Assembly: GCA_009760885.1 (NCBI GenBank)
Contig: CM019721.1
Span: 15,997,696 to 16,061,695 of the forward strand
DNA: 64,000 nucleotides
DNA from: Achatina immaculata
Lineage: Eukaryota > Mollusca > Gastropoda > Stylommatophora > Achatinidae
Direction: 5' to 3'
Under the pieces are notes generated by a model. The model ran no database searches. It saw nothing but the letters and a program-made list of their open reading frames with translations, and was not told the DNA's origin. The position numbers were made by a program, and so were the translations under genes. Positions within the stretch are counted from its first letter, which is position 1. Each line of letters starts with the position of its first letter. Shown one piece after another: positions 1 to 64,000 of the stretch.

Positions 1-709
1 TGACCCGGTGGTGTTGCACCACGTGTTTATGCGAGTGAATAGGAAACCAAGAAGTCTCCAGCTACAGTGTTTTTATATCCCGTCACAAACAAGGAGTTTT
101 CTTGGTCATATGGTCATAACTGTGCGCTTTTGAAAGCTGGAAGTTAGATTAGCTCATTCTTTTGATGTAACATAACACACACACACTCGCATGAGTAAAC
201 AATCTGCGGATTACGTCGTCAGTAGGGTATAGTTTTTATTATGTCATTAACTCATTGGGCGGCTTCCCCCTGGCACTGTCTAGAGATTACACTTCCAGTA
301 GTAGCTGTGCAATCTATTAACGCTTTAGGTTCAAATTGCATCATTGATTCACATCCGGTCCACTCTGTTTAGTACACTTCAAGGTTAATCTTTCGAGCGT
401 TCTCTACTATGGGGAGTCTTCTCTAGGTCAAAATCTTTTAATTATTGTTTTTTCGGGTTATAAAACACTTCTGTCTCTCCACCACCACCCTACCCCACCC
501 CCTTTCTTCTTAAGATACCAACCAAGGCAACATATCTAGGGATTCCTGACAAGTCTAAGATTATTTTCATTACGCCACTTACTCTGTCTGGTTTTTTTGT
601 TTACCAAAGTGGAGTAGCAATCTCGTCCACCATCTCCTGCTTTTTATTTTCGTCCCTGTTACTTTGGGTGGTACCCTCCTTTCCAATATGTACCACCAAA
701 GGACTACCA
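1..709. other. No recognisable gene or repeat
   Basis: AT-rich sequence with short chance reading frames and a short CA run near 176-190. I see no domain, splice-supported exon or known repeat. It lies upstream of the first recognised SLCO exon, so it may be intergenic or an early intron of that gene. Confidence 0.5.
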
Positions 710-741
710 CAGAGATTTGTAAAAATTTTTACAAATCTCTG
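710..741. repeat. Perfect 32-bp palindrome
   Basis: The half-site CAGAGATTTGTAAAAA (16 bases) is followed immediately by its exact reverse complement with no spacer. A second, looser inverted pair (GGTGGTA / TACCACC) lies just upstream at about 668-695. It could be the centre of a decayed foldback or MITE element; no transposase or site duplication was found next to it. Confidence 0.9.
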
Positions 742-1417
742 CTTGCGGGGGATTCCGAGAGCTATGAGCAGTGCTTAACACTGATTAATTCCAGCATGAT
801 GTTCCCGTTACCTCTTCAACTTCGGGAACAAACACCGTGAAAGCATTGTCTGGATCATCTTCAATGCTAAAAACGTAACGACGTCCTGTTTCCCATGAAA
901 TCTCCCTTACCACGTACACTTTCTCCAACCACTGGTCCTGTATCTTCGCCCCGCCTGGGTAACGTACCCCTTGTTCTCACTCTCTCCTACATTCAGTGGC
1001 GTCGCTCTACATGGATAATCTTCCCTGGTTTTTCTTGCTTTTCCCAGTCTGCGCATTTGTTCCATGGCTCTGGTGTGTGTCATTCTCAACCTCTCCATTC
1101 ATCGGGATGCTTGTCCCTTTTTCTTCGTCTGTGACCGGCATGAAATTTAACGGTAAACGGGACTTCTTTCCAAAGAACAAATAGAACGGTGAATATAATA
1201 TGGCTGAATGAGGTGTAGTTTGCAAATAAATCACCAACGGGGTGAGGCGCTCGGACCACCTCTGCTTGTACTGAAATGTATAAACTATGAAAAAAGTAGG
1301 AGCAGCTTACAAAGTTTCGGCGTGAAGAGGCAACATGAGATATGTGTATGTCGCTACAGCAGGTTTAAGAATGCCGCAGGAATTATAAAACTGAGGCGAA
1401 ATCACTCTGGTCGACCA
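742..1417. other. No recognisable gene
   Basis: Several short overlapping open frames exist on both strands between 895 and 1465, but none has a recognisable domain or consistent splice sites. They look like chance frames in mixed-composition DNA. Confidence 0.45.
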
Positions 1418-1429
1418 CACTGTGAATAT

Positions 1430-1560
1430 CTTATCTTATATCTTATATCCTTGCCGTGCCGTTAGACGTCACATAGGGCTCGCAAAGTAGTTCGCCAATT
1501 TTTCCTGTCTTCGGCGAGTCTTTCAACCTCAACAAAGGATTTTATGCCTGTTAACTTGGC
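1430..1560 (-). mobile_element. RTE-2 non-LTR retrotransposon, 3'-end fragment
   Basis: The left end is the family's ATAAGATAT-type tail (read on -). It is followed by the untranslated end and the last codons of the RT protein (frame including ERLAEDRKNWRTTLRALCDV). The fragment is flanked by the 12-base direct repeat CACTGTGAATAT at 1418-1429 and 1561-1572, a clear target-site duplication, so this is a complete, severely 5'-truncated insertion of 131 bp. It shares variants (GTTAGACG, CAACAAAGG) with the copy at 62.3 kb, implying a close common source. Confidence 0.9.
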
Positions 1561-1572
1561 CACTGTGAATAT

Positions 1573-1944
1573 GCCTGATGTAAATGCTGAAATGGAATGA
1601 ATGATACCGGAAAACAGCCTGACAACAACCAATGAGGGGACTAGAAGATGAATCATATTTTGGTACACCACATCACAAAGTACTTGTACTTGAAATTCTC
1701 CACCAGGTGAGTATTCAGATCAATTTGATCTGACAGAACGTCAAGAGGATATTTGTGTAACTTTTTTCCAACATTCTGAAGTTCAAGCAAATGACTTTAA
1801 ATGGCGTATATGCAGGAAACTATCTACCGTAGAGAGCGGAACAACAACACAACTCCTTCAGATCATCAGAGGAAGTACCCCCCCCCAGACAAGTGTTTCG
1901 GCCCTTTAAACTCCTGACACTCTAAGGGGGGGGGGTGGGCCCCT
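1573..1944. other. Non-coding, with C-run and G-run
   Basis: No gene seen. A C run near 1878-1886 and a G run near 1926-1935 are complementary homopolymers about 45 bases apart and could pair or form a quadruplex on one strand. Confidence 0.4.
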
Positions 1945-2070
1945 CTGGGTCATGACTCCCAGAGGTCTTGTGAGTTGTTGCTTTTTTTTTCTTTCCCAGT
2001 CCCGGGATTGAACCCATGATCTTCCAGTTGCCACTGCACTTTTTTGTGTGCGTCTTTAGCGATCCAGCCA
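1945..2070 (-). repeat. Possible tRNA-derived SINE or retroelement 3' region
   Basis: Read on the - strand, the segment contains a box-B-like GGGTTCAATCCC and, upstream, a box-A-like GGCTGGATCGCTAAAGA, followed by an A-rich run. This resembles the tRNA head of a SINE. It lies directly 3' of the nuclease-like reading frame on the same strand, so it may instead be that element's 3' untranslated region. Confidence 0.35.
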
Positions 2071-2102
2071 CGGAGGACTGGTATTGGTTGTGGCAAATTA
2101 AA

Positions 2103-2564
2103 TTACTTATGTTCCCAATGCTTGTTTCGCATACTCCACAGCCAGCATGAGGCCTTTTCTGCTGTTTCTGAAAGGCTTCTCAATGCCCTTGCTCTTGCTT
2201 GTCCCTTTATGCCCAGTTGCTTACATAGGTCATATGCTGACGTTGCTACGAATCCTCTTGCTCCCACTTCTACAGCTATCACTTCTGCCCTGATTCCTGC
2301 CCCCTGCCTCAGGTGCTTGACCAGATCATTGTACTTCTCCAATCTGAATAAATGCTGTTCCTCTATTCTAGTTTCGTATGGGACGGTAAGCTCGATCATC
2401 ATTAATTCCTGTTTTTCTGTGGAGTACACTACAATGTCCGGTCGCATTCCTGTGTTCTTGATGGCAGTAGGGTATTCTCTTCTTCCTGGAAGGTCCGCTA
2501 TCGCATCCCAGTCATTTGTACCATCTAGCAGTGATGATTTCAATATTTGATGTCGTACCAGCAC
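2103..2564 (-). CDS. Retroelement-associated PD-(D/E)XK nuclease-like C-terminal fragment
   Basis: About 153 codons are open. The frame contains RPDIVVYSTEKQELMMIELT, a spacing (D...E-x-T) like the PD-(D/E)XK nuclease core, then the conserved-looking VEVGARGFVATSAYDLCKQLG and a C-terminal SETAEKASCWLWSMRN. This combination (RPDIV, ELTVP, VEVGxRGFV, WLW) is familiar from uncharacterised, often RT-linked proteins of cnidarian, mollusc and fish genomes. No RT or start-codon context is visible upstream, so it is probably the 3' part of a truncated mobile element rather than a host gene. The family call is from memory of the motif pattern; the nuclease role is inference. Confidence 0.55.
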   Translation of the reverse strand: MLVRHQILKSSLLDGTNDWDAIADLPGRREYPTAIKNTGMRPDIVVYSTEKQELMMIELTVPYETRIEEQHLFRLEKYNDLVKHLRQGAGIRAEVIAVEVGARGFVATSAYDLCKQLGIKGQARARALRSLSETAEKASCWLWSMRNKHWEHK

Positions 2565-3379
2565 CTATGAAGTATTTAGGTGGGATCTCAACTCTTTTGC
2601 TGTTACATGATTGCACATGATGCACATGATTGCTTGGTAAATTACTCCTAACGAGAAACAAAATGAGTCAGAAAAGACTGGCGATATTTTTCCTCGCCAA
2701 AACCAAAAAGTTCTGTATAACTCCGTCGACTGGAAAATTTGTGCTTACACTCTTCATTACATTTTCCGACACAACACTATCAACAGTGAAGCATACAGCA
2801 GTCTGTTTGAGAATCACTTGAAACCTGCAGTCAGAAAAACATGCTTTGCTTAGTTCTGGTGTGTTGTTCAGCATTATAACATGCAGCCTCACACCGTATA
2901 TACAACAGCTCAGCAAACTAGAAATTTGCATTTAGATTATTTTCCACATTCTGTATATTCAGTCTATCCTACACCAAATGATTGTCACGTGTTTGGACAC
3001 CTCAGATAGGCTGTAGGTGGGAAGATGTTCAGTGTGGATGAATAAAGAGGTCATGCATAGCTGGTTACAGGGTCAGAAGATTTTTTTGTCCTCGAGGAAT
3101 CCAAGCATTACTGAAGCGTGACAGACCTGTACTAAACATAGTTGGAACAGACCTGTACTAAACATAGTAGGAACTATGCTGGAAAGTGATAAGTGTTTTC
3201 AATTATATTTGTACATTCTATTCCGATAAAAGAAATTAAAGTCACTTTTTTACTCACCCTCTTGAGTAATATGAATATTAAGAAGAGTACCTGACGCTGC
3301 CAAGGAAAATATGTTTTAAAAAAACACCTACCACCATAGTAATAATACCATTTGCTGAAAAGTATACATTTGACGTTAC
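2565..3379. other. No recognisable gene
   Basis: AT-rich intergenic or intronic DNA. A short direct duplication, GACCTGTACTAAACATAGT, occurs at about 3124 and 3150. Nothing else is supported. Confidence 0.45.
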
Positions 3380-4990
3380 TGTTACAAATATATTATTTAA
3401 AATTAATGAAAGCCCAAGAATTCAAAATCGGTGAAAATGAGTATTTTCGCATCCAAATGACAGTACTAGGCGAGTGAACATATTAAATTCAAAGAAAACA
3501 GTCTAATAAACAATAATAAAGAACACCTGAAAAGCATAAAGTGTACACCATGCTGCCACAAACAAAGTTTTAAAATGAAAATCTTACTTACTTCCATCCC
3601 GTGCCGTTAAACATCACATAGGGCTCGCAAGGTAGATTGCCTAGTTTTCCTGTTTTTGGTGAGCTTTTCAACCTCATCAAGGGATTCTATGACTACTAAT
3701 TTAGCATCTCTTAACAGTGTTCTCTTTAGAGTTACACGTGGTCGACCTCTTTTTCTTCAGCCTGTTGTGTTCCACTTGACAGCTAATTTTGGGATTCTCT
3801 GATTGTTTCTTCTCATCAGATGACCGACATATGTCTGTCTACAATTAAAAGGCTGTGAAACAATTTCCAAAGCCGATTCACAATATTAAGTTTACATATG
3901 AAATCTAGAGCAATATACCAAATTCACAATAACAGAAAAACTCACAAAAATTATAAATTGTACACTATAATGTTACATAGAAATTGTTAAAATGAAAACA
4001 CACTTACAATCCACGTACCAGGTTTTACTCCGGATTCGTTATACTAACTGTGCAAATAAAATGCACGGTAAGGTCATCCTATGCACAATAAAAGAAAAAT
4101 ATGATTTACAGTAACACTTCTTGGTATTCAAGACACTTTTTGCTCTAATGCAGTTCATTTCTCCAATGGAATGAAAATCTTTTAATTAAAAATATGTTAG
4201 TAGTGATGGAAAGTATCCAATCTGATGGTATTCGGTACAAATGGAAACTTATATATGACATCAGGGTTGTTCCGAAAGAAGTGGCTTAGCATGCTTTACC
4301 AGTGTGTGACTGGCTCCATCAGCAGGCACACGCTTCAGTGGATTTTGGAATGGAGAAAGAGCACACACACAGGATTGTCCAGAGTGCAGGGATGCCAGTC
4401 TGATTACAGTTACAGACAGAGGATTTTTTTTGTGTAAAGCTCTTCAATTTTTATAAATAGGATGAAATTTGATGCGGTAAAATCTGACTAATAATGCAAA
4501 GTGAACAAAAATAATTACCAAGAAAGCTGGTCTTATTCACAATTAAAAAACAAATGGGATTAAAAGGAAACATCTGATTGCTTATTGCAAATGGAATACA
4601 AAAAGTACATGTGGCTAACAATGTGTGAACTAAATTAATTTCGAACACAAAACATCAAATTGACAATATTAAATATAAAAATTAAATGTGAAGAAATTGC
4701 TTTATATTATAATCTAAGAAAGCTCTAAACATTCCAACCTAATCTTTCATCTACTATAGTTTTTAAAGCTCTTGATCTTTTTCATTGGATTGAAACTTCA
4801 TGAAGGATATACTCTCATTTAAATTATAATGCTAAATGAAAAAGAAAACTTCTACAGAAGCCCGTCTGATTCAGACTGAAATAAAATGAGATTGAAAGGA
4901 AGCATATCCAATCCACAATAATAAATTATAACATAAATTAAAGCATTAATTTTATACAAAACTTGGAAAGAAAGTTTTGAAATGAACTTG
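3380..4990. repeat. Diverged, loosely periodic interspersed repeat
   Basis: Several blocks about 400 bp apart share drifting words: an ATTCACAATA-type word, ATAAATTxTACAC, a TTTTAAAATGAAAA-type word and TGCGGTAAAATCTGA-like strings (near 3480-3590, 3870-4000, 4460-4500, 4640-4700, 4910-5030). Similar words recur at 7865-8060 and 9700-9800. This suggests an old, tandemly expanded or repeatedly inserted non-coding repeat. It is interrupted by the RTE-2 fragment at 3592-3840. Boundaries are approximate. Confidence 0.4.
3592..3840 (-). mobile_element. RTE-2 3' fragment
   Basis: Matches the RTE-2 3' end in the minus orientation: CCCGTGCCGTTAAACATCACATAGGGCTCGC region, then the C-terminal coding part with the basic RGRP-type stretch near 3740. 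It is more diverged than the copies at 31 and 62 kb and has no open frame. Confidence 0.8.
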
Positions 4991-5004
4991 TTTCTAAAAA
5001 GTCC

Positions 5005-5325
5005 ATGAATAAATTTTTACATCCAATTCACAGTACTAAGAGAACAAATCTGTGGAGAGGAACAGAGAGAACTACAAAAATAAGATTTTTAAGGGCATAC
5101 ATCTTTTCCATCGCAACATATGCTTATCAGACCTTTACACTTAACAAAACAGCTGAGAAACACATAAATGCCTGTGAAAGTAAATGCTGCAGAAGAGTTC
5201 TTCAAATATCATGAACACAAAAAAGAACAGATATATCCATACTACAAGAACTTAATATTGAAGAAGTCTGGCCAGTGAAGAGGATTAAATAGAGGAAAAC
5301 TGAAATATTTTATATACATTAAAAG
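5005..5325 (+). mobile_element. RTE-1 fragment, C-terminal region
   Basis: The frame reads NLWRGTERTTKIRFLRA, then CESKCCRRVLQIS. This corresponds to the region downstream of the RT domain in the fuller RTE-1 copy at 39.5-41.7 kb. Stops at about 5212 and 5289 break the frame. It ends abruptly where a - oriented RTE-1 segment begins; the natural continuation of this piece reappears at 7183. Confidence 0.8.
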
Positions 5326-5339
5326 TTAAGTGAGGCAAC

Positions 5340-5587
5340 AATATGCACCCCTGATGGACCCATTGTTTATGTCAAACCAAGTTGTTGTTTCACAATTTAT
5401 TCTTACTGCTGCCTGTTGGTGATATTACAACAGTGATATTACTTGTATCAAATGTGTTGGAAGCCCATTTTTTGCATTATTTCCCTAAGTTTCCGATGTT
5501 GTACACAATAAAATGCCTTTGAATAGTCTATAAAAGATAAATATAGGTTTACATTAAATTCTGTGCATTTCTCTATTATTAATCATG
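5340..5587 (-). mobile_element. RTE-1 RT-core fragment, first half
   Basis: Aligns by eye to 40400-40650 of the full RTE-1 copy in the same (-) orientation: the region around the GVRQGC motif through the FIDYSKAFD motif, with substitutions and indels. The match stops at about 5587 and resumes at 7004, so the copy is split by about 1.4 kb of foreign DNA. Confidence 0.75.
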
Positions 5588-6405
5588 TTGTAAACTATTT
5601 TATATGTAGTATTTATTGATTCTCATGGTTGTTAATTGTGTATGTATAACTTTATACTTTGCCCCCAATTTTAACCTTTGTTAAGATGGACCATTGTCCC
5701 AGGGGTCTTACAAGTTATCATTATGGGTATGAGTATGTGACAATCACTCCGTGGCTGGGAAAAATCTCTATCTTCCCTTTTTCATTCACAAACAACCATC
5801 CAACGCTTTTTATACTAAGCTGGGAGCATGGCTAATATTTAGCCTACAGTGTGATGTGGTGCCCACATTACACCTTCCTCGCGCCCCCCACCTTCTTACC
5901 TCTTGCCCACCGAACTATCTCTCCACCCAGGTTCCTTTCCTTCATGGGAGCTCTTCTTGCCTGGGTCCACTACCTTGTGATCGTATAGTGTCCTGACAAT
6001 GACCCTATCTAATTACCATCCTGTTATTCATCTCTAACAGACGAATCATAAATTCAACAACATGTATATAAATTCCAAGCAAACTATTTATTACAAAATA
6101 GGCCTATACGTACTCAAAAGCTGTGCCAACACAGATCACGCATAAGCATGTAATGCATTATATTATATGTAGTTCAGTGTATTTCATTTAATTATCATTA
6201 GAGTTGTCTGTCATGGCAACCCACAACAAAATCTTAACATTTCAGATCAGATATGTTTATATCAGAAATACATGACAACTTAAGACTCAAAATAATATCG
6301 TTAACATCCGACATGGTTCCCCTCCCTTCAACCATGTAACATATTACCTGGAAGCCTTAGAGTAAAAGTACATTACATCAATTCTTCCAGGTTCAAAGGC
6401 TCAAT

Positions 6406-6494
<89 letters not shown>

Positions 6495-7003
6495 ATCTTC
6501 AACATTATAAATGTTCATAACTCTCAGGAAAACAGGTTCTTATAACTATTGCCATTTCTATCTACACATATTTCTTGTATTTCAACTAACCTATTACACT
6601 TATGACTGCGGACACCAAATACTACGCGACTTTACATGAAATTTACAATAACTGATAATTATAACTCAGGAATGTGACGGCATCGGGCGGAGCTCTGAGA
6701 TCATAGATGACAAAACAAACATACTCACGACCTCTTAATAACTGAAATACACATTTTCCAGTATACAGCAAGGACAATAAGCTTCTTCAGACACAATATG
6801 CCGCCTGAGCCATGTTTTGTCTGAACGAAAACCGCTCTCTAATGCCGAAAATGTGGCGCGTCTCCTCGTCTAACTCTCTGATCACGTGATATAACATCAT
6901 TAACATACCCAATGATAAAATTAGAATTTGTAAGCGGGTCATGTGTATGCCTGTCGTGACCGACTGTGATCACGACACCAATGCATCCGGCCGTTCACAT
7001 TAT
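5588..7003. other. 1.4-kb insertion splitting an RTE-1 copy
   Basis: No recognisable coding region. It contains a CA/TA microsatellite (6407-6494). The flanking RTE-1 halves are collinear with one intact copy, so this segment arrived after that RTE-1 copy. I could not find clear terminal repeats to name the element. Confidence 0.5.
6407..6494. repeat. CA/TA microsatellite
   Basis: About 35 CA dinucleotides followed by about eight TA dinucleotides. Low-complexity, likely length-polymorphic. Confidence 0.95.
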
Positions 7004-7182
7004 ATTGAATATATGATCTCTTGATACTCTTCCTTGCCTGAAACCTGCTTGGACCATATTGACTTCTTCTGTTTTCTTACGAACTCTATCCATTATGAAT
7101 TTAATAGAATTTACTGGCATGACTAATCAGGGCAACATTTCTGTAGTTCCGGCATAATTTTTAGTTACCCTTTTTTGACACA
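7004..7182 (-). mobile_element. RTE-1 RT-core fragment, second half
   Basis: Continues the 5340-5587 segment: matches 40650-40830 of the full copy (5' part of the RT domain, including the region encoding the QAGFRxGRG and NYRTVALISHASKILLKII-type motifs). It ends at 7182 against a + oriented RTE-1 3' piece. Confidence 0.75.
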
Positions 7183-7333
7183 TAATGAAAGGGTACATAA
7201 TGGGAAAAAGAAAGAGAGGAAGACCTAGGCGAAGATTGCTGCAAGACATCATTGATGATCTGCGAATTGATGCATAAGCAGAAGAACATCTTGATTACAA
7301 CCGAGAGGCCTACAGGAGATCTGTTCTAATCTA
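7183..7333 (+). mobile_element. RTE-1 3'-end fragment
   Basis: Encodes the degraded end of the RTE-1 protein (basic GKRKRGRPRRRW-like stretch, now with stops) and terminates near the family's 3' end. It continues the piece at 5005-5325, or is the 3' part of a 5'-inverted insertion with 5340-7182. Confidence 0.75.
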
Positions 7334-7337
7334 AGTG

Positions 7338-7790
7338 ACATGCCGAGTGGCGTAGGCGATCATTTCTCTCCACAATTCCCTGTCTTTAAACTTGATTATG
7401 AGATCCGCCGATGAATTTCTTCCTAGTCACACTGACAGCCCATCCAGTAACTTCTCTCTTGTCGTCTTTTTTCTATTCTTCCCTCAGTTTTTCAAGTTGC
7501 CACAGTGTGTTCCAATTATCCTCTTCTCATAAATGTCCTATAAATCTTGCTTATCTGGCTCTGATCTTTGCTATAATTTGCTTTTAAATCCAGCCTCTCT
7601 TAATACTTCTTCACTGGTTTTCTTCGCTGTCCATGGTACCTTCAGCATCCTTCTTATAAACCCATACCATGACCTCCATTTCTCGCTGTACTCTCTTAAA
7701 CATAGACCATGCTTCACACCCATGAAACAAAATTGGTTCAGTTGGAGAGCTGTTAGGGAAGCAAAGTTCTGCAAGAGACAATGACTGATG
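7338..7790 (-). mobile_element. RTE-3 3' fragment
   Basis: Minus-strand frame includes RRMLKVPWTAKKTSEEVLRE, matching RRMLRIPWTAKITNEEC in the RTE-3 copy at 15.27 kb. The left end carries the family's terminal GCCGAGTGGCGTAGGCGA-like sequence. The frame is broken by deletions and stops. Confidence 0.75.
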
Positions 7791-7985
7791 ACTGAAAGTA
7801 CTACCATTTCTTTAAAACCTCTGACCATGTGGGTATTCCATGTAGGAAATATCATTAGCTGATAGTATAAATTATACACCAAACTGCTGCAAAGAAAGTT
7901 TTCACATGAATAAATACTAAAAGTACATAACTGAATTTTTACTGTCGATTCGCAATAGTAAATGAAGAAATTAATTGTAGAGGGT

Positions 7986-8272
7986 AATTTATTTTTAAAA
8001 TGTACTTCATGTCCCAGTTGGCATGAAACTTCATGCCGTAAAATCTGTTTCACAGACAAATTAAATACTGAATAAACCCAATTTTATTCACTGTAATACG
8101 CATAAAAATACATTTATCTTCTTCTTCAGCTTTCCCAGCTATTAAGGGTCATTGCTGCAGATAAAGTTCTCCTCTATTCTTCTCTATTCCTAATCTTCTC
8201 TCTCCAGTTGGTGAAACTAATTTCCTTTATATCATTTTCGTCATTCTATCTCTGTCTTGATCTATCCCTTGG
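7986..8272 (-). repeat. Duplicated block (copy 1) with RTE-4 3' end
   Basis: About 287 bp nearly identical to 9691-9986 in the same orientation; the second copy has an extra ACTAAGTGAAC-type insertion near 9762. The right half (about 8117-8272) is, on -, the 3' end of an RTE-4-like element with its GAAGAAGAAG tail. The left half is a piece of the old AT-rich repeat seen at 3.4-5 kb. Because the flank beyond the tail is shared, the whole block was duplicated, not just the retroelement. Confidence 0.8.
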
Positions 8273-8282
8273 TAGCCATTCA

Positions 8283-8465
8283 TCGTCAGGTGCCGTGCCG
8301 ACTGGCGTTGGCTATTATGCTTCTCTAGAGTACACGATCCTTCATGCAGGCCATCAGCTCACTTTGTGATCTCCTCTCACACCAGCCCGTCAGACTGTCC
8401 AGTATCATTTCCCTTGGTCTTCCTCTTGATCTTCTTCCTTCTATTTTTCCTGTTTTTATAATATT
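8283..8465 (-). mobile_element. RTE-3 3' fragment
   Basis: Minus frame KTGKIEGRRSRGRPREMILD then SLTGWCERRSQSELMACMKD matches the C-terminus of the RTE-3 copy at 15.43-15.56 kb almost residue for residue. The terminal TGCCGTGCCGACTGGCGTTG sequence and GAT-type tail are at the left end. A well-preserved, 5'-truncated insertion. Confidence 0.85.
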
Positions 8466-9039
8466 TTCAATGGTAGACGTTAGTCTGTTAAAATAAATCT
8501 GTTGTCCATTTTTCAAGTGGACGCCAATATGCAGAACTGTAGCGTATCTTTCATTGATAAAGACATCCAATATTCTTCAAACCCTTTATATAGCATCCTA
8601 CGTGGATGCCTGCACTTTAAAAAAAACGTTTTAATATGTTTACTGTTAATAAAAATCTTTTCCAACATTTTCTCAAACACAAAATAGTGGCGAGGAATAT
8701 AAATTAGTAACATTTTAAAAAACTTTTAAATTTCTCCAGTGATTGAGCGATGGTTGTCAGCACTCCACTTCCACTTTAACCTCTGGGCCACATAGGCTCT
8801 GTCACAATATATAGTAACTGGTAAAATAACAGAATATTAACTAAAAAGATTAGTAACGCAAAATGATACCTCAAACAGCTGCAACATCTAGGCACATCTG
8901 CCTGCATACGTTAAATTGTTGAAGTCGGCTGTTGTGTAACAATCACTGTATTCAGTCTGTCTTCTGCGTTTGTGTATTCATTTGTTAAGCAGCGTTTGAA
9001 GTGCACGACTGGAGATTTGTTTAAATCAGTTTATTCACT
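8466..9039. other. No recognisable gene
   Basis: AT-rich DNA with chance frames. The last 100 bp before 9040 read as a leader to the HTH-like frame that follows. Confidence 0.4.
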
Positions 9040-9240
9040 ATGGTTCTTTCACTGGAGGAACGTATTTTTCTTGCTGAGCACGTATTTAGAGAAGGCAATA
9101 CATACACTGATTTAGTGCCGGAGCAGTTTGCTGAAAAATTACCAGGAACACCTGCATCGCATCACAATACAGTTTATAAACTTACTGAGAAATTTCATGA
9201 AACAGGCTCAGTGTTAGACGCACCAGGCCTCATCTATAGA
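9040..9240 (+). pseudogene. Helix-turn-helix transposon N-terminal fragment (DUF4817-like)
   Basis: The frame begins at ATG with SLEERIFLAEHVFREGNTY, then EQFAEKLPGTP and TEKFHETGSVLDAPG. This is the pattern of the small DUF4817 helix-turn-helix domain found at the N-terminus of many arthropod and mollusc transposon proteins. The usual basic segment after LDAP is lost: an A-run and unrelated sequence follow, so only about 65 residues remain. The function (DNA binding by a transposase) is inferred from the family. Confidence 0.6.
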
Positions 9241-9309
9241 AAAAAAAACAATGTGCCGTCTGGATATAGATAAATAATTTAATGACATTTAATCACGTAA
9301 CTTGGCTTT

Positions 9310-9406
9310 GTATCTTATATCTTACATACTTCCCGTGCTGTTAAACGTCACATAGGGCTCGCATAGTTGTTTGCCACGCTTTCCTGTTCTCGGCGAGTCT
9401 TTCAAG
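9310..9406 (-). mobile_element. RTE-2 3' fragment
   Basis: Tail TATCTTATATCTTACATAC, then the conserved CGTCACATAGGGCTCGCA block and the start of the C-terminal coding end. About 97 bp; ends where mariner-like sequence begins. Confidence 0.85.
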
Positions 9407-9690
9407 TCAGCAACTTCTCGGACACTTAAACAACGATTTCCAAGAACCACAGCGCGAAATCTCAACACGGTCGTCGTCTGTTAATGTGGAAGGTTGTCCA
9501 GACCTGGGACCTTCACTGAGCGATGTTCTGCCCTCTTTAAAACGTGTAAACCGGTCATGGCACTGCGTCTGGCACGTACAGTCCTCCACGTATGCTTGAA
9601 AAGCAACCGAAATGTCTCTGAACAAGTTTTACCAAGTTCCCAGCAAAATTTCAAATATAGACGTTTCCCTTTCAGTGTCACTCTGTCAAC
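9407..9690 (-). pseudogene. Mariner-like transposase N-terminal fragment
   Basis: Two overlapping minus frames together cover the N-terminal HTH part of a GVQW3/SETMAR-type mariner transposase: LKGKRLYLKFCWELGKTCSE in one frame, then FTRFKEGRTSLSEGPRSGQP and STLTDDDRVEISRC in another. A frameshift near 9600 separates them. No catalytic DDD region is present. A truncated relic. Confidence 0.75.
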
Positions 9691-9986
9691 AATTTATTTT
9701 TAAAATGTACTTCATGTCCCAGTTGGCATGAAACTTCATGCCGTAAAATCTGTTTCACAGAACTAAGTGAACAAATTAAATACTAAATAAACCCAATTTT
9801 ATTCACTGTAATACACATAAAAATACATTTATCTTCTTCTTCAGCTTTCCCAGCTATTAAGGGTCATTGCTGCAGATAAAGTTCTCCTCTATTCTTCTCT
9901 ATTCCTAATCTTCTCTCTCCAGTTGGTGAAACTAATTTCCTTTATATCATTTTCGTCATTCTATCTCTGTCTTGATCTACCCCTTG
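9691..9986 (-). repeat. Duplicated block (copy 2) with RTE-4 3' end
   Basis: Second copy of the 7986-8272 block. The two direct copies flank about 1.4 kb holding RTE-3, HTH, RTE-2 and mariner fragments. Confidence 0.8.
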
Positions 9987-10134
9987 AGGGCGTGCTCCTT
10001 TTCGCTAATGTACCTCTACGAGTAAAACTAATAGCGCACAGAAAATAAAATGGCAGTTTATTGTCACAACCTGTCGTTAGGAACTATCTGTGACGTTTAG
10101 TGCCATTTTTACAATCTCTGGTCCTTTTTGAACA

Positions 10135-10138
<4 letters not shown>

Positions 10139-10175
<37 letters not shown>

Positions 10176-10188
10176 GTGTGTGTGTGAA
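10139..10188. repeat. AT/GT microsatellite abutting a splice acceptor
   Basis: About 16 AT units followed by GT units, ending a few bases before the AAACAG acceptor used by the first recognised SLCO exon. It occupies the place of the polypyrimidine tract. Confidence 0.9.
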
Positions 10189-10192
10189 ACAG

Positions 10193-10335
10193 GTCTAACC
10201 AGTGAAAAGCCGATATCCATCACGTCGGCAAGTGAGGCCAGGAGTGATCAAAGAGAAACTGAGACAACCAACGAGGCTGAAAATGATGAGCATATCTCCT
10301 GTGGAATCGGATCATGCAAGCCGAATTTTATGCAG
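10193..10335 (+). CDS. SLCO/OATP exon: acidic cytosolic N-terminus
   Basis: Coding exon of an organic-anion transporter (solute carrier SLCO). The frame ends HISCGIGSCKPNFMQ; the C-G-x-G-x-C-x-P-x-x-x-Q pattern just before helix 1 is typical of OATPs. Preceding residues are hydrophilic and acidic, as expected for the cytosolic N-terminus. The donor is CAG|GTAGAA (phase 0). The likely acceptor is AAACAG|GTCTAA, giving a phase-1 start, so an earlier exon with the initiator ATG should exist; I could not identify it. An in-frame GTG/TG-repeat extension to 10174 exists but is probably intron. Confidence 0.85.
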
Positions 10336-10499
10336 GTAGAATATTTAATTTGTTGTTGTTGCTGTAATGAAAAAGACAAAGGAACAGCGGTACTATTAAG
10401 AACTGAATTTTACTAATGTTTTAACTGTGGTCAAGGATAGGAAAGATTACCTGAATCATTCCATTATCTATTTTATTTTAACGCTATCTATACACGCAG

Positions 10500-10586
10500 G
10501 GCTGCAAGAACATGGCTTGTTTCTCAGCCTCATACAGCATGAATGGACTTGTTACTTCAGCGTTAAACAGCTACATCAATTCACAA
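10500..10586 (+). CDS. SLCO/OATP exon: transmembrane helix 1
   Basis: Acceptor CACGCAG|GGC and donor CAA|GTAAGT enclose exactly 29 codons (phase 0 on both sides): GCKNMACFSASYSMNG, then LVTSALNSYINSQ. This is helix 1 and the first turn of extracellular loop 1. Joined in phase to the exon at 23728 it continues into ITTLEKHFNFSSS, the standard OATP order. The intron before it is only 164 bp; the one after it is about 13.1 kb. Confidence 0.9.
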
Positions 10587-10679
10587 GTAAGTGTTTGTGA
10601 TACTGGACTGACAAAATCATGTTTGTTGCCACTCACAAATAATGTCCTGTGCTCTTTTGGTAGGAAAGTTTAAAGTTAA

Positions 10680-11070
10680 AAAGTTCAAAAATCAGATATA
10701 GGCGTCTTTACATTCAGGACAGCATCATAAATACCATACTTCGCTGCATGCCGTAGTATCCATCCAAGAGTATGTTTGCTAATAGTTACCATCAAATGTT
10801 GGTTCTTTACGATGCGTTTTCTGCCACACAGTTCAGATTTCCTACTAGTACCTTTAATTTGTCCAAGCTCTAGCAACGGCTTTACAATTATATTGTTCTT
10901 CTATTCCGTTCTTCATTTTCCCGCAGCCTTTCCAATACGGCTTTAGCTATGTCGTCCTTGTCCATTCTCAGCCTGCCATTTATTTTAGCCTGTCCACCAA
11001 GACTGTCTGCAACCTCATTACCATGTACTCCTGCAAGCCCCGGCCAATAAAACAAGTTAGGCTTCTCACA
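10680..11070 (-). mobile_element. RNase H-bearing retroelement 3' fragment
   Basis: Minus-strand frame contains LAGVHGNEVADSLGGQAKIN, the H-x-G-x-x-x-NExAD segment of a retroelement RNase H domain, followed after a stop by LLELGQIKGTSRKSEL and HTLGWILRHA. A paralogous copy lies at 55390-55735 on +. The expected histidine of the preceding W-x-PGH motif reads Leu. It sits in the 13-kb SLCO intron, in reverse orientation. The clade of non-LTR element (I/Jockey-like) is uncertain. Confidence 0.65.
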
Positions 11071-11409
11071 CTTGACTGGATTAACAGATATACCCTATTC
11101 TTTTCGAATAAATTTTTCCTCAGGATGAAACACACGAGGTGTAAGAACTTTTGCATAGTTTAAAGTAAAAATTGTGTTTTAATTTTCCCATCAATTTCAA
11201 CGAGCTGCAGAAATTTTGTGTATAACTGTGTAGAGCACAATTTGACATCTGATAACATTTAACTTTAAAGGATATCTATATTGTTCGTCACTGACCTAGG
11301 CAGAAACCAAACGTTGTAATTATTGTTGTACTGTTAAATACAGGCAGCAATGTTACGAATATTCTAAACAACATAAATTTATTACAAATGCGCACAAAGG
11401 CTGACACTA

Positions 11410-11608
11410 TTCTTATCTTATATCTTTCCCGTGACGTTAAACGTCACATAGGGCTCACAAAGTAGTTCACCAATTTTTCCTATCTTCGGCGAGTCTTTCA
11501 ACCTCATCAAACGATTTTATTCCTGTTAATTTGGCCTCTCTTAATAATGTCCTCTTCAGAGTTTCTGCCTCTTTTTCTTCTGCCTGTTGTGTTCCACCTG
11601 ATAGCTAT
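11410..11608 (-). mobile_element. RTE-2 3' fragment
   Basis: Tail and conserved GTTAAACGTCACATAGGGCT block, then C-terminal coding sequence up to the region encoding IKWNTTG-like residues. 5'-truncated; a short CTATT repeat flanks it but is too short to be sure of a site duplication. Confidence 0.8.
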
Positions 11609-12540
11609 TAAAGAACATATTAAATCCGAATGCCTGTGTGGCAAATATATTTGCCAGCATAGTCATAACTGAGATCCTCGAAAAGCAATTTTATTGGTTT
11701 AGTGCTCAAAGTCGAACTCTGCCAGTTCGCACAGGTGTGTTAGACTGTCAACAAACACAAGTAATACAGAATAGCGGTTCAGGCACAGCCAGTTGGGGGG
11801 GGGGGGGGGCTTCCCACCTCCGGAAAAAGGGGGGGGGGCAATGCGGGTTCTTCAGGGTGGATGGTTGTATCATATTTGCAATGTCATACAAACGCCTTAC
11901 TATACCCGACGTAGGGGGCAAATGTAGCAGTTACATGATGGTGGGGGTGGGGACGCGTGAGAAGCCCCCATGCAGAAAAAACCCACTACGGTTACCCCCA
12001 CACTGGGTAAGTGTGGCGATTCCTAAGTACAGTTACCATCTTGGAAAAATTTTCTATTGGAGGTGTTCTACACCGATATCTGTTGAAAATGCGTATGGTT
12101 AAAAACACATGCCTTTCCTTAAACATGGCTCCGCCGAGCTCTGCGGCCGGCATTGCACGGGAGAATACTACGAGATTCACATGCTCCGTCTTCGGGCAGG
12201 TGGTGGCACAATACCTTGCAGTGAGCGCGGTAGGGTGTGTCAAATGCGCTCTCTTTATGTGGACAATGTGGACACAATGGTGAAAAAATGTGAAATTGTG
12301 GTATAGAGATCAGAAAGTCTCAACTGTTGCAGAGTTTAAACACCTAACTAGAATAAATATTTTAGTCTGGAAAAAAAATGTAACCGCTATGTATACCACT
12401 TAGCAAGAGAGTGAGTGTATTAGTAGAAAATGCCTATACTACTACAACTGCCCCAACAACCGGAGAGATATTGACTTCCAAAATCGGGGACAAAAAAGCT
12501 GCTCATCGAGAGGATTGCCAAAGTCCGTGGTCGGGCACGG
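11609..12540. other. Non-coding, with long G runs
   Basis: No gene recognised; overlapping frames at 11638-12306 have no family resemblance. G runs of about 15 (near 11796) and 10 (near 11832) in one strand could form a G-quadruplex. The 3' part adjoins the Polinton-like relic. Confidence 0.4.
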
Positions 12541-12561
12541 ATCGAACGGCTTCGTTGGGCT

Positions 12562-12894
12562 GTGCAGGTTTCCAGCCATTCGGGACGGTGTTTTGGGAAT
12601 CCCCACAAAGCTGCCCATCGCCGCCTGGAGCTGCGGCAGCTAGATGATGAAGCTGAGGCTGCTTTGAGAGCTTCGAAAGCTGAACGAGTAAGAAAGTCTA
12701 CCTTCTACATGCCACTTGCGCCCCTCCAGCGGATCCGCCGAAGGCTGCGGAGAAGGGTCGGCAAGGACCGCAGAAAAGAGATTGCAGCCGCGCTGGTCCG
12801 TGAAGCGCCAGGCATCCTTACTGTACAGAGAGAAGTATTATCAGGCTTGAAGGAACTTCATGACGACAAGACAGGCGAGGTTGTCTTCAAGTAG
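12562..12894 (+). CDS. Basic hypothetical protein next to a Polinton-like polymerase
   Basis: About 100 codons are open, rich in Ala, Arg, Lys and Glu: ELRQLDDEAEAALRASKAER, then RIRRRLRRRVGKDRRKEIAA and GLKELHDDKTGEVVFK before a stop. It looks helical and nucleic-acid binding by composition. GC content is clearly higher than the surrounding AT-rich DNA and matches the polymerase relic just downstream on the same strand, which suggests both came with the same mobile element. I do not recognise a named family; the start is unclear and the N-terminal part may be out of frame. Confidence 0.45.
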   Translation: MQVSSHSGRCFGNPHKAAHRRLELRQLDDEAEAALRASKAERVRKSTFYMPLAPLQRIRRRLRRRVGKDRRKEIAAALVREAPGILTVQREVLSGLKELHDDKTGEVVFK

Positions 12895-12989
12895 ACTGGC
12901 CGTAGGTGTTAGGAAACCGCCTGCGGGGTTTGCAAATGGATGTGCCTCAAAGCCATCCCCTCGTCACTGAGCTAATAGCCTTCTTGTAA

Positions 12990-14350
12990 GACATGCGCCC
13001 CAGATTCATAAGAAGCTCACAGAAGGGATTCTGGCTCTCAGTGGAGTCAACTTCCGGCTAGCTGTAAACTTCGAAAGGACAAAATCGATGTCTCAGAGGA
13101 GTACAGAGATCATGTGCTCTGCCACAAGCAGGAAGCAGTCCTGCAGGTCAGTGAAGATCAACAAAGCACCGGGCAAGGCTTTCCCCACCATCCAAGAGCT
13201 ACTAGAAAAATGGACCTAAGGAGGCTCTGGTTGGGTGATAGGTAGAATCGAAATTCTTTGGATGGACATCGTCCGATACCAGTCCCACATACCAGCGTAA
13301 ACGATAAAAAAAGCGGTTGTCAACGTGAAAAACGGGGATGATAACTGCCTCCGATGGGCTTGAGATGAGCTGCTTCCTGCAGCCAAAAACCTAACAGACG
13401 ATGACCTGGACTTTGTGGATGTTGATGCTCCCACGCCCGTCACCAAGGTTCCAAAAGTAGAAATATAGAATATCCTGGCAATCAATGTACTTAGCTGGAA
13501 CAAAGACGTCATTATTCATCACCTCAACAAACAACCATAGGGCATCCTCAGGATCAATCTTCTGCTGATAGAGAAGGTTGGCAAGTTTCACTATACGTGG
13601 GTAACAGACCTCAAGCGCTTACTTCAGTGATTGGTCATAAATGACAAAAATACTTCTACTTGTTTGAGCAATGCCTCCATGGGTACACCAGAGAAGATCT
13701 GCTAGAGTTCCGCAAGCCAGAATGCCGCGGTATAGGCCAAACCGAGGTGACGGTGGAGATGCCAGAAGAGACCAAGCTCCGGTTCTAGATCTGGCACAAG
13801 CAACTATCCGCGCCCTGCATTGTCTATGCTGACTTCGAGGCACTGAGTATCAAGATTGAGGGTACTGAGCTCGATACCACCAAAATCAACACCCAGAATA
13901 GCAGCATCACGAGGCTTGCGGCTACTGCTACACGGTCGTCCTCTGTGATGGTCAAACACAACAACCTGTGGTATAATTAGGGCCTAACGCGGCAGAGCAC
14001 CTCCTAAAGCGCTTCAGAAAGAAGAGTGTACATCAAAGCAGTGCTGGCCAACCCCAAAGACATACGGATGACCTGAGAGGACCGGCGGGCCTACTACTCT
14101 GTCATTACCTGCCACTTGTGTCAGAAGCCTCTGAATAGGGACTTTGTACGTGATCACTGCCACATCACAAGGCACTACCGAGGCGCCGCCACAATTAATG
14201 TAACCTAAAGCTGAGGCTGAACCCCAAAACCACGGTCATTCCGGTCATCTTCCACAACCTGAGGGGCTATGATTCCTACCTCCTGATGCAAGCCATCTGG
14301 AAAGAGAAGAGTAATATCTTCTGTATCCCTAACAACACAGAGCATGCTTT
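12990..14350 (+). pseudogene. Polinton/Maverick- or adintovirus-like DNA polymerase B relic
   Basis: Protein-primed family B polymerases copy the DNA of Polintons and adintoviruses. In shifting + frames I read KAPGKAFPTIQELLEKWT (13.16 kb), APCIVYADFEAL (13.81 kb; the exonuclease I D-x-E motif), ITCHLCQKPL and RDHCHIT (14.1 kb; a cysteine/histidine pair module typical of this subfamily) and CNLKLRLNPKTT with FHNLRGYDSYLLMQAI (14.2-14.3 kb; second exonuclease motif region). Numerous stops and frameshifts separate the pieces and the palm domain is missing: the match stops at about 14350, where a non-coding repeat begins. An inactive endogenous copy; placement in the Polinton/adintovirus group is from motif recognition. 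Confidence 0.8.
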
Positions 14351-14352
14351 TT

Positions 14353-14635
14353 AGGATACGTCACTTGTTAGATGTAGTGGATTCTACAAACGAAAATGTT
14401 TTTTTATATATCACTCATTGGGGTGAGGGAAGATAAACCACTCGCTATGTGCAGTGGATATTATAACAATGAAAAGTAGTGGTTTCTACAGGTACATACT
14501 TTTGGGATACGTCACTCGTTAGATGTAGTGGATTCTACAAACGAAAATATTTTTTTTATATATCACTCATTAGAGTGATGAGAGATAAGCCACTCGTTAC
14601 GTGTAGTGGATACTAAAATTTATTATCATTCAGGG
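14353..14635. repeat. Two ~151-bp direct repeats, also present inverted at 16490
   Basis: Each unit starts GGATACGTCACT, continues GATGTAGTGGATTCTACAAA and contains a TATATATCACTCATT stretch. The copies begin at about 14353 and 14504. A reverse-complement relative lies at 16490-16570, so these repeats may be parts of a foldback element whose arms were later split by the RTE-3 insertion. Confidence 0.85.
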
Positions 14636-14639
14636 GAGG

Positions 14640-15612
14640 AACTGGAGAAAATTTGGTCTTTATATATTAGTGAATATATATCAAATATGTATCAACCTAT
14701 AAAACAAGGGGTGCGACAAGATGTGTATTATCTCCAGACCTTTTTTCTCTGTACAGCGAGAATATTCTAAGAAAGATCATCACAGAACCAGGCATAAAAA
14801 TTGGAGGATACAATATTAACAGCCTTCAGTATGCTGATGACACAGTACTGATAGCTGAGAACTAACAAGACCTGCAAAATCTCTTGGATAAACTGGCCAA
14901 AGAAAGTGAACAGAAAGGCCTTACTTTGAACATCAAAAAGACAGAGACTATGGTTATATCAAAGAAACAGAATCAGCATGCAGTATAAAATTAAACGGAA
15001 CTATTCTAAAACAGGTGCAGAAATTCAAATACCTTGGAGCAGTAATAACTTCAGATGGGAAATGCAGAACAGAAATTTGGAACAGAATAGGCCAAGCAAA
15101 GACTGCATTTCAGAGAATGAGAAACATATTAGATAATACATCTTTATCAATGAATGTTAGAAAACGAGTCCTAAAATGCTATATTGAACCTATCTTGTTA
15201 TATGGAAGTGAATGATGGACAATAGGCAGGTCTGCACAAAAAATCATTGAAGCAGCAGAAATGTGGTTTATTAGAAGAATGTTGCGAATCCCCTGGACAG
15301 CAAAAATAACTAATGAAGAATGTATGAGAAGAGCTGGAGAGACAAAAAAAATCTTATCAAAAAGATAAGAGAGAGACAATGTACTTTCATAGGACATGCA
15401 ATGAGAAAAGGGGGCATTTAAAATATTATAACAACAGGAAAAATAGAAGGAAGAAGATCAAGAGGAAGACCAAGAGAAATGATAGTGGACAGTCTGGCGG
15501 GATGGTGTGAGAGGAGATCACCAACTGAACTGTTAGCCTGCATGAAGGATCGTGTACTCTAGAGAAGCATAATAGCCAACGCCAGTCGGCACGGCACCTG
15601 ATGATGATATTA
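14640..15612 (+). mobile_element. RTE-3 non-LTR retrotransposon, 5'-truncated
   Basis: Starts within the RT domain and runs to the 3' terminus. The catalytic box reads YADDTVLIA (about 14830). Downstream come QKFKYLGAVITSDGKCRTEI, the thumb region RVLKCYIEPILLYGSE, then RRMLRIPWTAKI and the basic RRSRGRPREMI. Single stops or frameshifts occur near 14985, 15214, 15366 and 15418. It ends GCCAACGCCAGTCGGCACGG followed by a GATGATGAT tail. The copy interrupts the left arm of the palindromic repeat structure of 14.35-16.57 kb. Confidence 0.85.
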
Positions 15613-15965
15613 GTGAAATACTATTGGAATTAATTTTATTAGATGACAATTCAGTGTGTTATTAATTCTGATTTTCTTATATGTATTATGCGCATAATTT
15701 TTATTTTGTTGACAAATAGTTACACAGTAGAGATGGACCGATGTCAAAAAGGTAGAGAATGGCTTTTATATGGAAGATAATCGATCACTAGGATTTTACA
15801 GATTGCATGGAGGTTATTAGATAGATCCTCACTAACAAGGGTTGTCAGCGATATTACCAGAAGCTAACCACTATACGATATAGACGGGCGGCCGGAAGAG
15901 CAATACACGGGAAGAACAAGGGACTTTTTTGGCACACGTCTCACCTACATGGTAGAGGATATTAC

Positions 15966-16477
15966 ACCATTCGATTTATAACCGGTTACACCCATTATAG
16001 ATACTGACCAGATGACATGATGCAGTGGTGACATTGTTTTGTTTGACAGATGTTACGCACCTCAACTGATGCCACTAATTATTACCTATTGTCGATGATA
16101 TTGTGTATTCATTGACCTTACAGTCTTCAACTGTTACCATATGGCTACCATTTGAGACGATATAACAGACCAAGTAGGGACAGTTAGGAGCACTTTAGTT
16201 AGATTCTAAACTTTAGTTAGATTTTAAAATTATTTTAAAATCCTGGGATGAAAGAGGGTTATTATGACAGTATAACTGGGAAAAGGTAATCCTGTCATGC
16301 CTTAGAGGCATATAGGGATATGGTGTTAGTGCCAGGGTTACATTAACCTCCTTTCATAGTTGATAATTAGTGGCATCAGTTGAGGTGTGTAACATCTATC
16401 AAACAAAACAATGTCACCACTGCATCATGTCATCTGATCAATATCCTAATGGATATAACCGGTTATAAATCGTATGT
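15966..16477. repeat. Large palindrome: ~125-bp inverted arms with ~260-bp centre
   Basis: The left arm (about 15966-16091) and right arm (about 16354-16477) are near-perfect reverse complements, including GATTTATAACCGGTTA, GATGACATGATGCAGTGGTG and CTCAACTGATGCCACTAATT. Outside the right arm lies an inverted relative of the 14.35-kb repeats, so the palindrome once extended further. No transposase is apparent inside. Confidence 0.9.
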
Positions 16478-16489
16478 TGTATGTAACAT

Positions 16490-16570
16490 CTAGTGGAATC
16501 CACTACATCTGACAAGTGACGTATCCCAAAAGCATGTACCTGTAGCAACCACTACATATACTTTTCATTT
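16490..16570. repeat. Inverted copy of the 14.35/14.50-kb repeat
   Basis: Reverse complement matches 14465-14545, including GGGATACGTCACT, GATGTAGTGGATTC and CTACAGGTACAT. It extends the right arm of the palindrome. Confidence 0.85.
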
Positions 16571-16588
16571 GTATTCAGCACCAATATA

Positions 16589-16642
16589 CTTATATATATA
16601 TATATGTGTGTGTGTGCGTGCGTGCGTGTGTGAGAGTGAGAG
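16589..16642. repeat. TA/TG/GA compound microsatellite
   Basis: TATATA, then TGTGTGTG with CGTG variants, then GAGAGTGAGAGAGA. Low complexity. Confidence 0.9.
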
Positions 16643-17242
16643 AGATCCGTCTCGATCTCCAACATATCCATTTGTTTGTTATTCGTTTGTTTGTCATATG
16701 TTTGTATTTTTCGTTTGTTAGGATATTATATAGGATGTTATATAGGATGTTATGTTAGTATGTTATAGTATCTCAAAATTGATAAAATAGACCTCCCTCC
16801 GCATCATACCTATATCCTTCTAGGGGCAGACGATTGTTACTTTCTGAAAGACAGGGATGTGAAGGTATGATTCATCGGGTAATGCGGGGCCTACTGATGT
16901 TACCAATTAGCACTTCTTTTTGACTCCTCTGTTGTTTCTTTGTCTACACCTACACCGCTCCTTATTAAGCGCGCTCGTATTTCCGCTGAAATGGGTTCTT
17001 GTTCTTTTGTATTCTGCATTTTAACACAGCTGATCGATTTATTGGTACAAGGTTGTTTTCTACCCGGAATGTTTGATCTTTCTTTGTAACTGTACGTTTC
17101 CCGAACAAGTTGACACTTCTTTCGATCTTTCTAAATTTTGGGGGATTTGATGGGTTCTTTTGCCTCGTCTCCTAGCGGGAGGGGGGGGGGGTGATGTCTT
17201 CCTGTGGATGGATGTTGGGTAAGTTAGTTCTTCCGGAAAGCT

Positions 17243-18163
17243 CTATTTTCTTTTTCTTTTTGGCCTATGTCTGTCTGGGATCCGTTGGTGGAATCGTGAC
17301 AAACATTTTCCAAACAACGTGTCTCTCAACCTACGACACTCATTTCTATATTTCCTGGCCGACTCGGTGGTATTCGTGATATAAGTAGTATAGTTAAAAT
17401 CTAATTCACTGCATGAGTTCTGAACTGATTCACTACTACTATCATAGGACTTGACGTCGCTGGAGCTGTCGTCGGTATTCATTGGAACATCATAACTTGT
17501 TCTTCATATCTTAGGATAATCATTCGTCGGTGTCACCCATCCGGAGCCTAACCTTTGTAATTGAGAATGATTTACAATTAATGAACTCGTGTGGTTCAGT
17601 CTACCCAGTTCTTTGTCTGACACAGAGGTGTATGCGTCTTTGGTTATTTTATCTGTATTTGTTGACCTATCTCTTTTGTCCTTAACTGTCTGACTACTAG
17701 CCTCGACTAGATCTACTTTAGTTTTATTTATCCTCGACTCACTTGTATTGTTTCGTCTGTCTTTGTCTGATTTCGTATTCACTACAGCATTTATTTCCTT
17801 CTTCACGTTCCTCTCGAATCTTTCACTGTTTTGTGATCTATGTCTGTAAGTATTTCCTTTTAAAGAACTGTGCTGGTATTTTTCTCTATACCGTTTGTCA
17901 TTGTAGGCTGTTTGTGTGTACTGGTAACTCATGTCTGTATAGTTTCTCGAGATTTGATAATTGTTTCTTCTTCCATCTCTCTCATTTCTGCCAAATGAGT
18001 TCTGTGTCTGTCTAAAGTCTGTTCTAGGATAAAAATTACAAAGTTTTCTCCAGTTTCTTTCCTGTCTCAACTCTCTATCTAACCTAGCTACTTCTCTCCT
18101 CAGATATCTAATCTCCCATTTTTATATGTCTGTTTCTGGTGTTTCTTCTCTGAGTCCTGTCAT
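17243..18163 (-). pseudogene. Unidentified hydrophilic Asn/Ser/Arg-rich protein, two in-frame stops
   Basis: One long minus-strand frame of about 306 codons is interrupted only by a TAA near codon 14 and a TGA at 17504-17506. It begins MTGLREETPETDI. After the first stop comes a short helical, coiled-coil-like stretch, YLRREVARLDRELRQERNW. A long Asn/Arg/Tyr-rich middle follows (NYTDMSYQYTQTAYNDKRYR), then a Ser/Thr/Asp-rich part and a nuclear-localisation-like end, RHRPKRKRK, at a natural TAG. No zinc knuckle or protease motif is seen. Composition recalls retroelement Gag or viral structural phosphoproteins, but I do not recognise a family. It lies between Polinton-like relics and may belong to the same element or to another. 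Confidence 0.55.
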
Positions 18164-18372
18164 TTTATCAATTTTTTTCTTTTATTAAACAAAAATAACC
18201 GGTTAGCTTATTATTTATTTTCGACTACACTCACAAAACTAGTCTGCTTCCTATATTATGACTTATACAGTATCCAATATTATAAAACTAGCAAAGTTCA
18301 TTATGGTGCCTTGGAGTGTATTGTTCATCCCGATTCCATCGTATTGAGGAATAAAAATGTGACTGATTTATC

Positions 18373-18648
18373 TCTGAGCGAACAATCATCAACCAGCAAC
18401 TAACGATCTGAATGGCCTCTAAGGACGAGTCGATTTTGGTATGCTATGAGAGAACAATCGATCAGCAAACGAAAGATATGTATGACTTGTAAGGACGAGT
18501 CGTTTTTGGTATGCTCTGAGCGAACAATCAATCATCAAAACGAGCTATCTGTATGACCTCTAAGGACGAGCCGTTTTTGGTATGTTCTGATCGAACAACC
18601 GATCAGCAAACGAATGATCTTTATGACCAATCGATTCTGGTTTGCACT
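18373..18648. repeat. Tandem array, ~70-bp unit, about four copies
   Basis: Each unit contains GAACAATC, an ATCAGCAAACGA-type word, a TATGACCTCT-type word, AAGGACGAGTCG and TTTTTGGTATGCTCTGAG. The word AAGGACGAG recurs at 18421, 18491 and 18562; the last unit is partial. It lies just upstream of the capsid-like relic and the R/N-rich frame, in the largest non-coding gap of the element-like block. Confidence 0.9.
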
Positions 18649-19047
18649 ACGTCACTTTTCATGGTTCGTCTGTAAATTTACGCCAGAAATGCCACAGTGG
18701 ATGATGCTGACGTGACCGTATATATCACCGTCCCTGTCCACAACTCTCAATCAAAGGGCCCAACTGGTAGCAACGTTTTAGTCAACGATTTAAAAAGACA
18801 GTTCCATATTGTTGTGTTTTCATGGTTATCTGATTTATTCAGTGCGGACAATTCGTCTTCTGATCAACATAATTCATTTTCCAACTGCTGCCGAACAATA
18901 ATCATCAATTTCGTATTCCATTCACTCTCAGTTCGCACCCAAGTCCCAGTTCTTTTTTTTCTGTCGTTGTCTCTTCCGCGTTTTGCTCTTTCCAGTTGCT
19001 TTTCTCGTCTCCTAGTTTTTGTTCATAAATGTTCATGTCTAGTCTTT

Positions 19048-19155
19048 CTACGGTATCCCTAGCTCTCCCTGCAGCCACTTCTTTGGGGTCTTTTTTTGTT
19101 TTTCATATGGCGTCTTCTCCGGCTTCGGCATATATTCCAGCGTCTCTTTCGACAT
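19048..19155 (-). CDS. Short basic open frame after the capsid-like relic
   Basis: About 35 codons from ATG at 19155: MSKETLEYMPKPEKTPYEKQ, then a KKWLQGE stretch before a TAG at 19048. A second stop follows shortly. It may be the start of another gene of the same element, truncated by mutation. No family is recognised. Confidence 0.3.
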   Translation of the reverse strand: MSKETLEYMPKPEKTPYEKQKKTPKKWLQGELGIP

Positions 19156-19770
19156 CGTTATCTATTGTGGGTGGACATATGTGTCCAAACTGGCAATACT
19201 TAACAGTGACCAAAGCCGCGGTGAGGGGAGCTAAGTGCATGGCATAATTGTGATACAGCTTGCAAAGTAGCGTTGCATAATGCATTGCTGACAAACAGGT
19301 CGACCTCCAGACCACTAACCAACTTTGGCTGGTTTTCAGGCAGTATTGGCAAGAGCATGCTGACCACTCCCGCCTACAGCCGTAGCGCAGCCTGCCTCAG
19401 ATTATTCGTCATGGCCGCACCCAGTCACGTCTCGTACTGGGTGTCGGGTTTTTCCATATCATCATCGTCCAACTTGTCAGTCTGATCAGGCATCACAGTC
19501 CTGCCAATGTAGTGTCCGGCAAGCCCCCTGTGACATCAGGATGCCTTTCATGCTGCGAACTGGCACGTGGAGGTTGGTGTTTACGGAAGATGCGGTCGTA
19601 GTATTGGTTGCTGATCGTGTGGGCTAGTTCTGGTGGCCATATCGAACTCCAGACATATGTCGATTTTGTAACTCGTTTTACAATCGCCCGTGGCCAGGAC
19701 TACGCGGTTGTAATCGTTGAACGCGAGTTTTTTTTCATACTCCAGCCTGTCCCCCAGTCCGCTCAAGTAG
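19103..19770 (-). pseudogene. Capsid-like relic of a Polinton/adintovirus-type element
   Basis: Coding-quality segments lie in shifting minus frames: YLSGLGDRLEYEKKLAFNDY and RVVLATGDCKTSYKIDICLE (19.7 kb), NTNLHVPVRSMKGILM (19.56 kb), MTNNLRQAALRL (19.40 kb), VVSMLLPILPENQPKLVSGL (19.34 kb), then KLYHNYAMHLAPLTAALVTV (19.25 kb). At least four frame breaks and two stops interrupt them. The segment order and flavour match conserved uncharacterised proteins that accompany Polinton-like polymerases in cnidarian and mollusc genomes and that I take to be capsid-related. That assignment is tentative; the coding nature of the segments is clear. Orientation is opposite to the polymerase relic. Confidence 0.5.
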
Positions 19771-19914
19771 CTCTCAAAGTCCAGCGGGATATATTAGCGA
19801 TTCCCATACATATCTGTAATCGCTTCGTCTTCTGCTACAGACTTGTTGCCGCCACTAGCCCCGATGGGCAATTTTGTGGTGTTCCTGCCAGTAGACATGT
19901 CGATGGCGGTAATG

Positions 19915-20230
19915 GTAGTTTTCTTACAGGTGGTGGTGCAGATCAGCCGCCGACTCCTCCTGATAAGGGCGGGGATATTGAATGGACAGAGAAGCAGCTA
20001 GAGAGTTTGGGTCGGCTGCTGGCCAAGCCCGTAGAAGAAGCAAATTTTCTCCCTGGAATAATTGGTAGCATCGTATCCTGCCTGCTTGGCTTCTTGAGCA
20101 AAACAGCAAATTGGCTCGCTGTGAACTTCCGGGGCGAGGGGGGAGTTGTGGTGGCGCTTTCTGAGATGATTATACATAGCTCTTCGAAACTATGTAAACT
20201 CAGCGGCTTGGAAACCAGATCGCAAATAGA
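19915..20230 (+). CDS. Small Polinton-associated hydrophobic protein, partial
   Basis: The frame contains GGGADQPPTPPDKGG, then EWTEKQLESLGRLLAKPVEE, then a hydrophobic LPGIIGSIVSCLLGFLSKTA that could be membrane-inserting, then NWLAVN. I associate this layout (Gly/Pro linker, amphipathic helix, GIIGSIVS hydrophobic segment) with small uncharacterised proteins in Polinton-like elements; this is recollection, not a search. The frame is open well beyond on both sides (19608-20306), but the extra parts overlap the minus-strand relic and have no such character. The start is unknown. Confidence 0.45.
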
Positions 20231-20291
20231 CTCGTGGCGAACAAACTCACAATCAACGCCGTCTTTTCTTTTTCATGCTGCTTTATTGTAT

Positions 20292-20321
20292 AACAGAATT
20301 CCTTAATTCTGGAATTCTGTT
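20292..20321. repeat. Hairpin with 11-bp arms
   Basis: AACAGAATTCC, an 8-base loop, then GGAATTCTGTT. Located just after the hydrophobic-protein frame; could be a small remnant palindrome or a 3'-end structure of the mobile element. Confidence 0.8.
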
Positions 20322-20329
20322 CTTCTGTT

Positions 20330-21336
20330 TAACGTTATAGGGGAGTTCCAGGGATTTATCTGGTAGACTGATGTAGTGGTTAGCGCCCATAGTTATTTTT
20401 TTAAGTACAGGTCAACTATAGGTCAGGTTTGACACGTTGAAAGCTATTTCTTGTCATGTCCAGGCACGGGATTTTTTTACAGTTAACTAAAGTTATTAGG
20501 ACATATTTGTTTAATTCGTTATTTTTAGTTACAGAAAAGCTTAAAAAAGGATTCTTGTTTTTAGTTTATTGTCCAAGGTCATAAACAGGTAATTTTTGCA
20601 CGGACTGAGATTTTAGGCAGAAATGCTTTAATCACGATTTTTATCTTCTACGAGATAGAATCTTCGGGAAGATTTAAGAATAGGAATTGTAGTTCATATT
20701 TAAGGACAAAACTTTTACGTAGGATTATGATAAGCATTTGATTGATTAGTAGTTTGAGATTCATTATGATTGCAAATTCATTATGTAGAGTTTGACTGAG
20801 AAGGATTTTTCAGATAGGATTCTAGGATGTGTGAATTTTTGATGCGGCTACGAGTTGTTAGAAATAGTTTGTAACTGAAGAAAATGTGAATTAGTTCTAT
20901 TGAGATTTTTTAGGGCTTTAAGTCCGACATTTTTTGGTGATATGAAGTTGTATGTAAGGATAACGGAATTTTCAGTGAGTTAGTAAGTTGGCTCTTATTC
21001 CATCATGCTGAATGCCTGATTTTCCTAGCTGAGAGTGATTGTTGCCCACTCCTTCCCTACATGGCAAACTAGTTCTCGTCGGGAGAGGAGTTCGATTATT
21101 CATCTGTTTATTCAATTTATTGCTACATCCTCACTTATTCACCACTCATTTTCCCATAATAAATATGTGTTAATTGCTATTATCAATTTGAGTGTTAGTG
21201 GTTCTCAAACTATTGAGATGTGTTCGTTCTCAGTTACACATTAAAATTCCTCAGATGTAATCAGTAGATAGAGGAAGAAAAAGTAGTACAGTTTATCACT
21301 TTGGTGGCGGCTTTACACAACTGCGAAATTCTTTAA
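20330..21336. other. No recognisable gene
   Basis: AT-rich DNA rich in TTAGGATT- and GATAAGGATT-like words. I see no coding-like stretch or clear repeat. Confidence 0.45.
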
Positions 21337-21660
21337 TTAGTGCCGTGTCTTGGCAGATGCTATACTATACCATTCTATTTTAATTACTGCTTTGCCTTCA
21401 GGTCTCGTTGGGATGTGAGGCACTTCTATTTGTGGTTCGTGGTGAGCCGGCGTAGATTCTCGTGAATCTGGTGGTGTTGGTGGTGGTGGTGTTGGTGGTG
21501 GTGGTGGTGGTGGTGGTGGTGATGGTGGTGGTGGTGGTGGAGTGAGTTTGGTGTTCCCGTCATGGTTGTGGCCTAGGTGCATGATTGTTTCGAGTTTTTT
21601 AAGATTGTTGTTGTACCCCTTGATTACACCTGTGTGGTGTTGCATGTCACTAGGCGTCAT
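21337..21660 (-). CDS. Proline-rich C-terminal segment of an unidentified protein
   Basis: About 107 open codons: TPSDMQHHTGVIKGYNNNLK, then KLETIMHLGHN, a long run of prolines interrupted by Ser and Thr (encoded by the GGT microsatellite at 21459-21542 on +), then TPAHHEPQIEVPHIPTRPEG and a short C-terminus. The preceding minus frame overlaps its start by a few bases, so this is probably the C-terminal part of the same ancestral protein after a frameshift. No family is recognised. Confidence 0.45.
   Translation of the reverse strand: MTPSDMQHHTGVIKGYNNNLKKLETIMHLGHNHDGNTKLTPPPPPPSPPPPPPPPPTPPPPTPPDSRESTPAHHEPQIEVPHIPTRPEGKAVIKIEWYSIASAKTRH
21459..21542. repeat. GGT-type trinucleotide microsatellite
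   Basis: Repeated GGT with occasional GTT and GAT. On the - strand it encodes the polyproline tract of the frame at 21337-21660. Confidence 0.95.
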
Positions 21661-21875
21661 GTAGAGACCATGTCCAAACCCAAGTAAAGCTTAGATTTGG
21701 CATATCTGATATATTTTTCATAAAATCTAAGGGCTTCTGTGAGGTATACTAATCGATCGATCTTTTCGTAAACTCTCTTTAAGAACTGGGCTTGTGCTTC
21801 AAACGGGTAATCTACTTTACTTGCACCGGGGATGATACTTGAGAGCACCTGCCTTTGAGAATCGAGGATGGTACT
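21657..21875 (-). pseudogene. Unidentified protein fragment, helical
   Basis: The minus frame reads VLTYVSTILDSQRQVLSSII, then PFEAQAQFLKRVYEKIDRLV and TEALRFYEKYIRYAKSKLYL. Rich in alternating charged and hydrophobic residues, typical of a real alpha-helical protein. It is joined by frame breaks to the fragments on either side, all on -. No family is recognised. Confidence 0.5.
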
Positions 21876-21879
21876 GACG

Positions 21880-22330
21880 TACGTTAAGACCGATTCTTAC
21901 GCTTCCTGCTTGAGTGAATCGCAGATTCATCTAAGATGAACGTGGCCCAAGCACTGGGATCATCCTGTAAGATGTAGTCTACATGGTGGAGGGCTAATTT
22001 GATGTGAAGAACGTAATGTCTCTGGATGTGTAGTCGCACTTATACAGAGGTTTATAACTACTGGCGGGGTAGTAGCTGTACATTCGCCTCAGATCATGAC
22101 TTGGACCTTTCACACGTCAGTCGGTATTGGGATACGCGTTAAACTCGTCACATATTTGTTCACAGGCTTTTCGATTATATTCATTCTTAAAAGCGCCCCA
22201 GTTTTTATTCTAAGGAAGAGCTGCTCCAAGTTCTTTAAGAACTCTACCGGTCAGGAAATAAACATGAAAACGGTAGAACGACTGTATCATGAGGTGCGGA
22301 GTGTTTGCTGAAACCCCACACCCCGTCATG
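21880..22330 (-). pseudogene. Unidentified protein fragments, frame-broken
   Basis: Coding-quality minus segments include ACEQICDEFNAYPNTD, DLRRMYSYYPASSYKPLYKC and DYTSRDITFF, then in the next frame HYVLHIKLALHHVDYILQDD and PSAWATFILDESAIHS. A stop interrupts the first and a frameshift separates the two. Residue composition (many aromatics, Cys, His) is unlike random AT-rich DNA. They appear to belong with the neighbours at 21.66 and 22.40 kb. Confidence 0.5.
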
Positions 22331-22403
22331 GCACACCGCACGGCAGAGTTCAGCTGACTCTACCAGAACTGCATCAGCTGAGAGTTCCAAAGATTTACAA
22401 TAT

Positions 22404-22658
22404 TGCCACTAGATACTTGTACGTGGAGAATATGTTTAGGAATTGCGCTGCAAATTTAGCGGTCTCTGGCATGTAAATATCGAGGGGCCCATAGATAGCT
22501 AGATTCTCTGACGTTTCTCGGCATGACTGCACTGAGTTGTTAATTTTCATCCTTATTGAAGGCTTTGGTGGGCGTGGTGCATATATAATATGTGCATAGC
22601 AATGTCCAATATCAAGAACGGGTAGGTCACACCTCTGAGCCCTGCACTCGATAACCTA
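22404..22658 (-). pseudogene. Unidentified protein fragment, 84 uninterrupted codons
   Basis: Read on -: VIECRAQRCDLPVLDIGHCY, then AHIIYAPRPPKPSIRMKINN and GPLDIYMPETAKFAAQFLNI, ending FSTYKYLVAIL before TAA. An in-frame TAG lies just upstream of the first residue, after VEDLKRLNVHITE, so the ancestral gene extended further 5'. The segment has balanced, high-complexity composition and good codon-level structure. I do not recognise it; cellular, viral or transposon origin is open. Confidence 0.5.
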
Positions 22659-22684
22659 TTCGGTGATATGGACATTGAGCCGTT

Positions 22685-22765
22685 TGAGATCCTCTACTAT
22701 CCAGCGTGGGTGAACATATTATAGCGCCATCTGAGATCCTCTACTATCCAGCGTGGGTGAACATA
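22685..22765. repeat. Short tandem duplication, 34-bp unit, 47-bp period
   Basis: TGAGATCCTCTACTATCCAG and the following GCGTGGGTGAACATA occur at 22685 and again at 22732. A local duplication within or just 5' of the decayed minus-strand gene. Confidence 0.9.
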
Positions 22766-23249
22766 ACCAAAGAACTGGGTATTAACTGGCTCCAGCTTGG
22801 TAAATAGTAAATCACTGTCCAATGAGTACTATGATATATGTACACTAGACGAGAAAGTCTTTTCTCCGCTAAAGCTCGGACTAACACTAAACCCTACTAC
22901 ACTGCTTGGTGTCTCTTACTAAAATTGGGGTTGGGGGTTTAGAACATGGTGGTATAGGGTCATCCTTAAGATTTACTAATACAGTCCCAACTGCTAATGA
23001 TGGAGCCATTACAGGTGAAGAGTTTCCCTGATTGATCATTTATAAGGAATTGTTTGTCCAGCTTGAGGGCTTATCAGCAGGCTTAACCAACTCCCTTCAA
23101 ATCTCTACAGTCGTTCAGATATATTACTGTGTAGTGCTTGATTCGTGTTTCCCACATGACAATCACTACCTCGAAGCCAGAAGAGTGAAGTTTCCCATTA
23201 CAGCTCCTGACACCATAAATCTCTGTCACAGATCTATTTTTGTAATCTA
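22766..23249. other. No recognisable gene
   Basis: Mixed sequence with no convincing coding segment in either direction. It may include the decayed 5' end of the minus-strand gene. Confidence 0.4.
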
Positions 23250-23586
23250 ATTGCATAGTTCAAGAAAATAGAGGAATTCACTTTTGCGATGAATGCTTCA
23301 CTAATTTCTATGTGCCGCCAGAGCCACATAAAAGCCCCAAAGAAAATTTGAATATGGTTTTGCCAATATTTTCCATAACCTTTGGCACATGAAAGTGTGA
23401 TGTGGTCAGTATCACGCCTGGCTGCTTTACCTTCCCAGATTTCTCTGGTACCCATTTTTAGATGCTGGGTGAACCCCGAGGCCTTTCTGGTGTGTAGCAA
23501 AAAAAAAAATCCCACTGCTGGGTCTGAACCAAGTACTACCTGATTAGTAAACCGAGCGCCTAACCACTTAGCTAACCAGGCCGCCA
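23250..23586 (-). repeat. tRNA-derived SINE
   Basis: Read on -, it starts GGCGGCCTGGTTAGCTAAGT, containing a pol III box A (TTAGCTAAGTGG). About 45 bases later comes a box-B-like GGTTCAGACCC, then a T-run and a non-tRNA body (CAGAAAGGCCTCGGGGTTCA; TGGGTACCAGAGAAATCTGG). Box spacing and order fit a tRNA-related SINE head plus body. It lies about 140 bp upstream of the SLCO exon at 23728, in the antisense direction. The 3' limit is approximate. Confidence 0.7.
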
Positions 23587-23727
23587 TAGTAAGTTGTGCA
23601 CAAGATAATTTTCTGACCAATAGAATCTGTTACAAAACTGTTTATATTTGATTGGTTTTATTTATAATTGCATATTAGATGCCGCGAAGAGTACAGAAAG
23701 CATTAACACGAAAACACTCTTCCACAG

Positions 23728-23968
23728 ATCACAACCCTGGAGAAGCACTTCAACTTCAGCAGTTCAGTGAGCGGGTTTATCATGTCTTGTAACGATCTTG
23801 GATATTTGACGACCACCCTATTTATAAGTCATTACACACGGCGAACGCACATTCCCCGGGCTCTTGCTATTTTTACCTTAATATATGGTATCTCTGGTCT
23901 GCTTTGTACGACAGCTTTCTTTGCTACCAGAGGACAGATCCCAAGTCCACCCACGGACAACGATAAAT
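23728..23968 (+). CDS. SLCO/OATP exon: loop 1, helices 2 and 3
   Basis: Acceptor TTCCACAG|ATC (phase 0) and donor AAAT|GTAAGC (phase 1) enclose 241 bp. The frame reads ITTLEKHFNFSSSVSGFIMS, then the helix-2 region CNDLGYLTTTLFISHYTRR and helix 3, ALAIFTLIYGISGLLCTTAF. An I-T-T-x-E-K-x-F start after helix 1 and a basic turn after helix 2 are hallmarks of OATPs, transporters of bile acids, hormones, eicosanoids and drugs at the plasma membrane. Confidence 0.95.
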
Positions 23969-24279
23969 GTAAGCATCAATGTCACCTTTTACCTTCGTCA
24001 CCAGTCTAAATTTCCTGTAGTAATTAGAGTGGTTTTGTTTTTGGGGAATATCTCGTAGTGCTTTTTATTAGTCTATTTCATTGTCACTGTGATGGTGCTG
24101 TCGTTATTATTATGCTATTTACCCTTGTCACACCATGAACTACAATTAGAAGATAAATCACACTGATTTTATTTCTTTTTTCCCCTACAATTTGAAGCTC
24201 TTAAAGATTCGTATCCATTTATTGTTTCCAGTCAAGACCGTTTATATTCCTTATTGTGTGTTTTATGATTCTTTATAGC

Positions 24280-25385
24280 AAAATTAGTCAGATTAATAAC
24301 AGAGAAGTGCAGAGAATTTAATGTGAATCTATATTTATCTTTTATCGACTATTCAAAAGCATTTGATTTTATACAACACCAGACATTTAGGGAAATAATG
24401 GAAAAAATTGGATTTCCAGCACATGTGATACAGATAATATCACTGCTGTATCTAGGCCAACAGGCAGCAGTGAGAATAAATGGTGAAACAGCATCTTGGT
24501 TTGACATAAAACAAAGGATCCGTCAGGGCTGCATACTGTCGCCTTACTTATTTACCTTGTATACTGAATGAGGAATGTTAGAGAAGCTGTAGACAAAGAA
24601 TATTCTGATGCTATAGCAATTGAAGGTTATGAAATACCTGGGATTAGATATGCTGATGGCGCAGTATTACTGTCCACAACACAAAAAGGAATTGAAAAAC
24701 TAGTCAGTCAGTCAGAACAGTGAAGAGTAAAATTTTAAAAATACGAAGAAAACTAAATTGATGACACCTGACAAAACAAATAAGGGAGCTGAAATATATA
24801 TCAATGAGGAAAAATTGGAAGAAGTGCAGAGTTTCGAATATCTTGGATCATTACTAATAATGGAGATATAATGAGGGATGGTAAAAGGAGGGCATCTATC
24901 GCTCTTCAAAAAATAAAATAACTAAAGAAGCTGTGGAGAGGAGCAGACAGAACCACAAAAATTAGATTTTTAAAGGCATGCGTCTTTCCCATCGCAACAT
25001 ATGCCTGTGAGACCTGGACACTTGACATAATAGCTGAGAAACACATAAATGTCTTTGAATATGGTATTTGAATTTATATAAATGCTACGGAAGAGTTCTT
25101 CAAATACCATGGACACAAAAAAGAACAAATATATCCATACTACAATAACTAAATATTGAAGAAGGTTGGCTAGTAAAGAGGATTAAAGAGAGAAAACTTA
25201 AATATTATGGACACATTAAAAATAATGAAAATTTAGAGAAGACAGTCTTGGAAGGGTACATAACAGGAAAAAGAAAGAGAGAAATACCAAGGCGAAAATG
25301 GCTGCAAGACATCGTTGATAAACTAAAACTGGATGCATCAGCAGCAGGGCATCATGTTTACAACCGAGATGCCCACAGTAGAGTT
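24280..25385 (+). mobile_element. RTE-1 copy, decayed, in SLCO intron
   Basis: 5'-truncated RTE-1 in the same direction as the host gene. Recognisable: EKCREFNVNLYLSFIDYSKA, INGETASWFDIKQRIRQGCI, LSPYLFTLYTE, then in other frames RYADGAVLLS, where the catalytic YADD has become YADG, and INEEKLEEVQSFEYLGSLL. Multiple frameshifts and stops. It ends about 25385 near an AT-rich tract. Confidence 0.85.
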
Positions 25386-26640
25386 ATATATATATTTTTT
25401 TTTCACTAATGCATTGAATGTTAACTCACGCACAACTAAAGCGTTATCGAGAGTGAGGACCCTCGTAACACCTTTCTCATTAACACTAGAACATAACAAG
25501 CTGCCACTCTTATTACGAACAGCTATTAATGAGCATCATAGCAAATCGTATCATTTACATATATAATATATGTGCACGGCAACGACATCAAACTCGTGGC
25601 AAAAACATGTGTATAACTGAACCATCGTTCAACGTCTCTTACATAAATAAATAATACTCTGTTATTATCGTAGGCCAAAGCATTATTGTATGTCAGTCTA
25701 TATCAGCTGTATATATTAACCCATCACAGCTCATACTACAATCTTGACCATAACCTCAACCAGGCGTTGATTATTTACACTGGCATTTATTTCAGATAGT
25801 GCATATTGTTTCATTTCACTGTCTAAGTTATATTAAAACTCCCATCCTCCTTTTCTGAGTTTCTGTTGTTTACAGCATGGGATTGTATCGACGTGCTTAT
25901 TTGTATCTCCATTTGGTCTTGCCCAGTTTCCGTGTATAATTATTGTCGCAGTTATTTGCCTGAATCTCCTTCCCCACCTCATCTCACTGCCCAGTCTATC
26001 TCTCAAAATACTTACCGACAAGCGTAGGATATCATGTCCTTCCATAACCTTCGATCCCTTGTGCATCTCAACAGGCTTGTCACTGAGCATTTCCCGTGCC
26101 AGGATACCAAACCATCGAACATCTTTTCTCTCTGTCTACCTCTGTCTCTTCTACCTTCGTTCTTCCCTGTTGCCTTTAAGTTCTCTAGCCTGCCTCTCCT
26201 TCAACATACCCCACAAATTTGGATTGTTGTTTTCTGATCTTTGTTATAATTTGACTTGTTTTACCAAGTACAAATTCTTATGACACATCTCCTAAACCTG
26301 TTGTTATAGTCTCTCAGTCCTAGTAAGTTTATATTTAATGTGTGCTTTTCTTATATTATCATATGCATTTTCTTTCTCATCTGAGTTACATGAATGTCCA
26401 ATGATTATAATCTTGATTTCTAAAATGCGCAATATCCTGCTGATTGTCTGACGTCATTTGGCGTAAATGGTCGCCTTTACTGGACCAATGGGGCAACGTC
26501 TTTTCCCCATTATTTGATCTATAATCAGAAGTATCTGCAGTATTGCCTAAAAGGGAAATTACGGCGGTGGTTTCCCTTTGTCTTCAGAGCAATGTTTCCT
26601 GGTAGCTGCGGGGCGGCGCGACGGTGCTCACAGAGGAACT
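25386..26640. other. Intron sequence, nothing recognised
   Basis: AT-rich intronic DNA of the SLCO gene with a short ATATAT tract near 25388. Open frames at 25833-26283 lack any family resemblance. Confidence 0.45.
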
Positions 26641-26649
26641 ACGCTGCGA

Positions 26650-27690
26650 ATTAAATTTTAATGTGCTCTCAGTCAGTCAGTCCCTTGCGGAACTTCGCCT
26701 CCCTAACAGCTCTCCCATAGGCCTCTCGGTATGCCCTGCTGCTGATGCGTCCATTCGCAGATCAACGATGTCTTGCAGCCGTCTTCGCCTTGATATTCCT
26801 CTCTTTCGTTCTCCCATTATGTACCCTTCCATGACTGTCTTCTCTAAATGATCATGACGTTTAGTACGTCCACGATAAGTTTTCTCTGTTTCATCTTCTT
26901 TACTACCTAACCTTCTTCAATATTTAGTTATTGTAGTATGGATATATATTTGTTCTTTTTTTTGTGTCCATGATATTTGAATAACTCTTCTGTAGCATTT
27001 AGACTCAAAGGCATTTATGTTTCTCAGCTGTTTTGTTAAGTGTTCAGGTCTCACCGGCATATGTCGCGATGGGAAAAATGCACGCCCTTAAAAATCTTAT
27101 TTTTGTATTTCTGTCTGTTCCTCTCTACAGCTTCTTTGGTTATTTTATTTTTTGAAGAGCAATATATGTCCTCCTTTTACTATCCCTCTTTGTATCTCCA
27201 TTATTAGTTAGTAATGATCCAAGATATTCTAAACTCTCTATCTTTTTTTCCTCATTAATACATATTAATACACATGCCTTATTTGTTTTGTCAGGTGTCA
27301 TCAATTTAGTTTTCTTTGCATTAAGATAGAGGTTTTGCTCTTCGCTGTTCTTACGGAGTGACATAATTAGTTTTTCCATTCCTTTTTGTGCTGTGAAGTG
27401 TAATACTGTGTTATCAGCATATCTAATCTCTGGTATTTCATAACCTCCAATTGTTATGAATATTCTTTGTTTAAATCTTCTCTAGCATTCCGCATTATAT
27501 TTTCAGTATACAGGTTAAGTAAGTAGGGCGACAATATGCAGTCCTGACGGACCCCTTGTTTTATGTCAAACCAAGTTGTTGTTTCACCATTTATTCTTAC
27601 TATTGCCTGTTGGCCTAGATACAGCAGTGATAGTAATGGTGTCACATGTTTTGGAAATCCCATTTTTCTATTATTTCCCAAAGTTTCTGG
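26650..27690 (-). mobile_element. RTE-1 copy, 5'-truncated, in SLCO intron
   Basis: Begins at the left with the tail AGTCAGTCAGTC and the conserved CCTTGCGGAACTTCGCCTCC 3' end, then runs through the C-terminal region to the RT domain (INGETTTWFDIKQGVRQDCI; LSPYLLNLYTENIMRN). The catalytic box reads RYADNTVL, so YADD has become YADN. Frameshifts break it into at least three frames. Confidence 0.85.
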
Positions 27691-27699
27691 AGAATGATT

Positions 27700-28043
27700 T
27701 TTGGAAAATGAGAAAAAGTTTCTTGGAAATAAAATAAATAAATTTTATACGCCATGCAAAAGAAAAATAAAAACTTAAAATTATTAATTTTGTTTTCATT
27801 TTCTTGTTGAAAAGTTTAGCAGGACTATATCCTGATTTCTTTTAGTAATTTTTGTATAGGATTTTAAAATTATAAGCTGTAATTGGACGTTGCGACATTC
27901 ATTGGCTAACACACTTTTTTTAAACAACACATTCAAAAGTTTTCGCACGAACCGCGACACCTTTGAGGGTACATCGCTTCCGAGGACAGACAAATCCATT
28001 TTCTTCCCCCTCCCCCATCACTCACCCTCTCTTTCTCTCTCTT

Positions 28044-28092
<49 letters not shown>

Positions 28093-29693
28093 GTGTGTCC
28101 TTCTTTCTCGCTTGCTCTTTAAATACAGAAATCTATCAACATTCATTACATCATATAAGTATTTTTTAAAGAAATGTGTATTTTACAGGATATCATTATA
28201 TGTGTAACGTTATACTTTATTTCAGAGATGAGAAATAAGAAAAGTGATGACTGCGGTAATACTAGTTCTAGAAATAAAAGTAGACAAAAAATGTATGGTT
28301 CAGTTTTATAAAGCGATAGAAAGTGAGTGAAAAGTGGAATGGAACGGAGGTCGTACAACGAGAGAGAATATAGGATGAGCAATAAATACACGAAGAAGAT
28401 ACAATAATATAGTATTTTTGCAAATGTCTGTAAGAAGAGCCACATATAAAAACAATACAACACATAAAAGCATGAAAAATAAATGAAAAGTTAACATCCA
28501 GCTCTTTGGTATCCTCCTTGCAAGAAAGGTGGCAAAAATGTGCTCAGATAGATGTAGGTAAACACAAAGTAGAAGCAGGCGATTGGTTGAGAAATGAGAC
28601 GAAGAGATGTTGATAAAAGAATACATGATGTCATAATATCATACCCCAGATACCAAAACCATATAACTATGGCCCAAACAAAAGCCATTTATATAATGCA
28701 GATAGTTAAAGTAAGAAAATAATATGGGGGAAGGGATAAATGAAAGAAGGTTCTAAATGAATAGGACTGCTCGCTAAAGATGACTTGACAAGGAACCTAT
28801 CAAAGCTAACTGACGGCTAAAGAATAAGGATAGAAAGAGCTGAATACAATGAGATTGAGAAATCTGAGTGGAGCTAGAACATCAAGAGAGCTGGGTATCG
28901 AGAGCAGAAATGGAAACAAATAAATTAGAAAGGAGTAGCAAACAGGCAGAAATATAAAGTAGTTAAAAAACTTAACTTATATTAAAAAACTGAACTTATC
29001 ATTAATCCCCGCTGGGTTAAAGAAAGCGGTGTTTCAGACTTTTCGAGATGGAGCAAGAGCGGATTGCAGTGACAGAAATGTCTTTCCTTCTTTTGGTGAC
29101 CTCCGTGACAGAAGAGTTTTGAGTCCGATTTCAGTGCCTTCTTGAATACGTCGTTCAGAAGTATCAGCTTGTCTTTTAGTGTTTTTATCTGTTGTGTTGT
29201 TTTTGTATGTCATTCTTGATTGGATTCTTTTATACCTTTTCTTTATACGTTTTCATTTTATTTTCTGCAACTCGCGCTCTTTCCCGCTTTCCTAACTTTT
29301 TCTACAAGTATATTATTGAACCATACACCTGTCTACGTCATTTCAGTAACAATTAGTGGTATCAGCACTCGAAATTTGTTCTTCATTATTGTTTTGTTTC
29401 GGCATGAAAGAAACATGGTCACTTTTGTAGGACTGCACGTCATAAATAGTTTCTTGTACTACTGTACATTTTTGAACAGTTGAACCAGTGGTTACAATAG
29501 TCGATCAAAACAGGCAGCTAAACTTATCCAGGTTTGGCTGTGTATTAGTGTCATCACTGTGACAATGGTTACTACTGGCCTGAATTTCACTTCATTATTC
29601 ATTTAAAATCTGAAGATAGCAATGAGATGTCGAAAACCAGATTCATAAATTTTAAAATTATCTTTAACATTTAAAAAATTTCCTCTCATACAG
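27700..29693. other. Intron sequence
   Basis: SLCO intron. Apart from the CT repeat at 28029-28092 and an A/T-rich stretch, I see no gene or recognisable mobile element. Frames near 28146-28690 on - are low-complexity. Confidence 0.45.
28029..28092. repeat. CT microsatellite
   Basis: About 30 CT dinucleotides with TTT interruptions. Confidence 0.95.
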
Positions 29694-29936
29694 TTCTGCA
29701 TGTTGACTTCACACAGACGTGTCAGAACATAACAGCCCCCAGCAATGCCAGTTGTGGCGATATTTCTAAGGGGACAAAAGGGTCTTTCGAAATTTCAAAC
29801 GACTGGAGAACATTTGCTGTTTGTATCATCGCTGTGGGCATGATTCTTCAAGGCATAGCCAAATCACCACGTCATGCTTATGTCGGAACATATGTGGATG
29901 ATAATGTACCAAAGACAAAGACAGCAGTCTATCTAG
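29694..29936 (+). CDS. SLCO/OATP exon: loop 2 and helix 4
   Basis: Acceptor CATACAG|TTC and donor CTAG|GTAGGT; phase 1 on both sides. The single T carried from the previous exon gives Phe, then LHVDFTQTCQNITAPSNASC (two possible N-glycosylation sites, NIT and NAS), the helix-4 segment WRTFAVCIIAVGMILQGIA and YVGTYVDDNVPKTKTAVYLG. The Y-x-D-D-N-V segment followed by an xxxYxG ending is strongly conserved in the family. Confidence 0.95.
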
Positions 29937-30599
29937 GTAGAAAAGACTCTGTAATTTGCAATATGTGAATTATGTTTAATGTCACCTTCTCTTTTTTTTT
30001 GTTCACTCTGAAAGTTAGACATTGCTATGTTATATGTGTTATTAACTAAATGGGTGAATGATACAGTAGTTTAATGAAAGCTAGCTGGCTTTTTAAAGAC
30101 AACACAGCACCTACTGCTAGTTTTTTTGGTTCTGATCAATAAAGCAGTAAACGTCCGTCAATACACAGTAGGAAATAGTCTGAAGATGGTGAATATTAGT
30201 CTGGTTAGTGAGATGCACTGTACAAAGACATTCTGCGACATGTCAGGTAAATAAATATGATAAGGTATGCTTACAACTACGTAGGAGTCTTATTGTTCTA
30301 AACGTTAAAGTGATATGTGTCTTTTAACACTGTTCACTAGGGAGCATGTCATAATGTGCTCCAAAAACCGGCACCGAGAACTGACGTGACAGTTTTCTTC
30401 CTCCGTCTCTTTTTGTTTTATTATTTTATTTTACCGTTTTATTTGTTTTTTTTTCTTTTCCATTTTGGTTTTGTTTTAAATATAAAAACTGCATAATGTT
30501 CACTATATCGTAACAGATCGGTATTTCAAAGACATATATTTTAAAATTCATGCACACATATCCATGCATCTATCTCTCTTTTTCTTTTTTTTATCTCCT
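29937..30599. other. Intron sequence
   Basis: SLCO intron with T-rich runs near 30410-30460; no gene or repeat recognised. Confidence 0.4.
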
Positions 30600-30984
30600 T
30601 CATTATATACCGTGAAGATGAAATAACACCGGAAATGCTAAAAGCTATCAACAGTGACAACATGAGACAACTACAGAGAATGTTTAATCAGATTTGGAAA
30701 AAGCAAAAAGGTCCCTTCTAAATGGAAAAAATGAATCATTATTAAAATACCAAAAAAGGCAACCTTAGTGACTGTAACAATTGGAGAGGAGTAACCTTAG
30801 TACCAGTTGTATCAAAAGTATTTTGCAAAGTCATTTTGAATAAACCTAAAGATATAGTGGATATCACAATGAGAGAAAAACAAGCAGGATTTCAAAAAGG
30901 GAGAAACTGTCTCCATCAGATCTTTACTCTAAGAATAATATTTGAACATATTGAAAAGCAGAAACCATTAATACTGAACTTCAT
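30600..30984 (+). mobile_element. RTE-2 copy (outer), 5' part
   Basis: RT N-terminal region in + orientation: EDEITPEMLKAINSDNMRQL-like frame, NNWRGVTLVPVVSKVFCKVI, then REKQAGFQKGRNCLHQIFTL and EKQKPLILNFI, where it is cut by a second RTE-2 in the opposite direction. It resumes at 32733. Stops and indels are present. Confidence 0.85.
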
Positions 30985-32722
30985 CTTATCTTATATCTTA
31001 TATCCTTCCCATGCCGTAAAACGTCACATAGGGCTTGTAAAGTAGTTCGCCAATTTTTCCTGTCTTCGGCGAGTCTTTCAACCTCATCAAAGGATTTTAT
31101 GCCTGTTAACTTGGCCTCTCTTAATAATGTCCTCTTCAGAGTTTCACGCGGTCTGCCCCTTTTTCTTCGGCCTGTTGTGTTCCACTTGATAGCTTGTTTT
31201 GGGATTCTCTGATCATTTCTTCTCATCAAGTGACCAACATATGTCCATCTCCTTTTCCTGATCACCCATGAGACTGGTTGTTGTTCAGTCATCTGTCTTA
31301 TCTCTGCATTGTTCTTGAATTCATTCCACTTGATGTGGAGTATTTTCCTTAGGCATTTGTTTTCAAAAGAGTCTAATTTCTTTTCTATTTCTTTAGTTGT
31401 TTTCCAGCTTTCGCATGCATAAATGAGGGTGGATATTACATTTGAATTGAATAGTCTTAACTTGGTTTTTGTGCTTATAACTTTTGAATTCCATATGTTC
31501 TCAAGATTCTTGAAGATTGATGCTGCTTTTGCAATTCTGATCCTAACTTCCTTTCTAGTGTCACCATCCTGGTCTATGTAGCTGCCAAGGTATGCAAATT
31601 GATTGACTTCTTCAATATCTGTCCCTTCTATGTGTATTTTTCCATTTTGATTGATGGGAATTTTCATTATTTTTGTTTTGTCCTTGTTAATTTCAAGTCT
31701 TATTTTGCTAGCCAGTGAAGACAGGCTATCTGTTTTTTCTTGCATGGAATTCACATTATTACTGATAAGAGTTATGTCATCAGCAAAATCAAGATCTTCT
31801 AGTTGGGTCCCATGTACCCAGTCAATACCTGTGTTACCTTTGCAGCATTTTTTCATTATGAAGTCTATTGTAATCCCAAAAAGTAAAGGAGACAGTATAC
31901 ATCCTTGTTTCACGCCTGTTTCAATCTGGAACCATTCACTCATCCCTTCTTCTGTCTTGACTGCACAACCATATCCATTGTATAAGTCCTTAATGATGTT
32001 GACAATTTTAGATGGTATTCCATATAGACATAAAATTCTCCATAATGAATCTCTGTGTATGCTATCAAATGCCTTTTTAAAATCTATGAAGTTCAGTATT
32101 AATGGTTTCTGCTTTTCAATATGTTCTTCAAGTATTATTCTGAGAGTAAAGATCTGGTCGAGACAGCTTCTCCCTTTTCAAAATCCTGCTTGTTCTTCTC
32201 TCATTGCAGTATCCACTATATCTTTGAGTCTATTCAAAATGACCTTGCAAAATACTTTTGACACAACTGATATTAAGGTTACTCCTCTTCAGTTGTTACA
32301 GTCACTAAGGTTGCCCTTTTTTGGTATTTTAACAATGATTCCTTTCTTCCAATTAGAAGGGACCTTTTCTTCTTTCCAAATCTTGTTAAACATTCTCTGT
32401 AGTTGTCTCATGTTGTCACTATTGATAGCTTTTAGCATCTCGGCTGTTATTTCATCTTCACCTGCAGCTTTGTTGTTAGCCATTAAATTCACTGCTGTTT
32501 CAATTTCATGCAATTTAACTTCATCTAGGTTGACATTTAGCTGTGGGGCTGGTAAGTCAGTTTAAAGGTTTAACAATTCTTTTGGGTGTGGTCGATTGAG
32601 TATTTCTTGGAAGTGTTCAGCCCATCTTTGCTTTTGGTCTTTATTTGATGTTAATAGTGTTCCAGTTTTGCTAAGGATTGGTCTTTCTTTAGATGTAATA
32701 GTACCTGTTAGCCTCTTTTGTA
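30985..32722 (-). mobile_element. RTE-2 copy (inner), 1738 bp, with 10-bp site duplication
   Basis: Flanked by TGAACTTCAT at 30975-30984 and 32723-32732. The left end is the ATAAGATAT-type 3' tail. The minus frame holds most of the RT and C-terminal domain. The largest open piece (30981-31943) carries GVKQGCILSPLLFGITIDFI and an intact catalytic DFADDITLIS, then the thumb and the basic RRKRGRPRETLKRTLLREA end. Upstream, stops arose by single transitions: TGG to TGA at 32289 and CGA to TGA at 32180. An earlier TAA near 32571 is shared with the 62-kb copy. It inserted head-on into an older RTE-2. Confidence 0.95.
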
Positions 32723-32732
32723 TGAACTTCAT

Positions 32733-33815
32733 ACATAGACTTTAAAAAGGCATTTGATAGCATACACAGAGATTCATTGTGGAGAATTTTAAGACTATAT
32801 GGAATACAACCTAAAATCGTCAACATCATTAAGGACTTCTACAGTGGATATGTTTGTGCAGTCAAAACAGAAGAAGGGATGAGCGAATGGTTCCACATTG
32901 AAACAGGCGTGAAACAGGGATGAATACTATCTCCTTTGCTTTTTGGAATTGCAATAGACTTCATAATGAAAAAATGCTGCACAGGTAACACAGGTATTGA
33001 CTGGGTACGTGGGGGCCAACTAGAAGATCTTGATTGTGTTGATGACAGAACTTTTATCAGTAACAATGTGAATTCTATGCAAGAAAAAAACAATAGCCTG
33101 TCTTCACTGGCTAGCAAAACAGGACTTGAAATTAACAAGGACAAAACAAAAATAATGAAACTTCCATTTAATCAAAATAGAAAAATACACGTAGAAGGGA
33201 CAGATGTTGAAGAAGTCAATCAATTTGCATACCTTGACAGCTACATAGACCAGGATGGAAGTAAGGATCAGAATTGCAAAAGCAGCATCGATCTTCAAGA
33301 ATCTTGAGAACATATGGAATTCAAAAGTTATAAGCACAAAAACCAAATTAAGACTATTCAATTCAAATGTGATATCCACCCTCAATTATGCATGCGAAAG
33401 CTGGAAAACAACTAAAGAAATAGAAAAGAAATTAGACTCTTTTGAAAACAAATGCCTAATGAAAATACTCGGCATCAAGTGGAACGAACTCAAGAACAAT
33501 GCAGAGATAAGACAGATGACTGAACAACAACCAGTTTCATGGGTGATCAGAGAAAAGGAGATAGATATATGTTGGTCAGGTGATGGGAAGAAACGATCAG
33601 AGAATCCCAGAACAAGCTATCAAGTGGAACACAAACAGTCCGAAGAAAAATAGGCAGCCCACGTGAAACTCTAAAGAGGACATTGATAAGAGAGGCCAAA
33701 TTAATAGGCATAAAATCCCCTTGATGAGGTTGAAAAGTTCGCCGAAATCAGGAAAAATTGGCGAACTAACTTGCGAGCCCTATGTGACGTTTAACGAGAT
33801 AAGATATACGATATG
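32733..33815 (+). mobile_element. RTE-2 copy (outer), 3' part
   Basis: Continues the 30600-30984 piece: FKKAFDSIHRDSLWRILRLY, the GVKQG motif followed by a stop, then DFIMKKCCTGNTGIDWVRGG and the catalytic box CVDD in place of FADD. The C-terminal KLRLFNSNVISTLNYACESW frame follows, then the 3' end GCGAGCCCTATGTGACGTTT and a degenerate AGATAT-type tail. More diverged than the inner copy, as expected for the older target. Confidence 0.9.
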
Positions 33816-34939
33816 ATATACCTTTCAGTGTTAAAGGAATAAATAGAAGGTCTTGACGGTACTCGGCGATTTGCTTCATATATCGGGATATGTAAGATTC
33901 CTGTAATTTTGTCGCTCCATCGCTTTGGTGGGGGGTCTCTCCCTGTGTTTCAAATTTTTTTGTGTGAATGTTTTCTGTGGTATACTGTCTGGCGGTAGTC
34001 GTGTAACGTGGCCACACCATTTAACTTGCTATTTTTAGATGTAGTATAACACTTGCCCTTATAGTTCGCTTCTGATTTGGTCTCTTCTTGTCACATTTAA
34101 TATTCTCATTTCTATAGAGATGATTTTCTTTCTGTTCTTGGCTGTTTTTGTTAATGTTTGACACTGATGGAGAACAAATGTAGTGTATAGTGTTCTTTTT
34201 GTTTCAACTGTGATATATTTTGTTTTTCAGTAAAGTATCATTTATTCAATGACCTGATTTGCTCCAGTGTATCTCTTCTCAATATCAGTATTAGTTTTTC
34301 CGGAGGATAAAATTGTACTCTTAGGTATACTTCACTTATTTTGGAGGGTGATTGATCAGAAAAATCTTTGGCGGAATTTCTTCTCTAGCAATGATCATGG
34401 CTTTTTTCAGTACTAATTTTCATGCTGTGGTTTTTAGCGCTTGCTAAGTTTCCCATATTCTACTGTAGACGTTTCTCTGATGTGGTTATAAATGCTTGGT
34501 CGTCAGCTTGAAAAACAAACCAAAAAAAAACTAATTTAATAGATATGTTTCTGAAGGCTGTTATGATTCTATTTGCATTATTTCTGGATCTGGGCTGTCG
34601 AGAAGTTACGTGGTGGAATTCTGTTTCTATGCATGTTAGTTTCTTTGCAGACATTGTCAATGTATGCCTCATTCTAAACCTTTGAAATACCGATATGTTA
34701 TGATATATCGAAAACTGCAGTTTCTATAATAAAATATATACCTATCAAAATGGTATGCTCTAAATGTTTCATACTAAGTAAAATGCTGTCAGTAGTCGCA
34801 GAAATAAGGAATTTAGGAACTGATTATGTAACAAAACTTGATAAATTTCATGCCATGCCTTTTCATAGGTGGGGATAAAAACTGAATTGGTGTTAAAATA
34901 CTCGTAGAAAATATTACATACATCCAAATTAATAAATAT
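33816..34939. other. Intron sequence
   Basis: No gene or clear repeat. The frame at 34460-34672 on - has no recognisable domain. Confidence 0.4.
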
Positions 34940-34950
34940 GTCAAATGACT

Positions 34951-35188
34951 CATTTATTCATTCATTCATTCAGTCCCATGTGTAACTTTGCCTCTCTAAC
35001 AGCACTCCTATAGACCTCTCGGTTGTGAGCAAGATGGCCTGCTGCTGATGCATCCATCTGCAGATCATCAACGATGTCTTGCAGCCATCTTCGCCTTGGT
35101 CTTCCTCTCTTTCTTTTTCCCATTATGTACCCTTCCAAGACGGTTTTCGCTAGATTATCATGACGTTTAATGTGTCCAAAATATTTAA
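34951..35188 (-). mobile_element. RTE-1 3' fragment, 238 bp, with 11-bp site duplication
   Basis: Flanked by GTCAAATGACT at 34940-34950 and 35189-35199. The left end has the tail TTATTCATTCATTCATTC, then the family's 3' end including the conserved C-terminal coding part (RRWLQDIVDDL-like on -). A complete, strongly 5'-truncated insertion. Confidence 0.95.
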
Positions 35189-35199
35189 GTCAAATGACT

Positions 35200-35637
35200 A
35201 ACTACTATTAATACCAAAAGTGACCAGCAGAAGCAATGATTTAAGCTTCAATGTAATTTTTAACAGAAGTAATAAAAGCCCAGCGGTTTTGGGTTTTTTT
35301 TTTAGTGATAGAGCTCTCAACTCAGCCATAAAGGCTTTCTATAAGATATAGATAGTTTGAGTACGGAATAGAATATGGTAAAACATCGCTCTCTCTCTAT
35401 CTATCTTTCTCTATCTCTCTCTCTGACGCCCCTCCACCCCGCGCCCTTTCAGCCACTTAGCTGTTAAATCCGTTTTGTATGTAGAATTCATAAAGCAAAC
35501 ATTGTTACCTATCAACGTGCACCAATCCTAAAACATCCAGATATCTTGATGGACACACACAAAAAAGAACTTTTTCAAACAATATTCACCCTACTCTGTG
35601 CTATAAATGCCACATACCTTAACAGAAAGATAACAGC
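35200..35637. other. Intron sequence with CT-rich run
   Basis: Includes a CTCTATCTATCT-type microsatellite at about 35388-35425. No gene seen. Confidence 0.5.
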
Positions 35638-35900
35638 TTGAGGGATGAATTGCTTAAGAAAAATGGTAAACAAGACAAGATGAGATCAGTGCGAAAGGAA
35701 ATAATCCGTCAAATGGTGGGAACAACATCTGCCAAGGACTGCATGGAAAATCAGAGAATGAAGTGGTCCGGACATTTGATACGTGTGAATCCAGAACAAC
35801 AAGATGCATGTGTATGCAACTTGAAAACATCTGGAAATAGGGCGCGATGACAACAAAAGAAAAAAAGTAGATAGAAAGACACACTGAGAAAACATAACAA
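35638..35900 (+). mobile_element. Non-LTR retroelement C-terminal fragment, unassigned
   Basis: The frame contains DCMENQRMKWSGHLIRVNPE, resembling the MKWxGHxxRM segment between the RT thumb and the C-terminal basic region in RTE-like elements. The following basic stretch is lost. Too short to assign to a family in this window. Confidence 0.4.
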
Positions 35901-36489
35901 GACAGCAACCCAGGCCTCTTACCTTCTCTGGATCGATGTCTGGAACTCTCTGCGATGCTAATGACATCAAGAAGATCTGATAAGAAGGTAATAAGAACTT
36001 TTTGGGTGCAAACTCATAATCCGGGTTCTGCTTGAAGGTCGCGTCAAAGCATTTAGGCGTCTGTAACTCTTTGCCTTCCTACAGAAGGGACTAGAAAGGA
36101 TCTGCTCCCACGGTTTGCGTCTCGTGTTCGACCACGGCTTTTGCATAACACTGCTCACATTTCTCGAACCATTGACAGGTTATGTAGACGAGTCATCTGT
36201 TGGCTCGTAAGTGCTTAGGAGCATTCTTATGGCATGGACAAGTTACTGTTCAAACAAATGATAAATAACCATCTTCAGATAATTACTCATCAACAAAAAC
36301 GAAGCGACCTGTCCATGTCAACGTGATGGTGGTAGACCATCTTTTCTCTACTGATCTATGTCAGGTAACAGAACAAAAATATTTAGTGACCTACAGCAGG
36401 GTTAATTTTTTTTATCAATAGCATGTGTAATTTTAAAAAAAACCATTTCCGCAAAATGTGTCCACAAATGGCCTATTTTAGTTTATATG
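35901..36489. other. Intron sequence
   Basis: Nothing recognised; minus frames at 35967-36158 have no family resemblance. Confidence 0.4.
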
Positions 36490-36494
36490 AGAAT

Positions 36495-37035
36495 ATTTCT
36501 TACATATTACATCCTTCCCGTGCCGTTAAACGCCACATAGGGCTCTCGTGGTAGTTCGCCAAGTATTCCTGTTTTCAGCGAGCTTTTCAACCTCATCAAT
36601 GGATTTTGTGCCCACTGAAGTGCCCTATTTTAACAATGTCCACTTTAGAGTTTCATGTGGTCGACCTCTTTTTTCTTCAGTCTGTTGTATTCCACTTGAA
36701 CCATTCGCTCATTCCTTCTTCCGTGTTGACTGCACAAACATATCCGTTGTAGAGATCCTTAATGATGTTGACAATTTTAGATGGTATTCCACAAAATCTT
36801 AACATTCTCCACAGTGAATCTCTGTGTATGCTATCAAATGCCTTTTTAAAGTCTGTGAAGTTTAGGATTAATGGTTTTTGCTTTTGTGTGTGTTCTTCAA
36901 GTGCTATTCTTAGAGTAAAGACCCGGTTGATACAGCTTGTCCCTTTTCGAAATCCTGCTTGTTCTTCTCTCATTGCCGTATCTGCTATATTTTAAAGTCT
37001 ATTCAGAATGTCTTTGGAAAATGCTTTTGACACAA
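36495..37035 (-). mobile_element. RTE-2 copy with internal deletion
   Basis: The 3' end (CGTGCCGTTAAACGCCACAT) and the C-terminal coding end (36500-36697) are fused directly to the RT fingers/palm region (36697-37035; minus frame EEQAGFRKGTSCINRVFTLR, LNFTDFKKAFDSIHRDSLWR, GYVCAVNTEEGMSEWF). The catalytic FADD box and thumb are missing. The junction at about 36697 joins the TTCCACTTGA of the C-terminal region to ACCATTCGCTCATTCC of the RT region. Confidence 0.85.
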
Positions 37036-37378
37036 CTATTTTATTAGGAATATCTGGAATATATTTTATATATGACAAAATAAACGTTCCAGTTTTTATA
37101 TTTCTCAAATTTTTCTTAGCAGTGAATGAATATATCATTTAAAAAATAATGATCAAGAAAATAATTTATTTCAACAGTTTCTAAAATTTTTCACCTTCTG
37201 ACCCTGAGCTCAATAATGAATCACTACGTTCCCGCTCGCCTACGTTACAGAAGTTAAAATCTTCATACATTTTCCTAGTATTCTACATAACTGGATTTGC
37301 GTAGGCGGAACATCAAATTGCCCCCTCGCGGATCCCAGACTGAGAACCAATGATTCTATACTCTTTCTCTGTGCTTAG

Positions 37379-37465
37379 GAGTTATGACTGGACTTTCTAT
37401 CTTCGGACCAGCGCTTGCCTACACGTTAGGAGGAGTTTTCAGTAGCATGTACATTACACTGGAAG
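37379..37465 (+). CDS. SLCO/OATP exon: helix 5
   Basis: Acceptor GCTTAG|GAG, donor GAAG|GTAAGT, phase 1 on both sides, 87 bp. The frame reads GVMTGLSIFGPALAYTLGGV then FSSMYITLEG. The F-G-P-A-x-A/G-Y-x-L-G-G motif of helix 5 is conserved in OATPs. Confidence 0.95.
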
Positions 37466-37795
37466 GTAAGTTTTATGTTAAAGCGTTTATTGAAACTATT
37501 CAGGAAATAAAACCCCCTGCTGTAATTTGTGATTGGAAGTTAATTAATTGTTCAGTTTCTTATTTTTTTTTAATCATGTTTTTGTAGCAAGAGATATGTT
37601 TTTTATATTAAATCTATATAGCTTTATTTAAAAAAACAGTGCTCTTCTCACTAGAAAATGAATATCTTGTAGGTTGTTACAGATATGCTGAACACATTTT
37701 AAGAAACGTGTAAGAAAAGTGAGAAAGGAGTGAACTGAAAATGTACTTTTTCAGGAAGTCGAAAAAAATAATTGTAAGCTAGGTCTGTCTTTCAG

Positions 37796-37999
37796 AGACT
37801 AACATGTCCCCACGTGACCCGAGATGGCTGGGTGCCTGGTGGTTGGGTTTTCTAATCTTCGGTGGATCGGGTCTTCTAGTGGGTATTCCGCTCATCTTCT
37901 TCCCAAAACACATGCGCAAACAAGATGTTGAGAAAACTGTCAAACAATCAGATAAAGTGGATACAAAGAAACTGCAACAGTTATGTCACGAAGTACAAG
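37796..37999 (+). CDS. SLCO/OATP exon: helix 6 with family signature
   Basis: Acceptor TTTCAG|AGA, donor CAAG|GTAAAG, phase 1. The frame starts ETNMSPRDPRWLGAWWLGFL. DPRWLGAWWLGFL matches the OATP superfamily signature D-x-R-W-(I/V)-G-A-W-W-x-G-(F/L)-L with Leu at the I/V position. Helix 6 continues IFGGSGLLVGIPLIFFPKHM, then a charged intracellular loop KQSDKVDTKKLQQLCHEVQG. The intron before it is only 330 bp. Confidence 0.97.
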
Positions 38000-38065
38000 G
38001 TAAAGATGACAAAATTTGTACTCTCTGATATAAATTCACTCTAAATCCTTATAGTGTTACATTTC

Positions 38066-38970
38066 AGTCAGTCAGTCATTTGCATGTCCCTTGTGGAACT
38101 TTGCCTCCCTAACAGCTCTCATGTAGACCTCTTGGTTGTAAGCAAGATACCATTTGCAGATTATCAACGATGTCTTGCAGCCATCTTCGCCTTGGTCTTC
38201 CTCTCTTTCATGTACCCTTCCAAGACGGTCTTCTCTAAGTTCTCATGACGTTTAATGTGTCCAAAGTATTTAAGTTTTCTCTGTTTAATCCTCTTTACTA
38301 GCCAACCTTCTTCAATATTAAATCCAATGTTATTTGAAGAACTATTCTACAGCATTTACATTCAAAGGCATTCACGTGTCTATCAGCTGTTTAAGTGTCC
38401 AGGTCTCACAGGCATATGTTGTGATGGGAAAGATGCATACCCCTAAAAATCTTATTTTTGTAGTTCTGTTTGTTCCTCTCCACAGATTCTTTAATTGTTT
38501 TACTTTTCGAAGACTTTTTTAAAAAATTCCCTCATTATATTTCCATTATTAGTTAGTAGTGATCCAAGATATTCAAAACTCTCCACTTCTTCCAATTTTC
38601 CTCATTGATACATATTTCAGCTACCTTGTTTGTTTTGTCAGTTGTCATCAATTTAATTTTCTTCGCATTAACATAGAGGTTTTGCTCTTCACTATTCTTA
38701 CGGACTGACATAATTAGTTTTTCCATTCCTTTTTGTTTTGTGGACAGTAATATTGTGTCATCAACATATCTAATCTCTGGTATTTCATAACCTTCAATTG
38801 TTATGACATCGTAATGTTCTTTATCTACATCTTCTCTAACATTCCTCATTATATTTTCAGTATACAAATTAAATAAGTAGGGTGACAATATGCACCCCTG
38901 ACGGATCCTTTGTTTAATATCAAACCAAGTTATTGTTTCACCATTTATTCTTACTGCTGCTTGTTGGTTT
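38066..38970 (-). mobile_element. RTE-1 copy, 5'-truncated, in SLCO intron
   Basis: Tail CAGTCAGTCAGTCATT at the left, then the RTE-1 3' end and C-terminal region, up to the RT region near 38970. Minus frame: LSPYLFNLYTENIMRNVRED-like, catalytic box RYVDDTILLS (Ala to Val, aspartates intact). Several deletions in the C-terminal half. It occupies most of the intron between the exons at 37796 and 39105. Confidence 0.85.
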
Positions 38971-39104
38971 TAGATTTAGACACGTTTAATTTGTAACCTA
39001 AAAATTCTATTCGAAACGTCCAGAAATATTCTCATATTTGTTTCTGTGCATTGTCATTGTTTTATAACGAATTTTAATAGACAGCAATTTTTTGTTATCA
39101 CCAG

Positions 39105-39269
39105 GAATGCTGAAATCAGTGCTTAACCTATTTCTGAATCCCATCTACGTCTGCGTGATTTTGGCTTCTGGCATCGACTTGATGGGAGTCAGCGGCATTA
39201 TGTCTTTTCTACCAAAATATATAGAAACTCAATTCACGATGACGGCGTCCAAAGCAAACATATTGCTAG
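39105..39269 (+). CDS. SLCO/OATP exon: end of loop 3 and helix 7
   Basis: Acceptor CACCAG|GAA, donor CTAG|GTAAGA, phase 1 on both sides, 165 bp. The frame reads GMLKSVLNLFLNPIYVCVIL, ASGIDLMGVSGIMSFLPKYI and ETQFTMTASKANILLG. The L-x-N-P-x-Y segment and the F-L-P-K-Y-x-E-x-Q-F ending with A-S-x-A-x-x-L-x-G are diagnostic of OATP helix 7 and the loop after it. Confidence 0.97.
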
Positions 39270-39500
39270 GTAAGAGTTCAACTTTATGTTGTAGAAAACT
39301 TCACTGCATGCTTAGCTGTCGGTTTACTGAAGGGAGACTTTAGAAATTGAGAATATGAAAGGAACATATTGTTTTACTACATTTCCACGTTGAATATGGC
39401 ATGTCAATAACTTGTATAAGTTAGATGCTTGAAGTATTAATATGAAGTCCAGAACTGTGCAAATTTCGTAAGAACCTACACGAACATCATTTGGATAGAT

Positions 39501-41726
39501 TCATTCATTCCTTTGCTTGTCCCTTGCGGAACTTTGCCTCCCAAACAGCACTCCTGTAGGCCTCTCGGTTGTGAGCAAGATGGCCTGCTGCTGCTGCATC
39601 CATTTCCAGATCATCAACGATGTCCTGCAGCCATCTTCGTCTCGGTCTTCCTCTTTTTCTTTTTCCCACCATGTATCCTTCCAATACGGTCCTCTCCAAA
39701 GTATCATGACGTTTAATGTGGCCAAAATATTTAAGTTTTCTCTCTTTAATCCTCTTCACTAGCCAGCCTTCTTCAATATTAAGCTCCTGTAGTATAGATA
39801 TATTTGTTCTTTTTTGTGTCCACGATATTTGGAGAACTCTTCTATAGCATTTACATTCAAAGGCATTTATGTGCTTCTCAGCTGTTTTGTTAAGTGCCCA
39901 GGTCTCACAGGCATATGTTGCGATGGGAAAGATGCATGCCCTTAAAAATCTTATTTTTGTGGTTCTGTCTGCTCCTCTCCACAGATTCTTTATTTGTTTT
40001 ACTTTCTGAAGAGCAATAGATGTCCTCCTTTTAATTTCCTGCATTGTATCTCCATTATTAGTTAGTAGTGATCCAAGATATTCAAAACTCTCCACTTCTT
40101 CCAGTTTTTCCCCACTGATACATATTTCAGTTGCCTTGTCTGTTTTGTCAGTTATCATCACTTTAGTTTTCTTTGCATTAAGATAGAGGTTCTGCTCTTC
40201 GCTGTTCTTGCGGACTGACATAATTAGTTTTTCCATTCCTTCTTGTGTTGTGGACAGCAATACTGTGTCATCAGCATATCTAATCTCTGGTATTTCATAA
40301 CCTCCAACTGTTATGGCATCGTAATATTCTTTGTCTACATCTTCTCTAACATTCCTCATTATATTTTCAGTATACAAGTTAAATAAGTAGGGTGACAATA
40401 TGCACCCCTGACGGACCCCTTGTTTTATGTCAAACCAAGTTGTTGTTTCACCATTTACTCTTACTGCTGCTTGTTGGTCTAAATACAGCAGTGATGTTAA
40501 TTGTATCAAATGTGTTGGAAATCCCATTTTTTCCATTATTTCCCAAAGTTTCTGGTGTTGTACACAATCAAATGCCTTTGAGTAGTCTATAAAGGATAAA
40601 TATAGATTCACATTAAACTCCCTGCATTTCTCTATTATTAATCTTAGATTGAATATATGATCTCTTGATCCTCTTCCTTGCCTGAAGCCAGCTTGGACCA
40701 TATTGACTTCTTCTTCTATTTTCTTTCGAAGTCTACCCATTATGATTTTTAACAGAATTTTACTGGCATGACTAATCAGGGCAACAGTTCTGTAGTTGGT
40801 GCATAATTTCAGGTTACCCTTTTTTGGCAGTGGTATGAATACAGTTCTTTTCCATTCTTTTGGCCAAATACCTGAATGCCATATCTTTTTACATAGTGCA
40901 TGATAGATTGTTGCACACTCCTTTCCTCCTGCTTTAATAAATTCAGCGGTTATCTCATCACATCCTGGTGATTTACCATTTTTCAGACTCTTTATTGCCC
41001 ATAAAACTTCTTCCATTGTCGGCTCGGGTTATTTCTCCTCCAATAATAATTCACACTGTTGATTTCTGCTTCCACAGTCGGTTGTTTCATACATTCTTTT
41101 GCAATATTCCTTCCATCTTTCCAGAATTTCCTCTGTCTCTGTCAGGGTATTCCCCATCTCATCACAAATTACATTTAGCTTAGGTGTGACATTTCTCGTC
41201 AATGTCTTCATTTCTTTAAACATTTCACTATCTCTTCCACACCTCTGATGTTCTTCTATTCTTTCACAACAATCTTGTATGTATTGTTTTTTGTCTTTTC
41301 TTATGTTTCTTCGTACTTCTTTTGTTAAAGTTTTATATTTATCTTTGTTGTTGTTTGTCACTCTCCATTGCGTCTTCATTTCTCTACATTGTTTTATCAG
41401 TTCTAGTGTACCTGCTGTGATCCATCTATTCTTTTGTGTTTTCTTTACTGGAACCATGTCTTTAGCTGTTGTTACTAAGATATCTTTGGCCTGCGTAGCC
41501 AATTCATCTGGTGTCATCTCTTCCTGTACAGCCATCAGGATTTCGAAACGGTTCTTCACTTCTATACCGTATTGTTCTGGTATATTTGTAAGGTCAAAGC
41601 GGAGTGGTCTTGATCCCATAACTATCTTTTTTAGCTTTATCTTCATGTCTGCTATTAATAACTCATGGTCCGTGTCACAATAAGCACTTGGTAAAGTTTT
41701 TGCTGATGTTATGCTTGACCTCCACC
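39501..41726 (-). mobile_element. RTE-1 copy, 2226 bp, near-intact RT, 11-bp site duplication
   Basis: Flanked by TTTGGATAGAT at 39490-39500 and 41727-41737. On -, it starts at the end of the APE-type endonuclease (CDTDHELLIADMKIKLKK, keeping the D-H pair), continues through a linker, one TAA stop at 41029-41031, then an uninterrupted 503-codon frame (41016-39505). RT motifs: PKKGNLKLCTNYRTVALISH, LSFIDYSKAFDCVQHQKLWE, GVRQGCILSPYLF, catalytic RYADDTVLLS. C-terminal basic end GKRKRGRPRRRWLQDIVDDL. The TCATTCATTC tail is at the left. Motif style is BovB-like RTE. The longest RTE-1 copy here and probably the youngest; truncated at the endonuclease, so it cannot be autonomous. Confidence 0.95.
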
Positions 41727-41737
41727 TTTGGATAGAT

Positions 41738-42846
41738 AGATCATAAAAATAAGGGAAAAAAAACTTTATTCAATGTCTATAAGAAAGCAATGTAATTAAA
41801 TCTTTCTTTCTTATTAAATCTTTCTTTCTTATCTCACAATACAAAAATCCAAAGATAATGAGACAGCATACAACAGCGTGAAACTTTTGTTCACAAGTAC
41901 AACGGTGTATTATTCGTGTACACGTTCAGGTTATAGGATCTAGAGATGTCTTCATCTGGATGTCATTACAAGAGCTTTGAAATAATGCGATATGAAGAAG
42001 TATATTAAGAAGTAGAGGCACGAGATAACAGTAGTGAGAAGATGTTAAATCAGTGTTGCATTCAGAATGAAAGGCTGTATGCGACTTAAAACTGGGGATA
42101 TGCGGATATAGATTGTGAGTAAAACACAAGACACGGTTTAAAAAACCAGCTGATCTCCATTTCTGTAAAATTAACCATCTTCTGCGCGTAAACTTATGTG
42201 ACAGAGGCATCTGCTGAAACTTAAGAGCAAGGAAATGATATTTGCAAAAACAAAGAAATGAAATCTCTAAGAGAATGATAAATTAGACAAGTAGTCCAAA
42301 CATCAAGAATATCTTGGACGTTCTTGCAGCAGTGGAATGAAGGAGAATGTTTAGAAATATGACCCTTCCCCCACCCCCACAAAAAGGCATAGATTATTCT
42401 GCCACGAAGTCTCTCTTGCTAGTAAGCAGCATGTCAATAATTTGGATTGTCGTTTGACATTTTTGTAAAACACAGTCTTAGGAAATCAAGACATGGTTAT
42501 AACTGACATCCTCTATAAAGCTGGAACCAAGAAGTCATTAGTCATTGTACCCTCAAGTCCAAAGGGTAGCAGTGGCAGTTGAGCAGGGGGTAAAAACTGA
42601 AGAGTCGCACTCTATAGATCGTATATTGTGCGGACGTCAATAAAAAATGCAATTATTAAACGTATGCAAATTAGTGTGAGGAAAATGAGAAAATTCTGGT
42701 ACCTTTTTTTGTAGAGTTAGAGTTTGACGAAGGAAAGAGTTAGACGAAGGAATATAATGCAGTTTTACAAATTAAAAAGAAGGGGAATATATTAACAATA
42801 GGTGATTAAAAACAGTGAAATGGTTATGAAAACAATAATAGCTCAG
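41738..42846. other. Intron sequence
   Basis: A 21-bp local duplication (TTAAATCTTTCTTTCTTA type) near 41800-41830; otherwise nothing recognised. Confidence 0.45.
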
Positions 42847-42848
42847 TA

Positions 42849-44148
42849 CAAGGTCTGACAATTAAGTAATGAGACTGATTTTATCATGACCAAGACAGAA
42901 ATGCCACCTATGAAGCAAAGCATGAAATTAAAAGAGGCAACCTTCATCTATGTTCTGGCAACTTTTCATCGCCACCCGATACGCAGACGACAAACAAGTC
43001 GCCATTTTGTTGACCTAGTTAGAGGTGCATTGTCACGTAATCAGCATGGAGCAAAAAGCTAACATTAAATTCTGTTTAAAACTCGGGAAAAGTGCCATTG
43101 AGACAGTTGATATTGATGCGACAAGTGTAAGGGAATAATTGTTTTTCTCGTGCACAGATATTCAGGTTGTATTCACGATCAAAAAGTGGTGTGGAAACGA
43201 TTACAAATGCAACTAAACATGTACCCCCAATTTCTGTTCGTAATGAGGAACTAATTCCAAAAGTCAGAGAACGGATACAAGAAGATCGTTGTTTGACTGT
43301 GATGACAATGGCAAATGAATTTGGTGTTAACCGAGAAACCATTCGTAAAGTTTTAGTGGAAGATTTTGGGCAAGAAAAAAGTTGCTTGCCGGTTTGTACC
43401 ATATGTATTATCTGATGACTAAAATCATCAGCGTATTGAATACGCAAAAGACATCATCAAAACGTGTCGCAGAAATAAACATTTCTTAAATTTGATTATT
43501 GCAGAAGATGAAACATGGAGTTTCTGCTATGTTCCCACAACTAACCACCAAAGTGCTCAGTGGAAGTCATTATCATCACCGATAGGCAAAACATTCATCT
43601 TCAAAAGTCGAAAGTGAAGACAATGTTGGTGTGCTTCTATGACAGCAAAGGAGTTATTCACAAAGAATTTATTCCAGAGGGACAGACTGTCACTGCCAAA
43701 GTTTATTTAAGTATTTTGAAATGCCTAATGAAAAGAATTCTCCGACCCGAGTATTCAACATCTGGCAGTTTCTTCAAGATGATGCACCCGTTTACCGGGT
43801 GGTAGTTGTACGAGAATTTTTAGCCCAAAAACAAGTGTGTTTTCTCAACCATCCACCATATTCTCCAGATTTGTCTCCCTGCTATTATTTTCTATTCCCA
43901 AAATTAAAGTTACCGTTGCAAGGACGCTACTTTGACGATACTGATGACATCCAAAGGGCCGTAACATCGAGTTTAAGGGCCATACCAACAGAAGAACTGA
44001 AGAGGTCGTTCCAGTGTTTGTTAGATCGTGCCACTCGCTGTATCAGTGCACAAAGGGCTTACTTTGAACAAAATACAGGTTATATCTTCAAGTGTTGCTT
44101 ATTTTATTTTTTCTGGAATTAGTCTCACTAGTTTCTTGTCGGAGGTTG
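42849..44148 (+). mobile_element. Mariner-type transposon with terminal inverted repeats, inactive
   Basis: Left end CAAGGTCTGACAATTAAGTA and the reverse complement of the right end (CAACCTCCGACAAGAAACTA) match imperfectly, and both are bordered by TA, the mariner target. The two ends continue to match through TGAGACTxATT. Length is about 1300 bp, normal for a full mariner. It carries a broken GVQW3/SETMAR-like transposase. The element sits in the 12.6-kb SLCO intron in the sense direction. Confidence 0.9.
43046..44122 (+). pseudogene. Mariner transposase (GVQW3-like), inactivated
   Basis: DD34D-type transposase in several frames. Order seen: MEQKANIKFCLKLGKSAIET at the start, the second HTH FGVNRETIRKVLVEDFG (43.3 kb), first catalytic Asp in IIAEDETWSFCYVP (43.5 kb), SKVKTMLVCFYDSKGVIHKE, second catalytic region FLQDDAPVYR (43.79 kb) and HPPYSPDLSPCYYFLFPKLK (43.86 kb). 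In the last motif the family has Asp where this copy has Tyr (C-Y-Y), so the third catalytic residue is lost. Stops or frameshifts occur near 43136, 43200, 43415, 43560 and 43740. Confidence 0.9.
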
Positions 44149-44414
44149 TATTTCGGCAAAGACGTCCTTATGATGGACAACAGAGAAGTCGACGCAAATA
44201 AAATACGCGCAAAACGAAATTTATCTGAACTGACAATTCGGAGAAGACTGCGTCCACAGAACAAGGTGGACAGGAAGAATGAGAAAAGCATGTTAGCGTG
44301 GAATATGATCCGCTGCAGTGTGAAAAATAACCTTAACAGTGTCTGTGGTGCAAAAAGACAATGTGGCAGATTCAGCAGAAAAAGCCGTGAGGAAAAAAAT
44401 GTAGAATAGAGTAT

Positions 44415-44796
44415 CTTACATCTTACATCCTTCCCGTGTAGCTAAACGTCACATAGGGCTCGCATGGTAATTCGCCAAGTTTTCCTATTTTAGGCCAGCT
44501 TTTCAACCTCATCAAGGGATTTTATGCCTACTAATTTGGCCTCTCTTAACAATGTCCTCTTTAGAGTTTCTCGTGGTCGACCTCTTTTTCTTCGACCTGT
44601 TCTGTTCCATTTGAGAGCTTGTTTTTGCGATTCTCCGTTTCTTCTCATCACGTGGCCGATATATGTCCATCTCCTTTTTCTGATCACACATGAAACAGGT
44701 TATCTCTGCGTTGTTCTTGTATTCGTTCCACTTTATACCGAGTATTTTCCTTTGGCAGTTTTTTTAAAGAGTCTAATTTGTTGTCTATTTGTTATC
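44415..44796 (-). mobile_element. RTE-2 3' fragment
   Basis: Tail TCTTACATCTTACATCC, then the 3' end and C-terminal coding region (minus frame RKRRWTYIGHVMRRN; RRKRGRPRETLKRTLLREAK). Flanked by AGAGTAT at 44408-44414 and 44797-44803, a possible 7-bp site duplication. One internal deletion relative to the 62-kb copy. Confidence 0.85.
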
Positions 44797-44934
44797 AGAG
44801 TATAGTAAAAGAAAAAAAACGAGTTATGCGACAAAGTTTTAATGTAAATTCAAACCCGGTGACGTCATGAGAGCCGTCAGTATTTTCATGGATCGAGCAT
44901 GAAAGAAAAGCCAAGGAATAATTATCTATAGTTA

Positions 44935-45198
44935 TTCACTGGACAACAATTGGAGATCTTTGAGAACAAGATTCTAAGAAGAATCTTTGGGCCCACACAA
45001 GATACCAACACTGGAGAATGGAGAGCTAGAAAGAACACTGAACGGAACAGCTTATTTAACTCCCAACGAATTTTAAATGTCTTGACTAAACTGGCTGGGA
45101 CATGTTGAAAGAATGAGGAGAACAGACAAACGAAAATGATGTATATATAAGGGATGAGGGAAACAGTACCAATAGGTAGACCAAAACAGAGGTGGAAA
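44935..45198 (+). mobile_element. RTE-4 C-terminal fragment, first part
   Basis: In shifting + frames: LEIFENKILRRIFGPTQDTN-like, then RMRETVPIGRPKQRWKML. This is the post-RT region of an RTE-type element. It is cut at 45198 by a retroposon insertion and resumes at 45706. Confidence 0.7.
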
Positions 45199-45694
45199 AT
45201 GCTGAAGTCGGAGACACTGGACCAGTGCAGTCTAGATAGGCAACCACCTCTCACCCGGCGGGGATGTTTGCGTATCCTAATCACGCTGAGGTTTTCCGGT
45301 GAGAAAGTCCAACCCTGGACTGGATGGGCAACCACCTCTCACCCGGCTGTGATACACGGGTATCTCAAAACACGTCGAGGTTTTCCGGTGAGAAGGTCCA
45401 ACTCTGGCCTAGGTGGGCTACCACCTCTCACCCAGTGGGGATGCACTGATATCCTAAACACGTCGAGGTTTTCCGGTGAGAACGTCCAACTCTAGACTAA
45501 ACTGGTGCAACGAAAACCACGGTGTCACGCAATCAGCTTCAGAGACCCACCAAGAATACAGGCTAAAGCCCTGCGATACACTGAACTCCTTGTGGTCCTC
45601 TCGGAGACCACGGGACCTAACGAGGAACACAGGCATAAATTCAGTAGGATCACAGTGCGGTCTTGGTGGTAGAAGCGAACAAAGAAGAAGAAGA
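45199..45694 (+). mobile_element. Novel retroposon with internal ~88-bp tandem repeats and AAG tail
   Basis: Flanked by the perfect 11-bp duplication AGAGGTGGAAA (45188-45198 and 45695-45705). The insert is 496 bp. Its first half holds three copies of an 88-89 bp unit (CAACCACCTCTCACCCGG ... GGTTTTCCGGTGAGAA) starting at about 45241, 45329 and 45418. A unique segment follows (CACGGTGTCACGCAATCAGC; GTGGTCCTCTCGGAGACCAC, which can form a hairpin), then AAAGAAGAAGAAG at the right end. No coding region or pol III boxes are recognised. Tandem-repeat body plus simple 3' tail plus target-site duplication indicates a non-autonomous element mobilised by LINE machinery. Confidence 0.85.
45231..45497. 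repeat. Tandem repeat, 88-89 bp unit, three copies
   Basis: Each unit contains CTCACCCGG near its start and CCGGTGAG near its end; these are reverse complements (CTCACC/GGTGAG plus CCGG), so each unit can fold into a long-looped hairpin. Copies differ by about 10-15 percent. Confidence 0.9.
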
Positions 45695-45705
45695 AGAGGT
45701 GGAAA

Positions 45706-45865
45706 GATAATATAGAAGAAGATATAAAAGAAATTGGTGTGACCAAGTGAAGAGAGAAGGTTAGGAATATAGAGGAATGGAGGCGAAATTTACCTGCAGC
45801 AGTGAGCCTTAATGGCTCGGAAAACTGAAGAAGATGAAGAAGAAGAAGAAGAAGAGAAGAAGAAG
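45706..45865 (+). mobile_element. RTE-4 C-terminal fragment, second part and GAA tail
   Basis: Continues the 45198 frame: RWKDNIEEDIKEIGVTK, then EEWRRNLPAAVSLNGSEN before a stop and a (GAA)n tail. Matches the duplicated 3' ends at 8117-8272 and 9835-9986 on -. Confidence 0.75.
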
Positions 45866-46843
45866 CTCACTTGTCGTAGGTTGGGTTCGAAGACATCATT
45901 GATAGATAATATCTGTGAAACGCTATATTGAGTCAACAGTGAATGAGATAAGCCATATTGGGTGGGGGAAGGGGGCGGCGTACACAACAGCTACAACAAC
46001 AATATTAACGATGATGATAGCTTTTTTTATAAGCATCTTCGTTATTTTGCCTATGAAGGAAATCAACCATCACCAAGCTAGTTAATCAAACATTTGAGAA
46101 TAGTGATCCTCTAAGAGCTTAGGAACACAACTAGAAATTAGGTTGCTTCAAATGACATAGTTACAAGCAGAACGTCGTGTTAAAGACATGTCCTCCCAGA
46201 GAAATCTTGCAAGCTGGTGCAGAATTCTTCCTTCCCCCCTCCCTCCCACCCCTTATTCTGCTGCTTAGCCATTCTATTTTCATCCACTACGCCCCTCCTC
46301 CTCTGCAAAACAGGGAAAGCCGTCCGAGCATGGAAACGATCCCCGGCTCTTTCTATCGATCCTCTTTCTTACTGGGTCAGGTTATGCCTGAGTAAGATTA
46401 CGAACCCATTCAACATTAATTTTAATGCTTTCAAAGAATGATGACAAGACTATAAATATATACTTACATCTACACTTCCGAAAGTTATGCATCCAATGTT
46501 GTGAGAAGTCGCATACCTCAGGTTATCCGAGTTGCGAAAATAAGTGATGTTATACAAAACGAAAGAATACACAAAGAGCTAAGACTATATAATCTTCATA
46601 GTATTACATGGAAAGTCTTCGCAAGATTCAGTCCAAACCAGCAATAGAAACTGACAAAGCGTTTGAAGATCAACCAGTAACATGATCTTCAGAATAAATG
46701 CAAAACGAAGCTATGCTTCAGAAACTGACAAAGCGTTTCAAGATCAATCAGTAACATGAGCTTTAGAATAAAGCTATGCTTCAGTTTTGTTGCATTTGTC
46801 ACGGCGTTTGATACTAAGAGCAGATACGGACAGTATAAAGCAT
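45866..46843. other. Intron sequence
   Basis: No gene seen. A short local duplication occurs near 46645-46755: GAAACTGACAAAGCGTTT and GATCAACCAGTAACATGA words occur twice. Confidence 0.5.
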
Positions 46844-46854
46844 TTACGATCATT

Positions 46855-47292
46855 CTTATCGTATATCTTATATCCTTCCCGTGCCGTTAAACGTCACATA
46901 GAGCTCACAAAGTAGTTCGCCAGTTTTTCCTGTCTTCGGCGAGTCTTTCAACCTCATCAAAGGATTTTATTCCTGTTAATTTGGCCTCTCTTAACAATGT
47001 CTTCTTCAGAGTTTCAGGCGGTCTGCCTCTTTTTCTTTGGCCTGTTGTGTTCCACTTGATAGCTTGTTTTGGGATTCTCTGATCATTTCTTCTCATCAAG
47101 TGATCAACATATGTCCATCTCCTTTTCCTGATCACCCATGAGACTGGTTGTTGTTCAATCATCATCTCTGTATTGTTCTTGAATTCGTTCCACTTGATGC
47201 CGAGTATTTCCTTATGCATTTGTTTTCAAAAGAGTTTAATTTCTTTTCTATTTCTTTGGTTGTTTTCCAGCTTTCACATGCATAAATGATCA
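46855..47292 (-). mobile_element. RTE-2 3' fragment, 438 bp, with 11-bp site duplication
   Basis: Flanked by TTACGATCATT at 46844-46854 and 47293-47303. Tail at the left; minus frame includes GIKWNEFKNNTEMMIEQQPV, RKRRWTYVDHLMRRN and RGRPPETLKKTLLREAKLTG. 5'-truncated within the thumb region. Confidence 0.95.
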
Positions 47293-47303
47293 TTACGATC
47301 ATT

Positions 47304-47744
47304 AGGTGACCATTATTACTGAAAGTGACTGTTTAATTCTACAAAGAAGTGAACGTAGCCATACATTCTTAGTGACCAAAGTCACTATATTCAGATCCTG
47401 AGTGGAGATATAAGGCTTTTTCTCCTTGCACTAAACTGCCTTCAGAATCCACTTTGCTACTCTCTTTGCGATAAAAACAAGCACTACGTGGAGAGCGCGT
47501 ATTGAGAAAGAGAGGACGAACTAGATCACATATTGAGTTACATGCACTTTTAAAGGAATCTGAAAGATTTTTTCCCATTTCTCACGGGAATTAGGAACAA
47601 ATATTATCAAAGCACCGTGTTTCTTGCAAAACCACTGAATCACTTAAGCAAATGTAAGTGCCAAATCTGAAGACAAAAGACACAGAAATCTGACCCTAAA
47701 AGAAATATTCATTTGCTCTTAATAGTGACCAATTATGTCAACAG
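47304..47744. other. Intron sequence
   Basis: No gene or repeat recognised. A short minus frame at 47369-47578 has no family resemblance. Confidence 0.4.
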
Positions 47745-47746
47745 TA

Positions 47747-48689
47747 TGAGGGTTATACCGAAAGTCGTGAGCAAAAATAAGAATTTATAGATAGAGAAAA
47801 TATAAATATATCATCTTAATCTGCATCCCTTTTCTTCACTTTTAAACATAATCTCCATATCTCTGCACACATTTTCCCCATCGCTCTGCAAGTTTGAAAA
47901 TACCCTCCTGATAGATCTCTGTTCCAGCTGTCCGAAGGCACAGAAGCACTGCTTTCTGGACGTTCTCTCCTGTGTCGTAGTGATGACCTCGCATTTGTTC
48001 TTTCATAAAACCGAAAAGATGGTAATCACTGTGTGCCAGGTCGGGGCTATAGGCAGGGTGTAGAAGAATTTCCCAACCTATTTTCTGAATTTCCTCAGTT
48101 ATCTAGTTTTTCTTACAGGTTTGTGATCTTAATTGAACAAACGGTGCTCAGCGGGCACAAACTTTTCTATAGGGTTTCAATCATTTCCTGTACTGCGTTG
48201 TGTCCTATTCCAAGATTTATAGCGATTTCAGATACTGTGACACGTCTTTCAGATACTGTGACACGTCTGTCTTGTTTAATGATGTCGTCAACTCTTTACA
48301 CGTTGATTTCAGTGGAGGCAGTTCGAGGGCGACAGCTGTGAGGCATATCTTGGATGCTCGTGTTTCCATCTTTGAAATGTCACCCACCTGCTAACACTGC
48401 TATCACCCATACACACATCTCCATAAGCAAGTTCAAGTATTTGGTGAATTTCAGCAGCGGGGATTTCCTCTTTAACGAGGAACCCAATAACAGCACGTTG
48501 ACGAAACGAAACTTCAGCACTTGTCATTTTGTTTCTGCTCCGCATGGTCACGTGACACATGATGATGACGTCATATGACCTCCACATGAAGAGCAAAGGA
48601 TGCAGTTAAGGTGATACATTTATATTTTCTCAATCTATAAATTCTGATTTTTAAAACATTTTTGCTCATAACTTTCGATATGACCCTCA
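47747..48689 (-). mobile_element. SETMAR-like mariner with terminal inverted repeats and internal deletion
   Basis: Ends TGAGGGTTATACCGAAAGTC (left) and, reverse-complemented, TGAGGGTCATATCGAAAGTT (right); similarity continues through GAGCAAAAAT and TTTATAGAT. TA flanks both ends (47745-47746, 48690-48691). At 943 bp it is shorter than a full mariner (about 1.3 kb). The transposase relic inside lacks the central catalytic part. Confidence 0.95.
47860..48600 (-). pseudogene. Mariner transposase relic (SETMAR-like)
   Basis: N-terminal part: EVSFRQRAVIGFLVKEEIPA, AAEIHQILELAYGDVCMGDS (first HTH), INV-stop-RVDDIIKQDRRVTVSE, where RRVTVSE is duplicated in tandem (48.25 kb), then GIGHNAVQEMIETL. 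The central region with the first two catalytic aspartates is deleted. The C-terminal part retains AYSPDLAHSDYHLFGFMKEQ, including the third catalytic Asp. Several stops and shifts. Confidence 0.9.
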
Positions 48690-48824
48690 TATATCAGAAA
48701 AATTATCAGTAAGAGAAACTACACTGGCAATTTATATTTAGAGACTTACAAAACAGTTACCGTCTACCTCAGAGGTTACAGTATTTTCTGTCTGCTTTAA
48801 TGGGATGCATTCAATTTCATACAG

Positions 48825-48915
48825 TCAAAACTACTATTAGAAAAGACATTTCCATACCAAATGAAGTAAGCGGAGAAGCAATATGCAACAGAAAGTTACT
48901 GTAATGAATTACCAA
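48825..48915 (+). repeat. Dispersed ~90-bp repeat, copy 1
   Basis: Near-identical to 52730-52820 in the same orientation (GACATTTCCATACCAAATGA; AGAAGCAATATGCAACAGAA). In the second copy the surrounding frame looks coding, so both may be fragments of one retroelement. Confidence 0.75.
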
Positions 48916-48919
48916 ACAG

Positions 48920-51830
48920 GAAAACAAAAACTGCCCATGACGTTATAAATGATTTATTTATCTTCTCGTTCATCGGGCGTTGACATGACAGTTTGTCAGA
49001 CAAAAGGGGTTTATTTTAAACAAAAATTCAATGTGCCAAACTCTTAAAAGCTCTCAAAATTGGTCTGATCATTTCTGCTCTCATCCTAAAGACGAAGCCC
49101 AAAAGAAGACGTTGGCATGAGCTGGACGCGACTGCAATTTTGTTTCGTCTTTTATAAATTGTTCATGTCGCACAGTTCGTTTTCATTGCCTTTTCTATGC
49201 TTTGCACGCATTTCTGTCTAGTGGATCACTTTCACTCTCACAACCGGTAGGTCTTCCCTAAAAGCCTAGTTTTCAACGGTAAGGTGTATAAAACAACAGT
49301 ACACAAGTATTTTAAAAAACATTAACCAAATGGTATCTTGTCTGATAAAAAAGCAGAAAAATAGACCGATAATAATAACAATTATTAATAATAGTAAACT
49401 TTTACGGCATACTTTTGGAAGAGATCGGAGTACTCACGTGTGAACTGCAGTGATGATAACCCTTTATTATGTTAGCATTTTTTAAACATGTTAACTTACG
49501 GACACTTCATGCAACACCGACTGATAATCACAGATCTATCCGCTTTGAAACTTCTTTTATAGGCTACCAAAGCCCCCCTACCCCACTCCAGGTTTTTATT
49601 TTGGCGTTTTCTTAGTGGCGGAGGTTCAGTGGATTTGTATGTCGCTATGACCTTTGCCATAGCTTTAATGAAAACTAGTGGATGAGCCGATTTGCAGTCT
49701 TATTGTGTAGATTACTATGATCCTGGGGTGTCCAGATGTTGTCTTTACGTAGCAAAATGTGCAACTGGTACTAGTGTCATAATGAATAATGGCACATTGA
49801 TGGTCTTTCACATGAAAAGTGATGCTTTATATGATTTCTGAACAAAATCTTAACAGTTTCTGTCTAGTTATTTTACAGCTGAACATATTGGTCAAGAGTA
49901 CTGGTCAGATCAGGTCAGCGCCTTAAAACGTACATCTCTCAACTTTATGGAATGTATTGCAAACATATGTAGTGCTCCATAGAATGTGTTTTTTTTTCTC
50001 ATATATGCCTCAGTACTGGTGCACTGGTGATAATGATTTTAGTATATAAATTATATGAATCACCACATTTAACTGTTTCTGGTAAGGTAAAGGGGCAACT
50101 CTGTATTGGAAAAATGGTAAGAGCAATTATAATAGCAAGGCTATTGCCTTTCTGTTAAAAAATTACTACTCTTTTAGTTCACTGATCCATTAAATGTGTC
50201 TTCTTTTCCTGAGTGATAGCCGTGTAAAACTGCTTAAATCTGAAATGCATTCGTTCGTTTGATATGCGTGAATTACTAATCTCAGGACACATAGTACTGG
50301 TGTTCAAGTATAACAATATTTTTTCTGCTTTAAAGTGCCCCAAATTAACATGTATTTTTAAAAAGATTATTGGGTACCATTTGTACCTTGTTAGGGAAGC
50401 AGGTACCGCCTTATCTACCATCCAAGTTTTGCTGCATAGCTAACAAACTTTTGTCGTCTGGGGTGTAGTGGAGATTTTTGTCGGTAACTAGCAATATTAA
50501 TTTTACATCCAAGCAATGAGCGCAGATGAAGTTTGCTCTCTCCATCGTATAAGCAAATGAAGCTTGGCCCTCATACATGGAGCTCCCCATATTTCAGTAG
50601 ATTTCTCCCTGCAACAGAAAGAGTAGAATCTAGCTCATTTATGTAGGTTGTCGGAAATTGGGTAGGAAGAAATCCCAGCTTCAGATTTTTCTACTCGGGT
50701 TTACTCTATTCGATTTTTACTCTTTTGAGCCATGTGTAATGCAGTGGGTTTTGCGATTATATCGGGAAGGCGAAGGCATTAGATTACAAAATAGTGTTTG
50801 ACTGTCAGAGATGAAGATGTAGCAAACCTTTAGAAAGAAGCCCAGGAGAATTATTTATTCTCAGGAATATATAGAAAATATATCATTAGATTTCAGACTG
50901 TCTTTGACAGGCGCATGTTATCTCTATTCCGGTATCAATGACTGGTTCATCGCGGGCGGAGGAAAATCCAACTGATGACACTGCCACAGACACCACTTTG
51001 CAGCAATTTTTTTTCTTTGGGTGTTATCAACCAAGTTTTTTTTCCAGCCATAAAATGTCAGTGACCTTCGATGGATGTTAAGACTGTTAGTATTTATATG
51101 TTTATCTTAATGATCATTTTTAAAAATCTAAAAAAAAAAACCACTTGGAGTTGCATAAAAAGTGGTCTGAATCATGTTTTATTCACTGTTAAGATCCACC
51201 AGCCATTTCTCAGAAATTTTTCAGTGGTAAAAATGGAAACTTAGGATACGATTACTGTTAAAGACGGAAAAAAAACGAAAAACAGCGGTCTTATGTTTGT
51301 AACAAAGTGTCGCTTCTTAATAAAGAACACAGTTGCAGCTGTGACACAAAAAGTAGAGACAATTTTGAAAATATGTTAACTTTCTATTGAATATCTCCAT
51401 ATATGCACATTCAACAGAATAAATTAGAACTATGATAGTGCCGGTACTGTGTGTTCTTATAGCGAACTTTTTCAATACAAGTTATAAATGTGTATTTTTG
51501 TTTGCTCATTTTCTGTTTTTGTTGTTTCTTTCTCTGACTCTGAGTCACAGAGTTATGTTTTAAGTCACTGTATACACTTTTATGAGTCAAAATACCTCGG
51601 TAACTTGTCTCAAAAGTGTGTTGATAAACTAAGATTCAGCTATTTTCAACTATCACGACAGTCAGTAACACGCTGCGTCCATTGTCTGACAAAATCTGCC
51701 ACTTCGACAAATGGTAAGTTCTTAATACTGTATCCTTCGACTAAGATTTAAAATTTTTAAAAAATTATTTCGTTGCTATGACCACGTTTGTTCAGTTTAC
51801 TACATCTTTTGTGTGCATATTTTTTACTAG
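48920..51830. other. Intron sequence before SLCO exon 51831
   Basis: About 2.9 kb of AT-rich intron. One short segment (about 51118-51185) resembles the palindromic repeat at 54451-54653 (CACTTGGAGT, AAAAAGTGGTCTGAAT). No gene recognised. Confidence 0.45.
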
Positions 51831-52022
51831 GTACAATGAACATTTTTGCCGCGTCCGTAGGCACCATCGTTGGTGGATGCCTAACGTCAAGGTTTAAACT
51901 ATCACCTATGACTTGCCTGAAGCTGGTGATTGGTCTCAAGGTGTTGTCTGCGGCAATATCATCAACTGGTTTTTCCTAGGCTGTAATCAACCAGTCATTG
52001 ATAACGGAATGGAGATTAACAG
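51831..52022 (+). CDS. SLCO/OATP exon: helices 8-9 region, with apparent frameshift
   Basis: Acceptor TTTACTAG|GTA joins in phase to the previous exon: GTMNIFAASVGTIVGGCLTS, RFKLSPMTCLKLVIGLKVLS, AAISSTGFS and then TAG. The G-T-x-x-G-G-x-x-x-x-R-x-x-L pattern and the C-x-K segment are typical of OATP helices 8-9. After the stop, the next frame reads LGCNQPVIDNGMEIN, the cysteine-containing start of loop 5, before the donor AACAG|GTACTT. The shift falls in the T run at about 51969-51974, so one T is missing relative to the expected frame. Either a sequencing error or an inactivating change. Later exons were not found. Confidence 0.85.
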
Positions 52023-52599
52023 GTACTTGCTATTGACATTACTTGTGGTACTTAAGATTCGTCAACCAATTTAAAAATCCTAGCTTTGTATGTGTTATAC
52101 ACTCTTAAATTACATGTTCTGGAATCTGAACTCTAAAGCTTTTACATGTGCATTCATTCTTGTGGGATATCTTCAGCAGCTTTCGTCACATAACAGTTTG
52201 CAGAGGTCAACAAGTCATCCTTGAATGCTTCTACAGCTGGTGAATATGGCGTACTTTTATTTGTAAGGGATGGTATCTCTACAAACAATATACTCAAGAG
52301 TTCTGAAGTAAAACTGGCTTCTTCTGTTAAAAGAAATCCCCATAGCATTGCTGCAGTCAACGTGTGAAATTAGTCTTCGTGTATTAGCTTACTGACTTCC
52401 ATTATTAATTACTGTGTAATACGTTTGTGTTTTCTTTTAGTTTTTATTGTAAGAATTCTATAAAGTAAAATAATAATTAACCTAACTGTGTGCAATGTAT
52501 GTTTTTTGTCCGTGGTAACATTCTACATGATTACACTTGCTTTATAATACTTTCATTATGCACAAGCTTACAGTCAGGGACAAAGCAATTAAATAGAAA

Positions 52600-52960
52600 G
52601 AAAGAATATCAGACTGGATTTCAGACTGGAGTTTATGGACTACAGTGAACACATAAGAGTTAATTGTAACTTAAAACTGACTACAGATGAATGCAGTAAC
52701 ACTATTGCAAACTTTTTTCATACAGTCGAAACTACTATTAGAAAAGACATTTCCATACCAAATGAAGTAAGTGGAGAAGAAATATGCAACAGAAAGTTAC
52801 TGTAATGAATTACCAAAGAATGGAAGTTGATTAACGAAGGTTGCCTCACATCTCTAGCTGATTCTCCTCTGTAAAACTACATTTGTTTAGACAAATCTGC
52901 ATTTCACATTAATCCAAGAATGCACAAATCAGATCATCCAGGCTGCCTCATTCAGGGCCG
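52600..52960 (+). mobile_element. Possible Penelope-like or related retroelement fragment
   Basis: In shifting + frames: LTTDECSNTIANFFHTVETT, IRKDISIPNEVSGEEICNRK, then DKSAFHINPRMHKSDHPGCL. The last piece resembles the PKxHKxxxPGRP segment near the start of Penelope-type RTs. No RT core follows. Contains the second copy of the 90-bp repeat (52730-52820). Tentative. Confidence 0.35.
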
Positions 52961-53329
52961 GCCCTAGCAGTTTCCCTACCCCATGCAGTAGTTTACTTTA
53001 CCGCCCTATCCAATGCTCTAATTAAGCTTTACAATTTGAAACCTACAATGTTAATCAAACATGCCCGATCATTAATTTCCAATGTATAAATCAATGAAAA
53101 AATAAAATTTATAAATTTGTCACAAAACAGGAGATATAAAAGAAATGAACGTAGATACGTCATTATAATGCTCATCATACGTAAAATAAAGAACTTTTAA
53201 ACCACTGACACATAAAATGGTATGCATAAGCTTAGTTTTAGCGCGCATGTCTTCACTTTATTTGCACTTCTATTGTTTAAGTAAATATCTAGGATTTAAA
53301 AGGAAAGTTACTTACTTTCATATTCGCAA

Positions 53330-54330
53330 AATAAGAAACGGTCAGTGTGCTCTACTATTTGCCTGATTTCATACTCAGGTGAATTCGTGGTGGTAAGTTC
53401 TTCCAGTCGAGCTTAGGCCATTCTTGAGCGTAAGTTTACTATCAACATTAATGTACTATTAGAACATACTGCCATATAACGAAACAGCATACAAATTTTA
53501 ATCTCTGACCTTAAGAACACGAGTTTCAGCTTCGTGTCTTGCCATTTGTACACTGACTTATCATTAATGATGTCTATTAAAGCATCATAAAATTCGTCAG
53601 TAGAATATTTTAACGGACGAATGGCTTCGATTCTAGATTCCTGCCAAGTGGTACTTGGTTGTGTGACCGATGATGAGAGTTGCAGTATGCTTTTTTATGG
53701 CTCCCCCAAAGAAGTGTTGAAGCTGAGGAAAAAAAGCATACAATTTCTGAACTGTTTCATAGAATAAAACTCCTTCACATTGACAGCTATGTTCAAAAGA
53801 TGACAACAAAAAGGGATAAAAAAAGTTCTCTATATGCGTTGTTGAACTCCTCAATATTTCCTTTCATATTTGATCCATTGTCGTAATCCCAACCAAGCAT
53901 TTCTGTGACTGGAATTATTCATGTCTGACAATTTGCTAAGATTACATTCAGTTAACACTGAGCCTGTGTTGGCTTGTACAGGAATGAAATCAAGAAAATT
54001 GTCATTAGAACTGGTATCACTTGGATCTAAATTTTAAAAAAAGCTTACAAATAGTGCCATATGGCTTACATCTACATCTGGATTACAGTCTGTAACCATG
54101 CTATAATATTTAGCTTTCCATACCACATAAACTGTTTCTCTTTTATGGCCCAGAGAAGGGAAAAATCAGTTTATTTTGAATGTCTTTCCAAAGATGTTGG
54201 GCCGATCCACGAGTTACTCTCATTAGAGATTCAGATACAGCACTATCAAATCTGGCAGTTAATTCAATTAGTTTGCTTTTTTAAAATTCGGTTGTTGAGA
54301 ACATATATTTTATAAAATGTTCCACGATAG
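53330..54330 (-). pseudogene. hAT-type transposase relic (ZMYM-like)
   Basis: Minus-strand coding segments in mixed frames: NDNFLDFIPVQANTGSVLTE, WDYDNGSNMKGNIEEFNNAY, FEHSCQCEGVLFYETVQKLY with AFF, TTWQESRIEAIRPLKYSTDE and IINDKSVYKWQDTKLKLVF. The order YDNGSNM, then C-x(n)-LN-like region, then the xxVQKLYxFF and TxWxSRxxA motifs matches domesticated or decayed hAT transposases annotated as zinc finger MYM-like proteins. Frameshifts and stops are frequent, so it is inactive. N-terminal zinc finger and C-terminal dimerisation domain were not seen. Confidence 0.7.
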
Positions 54331-54450
54331 GACAACCAATGTTTACTCAAAAAAAAATCGAAAAAAAAACCGGAATAATGGCATTAGGCGTTCTGTTTCT
54401 GAACAATTTAATAATTGCATTAATCAGCTGTATTGTAACCTGGACTGTAA

Positions 54451-54653
54451 CTTGGAGAATTTATGTGTATCTTACTGAACAAAAAAATCTAAGAAACACT
54501 TCGAGTCCAGTAAAAAGTGGTCTGAATTATAATTATAATAATTGCCTCTTTATTATTCAGACCAGTTATAATTCAGACCACTTTTTGTTGGACTCAAGTG
54601 TTTTTTAGATTTTTTTTTGTTCAGTAAGATACACACATAAATTCTTCAAGTCT
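54451..54653. repeat. Foldback repeat, ~85-90 bp arms, ~30-bp loop
   Basis: The left arm (TTGGAGAATTTATGTGTATC ... AAAAAGTGGTCTGAATTATA) and right arm (about 54566-54653) are close reverse complements. A shorter relative at 51118-51185 shares the CACTTGGAGT and AAAAAGTGGTCTGAAT words. MITE-like, adjacent to the hAT relic. Confidence 0.85.
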
Positions 54654-55100
54654 TAACAGCCGCCAAAGGTCATTGGCATTTTACTGCTTGAAAAAAATTT
54701 ACATCCGAAACAAAATACATTCTTTTTCTTTAGAACAGACTAACCAGGATTAGTTATTATATTTCCATTTCTTAGTTCCTTAGTGTAATAATTTAATGAA
54801 AATTTTCAGGCTTTAGTGCTGCATGAAAACATGACACTGCTTCTGGTTCCTTTGCCGACCCTTCATTTATGATTTCCTTTCTTTCGACATCGTCTGCATT
54901 TCGAGTTCATCGCTTGAATGTTTTGTAATGGAAAGGGTTAAATCAGTTTTATTTTCGCCCATTTTGTCAGTACTGTCCATTTATTGGGTTCCCAATCAAA
55001 AGTAATTGCAATGAGTTCATAATCATAGGTTATTTTCTCTTGTATTACATCAGCTGCCAAAGAAAGCAGGTGCGCAAGAATGTGAAGAGCATCGAACTAT
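54654..55100. other. No recognisable gene
   Basis: AT-rich DNA; a short minus-strand continuation of the hAT relic is possible but not evident. Confidence 0.35.
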
Positions 55101-55381
55101 TAGTTTATCATGCCATATTAACAAATGCTATTAAGAATAATAATGAGAAAACTGAAACAAAAAGTAAAAGTAGAGACAGCAGACGAACAATATGGCTTTG
55201 CTGAAGGCAAAGAAATGCAAAATGCTATATTTGCATTGAGAACACTAATAGAGAGAGCATTAGAGGTACAGAAAGATATGCATATGTTTTATGGACTACA
55301 CCAAAGCATTTGACAAGGTAAAACATGAGGAAGTGATGAAGATGCTGGAAGACATACACTTTGATGGCAAAGATCTAAGAA
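55100..55381 (+). mobile_element. RTE-3 RT fragment, 5' part
   Basis: The frame reads RIIMRKLKQKVKVETADEQY, GFAEGKEMQNAIFALRTLIE, then YGLHQSI and, in another frame, TKAFDKVKHEEVMKMLEDI. This is the RT fingers/palm region. It stops at about 55381 and RTE-3 resumes at about 55905. Confidence 0.8.
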
Positions 55382-55384
55382 ATG

Positions 55385-55735
55385 TCCAGGGTATGCAAGA
55401 GTACATGGCAAAGAAGTGGAAAATAGGCTTGCTGGACAGGCTAAAATAAATAGCAGTCGGAGAATGGACAAAGGTGCCATTGCTAAAGCCGTACTAGAAA
55501 GACTGCATAAAATGAAGAGCGTGAATGGAAGAACAAAGTAATTGTGAAACGATTGCTGGAGCTAGGACATATTAAGGGTGTTGGTAGGAAATCTGAATTG
55601 TCTGGTAGAAAATACATCCCACTTAATGGGAACTAATAGCAATCATACTCATGGATGGATACTGCGACATGCGCCGGAGCATGTACGGGGGTGTCCTGAA
55701 TGCAATGACGCCGAAGTATTTTGAACCTTTATCTC
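55385..55735 (+). mobile_element. RNase H-bearing retroelement fragment inserted in RTE-3
   Basis: In + frames: GYARVHGKEVENRLAGQAKI (RNase H HGxExxNxLA-like), DKGAIAKAVLERLHKMK, then LLELGHIKGVGRKSELSGRK. Paralogous to the - fragment at 10680-11070, where the corresponding residues are HGNEVADSL. Here the catalytic-type Asp (VAD) reads Asn (VEN). Confidence 0.65.
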
Positions 55736-55740
55736 AGAAT

Positions 55741-55808
55741 TATATATATGTGTGTGTGTGTATGTGTGTGTGCGTGCGTGCGTGCGTGCGTGCGTGTGTG
55801 TGTGTGTA
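55741..55808. repeat. TG/TGCG microsatellite
   Basis: TATATATGTGTGTGTG with internal CGTG repeats. Confidence 0.95.
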
Positions 55809-55809
55809 T

Positions 55810-55900
55810 TTAAAAATTGGCGAACTACTTTGCGAGCCCTATGTGACGTTTAGCGGCACGGGAAGGATATAAGATATAAGATATATTTTGTATATATATA
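55810..55900 (+). mobile_element. RTE-2 3' end, plus orientation
   Basis: AAATTGGCGAACTACTTTGC, GAGCCCTATGTGACGTTTAG, then GGATATAAGATATAAGATAT tail and a TA run. About 75 bp of the RTE-2 3' end; the only short + strand fragment of this kind in the window. Confidence 0.9.
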
Positions 55901-55904
55901 TATA

Positions 55905-56880
55905 TATACCGGAACCAAAATTCAGCCATCCAGATAAACAACAAAGTGGACAAATTTTACAGTATAAAGAAGGGAGTAAGATAAGATTGTGTACTGTTCC
56001 CAGATCTGTATTCTCTCTACCATGAGAATACTTTGAGAGGCATTAGCGACAAACTTGGGATAAAAGTTGGAGGACATAACATCAATAACTTGAGATACGC
56101 CAACGACACAGCATTGATAGCAAACAATGGAAAAGATCTACAAGAGCTGCTAGATATAGTAGTAGCAGAAAGTGAATGTAAAAGACTGTCACTGAACAGT
56201 AAGAAAACAGAAACGGCGGTCGTGTCCAGAAAGAAAACTGTACCAGAAATCAATGTAAAAATCAAAAGAATAACATTAAAACAAGAGCACAAATTCAGTT
56301 ATTTGGTGCAACGGTAACATCAGGTGGTATGTGTACCACAGAGGTCAAGAACAGAATATGCCAGGCAAAGGTAGCATTTCAGAAAATGAAATCTATTTTA
56401 TACTGTTCTTCTTTCTAAATAGATACTAGGAAAAGAGTTTTGAAATGTACATAAAAACACTACTATATGGAAGCGAATCATAGACACTAACAAAAACAAT
56501 ATAAGAGCATTAGAAGCAACTGAAATGTGGTTCCTACGAAGAATGTTAAGAATACCTTGAACAGCCAAAATAACAAATGAAGAATGCTTAAGGAAAGCTA
56601 ATGAGTAACGAACAAAAAAAAAATCACACACACGCACAACTGGGGAAACACTCATGTCTACTGGTCATATAATGAGAAGAGGAGGGGTTGAAAATATCGC
56701 AGGAGCAAGAAAAATTGGAGGCAAGAAAGGGAGAGGTAGACCAAGAGAGAAAATCTTAGATGGCTTGACAAAATGGCATGGAAGAGACACAACAACAACT
56801 GATGAATAACATGTAAGATCGGAAACTGTGGAGAGATATGGTCACCAAAACTTCCAGGCATGGCACATGATGATGATTAC
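55905..56880 (+). mobile_element. RTE-3 copy, 3' part
   Basis: Continues from 55381: IQINNKVDKFYSIKKGVR, then LRGISDKLGIKVGGHNINNL, the catalytic box RYANDTALIA (Asp to Asn at the first aspartate of YADD), then WFLRRMLRIP, NITNEECLRKA-like and KGRGRPREKILDGLTKWHGR. It ends GGCATGGCACATGATGATGA. Frame broken at about 56317, 56430 and 56560. Confidence 0.85.
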
Positions 56881-56889
56881 ATGAGCTGT

Positions 56890-58194
56890 TTCAGTTTTTA
56901 GATACGCGTGCTAAGCTCTTTGCTGTTTTTGAATAACGCAATCTTTTTGCGGTTTCCGTTTGTGATACTCGTCGCCTGATATTTTTTTTCTTATGTCGAA
57001 CATACTAATTGTCTGAATGTTAAAGATTGCTTTTAGGTCTAAAATTTGGACATCAATGTATTATTTAAATAACAGTGGAGCACTTTATTTCCATGAAATT
57101 TTAATCAACTGAGGACTGCTGCAAAACTGGTTCCAGTAGAGATGGACTCTTACAAGAAAGATAGAAAAAGTAAAGGTGAGAAGGAATGGCAAAAGAAACA
57201 GTGTAGAAATGTTAACAAACAGTAACAAACTAATATATCAGCGATATATCAGCTTTAATGAGGGACGATGGAAACAACAAATAAACTCGGTAGTGGCACT
57301 TAGCTGACATACCTTGGCTATGACGTCAAGCAAGTAATTATTTTTTATCATTGAAAAAATCCTTATTACTTTAATACTGTGCAAAATCAACATGGTTCTC
57401 AATCAGAAGCAACTGAAAGTTTGTTTTTTTTTAACTGTTATAGCTTGAACATGAGTAGTTATAGCTCGGAGTGAATCGGTTTGTTTTCTTCCAGTCATAA
57501 ATTTCTGACCATCCAGTACGATAAAACTCAGCGAATTTTGAAGCAAAATGCCTTTCTTACCTGAAGCTGAACTTCCAGACTTTTCCTGTAATATGCGTTG
57601 CTTTACTACTGCCTTGTATACCAGAACAAACAGTCACGATCACTACTTCTGCCATTTTAGATTTATATTCCTCCTTTTTTATGAATTTACAATACCTCTG
57701 CCTTCTGTTATTTTCACTCCTCCATTAATTCCCTACATCGGTGGAGTTCTCTTTTGATTCTAGACTCGTCGCTGTTACAGTAGCCTGTGAGAATGGTCAG
57801 TAATACAATTAAATGTTTTTTTAATAATTAATTTGATATTTTATTTTATTGCTAAGATTGTCTCAGTTTTGTGGCCCCATGTACATGTACATGTACATGT
57901 TGCACTGTCGGTAGAACCGGCCTTGGCCTCATTGTATCAGCGTTTCTCACTTTCTGGACAGTGTCTCTTTCAGTCTCTCTCTCTCTCTCTCTGTCTCTGT
58001 CTCTCTCTCTAGTATTATTATGAACCTCATTTCCTACTATGGTGAAGATTCATTCTGATTAGCTTTGGTGAGGAAATAATCACCTTCTATTGCATGCTTC
58101 CAACAGAGCGCACTCTTTGATCTGGTCTGCTGACGTCATATTTCAAAATGACCGACGTGCTTCAGCAAGCATACACCTATTGATAAATGGTACA
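56890..58194. other. No recognisable gene
   Basis: AT-rich DNA. Contains an (ACATGT)n run at 57879-57900 and a CT microsatellite at 57970-58012. The frame at 57548-57757 has no family resemblance. Confidence 0.45.
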
Positions 58195-58199
58195 GTATA

Positions 58200-58760
58200 A
58201 ACGTGCATCTTCCTGTGCCGCTAAACGTCACATAGAGCTCACTGGTAGTTCGCTAAGTTTTCCTGTCTTCGGCGAGTTTTTCAATCTCATCAAGTGACGT
58301 TATGCCCACTAAACTGGCCTCTCTTAACAATGTCCTCTTTAGAGCTTCGCGTGGTTGACCTCTTTTTCTTCGGCCTGTTGTGTTCCACTTGATAGCTTGT
58401 TTTGGGATCCTCTAATTGTTTTTTCTCATCACATGATCGACATGTGTCCATCTCCTTTTTCTGATCACCCATGAGACAGGTTGTTGCTTGCTCATATGCC
58501 TTATCTCTGTGTTGTTCCTGAATTTGTTCCACTTTATACCGAGTATTTTCCATAGGCATTTGTTTTCAAAAGAGTCTAATTTCTTTTCTATTTCTTTAGT
58601 TGTTTTCCAGCTTTCACATGCATAAATGAGGGTGGATATTACATTTGAATTGAATAATCTTAGCTTGGTTTCTGTGCTTATAACTTTTTAATACCATATG
58701 TTCTCAAGATTCCTATAGGTCAGTGCTGCCTTTGCAATTCTAACTTCCTTTCTGGTGTCA
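58200..58760 (-). mobile_element. RTE-2 copy, 5'-truncated, tail lost
   Basis: Starts TGCCGCTAAACGTCACATAG without the usual tail, then the C-terminal region (minus frame VEHNRPKKKRSTTRSSKE-like in a shifted frame; GDQKKEMDTCRSCDEKK, shifted) and thumb to about 58760. Moderately diverged, many indels. Confidence 0.8.
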
Positions 58761-58762
58761 CC

Positions 58763-58937
58763 CTTCTACCTGAACTTTTTACTTTATTGTCTAGTTCTTT
58801 GTATGTTGCTTTTGCCAAATCTTTTCTAGCTGAACTTTTACTTTACTGTCTAGTTCTTTGTATGTTGCTTTTGCCAAATCTTTTCTAGCTGAACTTTTAC
58901 TTTACTGTCTAGTTCTTTGTATGTTGGTTTTGCCAAA
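58763..58937. repeat. Tandem repeat, ~59-bp unit, three copies
   Basis: The unit TCTAGCTGAACTTTTACTTT ... CTTTGTATGTTGCTTTTGCC recurs at about 58771, 58831 and 58890. It directly abuts the 5' end of the RTE-2 copy. Confidence 0.95.
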
Positions 58938-60057
58938 ACAACTATTTGCTATTTAGATTTTTTAAAATAAAAATTAAGGTTACTTTTTGACTCGCTCTTT
59001 ACATACCGCTCTTCGCATGTCACAGACCGTTCAGGTCAAGCTGGAATACGGCAAAAGATGAGTTCTTCAAATCTTACTTGAGGTCAACAGTTCTGCAAGA
59101 ACGACATAGCAACTTGGTAATATTATCAAATGAACGTGAAGAAGCCAGAAATATTCGTTTAGATACAAATTTAGAAGAATTTACTGAGGGAAAAAGCTAA
59201 GAAAAGTTTCTTTGAAGTGAACTTTTACAAGAAAGAAAAGTTATAAATTACTTTTTAAAGTAAATATTTTAAATGTGAATACTAGACAGGCTAATTGTTA
59301 CAAATGTAATGTCATGTGCTTCTGGGTATGTAAATAAGTTATTAACATGAAATATTAATTTAATATATCTGACTGAGTTCCTGACCTATCTATATGATAG
59401 CGATATCCTGGGCAATCAAAGAAAGTTCAGAGTTGAAGGTGATCTTATATATAAAAGTTGGTTGCCGACGTGCGAATCCTCATGTCCGACTTGTATAGTG
59501 AGCGACACCATCTTATGTTGACGTGCTAGATCATCCTCCACGGGTACTGACATAGCTGGAGTGAATTAATACTTTTAAATAATTAACATTAATTATGTAA
59601 TGATCTTGATTTATTACAAAGAAATGTATTAACATGAAAATAGGAGAGGACTCTGCTACTGTGTCTCGCGTTTGTCCCCGCACCTGCTCAAGCCGCCCCT
59701 GCCCTCGTTGTGTCAGCATCACCTATATTATGGGGGGAAATGTCTCCAAAACTGTCTTAACACTTTATAAGAGATTCTTCTCAATCTCTCAACGTCATAC
59801 ATGCTACTGGGTAGAAAAGAAATTAAAATTATATTAGGAAGACTGGTCTCAAACTGCATTATGTACCACCTTTATGGCATTTTCTAGAATGCTTCTAAAT
59901 CAGTGTATATAATTTCAACAACTCCAACCACAGAAGTATGCCTGACTACAAATGACAACCATCAAACAATGTCACTCTGATGACAGAAACCGTCTAGACT
60001 CCAAGCCCTCCTCATATGGAACTTAAATCAAGCTGACTGAACTTTAACTTTAATGCG
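58938..60057. other. No recognisable gene
   Basis: No domain or repeat recognised; a short cysteine-rich frame at 59634-59837 is probably chance. Confidence 0.4.
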
Positions 60058-60352
60058 TAAATATATAGGTCGATATATAATAAATATATAGTAAATATAT
60101 GTAAATATAGTAAATATAGATGTAAATATATAGTAAATATATAAATATATAGTAAATATATGTAAATATACAGTAAATATAGATGTAAATATATAGTAAA
60201 TATATGTAAATATAGATGTAAATATATGGTAAATATATAGGTCGATATATGCGTAAATATATAGTAAATATAGATGTAAATATATAGTAAATATATGTAA
60301 ATATATAGTAAATATAGATGTAAATATATAGTAAATATATAGGTCGATAACC
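60058..60352. repeat. AT-rich minisatellite
   Basis: Variable units built from TAAATATATAG, TAAATATAGATG and GGTCGATATAT words across about 295 bp. Confidence 0.95.
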
Positions 60353-62321
60353 TGGCTACAACATTTCCCCTTACTAAGCTCTCATTTACTCTCCCCTCTC
60401 CCCCTCAACCCATATTCTAGATTCTTAATCCCAATTACATTCACTTGGCCTATTTTGCCCATCATTTTGCTCATTTCTGTCTTAACAACCATTGTACTCT
60501 TCTTCTATCTCTTCTTTTCTGCTAAATCTGTCAAACAGAATCACCCCAACCCCCCCCCCCCCCTTTACACACAGCTATTCATATAAGCACATAAGATGTT
60601 TTACAATCTTACTCCTTCGGACACAGCTTCATACAAGTCATAAATTGTATGTAACTTTGTAACAGAATGTTACAGGGAGATAATATTATTGAGTTTTGGG
60701 CGTTAACGTCTCTTCTTGTTTACAGCAGTTGTTCAGTTTTTCATTGGTACCTGTTCTTGATTAATACGTCAATTAGAGGTTGTTTATCACGGGATTCTTA
60801 AATCTCGCGTCGAGAATGTCTGAATAATAACGTGGTTGGATGATTCGAGATACATTCGAGTCGTGGTAGAGATGAAATGACAGTAGATTGTTATTACATT
60901 ATTTCTATATTTATATTTGTTACCTATATGTATATCCATAACGTTGGTCTTTTCTCATTACACCAAAGCCGTGGCATTGATTATATTGTTTATATTGGTT
61001 ATAGTTTATAATCCGACATAGATTACGATACTGTCCTCAACTGTCTCTCTGTGGGGTTGAGTTCATTACTGAGCATTACGTGTCACTTTGATAGCCGTTT
61101 CGTAGCTGGCCTGGATTGTCAACATGAAGTTTCACAACTCGTTCATCTAAGTCACACTTTTCGATGATGTGGATTGATTAAGGAAGAATTTAGAACACGT
61201 TCTAGGTGCCTATAACACCGACTCTTACCTCAGTCAACACTTGTTTCGCTGTTCTTCCAAGTTTAATTTGCTTGTGGTCGCAACAACCATTTCAGTTTTA
61301 CTGGCAAATAAGGTCATTTAATTATTCACACCAGTAAACTCAAACATTCAATGAGACGTTGTCTTCAAACACATCATGATTTCTATCGTCTTGAATAGGC
61401 TTCACAGGTATTATGAGATTCACAAGTCCGCTGAATAAGTTTATTGAGTCCATTTAATGTTGACAAATAAGGTCACATATATATTACTGACAACATCACG
61501 ACGTCATACGATACAATATGAAAAAAAAAATTCGTTGAGTTCATAGCTCTCACACCTTTTTCCGTGCCTTTCGTCGCTATAGTGTCGCTTCCGGTTTTTC
61601 GACATGGTACGTAGAGTTCACTATATCGACGCTTGGTTTGTTTCATTAAAAAAAAACCGGTGTAACATTTAGATCGTACATATTTCGTCCGGTTTCCGGT
61701 GACACTTTTCAAAATGGTGAAAGAGTGCTTGGTTACGAGCGATGCCGAGCGAGAAAAAAGAGAAACATCGAAAATTTTCAATTTTTGATGGTGTAGATAG
61801 GGGTATGGACATGGTCTGTGACCACACCACTGCTCTTGAATGTATCCCAAGTAGATCTAGACATATTAGACGACTGGAGAAGTAGTTAGGAGGTTATTTC
61901 AGACATTAATTTAGTGAGAATGCAACATAGAATCACAATACGAGATCGATAAGTAGATCTAGACTTCTAAGATGGTAAGTAGTGTAGATCTAGACCTAGC
62001 CGATGGTGAGCTTGGCACAATCATTGTCTAAAAACATCACATTACTTCTTTTTTACTAAAAAAAAACTCTGCATTTATGAAATCTTCATACATTTAGTTA
62101 TACTTTGAAAGATAATAAGTGCACGGAAGTACATGTAAATACTGTTTTCCATTCCATTTTACAACTATACCCCCTATACATATCAAGACCCGCGTTTTTA
62201 CTCCGGCACTCAACTGAACGTCCGCGTTTCTTCCTGTGGCACGGGAAGAGTTAATATTCGCAGATTAAAAATCTAGCCATATTCTACTCACACTATGACA
62301 GAAAATACCTAACTCTACACT
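60353..62321. other. No recognisable gene
   Basis: Contains a C run at about 60549-60562. The minus frame at 61473-61850 (125 codons) and short palindromic TAGATCTAGA words near 61850-62000 were examined; none suggests a known family. Confidence 0.4.
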
Positions 62322-64000
62322 TATCTTATATCTTATATCCTTCCCGTGCCGTTAGACGTCACATAGGGCTCGCAAAGTAGTTCGCCAATTTTTCCTGTCT
62401 TCGGCGAGTCTTTCAACCTCAACAAAGGATTTTATGCCTGTTAACTTGGCCTCTCTTAATAATGTCCTCTTCAGAGTTTCACACGGTCTGCCCCTTTTTC
62501 TTCGGCCAGTTGTGTTCCACTTGATAGCTTGTTTTGGGATTCTCTGATCATTTCTTCTCATCAAGTGACCAACATATGTCCATCTCCTTTTCCTGATCAC
62601 CCGTGAGACTGGTTGTTGTTCAGTCATCTGTCTTATCTCTGCATTGTTCTTGAATTCATTCCATTTGATTCCGAGTATTTTCCTTAGGCATTTGTTTTCA
62701 AAAGAGTCTAATTTCTTTTCTATTTCTTTAGTTGTTTTCCAGCTTTCGCATGCATAAATGAGGGTGGATATTACATTTGAATTGAATAGTCTTAACTTGG
62801 TTTTTGTGCTTATAACTTTTGAATTCCATATGTTCTCAAGATTCTTGAAGATTGATGCTGCTTTTGCAATTCTGATCCTAACTTCCTTTCTAGTGTCACC
62901 ATCCTGGTCTATGTAGCTGCCAAGGTATGCAAAGTGATTGACTTCTTCAATATCTGTCCCTTCTATGTGTATTTTTCCATTTTGATTGATGGGAATTTTC
63001 ATTATTTTTGTTTTGTCCTTGTTAATTTCAAGTCCTATCTTGCTAGCCAGTGAAGATAGGCTATCTGTTTTTTCTTGCATGGAATTCACATTATTACTGA
63101 TAAGAGTTATGTAATCAGCAAAATCAAGATCTTCTAGTTGGGTCCCATGTACCCAGTCAATACCTGTGTTACCTTTGCAGCATTTTGTCATTATGAAGTC
63201 TATTGTAATCCCAAAAAGTAAAGGAGACAGTATACATCCTTGTTTCACGCCTGTTTCAATCTGGAACCATTCACTCATCCCTTCTTCTGTCTTGACTGCA
63301 CAACCATATCCATTGTATAAGTCCTTAATGATGTTGACAATTTTAGATGGTATTCCATATAGACATAAAATTCTCCATAATGAATCTCTGTGTATGCTAT
63401 CAAATGCCTTTTTAAAATCTATGAAGTTCAGTATTAATGGTTTCTGCTTTTCAATATGTTCTTCAAGTATTATTCTGAGAGTAAAGATCTGGTCAAGACA
63501 GCTTCTCCCTTTTCGAAATCCTGCTTGTTCTTCTCTCATTGCAGTATCCACTATATCTTTGAGTCTATTCAAAATGACCTTGCAAAATACTTTTGACACA
63601 ACTGATATTAAGGTTACTCCTCTCCAGTTGTTACAGTCACTAAGGTTGCCCTTTTTTGGTATTTTAACAATGATTCCCTTCTTCCAATTAGAAGGGACCT
63701 TTTCTTCTTTCCAAATCTTGTTAAACATTCTCTGTAGTTGTCTCATGTTGTCACTATTGATAGCTTTTAGCATCTCGGCTGTTATTTCATCTTCACCTGC
63801 AGCTTTGTTGTTAGCCATTAAATTCACTGCTGTTTCAATTTCATGCAATTTAACTTCATCTAGGTTGACATTTAGCTGTGGGGCTGGTAAGTCAGTTTAA
63901 AGGTTTAACAATTCTTTTGGGTGTGGTCGATTGAGTATTTCTTGGAAGTGTTCAGCCCATCTTTGCTTTTGGTCTTTATTTGATGTTAATAGTGTTCCAG
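62322..64000 (-). mobile_element. RTE-2 copy with 498-codon open frame, runs off the window
   Basis: Tail at the left end (CTTATCTTATATCTTATATCC). The minus frame 63848-62352 is open for 498 codons: MHEIETAVNLMANNKAAGED, IPKKGNLSDCNNWRGVTLIS, REEQAGFRKGRSCLDQIFTL, LNFIDFKKAFDSIHRDSLWR, GVKQGCILSPLLFGITIDFI, LDFADYITLISNN, then the thumb and RRKRGRPCETLKRTLLREA. The catalytic FADD reads FADY: one base (63113) changes GAC to TAC. A TAA upstream of the frame (near 63897) is shared with the 31-kb copy. Open but predicted to lack reverse transcription. Confidence 0.95.

Follow-up and report, generated by a model that had tools for sequence, protein, structure and literature searches.

The fronts of SVA elements were gained from other transcripts, and the elements end in a poly(A) tail. 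U6-L1 chimeric retrocopies arise when reverse transcription jumps from one template, a LINE-type RNA, to another, an abundant nuclear RNA, and reaches the 5′ end of the latter. SVA and LAVA elements of hominoid primates are described as non-autonomous VNTR composites that are moved in trans by a LINE (PMC4432496, PMC7353768). R2 SIDEs are non-autonomous LINE derivatives, and 5′ additions of other RNAs are explained by template jumps (PMC3414825); SINE28, derived from the 3′ end of 28S rRNA, and SINEs headed by 5S, 7SL or snRNA are known likewise (PMC8010984). The cockroach and bivalve SINEs described in the consulted parts of PMC9191728 and PMC10294476 show nothing like the family reported here.

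The window, that is, the whole stretch of 64,000 nucleotides of Achatina immaculata DNA that was analysed, carries a perfect 11-bp direct repeat, AGAGGTGGAAA, at 45188–45198 and again, as an exact 11-mer, at 45695–45705 (forward strand, as are all features of the insert). These target-site duplications bound 496 bp (45199–45694) that consist of three repeats of 88–89 bp, a unique 3′ part and an AAG tail; a sequence-only reading of the window had described all of this, and it was confirmed. By comparison with other copies, the insert opens with the end of a single-copy bridge (45199–45231), which in longer copies lies between a 107-bp and an 88-bp array. Repeat analysis placed units of 88, 89 and 88 bp at 45232–45319, 45320–45408 and 45409–45496 (tandem-repeat score 359 over 45232–45499; mean column identity 90%); the third unit is 93–97% like the last unit of 23 copies that were laid out. 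The unique 3′ domain (45497–45681) is followed by an AAG/GAA microsatellite tail (45682–45694), similar to the tails of 20 fetched copies; the AAG run itself extends over 45682–45696, so that its final two bases overlap the right duplication. A closed stem is predicted within the 3′ domain (45547–45555 with 45661–45669, 9/9 paired; z −2.55). Folding of the long 3′ end gave z-scores of −2.86, −2.55, −1.92 and −1.12, and the 88-bp units alone gave 0.23 to −0.56; as only single-sequence z-scores stand behind the fold, a conserved structure was set aside.

The insert lies in an RTE-type relic, recognised by eye from its RTE C-terminus and by alignment of the empty site; the relic occupies 44940–45187 on the 5′ side of the insertion and 45706–45866, with a GAA tail of its own, on the 3′ side. 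When the flanks were joined, they aligned to two paralogous relics in the window that are free of the insert (8100–8270 and 9830–9985, both on the reverse strand) with scores of 151 and 150 and a 6-bp gap near the junction; the maximum score over 300 shuffles of the first paralogue was 33. Because both paralogues run through the site without the insert, the empty site is demonstrated by paralogy. Elsewhere in the window, a relic at 43100–44125 resembles a mariner-type transposase by eye, its 133-aa frame being without a Pfam match, and further tandem arrays lie at 18372–18628 (70-bp×3.6), 58764–58937 (59-bp×2.9) and 60057–60340 (23/44-bp×13/6.5).

The insert had been described as free of open frames, which is nearly so: a single 113-aa frame extends across the repeats, and a search with its part from 45199 onwards returned eight candidates, none at E≤0.01. 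No polymerase frame was found in the insert. The tRNA search of the whole 64-kb window was empty, and nothing near the insert reached the Rfam gathering score (best E 0.25). A pseudogene of a coding gene, named beforehand as a possible refutation, was rejected for the absence of relatives of the repeat frame, the one frame searched; yet a non-coding gene, that of pre-rRNA, does form part of some copies, as set out below.

The window's own 1.65-Gb assembly (145 contigs) was searched with the insert. This gave 4,196 first-look candidates, and all of the 40 that were scored, the window's own among them, were 92–100% identical, nearly all across the whole insert. Exact matches to a 33-mer from the 3′ end number 723 and those to a 28-mer from another, younger 3′ end 5,307, with none for either in the reversed control. 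The insert thus belongs to a real high-copy family with thousands of 3′ ends, and a single copy genome-wide, the other refutation foreseen, is excluded by these counts. Matches of 18-mers in viral and bacterial contigs were put down to chance. The genome search proposed by the sequence-only reading as the test of a family also brought out the expected GAA/AAG tails and site duplications; these measure 11–14 bp and were read in 28 of 44 loci (compiled by hand; those of L058 and L088 lie in tandem-repeat targets). Omitted from the 28 were L048, L051, L074, L080 and L082, where matches were imperfect, short or in tandem repeats; in 11 of the 44 loci, including L075, which lacks a recognised 3′ end, a duplication was looked for and none was found. 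The 496-bp unit, however, is not the whole element as had been assumed: all 20 copies that were fetched extend further upstream than 45199, so a stand-alone element of this length is ruled out and the window insert is 5′-truncated, comprising the 3′ ∼496 of ∼1,290–1,500 nt. It is an ordinary truncated member of the family without an rRNA head, and GAA tails and 5′ truncations were seen across the fetched copies.

Full-length copies measure 1.06–1.5 kb and begin at about −1,060, −1,290 or −1,484 from the 3′ end. A full copy opens with the native front and monomers 1 and 2, continues through the 107-bp array, the bridge and the 88-bp array, and closes with the 3′ domain and the GAA tail. The two 5′ monomers are related, are ∼230 bp long and begin with CCGCTG and ACACTG, and the starts of copies coincide with those of monomers. 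When 15 loci with longer flanks were compared with L044, most shared homology to about −1,290, and L051, L055 and L058 shared it less far. Directly after a perfect duplication, L047, L049, L053 and L056 start at CCGCTG or one base in, and L055 and L058 start ∼230 bp further in at ACACTG; in a second sample L063, L064 and L070 also start at CCGCTG after a duplication, which brings the CCGCTG starts, within a base or two, to seven copies. It thus seems that either monomer can mark the 5′ end of an RNA. L045, L046, L052 and L057 have in common a third start, GGTTCTAAGGACTG, which lies between about −1,460 and −1,517. Because two old diverged copies carry the C-type front too, this front is probably native to the element, and its capture from a foreign source was set aside on the same observation.

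Variable repeat number was a further expectation of the sequence-only reading. Three units make up the 88-bp array in 31 of 37 bodies, two in five and one in a single body; the 107-bp array has three in 34 of 37, two in two and one in one, and with five units in L034, which is outside this set, ranges from one to five. Many of the 37 bodies were found with a three-unit query, so that the counts lean towards three and variation may be under-sampled. No protein of the family's own was seen in the copies that were read. A ribozyme at the 5′ end was dropped for want of any Rfam match there, no tRNA was found in three scanned C-type stretches, and neither 5S nor 7SL RNA reached the Rfam gathering score in six loci with full copies. 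The SVA-like design that had been proposed is supported in these respects: no protein of its own was seen, copies are modular, arrays are in tandem and fronts differ.

Some of these fronts are of a pre-rRNA type, composed of an upstream spacer-like part and the first ∼20–541 nt of 18S rRNA, the latter presumably gastropod-like. What precedes CCGCTG in L044 is 18S rRNA (Rfam SSU_rRNA_eukarya, 95 bits; 432 bits in L085), and a stretch of ∼484 nt, which is taken as the 5′ external transcribed spacer (5′ ETS), runs unbroken into its 18S start. Among 16 long loci, heads were found at the main copy in L044, L048 and L050 and at a second copy in L046. Twelve loci chosen by hand among 100 of the 723 places of the 3′ 33-mer made up the second sample, which contained heads in L060 and L066, the C-type front in three loci, the CCGCTG start in three and truncated copies in four.

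The heads are numerous and dispersed. With a 707-nt head as query, at least 40 full-length matches (at least nt 1–705) were obtained on most large contigs, 24 of the 40 with identical score, and one partial match besides. An exact 32-mer of the head start occurs 344 times in the genome (none reversed), and an element was attached in every one of these head starts that was read. Head starts are therefore ∼6% as frequent as young tails (344 vs 5,307 exact). Contig C1 carries at least 100 young tails in its first 29.2 Mb; three of 100 have a head within 3 kb upstream on the same strand, and all three heads listed there sit upstream of a young tail on that strand. When a 260-nt query across the join of 18S nt 222 to the element was used, 5,041 first-look candidates came up; 40 were scored, headed by the locus from which the query came, and every one of them spans the join (1–259 or 1–260). 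Ten such loci were read: the head starts at GTCAGCC or within 3 nt of it in L078, L079, L082 and L083, and it matches from head nt 10 and 17 in L075 and L076, from nt 63 in L074, L077 and L080, and from nt 355 in L081. Among heads with a visible start, none begins at the mature 18S 5′ end.

The heads and the bodies to which they are attached were compared in five young loci (L084–L088). All five heads start at GTCAGCC directly after perfect duplications, and no difference was found in 706 nt of head in any of the ten pairs; the bodies differ by 1.9–4.1% (25–53 differences in ∼1,290 nt, 9–13 of them CpG-type). Identical heads on differing bodies imply that the two have different histories. The element joins 18S rRNA at nt 222 in L084 and L086, nt 331 in L087, nt 436 in L088 and nt 541 in L085; other joins lie at about nt 20 (L060), nt 152 (L048 and L050) and nt 178 (L066). 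At joins 222 and 331 both partners have the letters CC, as judged from the native 18S of L085, and the same presumably holds for join 436; the nt-541 join shows no shared letters and an extra G. Differing extra letters are carried by the nt-222 join (aaaac+CC, +TC, ccTCC, ccTCCC), and in a tree of the 37 bodies (without support values) those with this join fall into several lineages; for these two reasons it was probably formed several times. The likeness of nt-222 copies near the join against elsewhere gave a fraction of 0.049–0.068 in three windows of the first 400 nt and of 0.57–0.73 beyond, which is suggestive at most of copies that are more alike near the join. The nt-152 join is common to L048 and L050, together with seven variants that are absent from five compared heads; the two have 22 and 39 variants of their own, respectively, and their bodies are sisters in the tree; at least one chimera seems, from this pair, to have been copied again.

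The reading that we prefer, as somewhat probable, is that the heads arise by template jumping of a reverse transcriptase onto primary pre-rRNA in a gene-less non-LTR retroposon family. The element RNA would consist of the ∼230-nt 5′ monomers, the 107-nt array, the bridge, the 88-nt array, the 3′ domain and the GAA tail, without a gene. A LINE reverse transcriptase would copy it into new sites by target-primed reverse transcription; of this, the tails, the 11–14-bp duplications, the 5′ truncations and the empty site were observed directly. At the 5′ end of the element RNA (CCGCTG), or sometimes earlier, the enzyme would jump to unprocessed pre-rRNA and continue the copy as far as the first nucleotide of that RNA, or close to it, which would yield an insert with an ETS–18S head. 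The chimeras, their starts, joins and duplications were read directly; the head start would correspond to nucleotide +1 of the pre-rRNA, and jumping would account for the join. The five identical heads on diverged bodies speak for such jumps, as do the varied extra letters and several body lineages at the nt-222 join, the CC shared at joins 222 and 331, and two chimeras, described below, in which the middle of the element adjoins the 18S 3′ end with ITS1-like sequence. With only 344 head starts to 5,307 young tails, headed copies are a side product and not the main source of the family. Against jumping, the nt-222 join recurs far above the expectation for chance jumps, which calls for a pre-rRNA fragment that ends there or for another hot spot; no head with a visible start begins with mature 18S, which would be expected to be the more plentiful RNA; the apparent recopying of the nt-152 pair calls for a promoter, which is not expected in a copy made by jumping; and the nt-541 join has its extra G and no shared letters.

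Several of these observations would be met by master copies that reside in rDNA, within 18S or ITS1, and are transcribed by polymerase I from +1; the read-through RNA would be retroposed, and the heads would be 5′ transductions. A single starting nucleotide in five young heads and the absence of starts at mature 18S agree with this, join hot spots are easily understood as insertion sites, and the nt-152 pair looks amplified. Heads that are identical while bodies differ are likewise expected if rDNA homogenisation holds the head constant. Such residence would, however, require elements to have inserted independently, several times, at precisely nt 222; no element was found within 18S at that position (one exact form was searched, in an assembly from which the rDNA array seems to be missing); and the rarity of head starts, at ∼6% of young tails, also counts against it. 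We regard rDNA-resident masters as possible, with probability on the lower side. Still a little more tentative, and rather unlikely, is the broader proposition that the family has colonised rDNA and that polymerase I read-through RNAs seed hundreds of dispersed retroposons without a fixed target site.

What the assembly retains of rDNA bears on this. Across the entire assembly, a 27-mer of the 18S 3′ end has just three exact matches, two of which are chimeras in which the 18S 3′ end is followed by ITS1-like sequence and then by the middle of an element; the rDNA array therefore seems practically absent, and the test for residence is weak. In one chimera (L092, C8:43715000–43715720) the ITS1-like sequence meets the 88-bp array, and in the other (L093, C10:2599050–2599420) it meets the 107-bp array; a truncated body next to ITS1-like sequence is what residents of rDNA that are themselves truncated would naturally give. 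The chimera on C8 is known from its two ends, as L090, 2.3 kb upstream of L092, holds the 18S start and the whole head to GTCAGCC; no rRNA was found at L091, where a full head of L093 would start. Near the third 18S 3′ end, which also has ITS1-like sequence, an older ETS-like stretch (∼81%) lies on the minus strand (L089, C6:37124700–37125900, and L094) and may be an old chimera of similar kind. On contig C47, a U2 snRNA match (L073 180–363, 89.7 bits) lies near an rRNA-headed copy, and this copy recurs 23.5 kb away with a like match pattern in a context that is LINE-like by eye. C47 was rejected as an rDNA array owing to this context, the U2 gene beside one copy and post-tail letters that are not 18S. 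The dispersed “18S” matches read here are retroposon heads.

As the LINE that drives the family, the sequence-only reading had pointed to RTE-4, the family of the host relic, and the GAA tails of both element and RTE-4 agree with this; no likeness was found beyond the tail (alignment score without tails 13, shuffle mean 15.7), and another LINE has more in common with the element, so that RTE-4 as the driver now appears improbable. This other LINE, in L050 (minus strand, about 3002–6516), has Pfam RVT_1 and RNase_H matches, broken frames and a GAA tail; it ends in GACAATGCGAAC(GAA)n and the element in GTAGAAGCGAAC(GAA)n, with GCGAAC(GAA)n as the common part. Over their full extent, the two 3′ ends show no significant similarity (score 11; shuffle mean 12.4, 95th percentile 21), and this RNase-H LINE is put forward as a better, if unproven, candidate partner than RTE-4 from its shared terminus. 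Two LINE-like proteins (P0069 and P0074) are filed under Staphylococcus aureus and probably represent animal contamination of bacterial assemblies. A further reading takes the window insert for a worn 3′ UTR, with tandem repeats in it, from a LINE of the ordinary kind, as its 5′ truncation and the capacity of LINE 3′ UTRs to hold repeats might suggest; it is very improbable, given that longer copies have precise 5′ ends with duplications at 1.06–1.5 kb, that the sequence shared with L044 at the main copy (15 loci, 8.5 kb upstream) stops at about −1,062 to −1,306, or at about −2,000 where pre-rRNA is present, and that no common reverse transcriptase frame was seen in the upstream stretches, part of which were scanned for frames.

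A rare side reaction of LINE reverse transcriptases is turned by this gene-less family into something that can be counted. Within one genome, the places where heads start and where they join, and the letters added there, form a readable, natural record of foreign-RNA joining. The heads may mark the pre-rRNA 5′ end of the host species, and they provide fresh copies of the 5′ ETS although the rDNA array seems unassembled; if residence in rDNA were true, polymerase I would feed a dispersed retroposon. Matches to “18S rDNA” that are scattered across a genome should be viewed with caution, as they can be retroposon heads.

By its duplications, 3′ tail, 5′ truncations and lack of a polymerase of its own, the family is placed among non-autonomous non-LTR retroposons. 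A head derived from RNA polymerase III transcripts, as in SINEs, was not found in the tRNA, 5S and 7SL searches. The head is composed of ETS-like sequence and 18S and not of 28S as in SINE28, and there is no fixed rDNA insertion site of the R1/R2/R7/R8 kind, the copies being dispersed with differing flanks and duplications. The family resembles SINE28 and the small-RNA-headed SINEs in being gene-less with a front derived from rRNA or small RNA; unlike SINE28, it carries the 5′ end of pre-rRNA, in a piece that differs in length and joins at many points, and a head seems to be absent from most copies. With R2 SIDEs and R2 jumps it shares non-autonomy and the addition of foreign RNA at the 5′ end; in contrast to R2 SIDEs, with their fixed R2 or R1 site and R2 ribozyme, insertions are dispersed, the added RNA is ETS–18S and the 5′ end has no Rfam match. 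Unlike in U6-L1 chimeras, the acceptor is primary pre-rRNA that is entered internally, and 344 exact head starts are found in one genome. Like SVA and LAVA, the family is non-autonomous, gene-less and modular, with a tandem array between other modules and with fronts that come from other transcripts; it differs in its GAA tail, in its 107- and 88-bp arrays of mostly three units and in its pre-rRNA heads. In the literature searched, from which subscription journals are largely absent, no description was found of pre-rRNA 5′-end fronts on a dispersed, array-bearing, gene-less family. Template jumps, rRNA or small-RNA fronts and SVA-like design are already known; relative to that literature, what seems to be new is the combination of pre-rRNA 5′-end fronts with an array-bearing family.
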